A program made the translations under genes and the position numbers. The notes under the pieces are model-generated. The model saw only the letters and a list, made by a program, of their open reading frames with translations, was not told where the DNA came from and made no database searches. Below, in pieces: positions 1-33,819 of a stretch of 33,819 nt of DNA. The stretch comes from a virus: positions 1-33,819 of IMG/VR virus record IMGVR_UViG_3300031766_000031. One strand, written 5' to 3'. Each line of letters starts with the position of its first letter. The first letter of the stretch is position 1.

Positions 1-2
1 TT

Positions 3-3000
3 TCTTTAGAAAACAAGTACAAAAACTTAGAGTTCGCCGGCCGGCACATTGCACTACAAAAACACAAGGAAGACTTAAAGAAAGCTCGAGCAGCTCTTGA
101 TGGTTTCGGCTGGCAATATTTTGATGATTACGACGCGGAGGAAGAGAGAGATCTGGCCAAGCGCGAAATCGAGGCCCGAAAACTTGAAATATCCTTAATA
201 GACTTCACAGAGATTAAATCAAAAAATTATTGGGTTGTCTCGACTCCGTCTGTCATTACCCGGCTGGGTTCATCCTCACCACCTATTGCACAATCTTGGA
301 GAGAATTAGAAACATCTAGCCCGACTCCTCCTCTGATAGAGTTCCAAGAATACAGGACCCCACCCTTGCGACCCGGAGTGAAGTACAGGGCCTTCTTTAG
401 AATAAATAAAGAAAAGCTAGATCTAATAAAGGACTCAAACGGAGATAGATTAACTAGGCAAGCGTCAAGCAGATATACGTCTACTAGCCGAATGCCTGAA
501 ATCGTAAATGGAGAAGTTTGCACCCCTCCAGATAGAGAGGATTCTCTTCGAACATATCAAGAATACCAAGCCCATGCTGTAAAAAAGAGAAGAGAGATCT
601 CCCGAAAATTCAGAGACGCCTCCGCGCAAGCAGCGATGTCTGGCTCGCGAGGCCAAAACGTAGATCTAGGTGAATTTGGGCCGTTTGATCTCAACGCTGC
701 AGATCCGTTCGGATTGTCAGAATTGAACGGCGCCGGAAGTGATTATGCCTATACCCAGGCAGTTGCAAGTAAAATAGCCAATGGAACAGGTCTATCAGAT
801 GCCCCCACATGGTTTGGGGAGACAATGTCCTCTGATGATATATCTGCAACCAATGCACTATCTTCACCACCAAGTACCAATTCAAATGGTAAAAAAATAA
901 AACAAAGCCCAATGAAAATTACACTTTCCTACAAAGATTTGAAAGATAGGGTTTCACAGGCAGCAAAGGACCTGCGCAAAGCAGGGAAGATACTACAAGA
1001 AGAAGGTATAAAATTTGAACAAGGCAGTAATTTTACAGCAGATGTTGAAGCATCAGAACTTGAGTCACTTCTTTCTTCAATCACAGAAACACTAAAAGAG
1101 GTAATGAAAGCCGAAGCTGCAACCATCCGCGCCGACGTCGGCCGTTTCGGAAGAAATGAAGTTGCAGCCGATTTAGAGTCTCAACCAAAAGATGATTGCA
1201 TGTTAACTATTGATTTCGCAAATATTCCTGCCGACAGCCACGCGACAATCGGACCAAAGGTTGGACTTTGGGTTAAGAAGATTACAGCTACAGCTGGCAG
1301 CACTAAAGTACCGATAGAACGAGGGTTTTCAGAAGTAGAACGTCCAAGAACCGAATACTACCTTAACCAGATAATAAAAATGACATCCAGCGCAATTGAA
1401 AAAGTCCCACTTTTAAGCGCGATCGCACCAAGAGTAGTCTCTTACTTTGATACTTCGCGTAAATCATGCGCTGATCTGGGGCTAAATCTAGATAAGGGAG
1501 CAGCCGTGACATACGTTAAAAGTTTCACATCTGGATTGAAAGTAAAGCAAAAGAAAAGTATATCAGCTTGGGAAGCTTTTAAGGACTGGGGGGATGAAAA
1601 TTTCGTCGACCCGGCAGTGAAGTATTATGAAGATTCAAAGCAGAACCTAGAGGATAGCTTTGATAACCCTTACGACGCCGATGCAGCCCTGAGATCATTA
1701 GGAAAACTGTGTACTATGGACGAGATTTATAAAGAGTTTTTCGATAAGATGGATCTCCCATCAATGTTTTGCGATTATCTAAAGTGCATAAAGTTACCAG
1801 GATTCGAACTGAAGCTGCCTTCATTTCACCTTCCTGTCATACCAAAGATTCCGATACTCGGATATTACAAACACTTCCTTGAAACTATAGAAGAGATGTT
1901 CGTTGAAGCGATCACACGTCTTCTTTGTACTTTTGCTAGAACGATAATCGATAAATTGACAATACCTTTTTGTGAAGATCAATTGCAAGAGTTTATCGCA
2001 GCCGGCTCTTCGGCAACGCCACTGATGAACGAGGCCCTTGCAGCTTCACTCACAAATACAGGTATCACTGGAGGAAAAGAAGCCGAAGCTAAAAAATTCT
2101 TCGAAGACTCGACAAAGATGCTAACAGGTCAAGAGCTGTGCCATTTACTATCCGGGCGAACACTAGATGAGCCTACAATGCTTGTTTTAAGCCGCTTAGC
2201 TCAAAACGCAGGTGTAGCCATGGACCTTAACTCAAACGAGTCTATGGTTAACTTCTTCGGTGTTCTAGGCGTATATTTACCTAGTGATGTGTGTGAGCAG
2301 TTGTCAAGATTTTCTGGCATGCCAAAGGTAGCCACGTGCAAGGACACCACGGATTTAATGCAAGCAATAAGAGCTCGACTTGGCTGTGGCGACGAGGTTT
2401 GTGATCCAGAAATACAAGAAGTATTGGATATGGCAGAGAAGAATATGCAAGATGCAAGAGAAGCATTAGCAGAATTTTCTGATTCTGAAATTGGAACACA
2501 GCTACCAGAGTTCTTCAATATGTCGAATCCCTCTGCCTCAGCCGCAGGTCCTATTCCAGACTTTATCGTAGAAGATTTACAATTAGCCTCAAGTGCCATA
2601 TTTTCAAATGCTGAAACATCATATATATCGGCTCTTGGCAATTATGTTCAGGCCATGAATGTTCCGACGCTCAACACTCCTAAGGCGGGAGATCCTGAGT
2701 ATAACTGGAGAGATCATTTGGAATTCGAAGCAGCCGTTGCAAATCTTGAAGAGTATCAAAGAGAGATGGAGAGGGTGAACACGCAGAACCGTTTTGGAAA
2801 TCTCAACCTCGCCGAATTAATGCATGATCAAGGCGTCGCCCGGGCAAACATACTCGCTGAAAACGCGGCTATAGGAGATATTCTCTTGAGTCAGGCCTGG
2901 ACAAAAGCCTTCTATCAGCAGCACCTTAATTATTTCAATCCAGATGGCTTTCCAACGATCCCAGACCATCGCCTAGGCCACCCTCAAGAATGGTTTAATA

Positions 3001-6000
3001 GTAATTTCATCGGCACCAATGGCGCCACCAACGGCCGCTATGGAAACGTTGACCTTGCAAACCTTGGCCAAAACTCAAATTATATTTTATCCAAGTTTAT
3101 AGGAAACTTCCAGGATTATGCTGAGACAGATATACCAGAAGTTTACCGAGCATCTCCCTTTGACTGGCTTAGGCAAGGCCCTAACCTATCTAGTCAAGAT
3201 GCCCGCATCGAAGCATTATTAGACTTTATGAACGCTACAATACCACCCCAAGAGGACTATCTCCTTGCTCGAGCGCCCATCTCCGTCGCCGCGGATTCTG
3301 ATTATTCATCTTTCTTACAACCCATGGTGCCGGCAGGATTTGATCTCAACCGCAACCTGGCCGGCCTCAAAGTTGGTAGTCTGAAAGCCTCGCCGACAGC
3401 TATGGGGGGATTGAGTGGGACCCGGGTCCCCAACACCACTGTCTGGCAAGGCGTGCTCGAAGTTGGCGATTTCAACGAACTCGAAATCGCGAATAAATAT
3501 CTTACCGGCAACGGCCGAACCGACAAGAGGATAGCAATATACCCGGAAGAGAATCGCAGTAATAGTGCCCTGCCCGCAACCGATGATACAGAATATTTGA
3601 CCGTTGAAAAACTTATAGATTACATGGAGGAATACAACAATAAACTGCAACAGCTCCATCAATATAATCTATACTTCGGCGGCAGCTGCTGGCTTATCGA
3701 TGGCGCGCCCGCCACGGACGAACAGCTACACTCGTGGGGTGTTGCTGAAGATCTCATCCAAGCCGGAGAATCTCAATATGAAAGAGAGCTTAGAGAAATC
3801 CACGAAGCTCGCGGCCGGGTGCTCAGGCAAGAACAGTACGTATTAGATATCCAGCAGGAAATAGATTTCAGAAATGCAGGTTCGCCACCAATCATCACTA
3901 GAGGTGCGGTATTCCGGCTATTTCAGCTGTATGATATAGAAGAGTATCGACCTGGTAACCGCTCCACTGGCCACTACATACACAAGAAGTACAAAATACC
4001 AGATAACCAATTAGACACTTACCCTCGTGTTTATTTCCATGGCGGTGGTGGCGTCAGAGGTACTGTCAAAGATAATCCAAACATGGGAAGTCACAAGGAT
4101 CAAAGGCCACTTAAAGTCAGCTACGATCAAGTCCTCGCGTCATCTATCAACCTCAAAGATGACTCTGAATTCGGAATGTACGCGCTTAAGCACCTCGAAG
4201 ATCCACCCTCCGGTTTTAACAATAACTTTTGGGAGTGGGCGCTTTCTGATAAGCGCTTGTATCCCTTCACTCCAGCGCCTCCCAGCTTTTGCACTGATGA
4301 TTACACTGGTCTTGAATCTATCGCCGAAGGTGCCACGGATCTTATAGAGAATTTCAGCGTATTCGACCGCGCGTGGATAGTAAAAAGAGATAAAGTTGTA
4401 AAGTCAGAACAAAGGGAATTCATCCTAAGCACTGCTCTGCATTCAATAGGCGGCCAAAACCCAGCTGGCCGCCTACATGCAGATGATCTTATAAACCCAT
4501 TTATGTCACCTGAAGAAGGAGATCGCCCAATAAGGCAAGGCTTCATGTATGCTATAGCTGGAGATAGAATTCAATTTCTATCAAATAAGATTTTAGAACT
4601 AATAGAAAAAAGAAGAAATTCTTTCACTGGAGAGCACTTACCATCAGTCAAGGGCATGTTGTCCCGAGCCAGTGAAGCAAACGTTGAAACTTACACCACC
4701 CAACTCGAAGGGATCGAGATTCCTATCCCTGGTGGGGGAAGTATTCCACTAGGTGATAATATTGCAGACAAATTGGAGATGGTCAGTTATAACCGAACAT
4801 TAAAGCTTGGCCTCGACGCCGGCGTGTTTAACCCTGAAATCGAAATGGTTGAACAAACATCCGGACAACTGAAGGATAGATACAAAATCTCAATCAAAGG
4901 GGATTATTTTCTTAGACAGCAAGGTTCCCAGGTACCTTACGAGATTGACTTTTGCGATTCTCTACCAGATCTTCATGAGGCGTCATATCCAGGCGCCTCT
5001 GGGTACCCTAAGAGAAACATGTTCGCAACCATATATGCAAAGAGACTAGCAGAGGATTTTTCGGATCAGAGCCTTCTTGACGGTCGACCTAAATTGCAAG
5101 AAGAACTGTTCAAATCAACAACAGAAAATGTGATGGAGGATGTGCTATTCTCAATGCACAACTCGGACATGTTCGATGACGACTATGCCCGCGACTTGCA
5201 TTCACGCGTTGCCGGCAAAACAATCATCACGCAAGAATGCAAAACGAACAGATACAGTCTTGCTGGTTCATCGATATTGTCATTCGATAAGACGATACTC
5301 CAAAACCCGGTTGCAGAGGTAATGGCGGAATTTACAAACCCTGAAAATGATCCGATGAACAGAGATTTCGATGACCCTACACCTTTTGCTTTAGCCACTC
5401 AGACTGTTGGAATAAAAGGTTTTATTCGAACTTGTTTGATAGATCTTCTTTTGAAAGGTGGCATCGCATATGCAGTATGGGATATAGAACCAATCGTCGG
5501 TAACAAAGTGTTTGTTGATTATGCCTTTAATCATTGTAGGTTAGAGTTGCAAGCAAGTAAGACATTAAATGACCTGTGGAAACCTATAGTGGAGCGAATC
5601 ACTGGCCTAGGCTGGAGCGAAGCTCTGAAGTCAATCGTCCGAGAAGAGCTTTTGAAACTTCCAAATTATTCAAAGCAAATATTCAACCCGGGAGAAGAAG
5701 TAAAAGACTATTATAACTGGTACTTCCAAGAAAAGGTTCAGAATATGGATGTCGCAACAAGGATTCAAAGTGTTCAAGGAAATAACTATTGGAAGTTATC
5801 AGAACCAATCTACGTAAAAGATGCTAAAAGATCCTTTATAATTGAACACTATGTTCGATTCTCTGGGCGACTATCTACCTGGGCCAAGAATGGAGAAGGA
5901 GAGCTCAATGATTCGAAATGGTCATCTTCGATAATAAAGGCTCGTGAAGCACAAATATTTTCAATATCAAATTTTAATGATCTACTGTCAGAGGCTCATA

Positions 6001-7376
6001 GGGTTCATGGAGAGTTCCCAAACTGGCAACAGCTGATCAATGCATCTAATATTCATCACGGCGTACGCCTTGTGCATGCATCGTGGAAGGACAGCACATC
6101 TGATTTTAATTTTGGATTTCCCACCGACGCCATACCGCATGTCGAAGAGACAGTCCAGCCACCCGGACGCGCGCGGCAAGTATCAAGCCGAAAGAAAAGT
6201 TACTGGATGTCATGGGAGCCCTCTGGAGACACCACAACACAAGAAGTCGATACAAGAGACGAATTAGCGTTTTGTGTCCCATTGGTTGAATATGAGAGGC
6301 CCATAAACTATGAGACTTGCCCTGCAGTGTTCGACCTTGTTACCTCCATTGATGGCTTCGTCGGCCCGATCCGGCCACATATTAGGGGAATCGAGCCTTT
6401 AAATCACATCGAAGGGTACGTTCCCCATGCAAACCACGATGGAAAACTAGCAAAACACATGGTAGATATGCTATTAGAGACTGCAGATGCAAAACTGCTG
6501 TTCGACCACATCTTTCCAGTAAGAAGATTCATGACAATTTCAACCATCTTTACGACCTCTGTTTTGGCCGGTTATAACGATCTACCAACTTTGATGGATC
6601 CAACTAAGACAGCTATAGCCACGGCCATTTGGGCCGCGGCAAACGAGAGAAAGAGCCCATCTACAAGTGTCGGAGAGTTTCAAAAGATGTTGAAAGAGAA
6701 GTTCCCGGGTGATCCGAAAGATCCGTCGTGCTTTGATTTCCCGGGCTTGAATGGAGATTTCTTTAAAAATTTCTTAGATGACTTGGCTAATTTGATGAAG
6801 ATGTTACCGTCAGTACTATTGAGAGGAATAGCCAATCAGATTGACCCGGGCTATAGAGAAATGAGACAACATTACCTCAACTGCGATATCAAGGACCTTA
6901 CTTGGTCCGGCATCCGTTGGGAAACCGTCGACGATTCCTTGGTAAACGGCCTCTATTTGCCAAATAAGAGACCTGGAACCTGCGAACCAGTAGACAGAAA
7001 TGCAAAGCCGCACCCTCTTCATGGGCAAAAGGCGGGGAAATACGCTCCAATAGTCCCAACTATGCCTGTTGATTTTTTTGCATCGTTCTCTAACCCTTGG
7101 CGCGTCGGTCCTCGCTTGGCCAAGACTGCACTAAAGACTGTTACTTATGTATTTAATGGTAGCGCTCCATTTATTGATCCTTCTTTCTTGTTTAAGATTC
7201 CGTGCCTGGGTGTAGATACGAACTTTTTGAAGGGTGAAAAGTATGACGCCGGCGCCTACGGTCGATATGGCCATCCGATAACGCCATTCACCGCACTAGC
7301 CCTATCCACTTTTCAATTGGAAAGCGACATAGACAAACAAAAAGGCAATTGTGAGGTTGTACCAGAAGATTGTTAA
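3..7376 (+). CDS. Giant putative virion protein, 5' end missing
   Basis: The frame is open without a stop from position 3 to the TAA at 7374-7376, so this is the last 2,457 residues of a longer protein. The in-frame TTG at 366 is not a credible start because the frame continues upstream into a charged, helix-rich segment (roughly nt 60-200). I recognise no catalytic domain. Visible features are a helical, possibly coiled-coil stretch around nt 930-1130, and a Cys- and Pro-rich segment followed by long amphipathic helices at about nt 1770-1990. A second such Cys/Pro and hydrophobic patch lies at about nt 6725-6900. The protein ends in several Cys residues. No signal peptide can be judged. It sits 37 bp upstream of the gp25 gene, so a structural role in the tail or baseplate is inferred from position. 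It resembles giant virion proteins I remember from large marine phages. Function is otherwise unknown. Confidence 0.8.
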   Translation, partial: SLENKYKNLEFAGRHIALQKHKEDLKKARAALDGFGWQYFDDYDAEEERDLAKREIEARKLEISLIDFTEIKSKNYWVVSTPSVITRLGSSSPPIAQSWRELETSSPTPPLIEFQEYRTPPLRPGVKYRAFFRINKEKLDLIKDSNGDRLTRQASSRYTSTSRMPEIVNGEVCTPPDREDSLRTYQEYQAHAVKKRREISRKFRDASAQAAMSGSRGQNVDLGEFGPFDLNAADPFGLSELNGAGSDYAYTQAVASKIANGTGLSDAPTWFGETMSSDDISATNALSSPPSTNSNGKKIKQSPMKITLSYKDLKDRVSQAAKDLRKAGKILQEEGIKFEQGSNFTADVEASELESLLSSITETLKEVMKAEAATIRADVGRFGRNEVAADLESQPKDDCMLTIDFANIPADSHATIGPKVGLWVKKITATAGSTKVPIERGFSEVERPRTEYYLNQIIKMTSSAIEKVPLLSAIAPRVVSYFDTSRKSCADLGLNLDKGAAVTYVKSFTSGLKVKQKKSISAWEAFKDWGDENFVDPAVKYYEDSKQNLEDSFDNPYDADAALRSLGKLCTMDEIYKEFFDKMDLPSMFCDYLKCIKLPGFELKLPSFHLPVIPKIPILGYYKHFLETIEEMFVEAITRLLCTFARTIIDKLTIPFCEDQLQEFIAAGSSATPLMNEALAASLTNTGITGGKEAEAKKFFEDSTKMLTGQELCHLLSGRTLDEPTMLVLSRLAQNAGVAMDLNSNESMVNFFGVLGVYLPSDVCEQLSRFSGMPKVATCKDTTDLMQAIRARLGCGDEVCDPEIQEVLDMAEKNMQDAREALAEFSDSEIGTQLPEFFNMSNPSASAAGPIPDFIVEDLQLASSAIFSNAETSYISALGNYVQAMNVPTLNTPKAGDPEYNWRDHLEFEAAVANLEEYQREMERVNTQNRFGNLNLAELMHDQGVARANILAENAAIGDILLSQAWTKAFYQQHLNYFNPDGFPTIPDHRLGHPQEWFNSNFIGTNGATNGRYGNVDLANLGQNSNYILSKFIGNFQDYAETDIPEVYRASPFDWLRQGPNLSSQDARIEALLDFMNATIPPQEDYLLARAPISVAADSDYSSFLQPMVPAGFDLNRNLAGLKVGSLKASPTAMGGLSGTRVPNTTVWQGVLEVGDFNELEIANKYLTGNGRTDKRIAIYPEENRSNSALPATDDTEYLTVEKLIDYMEEYNNKLQQLHQYNLYFGGSCWLIDGAPATDEQLHSWGVAEDLIQAGESQYERELREIHEARGRVLRQEQYVLDIQQEIDFRNAGSPPIITRGAVFRLFQLYDIEEYRPGNRSTGHYIHKKYKIPDNQLDTYPRVYFHGGGGVRGTVKDNPNMGSHKDQRPLKVSYDQVLASSINLKDDSEFGMYALKHLEDPPSGFNNNFWEWALSDKRLYPFTPAPPSFCTDDYTGLESIAEGATDLIENFSVFDRAWIVKRDKVVKSEQREFILSTALHSIGGQNPAGRLHADDLINPFMSPEEGDRPIRQGFMYAIAGDRIQFLSNKILELIEKRRNSFTGEHLPSVKGMLSRASEANVETYTTQLEGIEIPIPGGGSIPLGDNIADKLEMVSYNRTLKLGLDAGVFNPEIEMVEQTSGQLKDRYKISIKGDYFLRQQGSQVPYEIDFCDSLPDLHEASYPGASGYPKRNMFATIYAKRLAEDFSDQSLLDGRPKLQEELFKSTTENVMEDVLFSMHNSDMFDDDYARDLHSRVAGKTIITQECKTNRYSLAGSSILSFDKTILQNPVAEVMAEFTNPENDPMNRDFDDPTPFALATQTVGIKGFIRTCLIDLLLKGGIAYAVWDIEPIVGNKVFVDYAFNHCRLELQASKTLNDLWKPIVERITGLGWSEALKSIVREELLKLPNYSKQIFNPGEEVKDYYNWYFQEKVQNMDVATRIQSVQGNNYWKLSEPIYVKDAKRSFIIEHYVRFSGRLSTWAKNGEGELNDSKWSSSIIKAREAQIFSISNFNDLLSEAHRVHGEFPNWQQLINASNIHHGVRLVHASWKDSTSDFNFGFPTDAIPHVEETVQPPGRARQVSSRKKSYWMSWEPSGDTTTQEVDTRDELAFCVPLVEYERPINYETCPAVFDLVTSIDGFVGPIRPHIRGIEPLNHIEGYVPHANHDGKLAKHMVDMLLETADAKLLFDHIFPVRRFMTISTIFTTSVLAGYNDLPTLMDPTKTAIATAIWAAANERKSPSTSVGEFQKMLKEKFPGDPKDPSCFDFPGLNGDFFKNFLDDLANLMKMLPSVLLRGIANQIDPGYREMRQHYLNCDIKDLTWSGIRWETVDDSLVNGLYLPNKRPGTCEPVDRNAKPHPLHGQKAGKYAPIVPTMPVDFFASFSNPWRVGPRLAKTALKTVTYVFNGSAPFIDPSFLFKIPCLGVDTNFLKGEKYDAGAYGRYGHPITPFTALALSTFQLESDIDKQKGNCEVVPEDC

Positions 7377-7397
7377 GCATGCTACTAATTAACTAGA

Positions 7398-7404
7398 GAG
7401 GTGA
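7398..7404 (+). promoter_or_regulatory. Strong Shine-Dalgarno site of the gp25-like gene
   Basis: GAGGTGA matches seven bases of the consensus complement of the 16S rRNA 3' end and lies nine bases before the ATG at 7414. This favours 7414 over the second in-frame ATG at 7423. It sits in the short gap after the giant upstream gene. Confidence 0.75.
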
Positions 7405-7413
7405 ACGTAATAT

Positions 7414-7950
7414 ATGTCTTTTATGAACAACGCTGCAATTCTCAGTGAAATACAGAGAGAAAGAGAGAAAGCACAATTTCAACCTGAATTTCCCCTTGTG
7501 TATGATGGTACTTTCGGGCCCTATCGGCCAATAACGAATAAGGTAGAAAGTATACAAAAAGACTTTGAAAATCTGCTTCAAACATCGCCAGGAGAGTGGC
7601 CCTTCGACCCAGAGCTTGGAGTCGGCTTGAAGCATTATTTATTTGAGTTTCACAACTCTGAAAAAATGAATGAATTAGAACCAAACATAAGAAATCAGCT
7701 GGACAGATACTTGCCGGCCGTCAGGCTTATAGACTTAGAAGTTGTGGCTTCTCCGCAGGAAAAGGATGAATCCTTTGCGACTATAAAGATGAGGTACACA
7801 ATTGCAACTATTACTATGGCTGAGTTGGCGGCTCAACTGTTCGGGATGTACGGCAAATTAAAGATTACTAATATCTTCCATGGAGGACTATTTTCTTCTG
7901 GTGGCGTATACAATACTAACGCTTTAAATAATGATATAGAAACAATATAA
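7414..7950 (+). CDS. Baseplate wedge protein, GPW/gp25 family
   Basis: This is a T4 gp25 / P2 gpW-type protein, a small wedge component that helps anchor the sheath to the baseplate. The family signature is clear: S-I-x-K-D-F-x-N-L-L-x-T-x-P-G-E-W at about residues 46-63, then a G-V-G-L-K-H-Y-L-F-E block at about 69-80. A helix follows with the N-Q-L-x-R-Y-L-P motif at about 94-101. At 178 aa it is longer than T4 gp25 (132 aa); the extra length is an N-terminal lead-in of some 40 residues and a short C-terminal tail. The family was once thought to have lysozyme activity, but no catalytic site is evident here and a structural role is the modern view. It has a strong Shine-Dalgarno site and is followed after 12 bp by the gp6-like gene, its expected partner. 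Confidence 0.95.
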   Translation: MSFMNNAAILSEIQREREKAQFQPEFPLVYDGTFGPYRPITNKVESIQKDFENLLQTSPGEWPFDPELGVGLKHYLFEFHNSEKMNELEPNIRNQLDRYLPAVRLIDLEVVASPQEKDESFATIKMRYTIATITMAELAAQLFGMYGKLKITNIFHGGLFSSGGVYNTNALNNDIETI

Positions 7951-7962
7951 GAGAGACTGAAT

Positions 7963-9786
7963 ATGACTGACAACAACACACGACAGCCCGATGCAAATTT
8001 TACGAACCTTACTTTCGATGAGATAAGAAAAAGAATAATGGCACATGCAGAATCTTATTATCCAGAGACATACAAGGATTTTAATAAGTCCAGTTTTGGC
8101 GCGATGATGATAGATATGTTATCGCTTGTAAGTGAACAGCTGAATTTCTACGCACAATTCATAGGGAATGAGAGCTTCGGCCCAGGTCATGCAACCAGTC
8201 CAATGGTTCTGGATGAACATGAAACTGAAGTCGGAGATCCTACTGCAACAAGCATGACATCTTATGGAGTCGTCAAATTTTACACCCTCGCTCCAGCCGA
8301 CGCTGTACAATCCGGAGTTGATTTAAATTATAAGCACAAGATATTAATGGGCGCCCGCTTAACTTCCCCAGAAGGGGGTGTTTTCACAACATTGCAAGAC
8401 GCAACGGTCGACTTAAACCCTGAATTCTCAGTGGGTACTAGTTTCTCTACGGATGGATCAAGGGTGAATTACTATATATACGAAACAGAAGTGCCAGTCG
8501 TATCGGGAGAAATTAAGGAAATCTCAGTAGAGGTCGGATCACATAGAAGGTTCCTGAAAGTTGAACTTAAAGATTACTCAGTCTCTGAGGCCATCACTGT
8601 GGTGGATTCTAGTGGTAACAAATATTATGAGGTCGATAATCTAGGTCAGGACAGGATCTACATGTCTGTCCCCAACCTGGCAAGCAAGCCGGATCAGGTC
8701 CCGTCCATCATGATGCCCACACCGGTACCTAGAAGGTATACCGTGAGAAAGGAAGACGGTCGCTATTTCTTACAATTTGGGTATGGCTCTGAGGACAGTG
8801 TGGTTTATTTCAAGGGCAAAGCGAAGTCTAAGGTATCGCTTCCGTTTAATATTGCAGCTGATGTAACAGGTAAAGACTACAATAAAGCTTTGAGTTTTGA
8901 TCCGACAATGCTCGGCCACACGAACAAGTTCGGTATAGCCCCTCAAAATACAACACTAACGATAACCTATAGATCAAATACCACGGAAAACACAAATGCT
9001 GCAGCCGGTACCATAACAGGAGCCTCTTCAGTTGAACTGTTGTTCGACGACGAGTCTATTCTAGATTCCTCAAAGGTTGATTACATAAGACAGAACATAA
9101 CTGTCAATAATGATGACCCAATAAATGGCCAAAGAATAGAATATTCGGCAATGGAGAGATCTATAAACATCGCCGCTAAAAGAGGGACAAACGGCAGGTG
9201 TGTGACTGCCCAAGATTATGTTGCCGCATCCTATCTAATGCCCTCTAAATTCGGAAAAATAAGTAGGGCTTCGATAGATCAAGACAGAAACGACATTAAT
9301 AGACGATTAAACATGTATGTGATGTCGCAAGATAGGTTTGGGAAATTAGAACAAGCTAGCGCTCCCTTGAAACAAAATCTCAAAACCTGGATAGAGTCTG
9401 TTAAGATGATTACAGACTCTATAGATATTTATGACGCAAAGATATTGAACCTGGGGCTAGAATTTGATGTGTCACTAAAAAATACATCAAACTATGCTAG
9501 TGCCATCTCCGAGATAAGAGAAGCATTATACACGGAAATAACAGATGTCTTTCCGCAAATTGGGGAACCCTTTTCCATATTCGAAGTAGAAAGGATCTTG
9601 AACAGTATGGATGTGGTGAATGGTGTAGTATCGGTAAAGGTCAAGAATAAGATAGGTACTGGATATTCAGATATTCGACACAACATATCATCAAATGTGT
9701 CACCAGACGGTAAGATGATTTATATACCAGCAGATTTTATTTGGGAAATTAAAAACGCTAAAGATATAGTGGGGAAAGTTAACTAA
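7963..9786 (+). CDS. Baseplate wedge protein, gp6 / baseplate J-like
   Basis: This 607-aa protein is close in length to T4 gp6 (660 aa). The N-terminus has the typical gp6-like opening: an F-D-E-I-x-x-R-I helix (about 19-26), then F-N-K-S-S-F-G-A-M-M-I-D-M-L, then L-N-F-Y-A-Q-F-I-G-N-E-S-F at about 60-72. The next stretch, normally an L-D-x-A-T-x-x-x-x-V-L-x-x-A-x-x-x-G-Y block, is recognisable but unusually altered here (A-T-S-P-M-V-L-D-E-H-E). The C-terminal third has the baseplate-J arrangement: the V-T-A-Q-D-Y region (about 411-416) and an alpha/beta unit with E-I-R-E-A-L (about 516-521). In the family, gp6 dimers join neighbouring wedges into the baseplate ring. Its gene directly follows gp25 and its stop overlaps the next start by one base (TAATG), which suggests translational coupling. 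Confidence 0.88.
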   Translation: MTDNNTRQPDANFTNLTFDEIRKRIMAHAESYYPETYKDFNKSSFGAMMIDMLSLVSEQLNFYAQFIGNESFGPGHATSPMVLDEHETEVGDPTATSMTSYGVVKFYTLAPADAVQSGVDLNYKHKILMGARLTSPEGGVFTTLQDATVDLNPEFSVGTSFSTDGSRVNYYIYETEVPVVSGEIKEISVEVGSHRRFLKVELKDYSVSEAITVVDSSGNKYYEVDNLGQDRIYMSVPNLASKPDQVPSIMMPTPVPRRYTVRKEDGRYFLQFGYGSEDSVVYFKGKAKSKVSLPFNIAADVTGKDYNKALSFDPTMLGHTNKFGIAPQNTTLTITYRSNTTENTNAAAGTITGASSVELLFDDESILDSSKVDYIRQNITVNNDDPINGQRIEYSAMERSINIAAKRGTNGRCVTAQDYVAASYLMPSKFGKISRASIDQDRNDINRRLNMYVMSQDRFGKLEQASAPLKQNLKTWIESVKMITDSIDIYDAKILNLGLEFDVSLKNTSNYASAISEIREALYTEITDVFPQIGEPFSIFEVERILNSMDVVNGVVSVKVKNKIGTGYSDIRHNISSNVSPDGKMIYIPADFIWEIKNAKDIVGKVN

Positions 9787-11666
9787 TGTCTATTAAAAGA
9801 TTTAAAGCAACAAAAGATAATACTATCACAGACGCATTCAAAGCTGATTTAACTGGCCGCGGCACATCAGGATCAATGGGTGCCTCTGATATTCTGGAGG
9901 TCTTTTCGATACATGCACAAGCAAATGAAACATCGCTGGAAAAATCAAGGATCATAATAGAATTTCCAGTTGACGGAATTTCCACAAAAAGAGCATCTGC
10001 AGAGATTCCGAAATCCGGTTCAGTCAGTTTCAAGCTTAAAATGTTTAATGCAGAACATTCTCAAACTACACCGAGTCAATATTGGATCTCTGCCCACCCA
10101 ATGCTACAATCATGGACTGAGGGCTCAGGAATGGATATGGAGGCTTACTTAAATGAGGGGGTTTCCAACTGGTATACTGCAAACACAGGAGACGACTGGA
10201 CCACTGCTGGTGGCACTTATCCGAATCCAAGCTTAATGCATTTAGACGATGATAACGCGCCGATGTCTTTTCCTAGCGAATATACGCAATACTTTGACAG
10301 CGGGACAGAGTCAGTTGACATGGACATTACCGAGTTTGTTGAAAATTGGATAGTGGAACACGAAGGTAATGCAGTTGCAGCCACGGGATCGTTGTTATTT
10401 TCCGGAAACCCCTCTTCGGGAGAGACTATAACTCTTTACTCTACAAGTGGCGAATACAAGATGATTCAGTTTTCAACATCTTCGTTACTTGAAAAGAACA
10501 CACTTTATGTCGACATTAAGGGTGACTTCGATCTCACTGCGGCTGAGCTTAACACAAGAATAAACGCTTTGATACCAGGACTGTTCACTTCAGCGATCGA
10601 CGGCAGCGATCCTTCAAAGTTACTTTTCACCCAATCCGTAGCTGGAATATATGGAAACACAATTCTTTCTGCATCTACCGAAGTTGGTAAAACGCTGGGT
10701 CATTTCGCGGGAGGAAAAGGCGCCAAAAATAATGGACTTTTGATAAAACTTTCAGGGTCTTTTGAGGACGGCACAAACTCCAAGTCGTATTATACCAAGA
10801 AATTCTTCTCTAGGACTTCCCAGTTTTATATGAAAAGGCCGATTATTGAAGCGCAGATAGATGATGTGAACAAAGATGACAGGGGAAACTTTTATAGAGA
10901 AACAGTTAGAGCCTCTGACGCGGATAATCTTAATACGATATATCTTTACAACAGAGTCAGAGGAGAAATGAAAGACCTTCCAGGGTTATCCGATGGGTTG
11001 TTAAGCGTAAGTGTGTATTCTGGATCAACTGGAGACATCCTCGATAGCACAGGAGGAGGCCAAAAGCAATCCGTAAAGGTATCAGGAGGCTCAAGCGCCA
11101 CCACTGTATCAGCCGGCTACATTTCGGGCCAACCAGGGGTCTACTCGGCCTCCTTTGCATATGCTGGCAACCTGGATACTCTCTATGATCAGTGGTACAC
11201 TGGAACTACAGCCGGCTCAAACTTAAAAATATACTCAAGCGGGTCTATAGAGGTGAAGCCGAGCGTCACGGATGCTGAATATGCGAGCCCTTCATTTGTG
11301 GTAAATATCAGCAATTTGAAGCCATCGTACAGTACAAACGAACGCGCAATGTTCAGAGTATATACTAGGAACAAGAACTGGAAACCAAATGTATATACCG
11401 TCGCTAGCCAAGCTGCACCGGTGGATATAATTAACGATGGATTTTACAGAGTAAAGAGAGTTGCAGATAACTTAGACGTGATATCCTATTCTACAGGAAG
11501 CACTCCAAGTTATTCTGGTTTATCGTATGATGTCAACGGTTCTTATTTCGAATTAGACATGTCAATTTTGGAACCAAACTATTTATATGAGATATCTTTC
11601 TTGCGAAAAGAAGGCTCGGAATATATCGAACAAAAGGAAAGGTTTAAGTTTAGAATAGACTCATGA
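9786..11666 (+). CDS. DNRLRE-type virion protein with an inserted fibre-like module
   Basis: The N-terminal ~195 residues look like a DNRLRE-type beta sandwich: a D-N-T-I-T-D-A-F strand at about 11-18, an I-I-I-E-F strand near 56-60, a W-T-E-G-S-G turn near 110, and D-I-T-E-F-V-E-N-W near 180-188. The expected partner block, N-N-G-L-L-I-K-L-S followed by Y-T-K-K-F-F-S-R, appears only from about residue 315. Between them, about 198-312, lies a separate unit (A-T-G-S-L-L-F through a G-N-T-I-L strand to F-A-G-G) that resembles a short module common in phage structural proteins. The remaining ~300 residues are Ser/Thr/Gly-rich beta sequence without a recognised domain. DNRLRE-like domains are usually extracellular or virion-surface domains. 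Position after gp6 suggests a baseplate-attached protein. It overlaps the genes on both sides (TAATG upstream, ATGA downstream). T4 has no obvious equivalent here. Confidence 0.72.
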   Translation: MSIKRFKATKDNTITDAFKADLTGRGTSGSMGASDILEVFSIHAQANETSLEKSRIIIEFPVDGISTKRASAEIPKSGSVSFKLKMFNAEHSQTTPSQYWISAHPMLQSWTEGSGMDMEAYLNEGVSNWYTANTGDDWTTAGGTYPNPSLMHLDDDNAPMSFPSEYTQYFDSGTESVDMDITEFVENWIVEHEGNAVAATGSLLFSGNPSSGETITLYSTSGEYKMIQFSTSSLLEKNTLYVDIKGDFDLTAAELNTRINALIPGLFTSAIDGSDPSKLLFTQSVAGIYGNTILSASTEVGKTLGHFAGGKGAKNNGLLIKLSGSFEDGTNSKSYYTKKFFSRTSQFYMKRPIIEAQIDDVNKDDRGNFYRETVRASDADNLNTIYLYNRVRGEMKDLPGLSDGLLSVSVYSGSTGDILDSTGGGQKQSVKVSGGSSATTVSAGYISGQPGVYSASFAYAGNLDTLYDQWYTGTTAGSNLKIYSSGSIEVKPSVTDAEYASPSFVVNISNLKPSYSTNERAMFRVYTRNKNWKPNVYTVASQAAPVDIINDGFYRVKRVADNLDVISYSTGSTPSYSGLSYDVNGSYFELDMSILEPNYLYEISFLRKEGSEYIEQKERFKFRIDS

Positions 11667-14600
11667 CAGATTATAGAAAAACAATAAAAAAAGTCGAATC
11701 TGACGAAAGAAAGATAAAGCTTTTCTCAAAGGCGAAAGTGCGAGTTTCCGATGAAGCCTCTGGGTTGTCGACAAAGAGTTTGGAGACAGACTCTTTGATG
11801 AGGACTCACAAGTCTAAGACACGCACCTTCAAGCCAAATATAAAGATCAAGGACCCATCATCTTTCGCTTTCTATGGCAGCGCAGAAAAGTATTATGCCG
11901 ACGCCGCATATAACATTTTAAATTATTATCCATTTGATGGTACTAGAGAAGAAATTATCGGATGGCACACATCTTCGCATGCACTAGACTCAGCCATACT
12001 AAGGAACTACTGGCCCGGGACCGTCGGCCACGCTAACTTTAACTATAGCGAATATATTAATTTTTACAATGGACCACAAGTTATTGATACTACTGAGTTT
12101 GTAGGTAGACTCAAGGGTGAAGAAACCGGCTTAAAGCTCAATCCTGTGTCGGGAAATACTGTCGAATTTTGGCTCAAAAAGGATGCTTTCAATGAAGCAG
12201 TGTTTCCCGAAGAGACTATATTTGATATAGGATCCTACCCGGGCAAAGTTGCCGATGCCTACTCTGGCCAGTTCAGAGTAACTTTAAATGCATCATCCTC
12301 CGGATCGCCATTCCAATTGACCTACAAGTCAGGCTCTATAGGAATGGACAACCAAGCGATAGGGTCCTCTGCAATTACGAAGGCCTCAACGGCAGATTCT
12401 AAATGGCACCATTATGCTATTAAGGTCTGGCACGCCGACGAAAAACTCGAAGCAAAACTTTATGTAGATGGTAAGTTCGACGCTCACATTTCCTCGTCAA
12501 TCGCAACGATGGGCAGCGTCGACACCTATATGGGCGGCACCATCGGAGGTAAACAGTCAGCAACAGGTTCACTTTCAGGTTCAATTGACGATTTTAGGTT
12601 TTGGAAAGGCGATCGCGATGCTCGCGACATAGCTCGAAACTTTGATAAAAGAGTTTACGCCAGTGATATTAACAACAAGGAATACAAATCCAGACTTGGT
12701 CTTTACTATAGATTCAATAAAAGAATAACAGGTGACAACACTAAAGACTATCTTGTAGTGGACTATTCAGGAAACGACATGGTTGGAGAGGTAAAGAACT
12801 ATTCTTCAACTTCCAGGGTTAACACTTCAGCAATAAACCTAAGCCCCGTAAGTGAAAACACGGAGCCGAATGATGCAATCATGGATGCAAGCGACACTAC
12901 ACTAGTATCTCTTATGAGCAGCTTGTATCAAATAGGACAATCCTACGATAGCAATAATCATTCGATGCTGACCAGATTTCTGCCAGAGTGGGCCCAGCCG
13001 CAAGAGTCAGAGTCAGAAACAAAAAGCCAGGACCACTTTTCAATATTACTTCAATTGATGGCTGCAGAATTCGATACTGTAAAGTTAAGCATAGATCAGA
13101 TACACATAAATAGATTTTCAAGGTACAGCGATCTCGAAACAAATTCCGAAGATGTCAACGGAGACGTGGAGGTTTCTTCTAGTTACGCTGACAACTATTT
13201 CCATGGATGCTCGGATGACTCGCTACCTGCTATTCCATCAGTGGGTAATAACATAGATCTATCCGCCGCGCTTCTTGACAGGTACGGATTGAGAGTCTTA
13301 GAGTTGCCGATTGTAAACTCCATGGATGACGCAGATGCACCTGAGGGTTACAATGGGCTAGTTAGGTTCGAGGCTGAACCAGAAAACTTGTCCCGCGGCA
13401 TTATAAGCAATCTTTGTGCCGAAGCTACAAATATTATAAAGACCAAGGGCACACCATTAGCTTCTTCTTATATTCTCAGAGGATATGGTATCGATGAAGA
13501 ACATGTGAGCACCAAAATGTATGGCAACAACACTTCACTGTTTATTGAAGATTCAAAGATTAGAACTGTAACTGAAGAGAAGAATGTAATAAACCTAAGT
13601 GAAAACAGGGATGCAACTCTTTATCTTTACGCTACAGATACCACCGAACAGAGATCCTATATAGAATCGAATGAAATGGAATCAGAGTATACTTTCGAAG
13701 GGAACTTTATTTTTCCTAATAAGATCAGTTCGGAACACGAAATCACATCAGCATCGGTCTTCGGAGTACAGGAAGTCGCCGCAACCGACAATGATCTCAC
13801 CACGGAAGATCCCTCTCGAGCCCGCATTCAAGTTTCGGTTGAAAAACTCAACAAAGGAAACAATGAAGCGCGCTTCAGATTGAGTTCTACTTTGCCGGAG
13901 ACAGAAGATATATACACTCCTTATTTCCCGGCTGTATATACAGACTCTAGGTGGCACATCTCAGTCAAAGTTTTAAAGGACGCTGACAACAAATTTGTTA
14001 CACCTTCAACTGGCAAATACAAAGTCGACTTTTCAGGATATAATTATGTGCTGGATAACCTGCAAAATTCTTTTGAGCTTTCCTCTGCGGTAAGTGCATC
14101 TGCCTATAATGGATTTCTATCTTCTAGCAAGTCCATCTACCTCGGCGCCGCCCGCGAAAACATTATAGGATCAGTGACTCAGCAATCTGACATAAAAATA
14201 ATAAATTTCAGTGCATGGAACGACTCACTCACCAAGGATGAATTAAAACTAAGGGCAAAGTCCCCCTCAATTACTGGCAGAAACAAACAGCACGAGTACG
14301 GAGACAAAAATCTTTCCAACAATAGCCTGCTGGACAAAAATTTGATTATGGATATAAGGTTTGACTCCAATACCGCCGTCCCTGCCGACGGAATAATAAA
14401 CGTTATAGATCAGAGCTCTGGGTCTGTAGAGAACATACATCGGTACGGGAAAGAGGTTGGGTACAAGTATCCTGTAAAGTCGACCCAATTTACAACAAAC
14501 ACATCAAATGTCACACAACCCGCATTTCTCACGACAGTACAATTTCTTGAGCCCGGAACTTTGTATGAATCAGATAGTATCGTACTGAGAGACTCGGATA

Positions 14601-17600
14601 TCAATAAATTTAAAGTAGGCGAAAAACCAGAGAACAAAGTGTTGTCTTTCGAGAAGAGTATGTATCATTCTATATCCAAGGAAATGATAAACTTTCTATC
14701 GGGTATTGAATCCCTCAACAATATTATAGGGGATCCTGTTAACAAATATAGAAAAGATTACAAGTTAATAAATCACTTAAGAGCGAAATTCTTCGAAAAA
14801 GTGGAAAATGAAAATCAGTTTGAAAGGTACGTTGAATATTTTAAATGGATAGACTCTTCAATTGGTAAGTTCTTAGAGCAAGTGGTACCGGCGTCAGTTA
14901 AATCTAATACTGGAATTCAGAACGTGGTAGAGAGCCATGTATTGGAAAGAAATAAATATGATTACAAACTACCGCAGGTCAAGAAAAGCTCCCCGGACAT
15001 AGCAGCAGTTGTTTCTGGTAGAACGGAACAAAACTACGTTTGGCAATATGGCCACGGTACGGCGGATACTGAGGATACTACGGGATTCGTGTGGCAACAA
15101 GACCGAAATGAAACTACATCTATCAGATCACTACTGGTTAACGCTCGCCTAAATGTCAACTCGAATGCCTCATTAAAAGTAGAAAAGAGCTACTCAGACC
15201 GAGCACTAGCAAGGACTTATGAGAAAGAGGTGGTAAAAGAGAAGATTTTATCTGAAGGTTCTAATAATGAAAAAAACAAGAAATCAGAATTTTACAAACT
15301 TGTAGATTTAGGAAAAGAAATAGAACTCAAGACTGAAGATATTTCAGACATGAAGAAACCTAGTGATGTTCTTTTTCCAGAGAAAGATAAAAGTTACAAA
15401 TCTTTTGTGAGAACCTCTAACTTTGGCGCAAGAATAGAGGGTTCCGGCGAAGCTTATTTGCCATTTACCCTATATAGCTCATCGGTTGGAACTGACTTCC
15501 CAGACTTTAAGCAAAATATGAAGATTGCGAATAATCACGACCGTACGGCAGCAATGCAAGGTCCATTCGCAGCCACACATGTCGACGGCATGCCCCACAG
15601 GAGAGTTGAATTTGGAACCCCCACTTCTAATAGGCCCGAGGCTTATGATATATCTTCATCAGCCACACAATTAGTGATTAAGAAAACCTCAAAATCAAAA
15701 TCAATGATCTCCCGCGGCCTTGCTGGACATCGATTTTACAACATTGCAAATCTGCTCACGACAACAGCTTCACTGTCTATAGGCAATTATACAAATGCCT
15801 ATGAGATAATACACACCAATGGTCGCAACGCGAACAACAGACACCTCGTAGCCAACTCTGGAGCAGACCTCACAGGTTCACTTGTGCAATCCTTGCACAT
15901 ATCTGGGGTGACAGACTTTCCAGTACCAGAAAGGGTAAGATCCGGACACGTCATAGTTAACAGGTTTTCATCACCCGGGGCGTCAGAGTCAATGAGTGCA
16001 TATGGTCTAGACAGAGAGTCTTCAGAATACTCTATATATGACACAGTCAACTATAGAAACAATGTGGTTAGGCACGTGAAAAACGTTTTAGCATCAGAAC
16101 ACAGCGGAAGATTCGGATACCGATCATCAAGCGCAACTCAGGCATCAGTACACAAAACCAATAGAAACCCACTAAGATACACAGGATCCTTGGGGGAAGA
16201 GTTTGATTATGATAATTTCTACATACAACATCCTATGCCTCAGAATGATTTTGGATATTCTTGGATTACTGCAAGCGCAAACGAAACTGTGTATAGCTTC
16301 TTGAGCAAGAATGCAAACATAGGATATCAGAATCTTTTCAATTTATCGGGTACGCTCAAGTCTAGTGAGACAATTTCTTTTACGATTGCATCAGATATAA
16401 TTCCGACTTTAGATTACGTGGGGCTTAACTCGAACACCACTAGGAGCGTTGACACTGAGACTAATTTACTTTCCGACACTTCTCCTGATTTAAATTCTAT
16501 TATACTGAGCAAGCAGGGCCCTTACGGATGGCCAACATGGAAACAGACGAAGGGAGACCAACACCCAATCACCCGCGCCCAGAGAGCTAAAAACATATAC
16601 TCTATAGTATTTAGGGATACCTCGCCGTTTCCAGATGTTTACCCGGGCGTTCAGTATGATTATACAAACACTGTGGAAGATGCCACACCTGCCGTGCAAG
16701 CACGAACAACTAAAAACTTTACAGAAATGTTTGCGACTTCAAAGTTCAAGCCATTAACGGTCAGTATGCACCAGCTTACGAGCGAAACGACACCGGAAAG
16801 TTTAAGAAATATTGATGCATCGACCCCAATGGCTCAACACACATTAGCAAATCTTTGGCACAATGATCAATATTGGCACCCATTTTTAGAAAGATCAATA
16901 AACGCCGATATGCCAAGCGTCTCCATGAGGGCAACAGTACAGAATGAAATCACGACTTTCGCCAACAGTGAAATGGCGGATAACATGAAATTCAAAGAAG
17001 AAGACTTTTCTAGAAGTCAGACTCTTCAAAAGGTAGCTGAATTCTACAAGGGTCTTGAATTGGCTCCCGGGTCAAGTGAAAAATTTAAGGAAATAAGCTA
17101 CGTTGAAACAGTTTACCCGAGAGAAACAAACACTTATACAAAGGCCGCGCGAGACAGGGAGCGATTTAGCTTCTTCGGGTGGAATTCAGATAGAGCCCTT
17201 CGCTCTTTGATTTTGACAGGAAACTTGACTTACGAGCCTTTCTTGGTGAGTAATACAACTCAAAAATCATTTTTGATCCCATCTGCCTCGAGCCCAGAGA
17301 TGGAATTCAGATCCTCCTATTTCGATAACATAGAAGCAGTCGACTTAAATTCAACTGGTACCTTGGCCCATATAACTTCAAGTACTTATATAACAAGTAG
17401 TACCTGGGTTTTAGATTCGCGGCAAGACTTTAGCACCACTCCACTTAGTTTGACCTCCTCGTTTTTCTCTAATGGAGAAGCCTTCTTGTCGTCAAGAGAA
17501 AACGGAACCAGAGGAGAGGGTATATTGCAAAATGACTATAGCATCTTCGCTATGGGTTATAATGGACTCCGCGGCGCCCCCCCATTCGCGCCGGTTTATA

Positions 17601-20600
17601 ATAGGAGAATACCTCAGATAATCGGGGCCGACGAGTACCTCGCAGGTGAAGCCAAATGGATCGCCGCGGACAATCACCAGGCTCCGTTTTATGATAGTTA
17701 TGAGGAATATTCCAAAGACATAAGGATTATAGGTCAAGATTATTCTTTGATACCTGAATTCACTATAAGCAGGTTTATAGAGGATATATACGATTCCGGC
17801 GATATGACCTCCGCGGCACTAAGGGGTGACTTTTTACACTTAACCGGTGCCACATACCACACATCCTCTGGAGATGTATCGGTGGGGTCTCAGTTCTTCA
17901 AAACATACTCAACTACTGATTTCTTGAAGTATTTTCAGCCAACACAGGACAGCATAAAAGCGAATAATCTATCACTTGCTGCCGGACGCTTGACTTTAAG
18001 GTGCCAGGCCGCAATGAAGTTTTTGCCTTATAGAGGTTTCTATCCCGCAGAGAGAGTAGTTCAAATCTCGGAACTCTTTAATAGGGGTTATTTGCCATCA
18101 GGTTCATATTCTGCCGGATATATAACGAACACAGGAACCACAGCTGCTGAAGCTAACAAATTCTTAACCTTGAGAATAGAGAATTCTAAAGCAGCTGCCT
18201 TAAAACCTATTATGGCACCAGGTGTTTTATTTAACTCAATTAAAGCAGGCTTAGCCGTTGATTACCCGATCTTCTCTTCCTCGGTGAGTACCGGAATCGA
18301 CTATATAGTTGGCCAAAAGTACGAAACGCCTGTTACTTCGTACGAGACATTGGGCCTGACCTCTACTACTTGCTTTATAGGGTCTGAAGTGAATTCTACG
18401 CAAGACGTGGGTATACCTAGGTTGTCCGGCTCTGTCTCTAGGCGAGTCGGCTTTGATGATATATTGAACCCAGAACGACTTATGAAAGAGGTGATATATG
18501 ATAACGAGCCACATCCAAGCGCCAGTTTGATGTACGGAACCGCTCAGTGGACGAAAGTGCTCGAGCGACCATCAAAATTTGGGTTCTTAGATCAAGATGA
18601 AACTAAATCAAAAATATCGATAGATTTTAATATGACAGAAGATAGCTTTGAGAGCTCTATGATGCCGTACAAGAGCGCTATAAACAACTTCGCGGCTGAG
18701 ACAGTAGAATTTTTCCTGGAGGGCCAAAAGCTACAAACAGTAATGTCAGAACCAGTTGAGCCACAACTAACAAAGAATGTCTCATATTCGATGAAAGTTT
18801 ACATCAATAACGTGGATACTGTTATGTATGATAGACATTCAGCCTTTGGACCCCCGGTTGACGATGGCGCGCCAAACATCAAAGGGTATTCCTCTCAAAC
18901 CTTAGGATCTGGACTGTTCACCATGAGCACATTATCTACCAGTACTTCTGCCAAGCAGGGTTCTCATGGGTTCTTGCCTTACGTGCCCCCTTTTCTAGAT
19001 CCAAATACAAGTCCGCATGTCTTGTTAACTTTCAAGCCGAAAGAGACTAGGACGTATTCGATTCCCGAGATAATAGAGAATATAACAGCTTCATACTACA
19101 ACGTTCAAAGACCATCAAACGCAACAGAAAACGTTAACTATAGTGAAGCAATGTCTATATCAGCGAGTCTAGATTTTACGAAATATGTAAAGCTCTATAG
19201 TGATAATTTTAGAACGACTGCAGACGGCTTATCTTCACCGATTGATCCCAACTCAACGAATAAATATAGGTGGGTAATTCAGCCAAAGTGGGAAACTCCA
19301 GTGATGGATTTTAAGTCAGTAGATGTGCCCACGATCAATATGGGTAGCGGCGTAGTAAAGAATCAGAATGGATCACCATGGAAAACCAGATATCAAACTG
19401 CTTATTATGAGAATGTAAAGCCAGTCTCAGATGTTCACCTGACATCTTCTACGGGAATGTGGCACCAATCTGGCACAATACTTAAGGAATCTGACCCGAA
19501 GGGGTATACTCTCTCAATCCGCGGAGCCGCGGACAATATAAAGAAAGGAGTGGGCAATCTCGCCGCGGCCGTGGGGTTCCTGAGTCAGGAAGCGTCCAAA
19601 TCTTATGAAACTTCCACGGAAGATTACAGATCTGTCAAATTAGGTAGACTTGCAAAAAAGAAAGTTATAAGCGAGTCAGTCGTGGCGATACCTTACTATC
19701 TGGATGAAAAAGGTAACATGAAGATGCTTCCATTGAATGAAGAGGCTCACAGCCGAGCGAAATCAGTCAACAAGGACATAGAAGAGAAACTGGTAAGATC
19801 AGCACAGGAAGCCAGCACACCAAATGATGTGAGGGCGGCATACAATGCTTACGAAAAACTCTATGATTCAACAGGTAGAGACGCTACTACGTCAATTGCA
19901 TACCAGTTGCGAATGATGGACAAGTATATCTTGCCACCACACTTTGACTTCTCCAGGAATAGTAATATAATTCCTCACGTTGCATATTTCTTTCAGTTTA
20001 AAACGGAATTAACGCAAGAAGACCTTGCAAGTATCTGGCAGAACCTCCACCCAGTATCAAAAGGAACTGCAGTTGAAGCAAAACATTCAAGTGTTGATCA
20101 TGACTCAGAAAAATCAGACGTTGAATATGTTACAGGTTACTTGAAACCAGAAGATATTCCAATGCTGTCTGGAAGAGAATCAAATTACAAGGATGCTTCC
20201 AAATTCCTGGAGAACGAAGTGAGATGGCTTGTGTTTAAAATAAAATATCGAGCCGCAAATTATTACAAAGACACCGTCATTGGCTCGATTGGTAACACAA
20301 GAAAAGATATAATGATACTTAATAAGGAATCTGTAGAATCAAACAAAGAGTCTATTACAGATAAGGACGAAGCTACGTTTTCAAAGTTTGGATACAATTG
20401 GCCCTATGATTACTTTTCGATCGCAGAACTAATTAAAATTGATAGCAAGGTGGACTTTTATACCACCGCTGCAACACTGACAACAACTGAGGAGACTCAA
20501 GCTTTGCAAACACAGACATATGCCATGACTGATGCACAGACAGAGTCAAATGTTGATACAACAACTTCGGTGATGGAGTATGAGATTGTATCTGCACCGG

Positions 20601-20893
20601 CCGCCGGCGGTGGTAGCGGAGAAGAGGTGCTTAAGTTGCCAGACATTGATCTTTCGGAGCTCATGGTTACTAGAGAGACTCTTAAGTTGGAAGCTGATAG
20701 TGTTCCTAGTCCAGCAAATCAACTCACTGCAGTGATTGCAGGAATCAAGGAAGGGACAGAGTCTCTATATGTTAATGGCGTACTCCAGTCATTCGGCGCG
20801 TCCGCTGACTATACCATTTCTGGAAACACGATTACTTTGACTTACAACCTAGAGTCTGATGATGCGGCTTATATAACATATGCTAAGGAGTAG
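11663..20893 (+). CDS. 3,076-aa baseplate-associated protein with LamG-like domains
   Basis: This is the largest gene of the window. A LamG/concanavalin-like domain is readable at about residues 160-320: N-T-V-E-F-W-L-K, W-H-H-Y-A-I-K-V, L-Y-V-D-G-K, and S-I-D-D-F-R-F-W. A tail-protein motif follows at about 437-480, with F-L-P-E-W and L-L-Q-L-M-A-A-E-F-D, as seen in many baseplate/tail proteins. A second, more divergent LamG-like unit spans about 675-855 (R-W-H-I-S-V-K-V; I-I-N-F-S-A-W-N). Residues about 900-2600 have no domain I can name. A conserved-looking region near 2750-2930 ends in Y-N-W-P-Y-D-Y-F-S. The last ~45 residues (Y-V-N-G-V-L-Q through I-S-G-N-T-I-T-L) look like a fibre-type beta domain. 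LamG domains bind glycans in many proteins, so host-surface contact is plausible but inferred. The start overlaps the previous stop as ATGA. The stop is TAG, the only one among the complete genes here. Confidence 0.8.
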   Translation: MTDYRKTIKKVESDERKIKLFSKAKVRVSDEASGLSTKSLETDSLMRTHKSKTRTFKPNIKIKDPSSFAFYGSAEKYYADAAYNILNYYPFDGTREEIIGWHTSSHALDSAILRNYWPGTVGHANFNYSEYINFYNGPQVIDTTEFVGRLKGEETGLKLNPVSGNTVEFWLKKDAFNEAVFPEETIFDIGSYPGKVADAYSGQFRVTLNASSSGSPFQLTYKSGSIGMDNQAIGSSAITKASTADSKWHHYAIKVWHADEKLEAKLYVDGKFDAHISSSIATMGSVDTYMGGTIGGKQSATGSLSGSIDDFRFWKGDRDARDIARNFDKRVYASDINNKEYKSRLGLYYRFNKRITGDNTKDYLVVDYSGNDMVGEVKNYSSTSRVNTSAINLSPVSENTEPNDAIMDASDTTLVSLMSSLYQIGQSYDSNNHSMLTRFLPEWAQPQESESETKSQDHFSILLQLMAAEFDTVKLSIDQIHINRFSRYSDLETNSEDVNGDVEVSSSYADNYFHGCSDDSLPAIPSVGNNIDLSAALLDRYGLRVLELPIVNSMDDADAPEGYNGLVRFEAEPENLSRGIISNLCAEATNIIKTKGTPLASSYILRGYGIDEEHVSTKMYGNNTSLFIEDSKIRTVTEEKNVINLSENRDATLYLYATDTTEQRSYIESNEMESEYTFEGNFIFPNKISSEHEITSASVFGVQEVAATDNDLTTEDPSRARIQVSVEKLNKGNNEARFRLSSTLPETEDIYTPYFPAVYTDSRWHISVKVLKDADNKFVTPSTGKYKVDFSGYNYVLDNLQNSFELSSAVSASAYNGFLSSSKSIYLGAARENIIGSVTQQSDIKIINFSAWNDSLTKDELKLRAKSPSITGRNKQHEYGDKNLSNNSLLDKNLIMDIRFDSNTAVPADGIINVIDQSSGSVENIHRYGKEVGYKYPVKSTQFTTNTSNVTQPAFLTTVQFLEPGTLYESDSIVLRDSDINKFKVGEKPENKVLSFEKSMYHSISKEMINFLSGIESLNNIIGDPVNKYRKDYKLINHLRAKFFEKVENENQFERYVEYFKWIDSSIGKFLEQVVPASVKSNTGIQNVVESHVLERNKYDYKLPQVKKSSPDIAAVVSGRTEQNYVWQYGHGTADTEDTTGFVWQQDRNETTSIRSLLVNARLNVNSNASLKVEKSYSDRALARTYEKEVVKEKILSEGSNNEKNKKSEFYKLVDLGKEIELKTEDISDMKKPSDVLFPEKDKSYKSFVRTSNFGARIEGSGEAYLPFTLYSSSVGTDFPDFKQNMKIANNHDRTAAMQGPFAATHVDGMPHRRVEFGTPTSNRPEAYDISSSATQLVIKKTSKSKSMISRGLAGHRFYNIANLLTTTASLSIGNYTNAYEIIHTNGRNANNRHLVANSGADLTGSLVQSLHISGVTDFPVPERVRSGHVIVNRFSSPGASESMSAYGLDRESSEYSIYDTVNYRNNVVRHVKNVLASEHSGRFGYRSSSATQASVHKTNRNPLRYTGSLGEEFDYDNFYIQHPMPQNDFGYSWITASANETVYSFLSKNANIGYQNLFNLSGTLKSSETISFTIASDIIPTLDYVGLNSNTTRSVDTETNLLSDTSPDLNSIILSKQGPYGWPTWKQTKGDQHPITRAQRAKNIYSIVFRDTSPFPDVYPGVQYDYTNTVEDATPAVQARTTKNFTEMFATSKFKPLTVSMHQLTSETTPESLRNIDASTPMAQHTLANLWHNDQYWHPFLERSINADMPSVSMRATVQNEITTFANSEMADNMKFKEEDFSRSQTLQKVAEFYKGLELAPGSSEKFKEISYVETVYPRETNTYTKAARDRERFSFFGWNSDRALRSLILTGNLTYEPFLVSNTTQKSFLIPSASSPEMEFRSSYFDNIEAVDLNSTGTLAHITSSTYITSSTWVLDSRQDFSTTPLSLTSSFFSNGEAFLSSRENGTRGEGILQNDYSIFAMGYNGLRGAPPFAPVYNRRIPQIIGADEYLAGEAKWIAADNHQAPFYDSYEEYSKDIRIIGQDYSLIPEFTISRFIEDIYDSGDMTSAALRGDFLHLTGATYHTSSGDVSVGSQFFKTYSTTDFLKYFQPTQDSIKANNLSLAAGRLTLRCQAAMKFLPYRGFYPAERVVQISELFNRGYLPSGSYSAGYITNTGTTAAEANKFLTLRIENSKAAALKPIMAPGVLFNSIKAGLAVDYPIFSSSVSTGIDYIVGQKYETPVTSYETLGLTSTTCFIGSEVNSTQDVGIPRLSGSVSRRVGFDDILNPERLMKEVIYDNEPHPSASLMYGTAQWTKVLERPSKFGFLDQDETKSKISIDFNMTEDSFESSMMPYKSAINNFAAETVEFFLEGQKLQTVMSEPVEPQLTKNVSYSMKVYINNVDTVMYDRHSAFGPPVDDGAPNIKGYSSQTLGSGLFTMSTLSTSTSAKQGSHGFLPYVPPFLDPNTSPHVLLTFKPKETRTYSIPEIIENITASYYNVQRPSNATENVNYSEAMSISASLDFTKYVKLYSDNFRTTADGLSSPIDPNSTNKYRWVIQPKWETPVMDFKSVDVPTINMGSGVVKNQNGSPWKTRYQTAYYENVKPVSDVHLTSSTGMWHQSGTILKESDPKGYTLSIRGAADNIKKGVGNLAAAVGFLSQEASKSYETSTEDYRSVKLGRLAKKKVISESVVAIPYYLDEKGNMKMLPLNEEAHSRAKSVNKDIEEKLVRSAQEASTPNDVRAAYNAYEKLYDSTGRDATTSIAYQLRMMDKYILPPHFDFSRNSNIIPHVAYFFQFKTELTQEDLASIWQNLHPVSKGTAVEAKHSSVDHDSEKSDVEYVTGYLKPEDIPMLSGRESNYKDASKFLENEVRWLVFKIKYRAANYYKDTVIGSIGNTRKDIMILNKESVESNKESITDKDEATFSKFGYNWPYDYFSIAELIKIDSKVDFYTTAATLTTTEETQALQTQTYAMTDAQTESNVDTTTSVMEYEIVSAPAAGGGSGEEVLKLPDIDLSELMVTRETLKLEADSVPSPANQLTAVIAGIKEGTESLYVNGVLQSFGASADYTISGNTITLTYNLESDDAAYITYAKE
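20885..20890 (+). promoter_or_regulatory. Shine-Dalgarno site inside the end of the 3,076-aa gene
   Basis: AAGGAG lies immediately before the TAG of the giant gene and six bases before the ATG at 20897. The ribosome site of the next gene therefore overlaps the coding end of this one. Confidence 0.7.
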
Positions 20894-20896
20894 AAT

Positions 20897-21739
20897 ATGA
20901 CATTTTTTAACAAAAAAGAAGAAGTCATGGACATCGAACTGACGCGTTTCGGAAGGGATGCCTTAGCAAGAGGATCTTTTAGGCCGGCCTTTTATCAGTT
21001 TTTTGACGATGACATTCTATATGACGCATCATGCATGGGGTTCTCAGAGGATCAAAATGATTCTGAAAAAAGAATACTCGAAGAGACACCCAGATTAAAA
21101 ACGCAATCAATCACTTACCCGATAGAGAAGGCATTTGCTCTCGAAGCAGAAATGATAGAGGACGGGAAGATGGAAAAGTTCAGGACAATATCTAGAAATG
21201 CAGATCCGATAATCCAGGAGAGGATATTATTATACCCGATTCACTCTTACAATATCATGACACCAGAGAGTCCAAGGATCAAGATGCAGTCTCATTTTCA
21301 AAAAATGAAAGGAGGAATATCTTATCTTCATCTAACTGAATCGGGAATTATTAAGAACATTCCTCAGATTTCTTTTGAACCTGAGTATACGATAAGGAAC
21401 AATAGGGATAACCTTAAAGAACCAGAAATGCTGACTCAAGAAACTTATATAGATTTGTCGTCCAGAAACGCTGAGTTTCTAGACGGCTCAACAGTATCTG
21501 TCACTTCGAAGGACATAGTCGTATCCCTAGAAGAACTAAATTCGTTTTACGGCCTAGACAATTTTGAGCTAGAAGTATACGAAGTTATAGAGGTCGATGG
21601 TATGGATGACACTTTGATTAGACTGGAAACGATGGAGGAAATAAATAAGTATTTTCACATCAAAACAGATGAACATGTCCTCTCAGCTGACGTACCTGAC
21701 TTGAAGCATAGAAACTATTATAAGAAGGGTGAGAGCTAA
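20897..21739 (+). CDS. Putative virion protein, L-T-x-x-G-R N-terminal family
   Basis: This 280-aa acidic protein has no catalytic motif. Its first ~45 residues carry a clear block: F-F-N-K-K-E-E-V, D-I-E-L-T-R-F-G-R, L-A-R-G-S-F-R, then F-F-D-D-D-I-L-Y-D. The same block, with different wording, opens the 344-aa protein at 28311, so the two share an N-terminal domain. I remember this opening from hypothetical structural proteins of large marine phages. The rest is mixed alpha/beta with a Glu/Asp-rich C-terminal half. It sits between very large virion genes and its TAA overlaps the next ATG by one base, so it is probably made in a fixed ratio with the following 1,032-aa protein. A small connector or baseplate-to-fibre adaptor is one possibility, but this is inference from context. 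Confidence 0.78.
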   Translation: MTFFNKKEEVMDIELTRFGRDALARGSFRPAFYQFFDDDILYDASCMGFSEDQNDSEKRILEETPRLKTQSITYPIEKAFALEAEMIEDGKMEKFRTISRNADPIIQERILLYPIHSYNIMTPESPRIKMQSHFQKMKGGISYLHLTESGIIKNIPQISFEPEYTIRNNRDNLKEPEMLTQETYIDLSSRNAEFLDGSTVSVTSKDIVVSLEELNSFYGLDNFELEVYEVIEVDGMDDTLIRLETMEEINKYFHIKTDEHVLSADVPDLKHRNYYKKGES

Positions 21740-24700
21740 TGTATTTAGGTAACGGAGCGCTACCGATGTTGCTAACAAAGAGGATAACTATCTCGCCCGG
21801 ATCTAGTTCGTCTATGTCACCATCTCGGTCTTCAGCGCTAGGAATGAACAACAAAGTTGTCGGAGAAAAACTGAAAATTGAATTTGTCTTGACGGACACA
21901 TCAGCTAACAACACAACTGACTGGCAAGAGATAACCGAAGAGTCAAGATTCACAAAAATACACTTTATCCTGTTGGAAGAAGAACAGTTGGCCTTGCTAC
22001 CACACAATATTCCACCCGCCAAGAGGATGATGAAAATATTAGATCCGAAAAGTTCATTATCTCAAGCCCCACGAATGTCGATTTCTTTATCTGATGTCCT
22101 AGAAGACAAGAAGTTTGTATCCAGGCCGCACCCGACCGTTAAACTTCAATACCACCATGAATTAACACATGAGATAGAAATAAAAATGAGAACCAGAAGG
22201 AGCAATTCAAGCTTGCACTTGGTCGGGTTTATTCAGATGGATTCCCAAGAATTTATGGAACACAAGGGTATATCTGTAAAACCAAGAGATAAGGCTTTGG
22301 CACCAACTATGGGCGGCCCCATGACATATGACAAGGTCCTAGAGACATCAGAGAAAGGAATCTCTTCCCCACCAGCTTTCAGGCCGGTCCTTTTTGTGGA
22401 GGACCCAGCCTATCCAGCGCGCAATGGCGAGGCTTACTCAGGGCCAGCGCATTATCACGATTCCGACAAGCCGGGCCCTAATGGATATGTTGGCTGGATG
22501 GCCGGCCCTCGCGGCCGTGACATGGGTCCTCGTCTACGCCCAAGAAACATACCCTCGACAAAGATCACCTTAGCACAATCCTCCTTACTTGATGAGAGTG
22601 TGGATCTATCATTCGCGTCACAGACCGGCCGGCCAAGAATGCCCACAGGAAATGGCCTTGACAGCTTTGTAGGATCAGTTATTGACAGCAAAAGCTTACT
22701 CAACCAGGGCCGAGATATGAGAAAAATGGCCCGCCGACGTTTAGCTCATGGCTTGTCAAGAGAAAAGGGAGTTATGAGTTACGGATCTCAGGACACCTGC
22801 AGCATTTATGTTGACAGGAAGAACATAGAAAAAAGTTACCACTCTTATATATTTGGAGTAAATTTTCTCAACTTCTTGATCAACGAATCGATGTTCGGAG
22901 ACATTTTAAATTTTCACTCAACGATGGGTAACGAGGCTTTTATCCAAAGGGCCCTTTTGTATAGTGAGATAACATCTATTAAAATTAATCGAACTAGGCT
23001 ATCTGATTCTCCAAACTCTTTCAACCGCGCCGGCACGCCAGCATATGGAAAATTTGAGTTCGGAGAAGTAGACAAATTCTTAGTATATGCATCGGATTCG
23101 ACAATACAGCCAGGTGTGTCTATTGAACCAAACAGCTTGAACATCAAAAATAGACTTAATAAATCAGAGACGCCACTAGCTTGCTTAGAAGAGGTAGAGA
23201 TTTTAAAAATGAGTGCATCTGGAATCCCACTACCCACAGGTAACAACTATAGGCAATTTATGATCAAAGATTACGATCTCTTCCATAACGTTGAACACGG
23301 AAAATACACTTATAACGTGTCAATTTCAGTCAGGGACGGCTGTAGAAGAGCCATCAAAGAGATTCTCGAAAATTTAAAAAACTCTATAGAGGGTTATGAG
23401 AAATATGCATCAGAAGCCTCAATTCCAGTTATATCAAATTACCAAACAGGAATATTGACAGGCAACTATAACCACGAATTAAACCAGTTTGCAGAGGTTT
23501 TCATCCAGGACAATAATTTCCAAGGCGCCATAGAATCTGCTATTGAGTCTTACTCGGAAGTTATTAATTTGATTTCTGGAACAGTTGTGTCGCAGACAGC
23601 AAGACAGTCAATCCTAAATTCTGTTTCGCCATCTTCAGGAACCTTGTCATCGGTCGAAGAGTTTTTAGACCGGCTAAATTCTTTGTATGGCATAGTTGAA
23701 TCCACCTTGGATTTGGGGAAGGCACCTTCTTATGGCGCAGATATTTATCACAACAAATTAACATATGTCTCGTCAGGTCACATGAGTTTCAGTGATATTC
23801 TTGAGGACTCCTTTGCGACCAATATAATAATCGAATCGTTCAACAAAACCAGCCTAATGGCGGATTATTCATTTGGATCTACGCTTCCGTTACCCTCTTT
23901 GATCGAGGGCTTACAAGCGCGCATGTTATCAGCACCGGCAGATCCCGCGCAGTCCTTGGGCAGGTTCTCTCCGCAAGCATTCATTTCTGTGTCACCATCG
24001 CCATTTGAGCTGGACTCGATAGAAGTATCCAAGACTCAGGAACTTAATTATTCCAGAGAAAATAACGCCTCCGCGGCAAGGCTGTCAAATCAAATCAGAG
24101 AAGGCAGAGGAAGGGGTGGAGTAACCGAAATATCAAGCTTCTCCTCGTTTGCATCAGGCAACCCATCCAAAAAGCAATTCGAGGCAAATAAGATTGGATT
24201 ACTAAGAGCGAACATTGACAACGGCCAAGCAACCCTCGCAAATAACGACTTGCACGTAATGCAATCACTTCCAAGACTAGGGGGTAATATCACTCTGGGT
24301 CTATCTGCTTACGGTTCAAACTTTTCGACACCTAGAGATCTGTTTGAATTAGACGAGTTCTCCAAAGAGGAAACAGACGGCCTTCCTGAATCAGTGAAAT
24401 CAGCAATATCAACCGCGATATATAAAGGTGATGATAGGGAATTAATTCTAGAATCGGTTAAGAATGATTTTAAAGACTTATCGAAAACCAAGGAACAACT
24501 CGGTACTGCCTTTGACAAGATGTATAATATTTTTTCGATGACACAAGATCTAGAACTTGTTGACAGTCTGGACTCCGGACACAAGCAAAGCGTTTTGGGT
24601 TCTAAGTCGAAAAATAAAAGTACATTAGAAGAGAGTCCAAACCCATATAAGTCAGACTCAGGTGCCCCAAAGGTGATAGGGCCAGATCAGAAAAAGATGG

Positions 24701-24837
24701 ACTTAAAATTAGATAAGATCTTGAAACTAGAAAAACAATCAACGCGAACTGTTAAGAAGTTTGTTATAGTTTCGATCGATAGAAAAAACAAAGACAAGAT
24801 AGTTCCTGTTAACAACACATTCTTATTGGAGGTATGA
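21739..24837 (+). CDS. Putative virion structural protein, 1,032 aa
   Basis: I do not recognise a named domain. The N-terminus is Ser/Pro-rich (S-S-S-S-M-S-P-S-R-S-S), followed by a beta-rich region with K-I-H-F-I-L-L-E-E-E near residue 75. A Pro/Gly/Arg-rich linker spans about 220-280. A more globular region starts near 353 (C-S-I-Y-V-D-R-K-N-I) and runs to about 560, including a D-G-C-R-R-A-I-K-E-I helix near 533. The C-terminal quarter is charged and low in hydrophobic residues, then ends with a compact strand pair (F-V-I-V-S-I-D-R, N-N-T-F-L-L-E-V). The ATG overlaps the previous stop (TAATG). The final codons contain the Shine-Dalgarno site of the next gene. Membership in the virion module is inferred from operon position and from resemblance to giant phage structural proteins I have seen. 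An enzyme role is unlikely but not excluded. Confidence 0.72.
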   Translation: MYLGNGALPMLLTKRITISPGSSSSMSPSRSSALGMNNKVVGEKLKIEFVLTDTSANNTTDWQEITEESRFTKIHFILLEEEQLALLPHNIPPAKRMMKILDPKSSLSQAPRMSISLSDVLEDKKFVSRPHPTVKLQYHHELTHEIEIKMRTRRSNSSLHLVGFIQMDSQEFMEHKGISVKPRDKALAPTMGGPMTYDKVLETSEKGISSPPAFRPVLFVEDPAYPARNGEAYSGPAHYHDSDKPGPNGYVGWMAGPRGRDMGPRLRPRNIPSTKITLAQSSLLDESVDLSFASQTGRPRMPTGNGLDSFVGSVIDSKSLLNQGRDMRKMARRRLAHGLSREKGVMSYGSQDTCSIYVDRKNIEKSYHSYIFGVNFLNFLINESMFGDILNFHSTMGNEAFIQRALLYSEITSIKINRTRLSDSPNSFNRAGTPAYGKFEFGEVDKFLVYASDSTIQPGVSIEPNSLNIKNRLNKSETPLACLEEVEILKMSASGIPLPTGNNYRQFMIKDYDLFHNVEHGKYTYNVSISVRDGCRRAIKEILENLKNSIEGYEKYASEASIPVISNYQTGILTGNYNHELNQFAEVFIQDNNFQGAIESAIESYSEVINLISGTVVSQTARQSILNSVSPSSGTLSSVEEFLDRLNSLYGIVESTLDLGKAPSYGADIYHNKLTYVSSGHMSFSDILEDSFATNIIIESFNKTSLMADYSFGSTLPLPSLIEGLQARMLSAPADPAQSLGRFSPQAFISVSPSPFELDSIEVSKTQELNYSRENNASAARLSNQIREGRGRGGVTEISSFSSFASGNPSKKQFEANKIGLLRANIDNGQATLANNDLHVMQSLPRLGGNITLGLSAYGSNFSTPRDLFELDEFSKEETDGLPESVKSAISTAIYKGDDRELILESVKNDFKDLSKTKEQLGTAFDKMYNIFSMTQDLELVDSLDSGHKQSVLGSKSKNKSTLEESPNPYKSDSGAPKVIGPDQKKMDLKLDKILKLEKQSTRTVKKFVIVSIDRKNKDKIVPVNNTFLLEV
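24828..24832 (+). promoter_or_regulatory. Shine-Dalgarno site GGAGG for the 1,123-aa gene
   Basis: GGAGG lies within the last codons of the 1,032-aa gene, eight bases before the ATG at 24841, and fixes that start. Confidence 0.75.
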
Positions 24838-24840
24838 AAA

Positions 24841-27800
24841 ATGACAGAGGAAAACACATACAACCCATGCGATGAAACAGGGGAGCGCTCCGCCACTCAT
24901 TCACTCGAATCCGGCCTTGCAGGATCTCTTTCACAATTCGCTAAAGCAGAATTCGAGGAGATCTCCGGGTCTGCCGCGGCATTTCCAATACCTCAACCGC
25001 CAGAAGCTTCTAATTATGATTCTCTTCGAAAGGTAGTCATGGTTAATCGATCTCATTATTTCGCCGGTCACCCCTCCGCGCTCCGGCCGTCGCACTTCAG
25101 GAGCACGCAAGAAGCATTTTCCATAGCTGGAGATAACTCGATCCTGGCCACATCAGTCGACTCCCTTAGATATGTCCTAGGTAAACAAATTCTACTTGAC
25201 CAGTCCAAGAACGTTGTTCCTGCCCAGCTCGACAACCCCGGTTTAAAATATAAAAAAAGAAACATTAGGACATCCGACGATACACCGGGGGTCTACGTTA
25301 CTAACGGAGTTATAGAGGTTGATAGGGAATATTTCGAACGCGGCTATCAGAATCTCAACTCCCAGGGTGGATCATTTGACAGGTTAATTAAATCCATCGT
25401 ATATGGTTCACCAGATTCCGGGTTTCAAAACTTGAGCTACCCAAACATTCTAGGTGGCCACCCGAACACACAGAGACTTATCGACACTACTTTTTCCGCA
25501 CCGGCCGCATATTCGCTCGTAGAATCAGAGAGTTCCGAATCCACCATGGATAGAGTTGAGATGGTGGCATCTTCTTACAAGAGCATTTTAGAATTAAACC
25601 CGAACCCATTTAAACTAGGAGACAGTGTATACAGGAAATACAAAGAAAAAATGGAGCCAGAACTTTCCCAAATACATGGTCACCCAGAGTATGATGAGGT
25701 TCAGAAATTTCCGGCCGATCAAATCCAGGAAATTTTAGAGATTAATAGAATAGCGATGGAAGAAGCCGAATCGCCGTACTGGTCCAGCGCCCAAGGCATC
25801 TTAGAGACTCATGTTAAGATTACTTTCAGTATGCACCACTACAGTCCAGTTGCGGAAATATTTAAAAACAACAACATGGACACTTATGTTTTGGAGCTGA
25901 TGAGTGATGTGCCTCTTTCAGGCCAAACGGCGTATGTTCAAGTTTTGGATCAAGTGGAGTCGAGCATGTCCGAACAATTTTCACACACCAGGCCTATGGG
26001 TACAATCAATGATAGACTCGTTGAAATATACAGACCCGCCGACGCATCGATTATCCCCAAGCTACAAGAGTTGCGTCCCGCAGGCTATGTGAGCGCCCTG
26101 CAGCAGAAAAATACTATAGAATTAAATAGCGAGGAATACCCTCTATCACATCCGGATGTGTCAAGAAAGGGTCTCCAAGCACAGGTATATAACAATAATT
26201 TAAATAAATTGCTAAGCGAACTTGAGACAGAGCTTGAAGAGAAGAAAAGAACGTTTGATAATATAATGGAGGACGGAAGCCAGTGCCACTCAGAAGTGGT
26301 GGCCTATAGAATTGAGAAGAGAATAAAAGAAACAGGCGCCCCCGTACAGAATTTTTACTTTTTCAACGATCCAGACACTACAGAGATGACATTTTACGAC
26401 ACCCAGGTGAAACATGGGATAAACTACACATATAGCATATATGCGATTAATTTTGTAGTAGGGTGTGAATACAAATATATAAGCGGCCCCGGGAGAATGT
26501 ACCCAGGCCCATTTAACACTGCGCGGCGTCGACGAGGCCGAGGAGAAGGATCCAGCGCCCCGACGAAACAACACTTCATGTTCTCCGTCGAGAGTCGAGA
26601 TCTTTATCAACTAATAGAATCTCCATACTACCAAGAAGACATAGAAGTTCTCGGCGCGCCACCGTTGCCACCAGGAATAGATATAACACCAGTAGGTTCC
26701 TACAATCAGCAACGCGGCGACTTTGATTATATTGAAGGCAATTTATTTAATATAAGTCTTGCGCCTAGGGCTGGAGAGATAATAGCAGAGGCTCCTGTTC
26801 AAATACTGGACCAAGATGCACGGTCAATTGATCGAATGATAGCATCTTCCCCTCGCGGCCTCTTGGGGGAAGTCGTATATAAAGGAGACAATCTTCCCAC
26901 TGAATATCAAGTACTGATCATAGATAAGCCACCAATCAGCTACGGGGATTTTTCCTCAGCCCGTGTCATTAGCATGTACTCCGCAGCTAGCATTGTTGCA
27001 ATAACACCAAACACTGACTATTACTTGATATGTAGGGCGATTGATTTTTCGGGAATATCCAACCCAAGTGAGGTTTATAAAGTGAGGATCAACAGTTCTG
27101 CCGCCGGCAATTCTTTGAATTTTGATGTTCAAGGGTTTGCACAACCTGGCGTTAAATCGCTCATAAGTTTTAGAGACTCTCTGATGATTGCACCAGCCCC
27201 TGCGCAATCGACAGTTAATTACACCGCAGTCCCAGGCGCCCGAGAAGGCACTGCCGAATTTTACCAATCTGCACCGCATTCAGCACAGTTAACCCTTGGT
27301 GTATCAAAAAACGAAGAGGATTTGGTGTGGGATAAGAAATTTAAATTCAGACTAAAGTCTAAACACACTGGAAAAGCCATAGATTTAAATGTTACGTTCA
27401 AGGAGAAGAAGTTTGTTAAAGTTCCAGCCAATGAACCTGGAGGAGTTTATATTCCTAGTATGCGAAATATCGCCATCACAGAAGATGTACTGCCCGTGCC
27501 TCAGTTATCTGAAACAGACATCAATGGTACAGGTATGTTCGAGAATTTACCAGAGATAAGCAACTTGCCTACTTTCCAGTCTGACTTCGATTTCCAGTTT
27601 GATGCAGAGTTCGCAGATAATATGATTAACCTGAGAGGTATAACCGACGCCATGGCTGATCTTGGAGTCCTAAGTGACCTTGCTAATACATTGGCAGGAG
27701 TGGGAACCCCGGGAACCGGCTTCGGCTTCGGTTCAACAGGCGGTTATGATACTGGCTTCGGCGGTGGCATGGCAGGTGGCTTCGGTGCACCTGGTGGCTT

Positions 27801-28212
27801 CGGCGGCGGCATGGCAGGTGGCTTCGGTGCACCTGGTGGCTTCGGCGGTGGCATGGCAGGTGGCTTCGGTGCACCTGGTGGCTTCGGCGGTGGCATGGCA
27901 GGTGGCTTCAATGGCATTGCAGGAGGTGTTCCTGCCGAAGATGCATTTGGCGCCACCACAGGCGCCGGCACAACAGGTGGTTATGGTTCTGGGCGAGTTC
28001 GAGTGTTACAAGCTGAAACAAATGGTACTGGGGTCACCTCACATGCAGGGAGTTCGAATTCTTGGCCAGGCATTGAAATAGAGGGCATTGAAATAGAGGG
28101 TCTCGCCACTGTGACATCTGAGGCATCAAGAGGCATGAACCAGGAACAACAATCGAATAACAATACGAGAAACACTGGGACAACCCGGGTACCAAGCAAC
28201 TATCGTTTTTAA
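24841..28212 (+). CDS. Fn3-containing virion protein with a glycine-rich repeat tail, 1,123 aa
   Basis: Three parts can be seen. Residues 1-480 are mixed sequence without a known domain. Residues about 484-550 and 680-750 look like fibronectin-type-III folds: Y-T-Y-S-I-Y-A-I in the first, and T-P-N-T-D-Y-Y-L-I-C-R-A-I-D in the second. A short block near 833-860 (K-F-K-F-R-L-K-S-K-H-T-G-K, I-D-L-N-V-T-F) resembles a motif I remember from related phage structural proteins. From about residue 955 the protein becomes glycine-rich, with near-identical 14-residue repeats (G-G-F-G-G-G-M-A-G-G-F-G-A-P) at about 972-1023. It then ends in a polar, probably disordered tail of ~75 residues with a duplicated G-I-E-I-E. 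Fn3 and glycine-rich segments in phage tails usually lie in exposed fibres or adhesins; that role is inferred. A 98-bp gap follows, so this is likely the last gene of its transcription block. Confidence 0.78.
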   Translation: MTEENTYNPCDETGERSATHSLESGLAGSLSQFAKAEFEEISGSAAAFPIPQPPEASNYDSLRKVVMVNRSHYFAGHPSALRPSHFRSTQEAFSIAGDNSILATSVDSLRYVLGKQILLDQSKNVVPAQLDNPGLKYKKRNIRTSDDTPGVYVTNGVIEVDREYFERGYQNLNSQGGSFDRLIKSIVYGSPDSGFQNLSYPNILGGHPNTQRLIDTTFSAPAAYSLVESESSESTMDRVEMVASSYKSILELNPNPFKLGDSVYRKYKEKMEPELSQIHGHPEYDEVQKFPADQIQEILEINRIAMEEAESPYWSSAQGILETHVKITFSMHHYSPVAEIFKNNNMDTYVLELMSDVPLSGQTAYVQVLDQVESSMSEQFSHTRPMGTINDRLVEIYRPADASIIPKLQELRPAGYVSALQQKNTIELNSEEYPLSHPDVSRKGLQAQVYNNNLNKLLSELETELEEKKRTFDNIMEDGSQCHSEVVAYRIEKRIKETGAPVQNFYFFNDPDTTEMTFYDTQVKHGINYTYSIYAINFVVGCEYKYISGPGRMYPGPFNTARRRRGRGEGSSAPTKQHFMFSVESRDLYQLIESPYYQEDIEVLGAPPLPPGIDITPVGSYNQQRGDFDYIEGNLFNISLAPRAGEIIAEAPVQILDQDARSIDRMIASSPRGLLGEVVYKGDNLPTEYQVLIIDKPPISYGDFSSARVISMYSAASIVAITPNTDYYLICRAIDFSGISNPSEVYKVRINSSAAGNSLNFDVQGFAQPGVKSLISFRDSLMIAPAPAQSTVNYTAVPGAREGTAEFYQSAPHSAQLTLGVSKNEEDLVWDKKFKFRLKSKHTGKAIDLNVTFKEKKFVKVPANEPGGVYIPSMRNIAITEDVLPVPQLSETDINGTGMFENLPEISNLPTFQSDFDFQFDAEFADNMINLRGITDAMADLGVLSDLANTLAGVGTPGTGFGFGSTGGYDTGFGGGMAGGFGAPGGFGGGMAGGFGAPGGFGGGMAGGFGAPGGFGGGMAGGFNGIAGGVPAEDAFGATTGAGTTGGYGSGRVRVLQAETNGTGVTSHAGSSNSWPGIEIEGIEIEGLATVTSEASRGMNQEQQSNNNTRNTGTTRVPSNYRF
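27754..27909 (+). repeat. 42-bp in-frame tandem repeat, about 3.7 copies
   Basis: The unit starts GGCTTCGGCGGTGGCATGGC and repeats every 42 bases; the shared ATGG core recurs at 27769, 27811, 27853 and 27895. Three copies are complete and the fourth breaks off near 27909. By eye I see only a GGT/GGC difference, in the second copy. Each unit encodes 14 glycine-rich residues, so gain or loss of a copy keeps the frame. Confidence 0.93.
28069..28098 (+). repeat. 15-bp direct tandem duplication
   Basis: GGCATTGAAATAGAG occurs twice back to back (28069-28083 and 28084-28098), encoding two copies of G-I-E-I-E in the tail of the 1,123-aa protein. It is exact, which suggests a recent slippage event or pressure to keep it. 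Confidence 0.9.
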
Positions 28213-28223
28213 AAACAACGATA
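28201..28223 (+). other. Small hairpin over the stop codon of the 1,123-aa gene
   Basis: TATCGTT (28201-28207) is the exact reverse complement of AACGATA (28217-28223), giving a 7-bp stem with a 9-base loop that holds the TAA stop. No run of T follows, so it is not a standard intrinsic terminator. A role in mRNA end processing or stability is only possible. Confidence 0.4.
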
Positions 28224-28310
28224 TGAAAGAAATAAATCATTACAAATAAAAGAAATATTAAAAATAAAATACTATTTATTAATGATTTTACAAGTAAAAG
28301 GAGTACTATA
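28213..28310 (+). promoter_or_regulatory. 98-bp AT-rich intergenic region, candidate promoter
   Basis: This is the only gap over 40 bp in the window and is markedly AT-rich. It holds a 9-bp inverted repeat, AAATCATTA (28234-28242) with TAATGATTT (28280-28288). A smaller one, AATAAA (28263-28268) with TTTATT (28275-28280), lies inside it. I cannot point to a convincing -35/-10 pair or a T4-type late promoter (TATAAATA). Its place between two blocks of virion genes makes a promoter or processing site reasonable. Confidence 0.4.
28298..28303 (+). promoter_or_regulatory. Shine-Dalgarno site of the 344-aa gene
   Basis: AAGGAG lies seven bases before the ATG at 28311 and fixes that start. Confidence 0.75.
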
Positions 28311-29345
28311 ATGGCGTTTTTAGATAATTCTGGAGATATTATACTAGATGCGGTCTTAACAGACCTAGGTAGAAAGATGTTAGCAGCCGGAAATTTCCGC
28401 ATACACAAGTTTGCTTTGGGGGATGAAGAGATCGACTATTCGCTCTACAACACCTCGGATACACGCGGTAATGCTTTCTACGATCTTGAAATAATGCAAA
28501 CGCCAATATTAGAAGCTTTTACTAGCGATCAGTCTCTAATGAAGTCTAGACTGGTAACGTTAACTCAGAACAACATATTGTACATGCCAATCCTCAAGAT
28601 GAACAACAAGTATAATTCTTGTAAGCCAGATGCAAACTTGAATGGATTTAACTTAATTGCAGATACCGTCACGTATTCGGGAAACAACGTGTTCAATTCT
28701 GTAGCTGAAGCCGGCTTTTTGCACGGTGTTCCTAGGGAATATGCATCAACCACGACGCACATCTGTATCGATCAGGGTATAGACTCTAGCGACAATGGAC
28801 AATCCATTGCAACTAGAATGCGCCCAGAGCTTCTTGAGACCGCGTTTGACATCAAGGTCGACGCAAGACTACTTACTATCGATAATTTTATTGGAGGCCA
28901 AACAAAGACAGCGCCGGCAACAACTGTTACCATCGACGATGACGGCATAGCTACTTACAGGATACAGCAGGGTGTCGGAGATTCATCGATTGTCGGCCCA
29001 TATGACCCATCTAGAGCCTTCGCCGGCGAGCGGTCACGCGAGGATATACTTTCTGCTGACCAGACGCGTCTAACGGCGATTAGAGACACTTCAGAGGTGT
29101 TCGCAGGTCCACTCGGAAACGTCCTAAGAATAGCACCTCGCACAACCCCAGCAATTCAGACTTCAACTTCTTTGTTCACTGAGTTAGGGTCTGATGGGGC
29201 GGATCTCTTATTCAGGGGTGTCTCAGCCGGCATTGACGTATATAAGTACATTGACACAACGATTAGCGTGACTGGTATTACAACAGGATACACACTAGAT
29301 ATTCCAATTCGAATCATTAAGGGTTCCGCTTTTACATCACCATAA
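28311..29345 (+). CDS. Putative virion protein, L-T-x-x-G-R N-terminal family, second copy
   Basis: This 344-aa protein opens with F-L-D-N-S-G-D-I-I, A-V-L-T-D-L-G-R, L-A-A-G-N-F-R and then G-D-E-E-I-D-Y. The same pattern opens the 280-aa protein at 20897, so the N-terminal ~45 residues form a shared domain. The remaining parts do not obviously align. The rest is beta-rich with Asp-rich turns (V-T-I-D-D-D-G-I-A-T-Y near residue 206) and no catalytic motif. I remember such proteins as common hypothetical structural genes in large marine phages. It has its own strong Shine-Dalgarno site and is the first gene after the 98-bp gap, so it may start a separate transcript with the two genes behind it. 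A role in the tail or fibre attachment is inferred from neighbours only. Confidence 0.78.
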   Translation: MAFLDNSGDIILDAVLTDLGRKMLAAGNFRIHKFALGDEEIDYSLYNTSDTRGNAFYDLEIMQTPILEAFTSDQSLMKSRLVTLTQNNILYMPILKMNNKYNSCKPDANLNGFNLIADTVTYSGNNVFNSVAEAGFLHGVPREYASTTTHICIDQGIDSSDNGQSIATRMRPELLETAFDIKVDARLLTIDNFIGGQTKTAPATTVTIDDDGIATYRIQQGVGDSSIVGPYDPSRAFAGERSREDILSADQTRLTAIRDTSEVFAGPLGNVLRIAPRTTPAIQTSTSLFTELGSDGADLLFRGVSAGIDVYKYIDTTISVTGITTGYTLDIPIRIIKGSAFTSP

Positions 29346-29364
29346 TAACTACTAGGAGAAACAA

Positions 29365-30480
29365 ATGGCCATTTCGTTTAAAACATTAACTCAAAAAGAC
29401 AGAACACAATCTAGAACTCTGTTGCATGAGTCTATCCCCATCACGGGCACCTTGGTGTCTGGGACTTACAATCTTCAGTCGAATCTTCTGAGAGAAGATA
29501 ACATTAAGACTTTTTCGCACGGAATGTTTCAATCCGTATATGATTATCCTTATGCTAGTTCATCTGCAAATCACATATTTGATATCTCGGCTGGATTCAG
29601 CTCGTCACACACCGGGTCACTGTCAGCCTCTGCCGCAACAAACACGGTATCCCAGGTGGCAAAGAAGGTAAATATATACAACCAAATGGCTCAGGTCCTG
29701 TGTGGGTATGATACCAATTCTACTGTTAGACCATTCGACGCTGATGGCGACTTAAGTGGTGATGGCGGAATCAAACATGCAAATGCAATATTCTTGAACT
29801 TCTCTCGATTGTTAGTTAAGGATGAAATCAAGAAAGGTAGCTTCTCGTTAGAGTTGGGTACCAGCTCAATAAGTAATCATACCAACCAATCTCTTGCTCC
29901 ATTTATTGGCGTAAAGACGATTACAGATGTGGGGTCGCTAACTTCTTATAAGGTGAACTCCCCAGCCGGCGAATACGGAATATTAAAAGAAAATGGCACT
30001 AACCTCAATGTGGGATTGATCTATTATCAGGCCGGCATCGCGGTTCTTACTTCCTCTGTGTTTAACTCTGGAGCCAACAACTCAGTGCACACCCTCATGA
30101 CCACCGGTGCCGCCGCTGGAGATAGTGCCATCGGAATGTTGACTGGGTCTACGATTGATGTTTTCGCGGATGCCATCCGTAAGAGAATAAAGAACGTATC
30201 GTTCAATAATACTACTGAGCTTAACTCTTCAATCTTTTTCTGCAGAGCTAACCATGATGAATTTAATTATAGCTCGAACCCAACATACTTGACAGGCTCC
30301 AAGATAAGAGTAAAAGCAGGTACAAGCGGTAACGAGGCTTTGAATCCTCCATCTGCATATGTCACATCGGTTGGGCTATACTCGCCAGACAATAAGCTTC
30401 TGGCTGTTGCGAAACTTTCAGAGCCCCTCAGAAAAGATCCAACAAATGAGCTGACCTTGAGGGTCCGATTGGATTACTAA
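29365..30480 (+). CDS. Putative tail/fibre virion protein, 371 aa
   Basis: I recognise the family but not a named domain. A conserved-looking N-terminal block lies around residues 49-75 (F-S-H-G-M-F-Q-S-V-Y-D-Y-P-Y followed by S-S-S-A-N-H-I-F-D). The C-terminal third has I-Y-Y-Q-A-G-I-A-V-L-T-S-S, then E-F-N-Y-S-S-N-P-T-Y-L, and ends with V-G-L-Y, L-L-A-V-A-K-L and R-V-R-L-D-Y. These blocks recur in the next gene product, making the two paralogues. Ser, Thr, Asn and Gly are abundant and Cys is scarce, as in beta-rich virion proteins. No signal peptide, membrane segment or catalytic site is evident. AGGAG (29354-29358) precedes the ATG by six bases. The next gene follows after only three bases. 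A fibre or tail-decorating role is inferred. Confidence 0.75.
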   Translation: MAISFKTLTQKDRTQSRTLLHESIPITGTLVSGTYNLQSNLLREDNIKTFSHGMFQSVYDYPYASSSANHIFDISAGFSSSHTGSLSASAATNTVSQVAKKVNIYNQMAQVLCGYDTNSTVRPFDADGDLSGDGGIKHANAIFLNFSRLLVKDEIKKGSFSLELGTSSISNHTNQSLAPFIGVKTITDVGSLTSYKVNSPAGEYGILKENGTNLNVGLIYYQAGIAVLTSSVFNSGANNSVHTLMTTGAAAGDSAIGMLTGSTIDVFADAIRKRIKNVSFNNTTELNSSIFFCRANHDEFNYSSNPTYLTGSKIRVKAGTSGNEALNPPSAYVTSVGLYSPDNKLLAVAKLSEPLRKDPTNELTLRVRLDY

Positions 30481-30483
30481 AAA

Positions 30484-31707
30484 ATGTCTCTGAAGAAGTT
30501 CCATTCCGGAGATATAATAAATTCAGTCTTGGCTACCAAGCCGGAAATAAACTTTATAGTCCATAAAGGCAGAGTCTTCCTCCAGCGCGAAAGACCATCT
30601 AGCGGTGATTTTTTAAACGCGATAAAACATGTCGACTCTGGTCATATAAGTTTGTATGAGATGAATGTCAATCGCCCGGCCGACTCAATGATCTCTTCCT
30701 ATATAGAAAAATCTAGTACCAGATATGCTTTCGGATCAGTCACCGGCAGTCAGTTTGATGACGACTCCATATATGAATTCGGGGATAAGATTATAAATGC
30801 ATACCCTTTATCTGCAAGCATCAGTAGAATATATATACCTCACGGCCCAAGTCACCCTTCCGGAGATCCCAGCCCCTATGGTGTCATCCATGGCCATTAT
30901 ACTACAGTGCATGCCAACAAAAAATATATTAGAGCATTGCAAAACCCAATAAGTTCCACTGGTCGCTTCGGAGTGACTAGCGATTATGGCCATTTAACAC
31001 AATCTTCAGTTAACCTAATATGTATCCCCGGGATTTTTTATGGCTCTTCAGTGAGCCCAGGCTCCATCGAATTAAACCATTATATCACAGGCGCCTTATA
31101 CGCTACAGCCAGAGATTTATACAGCGACGGCCGCATTATCCAAACATATCCAACTACAGGATCTCAAATCGGCGTTGCAATCTATAATCAAGGGATACTA
31201 GCTCTCACTTCGTCAGACAATTTGGTCACTGATGGTACTGGCTATGTAGACAATTTCTTATCTGATAGTGCCACAACTGGCTCAACTTGGTTGACATTCG
31301 GAACCGGAATGTCACAAGTGGGAACTGCAGTCACCTCAGGATCAGCAGTTAGTTCTTCTTATTCAGTTTCGTTCAAGGGCGTGAGTAACATTCCAACTAT
31401 GACCATGTTTGCTTACTCCGAAAAGGGAGAAGATAACTTTTCACACAACCCTACTTTTTTAAAGTCTACAGTCGGCGCTCGAGCAGAACTTACTGAAGAT
31501 CAGTACGTAGAATCGAAAAGAGACGTAAAAAAGATAAACAAATCAGTATACGCTGACTACGAAGAGGAATTCGATAACAACACTTACATATCAAAGGTGG
31601 GGATATATGATGAAAACAGGAACCTCATTGCAGTTGCAACTTTAGCTAACCCGATTAAGAAGACAGAGAAGCGCGACTTCATGATAAAGATGAAGATGGA
31701 CTTCTAA
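30484..31707 (+). CDS. Putative tail/fibre virion protein, 407 aa, paralogue of upstream gene
   Basis: The C-terminal ~170 residues follow the same plan as the 371-aa protein: A-I-Y-N-Q-G-I-L-A-L-T-S-S, then F-S-H-N-P-T-F-L, then V-G-I-Y, L-I-A-V-A-T-L and a final K-M-K-M-D-F. Between N-P-T-F-L and the terminal block it carries about 20 more residues, charged and Lys/Glu-rich, than its neighbour. The N-terminal halves differ, so the pair looks like a shared assembly or attachment domain with different variable parts. The ATG follows the previous stop by three bases with no clear Shine-Dalgarno site, so translation probably depends on coupling to the upstream gene. It ends the virion block: the next gene is the J-domain protein. 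Confidence 0.74.
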   Translation: MSLKKFHSGDIINSVLATKPEINFIVHKGRVFLQRERPSSGDFLNAIKHVDSGHISLYEMNVNRPADSMISSYIEKSSTRYAFGSVTGSQFDDDSIYEFGDKIINAYPLSASISRIYIPHGPSHPSGDPSPYGVIHGHYTTVHANKKYIRALQNPISSTGRFGVTSDYGHLTQSSVNLICIPGIFYGSSVSPGSIELNHYITGALYATARDLYSDGRIIQTYPTTGSQIGVAIYNQGILALTSSDNLVTDGTGYVDNFLSDSATTGSTWLTFGTGMSQVGTAVTSGSAVSSSYSVSFKGVSNIPTMTMFAYSEKGEDNFSHNPTFLKSTVGARAELTEDQYVESKRDVKKINKSVYADYEEEFDNNTYISKVGIYDENRNLIAVATLANPIKKTEKRDFMIKMKMDF

Positions 31708-31709
31708 AA

Positions 31710-32387
31710 GTGAAGCACAAGTCTCGCAAGCTGAAGTTTTTAACAGTGAAGCTCAAGTCGATGCAGTCTGAATTGGAAATATCAAAAGAAATTTTACAAA
31801 CCGCGGGCACCGAAGTCGAAAAGATCTACAGGGAAAAGTACATCCAGCAAGACAAGACCACGGCTCCTGAATCCACATCTGAAATGGAAGAATATTCCGA
31901 ACCAGAACAAAGAGCTCCCCCAAGCCAAGAAGGCGTATCGGAGACTTCAAATCCGGAACCAGAACCAAAAGAACCCCCAAACCCAGAAGATGTACTGGAG
32001 TCTTCAAAAAAAAATGCAGATCCCAAATCTAAAAAGATATTCCGCAAGATTGCAACGAAGATACATCCAGATAAGTTGGCCCAGATTGAAGATGAGTATG
32101 AAAAAGAGGTCAAGCGCAGATTGTACAGTAAAGCCATCACTGCTTTTGAAGAAGGTGACATATTGTTGTTAGCTGAGATAGCGATTGACTTGGATATTGA
32201 CATTCCGGAAATAGATGAGCAAAGATTACAGTTGACAGAACAGAAAATATCTAGTATAAAAGAAGAGATAAAAGTGATAGAATCAACCATGGTTTGGCAT
32301 TGGTTCTTTTGTGAGGGTGTCGAAGCAAAAGAAAAGATATTAAACAAACTACTGGAGTTGATGCATGAAAAATATACTAGGTCTTGA
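31710..32387 (+). CDS. J-domain (DnaJ-like) protein
   Basis: The start is GTG, two bases after the previous stop; an in-frame ATG at 31761 is the alternative. The first ~50 residues are Lys-rich helix. Residues about 52-100 are a Pro/Glu/Ser-rich disordered linker with imperfect P-E-P-E-type repeats. A J-domain-like unit follows: K-K-I-F-R-K-I-A-T-K-I-H-P-D-K, with the HPD signature at 119-121, and then a helix rich in Lys/Arg. The order is unusual, because the J domain normally sits at the N-terminus in DnaJ. The last 60 residues are helical, with I-K-E-E-I-K and a C-terminal Lys/Glu helix. J proteins stimulate the ATPase of Hsp70/DnaK; the likely partner is the host DnaK, since no chaperone gene is seen here. 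A role in virion assembly or replication-complex remodelling is inferred. It overlaps the resolvase gene by 23 bp. Confidence 0.83.
   Translation: MKHKSRKLKFLTVKLKSMQSELEISKEILQTAGTEVEKIYREKYIQQDKTTAPESTSEMEEYSEPEQRAPPSQEGVSETSNPEPEPKEPPNPEDVLESSKKNADPKSKKIFRKIATKIHPDKLAQIEDEYEKEVKRRLYSKAITAFEEGDILLLAEIAIDLDIDIPEIDEQRLQLTEQKISSIKEEIKVIESTMVWHWFFCEGVEAKEKILNKLLELMHEKYTRS
32354..32357 (+). promoter_or_regulatory. Shine-Dalgarno site of the resolvase gene inside the J-domain gene
   Basis: GGAG lies seven bases before the ATG at 32365, within the last coding stretch of the J-domain gene, and supports the 23-bp overlap of the two genes. Confidence 0.6.
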
Positions 32388-32904
32388 TATTTCTACCTCC
32401 ATTACAGGTGCCACCTTAATAAGCGACGGAAAGATAATCGAAAGCTTATATTGGGATACCCGAAATAAGAGATACTTTCCAACGCTTTATGAGAAAGCAA
32501 TGCTTATAAAGCAGAATCTTCTGGATCTTCGATCGAAATACGAAATAGACGAGATTTTTATAGAGCAGTCCCTTCAATCTTTCCGTTCAGGCTTCTCTTC
32601 AGCAAAAACTTTATCGACATTATCGCGATTTAATGGTATAGTATCTTGGTTATGTTTCGATAATTTTAAAATACAACCACAGATGATCGCAGCCTCTTCA
32701 GCCAGGAAACAAGCCGGAGTAGGTATTAAGAGAGGCGATAATGCAAAAGAAAAGGTCCTTCAGTTTGTTCTTGACAGATTCCCCCAAATTGATATACAAT
32801 ATACAAAGCATGGAAATCCCAAGCCCGGGATGTACGATCTGTGCGACAGTATTATAATAGCACTAGCGGGAGAAAAAGTTGTCGGAGAAACTAAAATTAC
32901 TTAA
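32365..32904 (+). CDS. RuvC-like Holliday junction resolvase
   Basis: This 179-aa protein has the RNase H fold signature of RuvC and is close to the family's usual length. The acidic residues fall in the expected places. Asp8 is in G-L-D-I-S-T-S-I-T-G on the first strand. Glu67 is in I-F-I-E-Q. Asp158 and Asp161 are in Y-D-L-C-D-S-I-I-I-A-L, with the same three-residue spacing as the last two acidic residues of E. coli RuvC. The family cuts four-way DNA junctions using two metal ions; in phages it resolves branched replicative DNA before packaging. T4 uses an unrelated enzyme (gp49) for this. The gene lies between the J-domain and primase genes and overlaps both, which suggests coupled translation. 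A role as a more general branched-DNA nuclease is also possible. Confidence 0.9.
   Translation: MKNILGLDISTSITGATLISDGKIIESLYWDTRNKRYFPTLYEKAMLIKQNLLDLRSKYEIDEIFIEQSLQSFRSGFSSAKTLSTLSRFNGIVSWLCFDNFKIQPQMIAASSARKQAGVGIKRGDNAKEKVLQFVLDRFPQIDIQYTKHGNPKPGMYDLCDSIIIALAGEKVVGETKIT
32868..32872 (+). promoter_or_regulatory. Shine-Dalgarno site supporting the TTG start of the primase
   Basis: GGGAG lies six bases before the TTG at 32879. No ATG in this frame precedes the zinc-finger cysteines, so the TTG start is needed to keep the domain whole. Confidence 0.6.
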
Positions 32905-33796
32905 AAAGGCCCTAGGTAAATGCTGGACCAATGAGGAAGAACACCAATTTCACTGCCCTAAATGTAATCACCACAAGCTAAAACTCTCAGTCAATATTGA
33001 CAAAGGAGTTTTCAAGTGCTGGATTTGTGACTACTCAGGGACTAAAATTTCCCCACTCATTCGCAGGTTTGCTCCATCCTACTATGCAGACTGGCGTTTG
33101 CTTGAGGGCGAGGTCGACCTGGACAAATACGACACTATCTTTGCAGAGCAAGAAGAACTACCACCTCAGGTAATCGATTTACCAGAGAATTTCCAAACAC
33201 TTACAGGTAAAAAGACGAGAGTAAAACGAAAAGCACTTAACTATCTTTACTCTAGAGGCTTTACAGACACCGACATCCTGGCATGGAAAATAGGCTTTTG
33301 TGATTTTGGAGAATACCAGGACAGGGTAATCGTCCCGTCTTTCGATGTTCAGGGAAATTTAAACTTCTTTATTGCTAGATCTTATACAGATGACTGGATG
33401 AAGTACAAGAACCCAAAAGTAAGCAAGGACATTATCTTTAATGGGTTGAACATTGATTGGGATAATGACATAATTTTAGTAGAGGGTGTGTTTGATGCAA
33501 TGAAGTGTAAAAACGCAATTCCTTTACTTGGCTCAACGCTTCGGGAAAACTCAATTCTATTCCAGAAAATCTGTGAAAGAAAGCCAAATGTCTACCTGGC
33601 TCTCGACGATGACGTGAAAGACAAAGAGTTCGGAATCGCAAAGAGATTAAGAGAATATGGAATAAATGCTATGTCCATTAAGATAACACCATACGCAGAC
33701 ATCGGAGAAATGCCAGTAGAAATCGTTGAAGAACGCAAACAAAATGCTGACATTGTTTCCGATTTAGACTATTTACATTATAAATTAGATTTTTAA
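32879..33796 (+). CDS. DNA primase (zinc finger plus Toprim)
   Basis: This is a 305-aa DnaG-type primase that would make RNA primers for lagging-strand synthesis. A CHC2-like zinc-binding unit has C-P-K-C at residues 26-29 and C-W-I-C at 47-50. The Toprim core follows: the glutamate motif I-L-V-E-G-V-F-D-A-M near residues 199-208, and the aspartates of A-L-D-D-D near 241-245. The N-terminal half of the catalytic core includes R-G-F-T-D-T-D-I and a V-I-V-P-S-F-D strand. There is no helicase domain, unlike T7 gp4, so a separate helicase is expected elsewhere, as in T4 where gp61 and gp41 are separate. The length is close to stand-alone phage primases. The start is TTG with a GGGAG site, and the gene overlaps the end of the resolvase gene by 26 bp. 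Confidence 0.93.
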   Translation: MSEKLKLLKKALGKCWTNEEEHQFHCPKCNHHKLKLSVNIDKGVFKCWICDYSGTKISPLIRRFAPSYYADWRLLEGEVDLDKYDTIFAEQEELPPQVIDLPENFQTLTGKKTRVKRKALNYLYSRGFTDTDILAWKIGFCDFGEYQDRVIVPSFDVQGNLNFFIARSYTDDWMKYKNPKVSKDIIFNGLNIDWDNDIILVEGVFDAMKCKNAIPLLGSTLRENSILFQKICERKPNVYLALDDDVKDKEFGIAKRLREYGINAMSIKITPYADIGEMPVEIVEERKQNADIVSDLDYLHYKLDF

Positions 33797-33801
33797 AGGA
33801 G
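33795..33801 (+). promoter_or_regulatory. Shine-Dalgarno site of the gene entering the right edge
   Basis: AAAGGAG overlaps the primase stop codon and lies seven bases before the ATG at 33809, which marks a real gene start. Confidence 0.7.
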
Positions 33802-33808
33802 TTTTATA

Positions 33809-33819
33809 ATGAAAATCAC
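33809..33819 (+). CDS. Start of the next gene, cut by the window edge
   Basis: Only ATG AAA ATC and two more bases are present. The strong Shine-Dalgarno site and 12-bp gap after the primase support a start here. A replication gene such as the missing helicase would fit the context, but nothing in the visible codons tells. Confidence 0.6.

Follow-up and report, generated by a model that had tools for sequence, protein, structure and literature searches.

Does a run of near-identical glycine-rich repeats near the end of a phage gene mark a receptor-binding part of the tail, or a recent duplication in a segment of the protein that is under low sequence constraint? The question is raised by a stretch of viral DNA of 33,819 nucleotides, which was analysed over its whole length and is called the window below. 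The initial annotation had described 42-bp glycine-rich repeats at the end of a tail protein, had proposed that they expanded recently and had suggested an exposed role comparable to that of the gp38 adhesins of T2 and S16. The array itself was confirmed (Table 1). TRF reports a period of 42 with 3.7 copies, 98% matches, no indels and a score of 307, the top score in the window; near-identical tandem units of this kind are a feature of variable-number tandem repeat loci. A repeat search placed 73-nt in-register copies at 27753, 27795 and 27837 (spacing 42, each matching the reference copy at 97-99%), together with a further copy at 27711 (63% to the reference copy). Read codon by codon, three full units begin at 27754, 27796 and 27838, each encoding GFGGGMAGGFGAPG, and the sole difference among them is a silent one, the base at 27807 being C where positions 27765 and 27849 have T. 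A partial fourth copy reads GFGGGMAGGF, after which the match stops. The array is in frame with the 1123-aa ORF, 100 residues of which are C-terminal to it. The claim that the gene holds no such repetition elsewhere was nearly right, except that a perfect 15-bp array of 2.1 copies sits about 160 bases further downstream.

Table 1 Features of the window discussed in the text, with the evidence for each.
Feature	Position	Strand	Description and evidence
Gene carrying the array, 1123 aa	24841..28212	+	ORF; member of a large phage family by gene order and conserved core
Beta-rich stretch, residues ~482-756	26284..27108	+	AlphaFold2 prediction; FN3 at ~600-756, probably a second FN3-like domain N-terminal to it
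C-terminal extension, residues 863-1123	27427..28209	+	No confident predicted structure; no Pfam match up to E 0.1
42-bp x 3.7 tandem array	27753..27909	+	Residues 972-1023, unit GFGGGMAGGFGAPG; TRF, repeat search, codon reading
15-bp x 2.1 tandem array, perfect	28069..28100	+	GIEIEGIEIEG, in the same extension; TRF, repeat search
gp25-like baseplate wedge gene	7414..7950	+	Pfam PF04965, E 2.3e-10, above cut-off; PHROG 261
Conserved neighbour, 344 aa	28311..29345	+	Begins MAFLDNSGDIILDAVLTD; query used to recover the family

The composition of the array sets it apart from the rest of the window. Its GC content is 69%, the window as a whole having 43%, and the glycine codons GGC and GGT account for 48 of 56 in positions 27691-28209 but for 259 of 499 in ten further gene stretches. 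Bacterial and archaeal low-complexity regions encode glycine most often with GGC, according to the available part of a survey that also finds Ala, Gly and Pro to be enriched in those of phages (PMC6821194). The peptide unit contains only G, F, M, A and P, and its DNA splits into pieces of 24 bp and 18 bp that both start with GGCTTCGG. With the codon usage of the window, the unit, if encoded twice independently, would have the same codon at 14 of 14 positions with a chance of about 10^-6.8, and the copies are therefore duplicates.

Sequence searches with the 1123-aa protein returned no Pfam family up to E 1, a chance-level match in PHROGs (E 0.12, searched up to E 1) and no relative in annotated phage records at E 1e-5. 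We ran AlphaFold2 on an alignment of 78 rows, which gave a mean pLDDT of 66 (46 with 10 rows), a core that is mostly confident and an extension without confidence. Over the beta-rich stretch pLDDT is mostly above 80, apart from residues ~551-580 and 621-630. In this predicted model, VIA aligned single fibronectin type III (FN3) domains to residues 600-756 with Z 8.9-10.1 and rmsd 2.2-3.1, and Foldseek gave E-values down to 7.9e-07 to fibronectin FN3 domains, the best matches being FN3 pairs listed with no ranges. A further, N-terminal FN3 domain is probably present at ~482-600, which we infer from these pairs and from the strand pattern of the model because the two-domain VIA alignments, which start near residue 218, have an rmsd near 10. 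T5 pb4 and the central fibre of lambda, both phage proteins, are also among the Foldseek matches. Five BFVD entries (predicted viral structures) match the whole model with E-values of 8.9e-45 to 7.4e-16, and the predicted fold is thus present in UniProt.

The gp25-like gene, which lies upstream on the same strand, points to a contractile-tail module, and genes for RuvC-like and primase proteins follow downstream of the 1123-aa gene. Together, gene order and the predicted FN3 fold suggest that the 1123-aa product is a structural protein of the tail module and that it would be located in the virion tail, so that the tail-protein setting given by the initial annotation appears probable. The family was searched first with the 1123-aa gene and then with its 344-aa neighbour, and relatives were taken from IMG/VR. 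One scan yielded at least 479 stretches that encode a relative of the 344-aa neighbour, and loci of this neighbour lie on six MAG contigs. The family has a conserved gene order and its members were found only on metagenome contigs and MAGs. Among phage records, six match the 344-aa neighbour over 28-40% of its length, including Flavobacterium phage immuto and Microcystis phage Mel-JY01, and the upstream genes at 21739 and 20897 had no relative in annotated phages at E 0.01. The large proteins just upstream in immuto and Mel-JY01 were rejected as homologues of the 1123-aa protein after a profile comparison with the 78-row family, in which the probabilities were 0.1-0.3%. The 1336-aa protein of Mel-JY01 weakly matches the 3076-aa protein of the window (E 9e-07, pairwise), and a comparison of the 403-aa protein of immuto with the 280-aa protein of the window gave no match.

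To compare the extension across the family, 105 ORFs matching the profile were reduced to 82 distinct proteins, including that of the window, by dropping those that stop short of the end of the core or have identical last 300 residues. The alignment holds 78 of them, four having been left out for want of the start of the core, and its 77 relatives are at 18-29% identity; some rows are truncated at contig ends (e.g. L106). Past the core, the 82 proteins have extensions with a median length of 9 aa and an upper quartile of 21.5, and 17 of them have at least 40 aa. A core-only tree of the 78 rows, built with a quick method, places the window in a ten-row set (SH-aLRT 84, not starred), every member of which carries an extension, of 66-489 aa. 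Seven rows outside this set also have extensions of at least 40 aa, two of them (L008 and L034) in the adjoining group, and the tree requires a minimum of six switches between long and short extensions. Each of the 45 pairs of extensions within the ten-row set was also scored against 200 shuffles; for 3 pairs no more than 4 shuffles scored as high as the real sequences, and two of these pairs are within L001, L002 and L006. By this test the extensions of the set are mostly unrelated to each other. Three additional loci outside the tree and the counts (L120, L122 and L146) have extensions of 64, 19 and 9 aa, and among them there is one weak 21-bp repeat of 2.1 copies.

Structure prediction, which had been put forward as a check on polyglycine packing, gave no confident structure for the extension: pLDDT is below 50 throughout residues 863-1123, with weak short helices at 922-951. 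On this model the extension is likely a flexible, disordered chain, and its low pLDDT may instead come from a lack of aligned relatives. We also considered whether long extensions are traded against tail-fibre genes and saw no sign of it in the ORFs that lie between a 407-aa neighbour and the primase, a comparison in which one of these landmarks was not found in several loci. Where both were located, mostly one or two ORFs of ~170-225 aa lie between them, whether the extension is long or short, and some loci with short extensions (e.g. L097, L047, L073 and L089) have more or larger ORFs there.

TRF finds the 42-bp array in none of the 81 other loci, and a degenerate DNA pattern for the 14-residue unit had 0 matches across viral contigs. 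One related virus of the ten-row set, L021 (a 91-kb contig), has in its own extension an in-frame glycine-rich array of a different unit, 48 bp in 3.5 copies at 98%, which reads GAGPGGSGQGSRQMPF. This unit occurs twice in identical form, a third time with one replacement and a fourth time partly worn, with a more worn stretch beyond, and it contains Q, R and S as well. On the tree L021 groups with L001, L002 and L006 (SH-aLRT 88) and the window groups with L014 (91), and none of these four neighbours has a TRF array. The likeness of the window and L021 units was matched by 257 of 5000 codon-shuffled pairs at the DNA level and by 4584 of 5000 shuffled pairs at the peptide level, so that a common ancestry of the two units is not significant at either level. 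Separate origins are the simpler reading of these sequences, and an ancient glycine-rich seed shared by both arrays, given that 5% of the DNA shuffles do as well, is possible. The near-identity of the copies, the lack of the array in the other loci and the different array of L021 all speak for the recent expansion that had been proposed. For a comparison of copy number, which the initial annotation thought could vary, searches of viral contigs, genome contigs and phage records turned up no close relative of the window or of L021; these collections may omit near-identical records.

The two arrays also bear on whether the repeat count is a product of assembly, in which case the real array would be longer or variable and short reads would have compressed it to roughly the length of a single read. 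The arrays of the window and L021 span 157 and 167 bp, with longest exact repeats of 60 and 79 nt; 157 and 167 bp are close to common short-read lengths. The window is moreover a whole virus record of 33.8 kb that is possibly a fragment. Against this, the order of the copies is fixed by the silent base of the second unit and by flanks that differ from each other, and by our reasoning an assembler with k above 60 would resolve them as given. We consider such an origin of the count unlikely, and it would alter the number of copies, not the existence of the repeat.

Are the extensions then a preferred site for such arrays? Four arrays in the 1.10 Mb that surround the 82 genes reach at least 3 copies at 90% or more, those of the window, L021, L078 and L091. 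Leaving aside the window, whose array was the reason for its choice, one of the three lies in an extension. Extensions account for 0.70% of the bases, a fraction computed from the extension lengths of 77 proteins and the total bases of 81 loci, and the chance of such a placement is about 0.02. The cut-off was chosen after the rows had been seen and the enrichment rests on a single array outside the window, so we take it as a hint only that extensions are enriched for strong arrays. A strong array is absent from 15 of the 17 long extensions, and the apparent hotspot may therefore be two coincidences. Apart from one with a period of 22, the TRF arrays outside the window have periods divisible by three, as judged from period length with coding status aside. 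Because nearly all the listed arrays share this property, the in-frame unit is no evidence of function.

We next weighed the array against known glycine-rich tail proteins, beginning with the gp38-like adhesins. Up to E 1 in each of Pfam, PHROGs and PDB sequences, no homology to gp38 or match to another such adhesin was found; Pfam and PHROGs include a gp38 model. Neither gp38, with its five-ring beta-helix, nor Pam3 gp24 is among the PDB structure matches listed by Foldseek and VIA, for a model in which the extension itself is not confident. In the available part of its description, gp38 of S16 carries ten glycine-rich motifs on a beta-helix, 37 of 73 residues being Gly, and the hypervariable segments between these motifs relate to host range (PMC6851490). 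In the myocyanophage Pam3, the available text describes a tail fibre, gp24, with a glycine-rich tip on a TNF-like domain (Gly 49 of 125; PMC9608196). In a third group, the haloarchaeal hafunaviruses, glycine-rich tail fibre proteins track host range, as far as the available part of that report goes (PMC8651126). An adhesin of this type would expose loops from stacked parallel glycine helices or strands, as in the polyglycine-II sandwich of the S16/T2 gp38 or the tip of Pam3 gp24. The glycine content fits: Gly accounts for 30 of the 52 residues of the array, over half as in gp38 and above the share in Pam3 gp24. The setting at a tail locus, with a baseplate gene upstream and T5 pb4 and the lambda central fibre among the Foldseek matches, is compatible as well.

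The layout fits less well. Glycine runs are at most three residues long, and within this one genome the stretches that separate them do not differ from copy to copy, unlike the hypervariable segments of gp38. The glycines of gp38 and Pam3 gp24 lie in loops on a beta domain, those of Pam3 leaving the TNF-like domain and diverging at the tip, which forms the distal part of that fibre (PMC6851490, PMC9608196, in the parts available). Here, by contrast, a linear C-terminal stretch without a confident fold was obtained. The suggested gp38-like exposed role is thus loosely supported, by glycine content, and loses ground on the identical segments, the lack of an adhesin match and the absence of a confident fold; we regard a receptor-binding adhesin of this kind as improbable. 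A host-contact role in a wider sense is possible because the glycine-rich fibres of hafunaviruses can track host range.

Other systems are more distant. The tandem BACON repeats of crAss-like phages are likewise tail-associated and arose more than once, but in the available account they are whole folded domains (PMC6949934), and the units here are 14-16 low-complexity residues. Unlike the conserved regions reported in the available part of the low-complexity survey (PMC6821194), the 42-bp array occurs in one lineage only. The open-access literature on disordered baseplate tails, glycine-rich repeats and intragenic tail repeats offered nothing closer than the systems named here. The restricted composition of the unit recalls the chaperone tails rich in G, M and F, such as the GGM tail of GroEL and the G/F region of DnaJ, and the same survey, as available, reports that G/M/F-rich low-complexity regions mark chaperones (PMC6821194). 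The segment could accordingly be a tether or assembly aid that makes no contact with the host. This likeness is one of composition alone, and the L021 unit includes Q, R and S besides; of the explanations considered, we find this one very unlikely.

Taken together, the locus holds a real, recent, in-frame glycine-rich expansion in a lineage-specific and probably flexible extension, with a separate parallel in one related virus. We favour, with a probability of roughly 0.6, a recent tandem duplication in a weakly constrained, flexible and probably exposed extension of an FN3 tail-module protein. In the clade of the window, the core would have gained a C-terminal extension under low sequence constraint, in which the 42-bp unit was then duplicated in tandem, presumably by polymerase slippage or unequal recombination. 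The duplications would have stayed in frame because frameshifts would lose the end of the protein. The product would most likely be a glycine-rich, flexible and solvent-exposed segment whose length and composition outweigh its exact sequence, and it might also touch the host surface as a loose, auxiliary contact. A bolder version of this duplication reading, in which the core is fixed and the extension is an evolvable tip that each lineage rebuilds through bursts of in-frame glycine-rich duplication, copy number setting the reach or stickiness of host contact with no retroelement or dedicated enzyme, seems to us quite unlikely. Overall, the evidence suggests a site at which such repeats are gained and lost, and not a receptor-binding part of a known kind.

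The array marks a large phage family whose tail module is almost unannotated. Should the extension be no more than a loose tether, it would still be a warning against calling glycine repeats in tail genes adhesins from their composition. If the extension is exposed, it would offer a simple case of repeat-driven change at the phage surface, in two related viruses and with different units.

A tyrosine within the last three residues was found in 11 of the 17 family proteins whose extension, the C-terminal stretch past the conserved core, is at least 40 residues long, as against 2 of the 61 short-ended family proteins; in the comparison set of other ORFs from the same loci the count was 156 out of 596. 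The relative encoded at locus L016 has an extension of 489 residues, rich in cysteine and proline, for which a Pfam search returned no match.

At locus L092 the region homologous to the family protein is divided between two ORFs. The first ORF has a HINT/intein-like domain at its end, matched in Pfam by PT-HINT (1.7e-06) and AXH (3.8e-11), with an Intein_splicing match that falls below the cut-off. The profile match to the conserved core is likewise divided between two ORFs at L075 and L095.

Within the window, the glycine-rich array is spanned by an ORF in a different frame, probably a by-product of the GC-rich composition of the array. A tandem repeat with 57-bp units lies inside a gene that gave only weak family matches. 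The window also encodes a large protein with a concanavalin-like (Laminin_G_3) domain, which is a candidate for a role in host contact.

Coordinates of the features described
Feature	Location	Details
Divided relative	L092:2384-5587	
Relative with long extension	L016:1266-6242	
ORF spanning the array	window 27674-28081	135 aa
Tandem repeat with 57-bp units	window 31899-32008	57 bp x 1.9, 79%
Gene with the 57-bp repeat	window 31710-32387	225 aa
Large protein	window 11663-20893	3076 aa; Laminin_G_3 at residues 162-324
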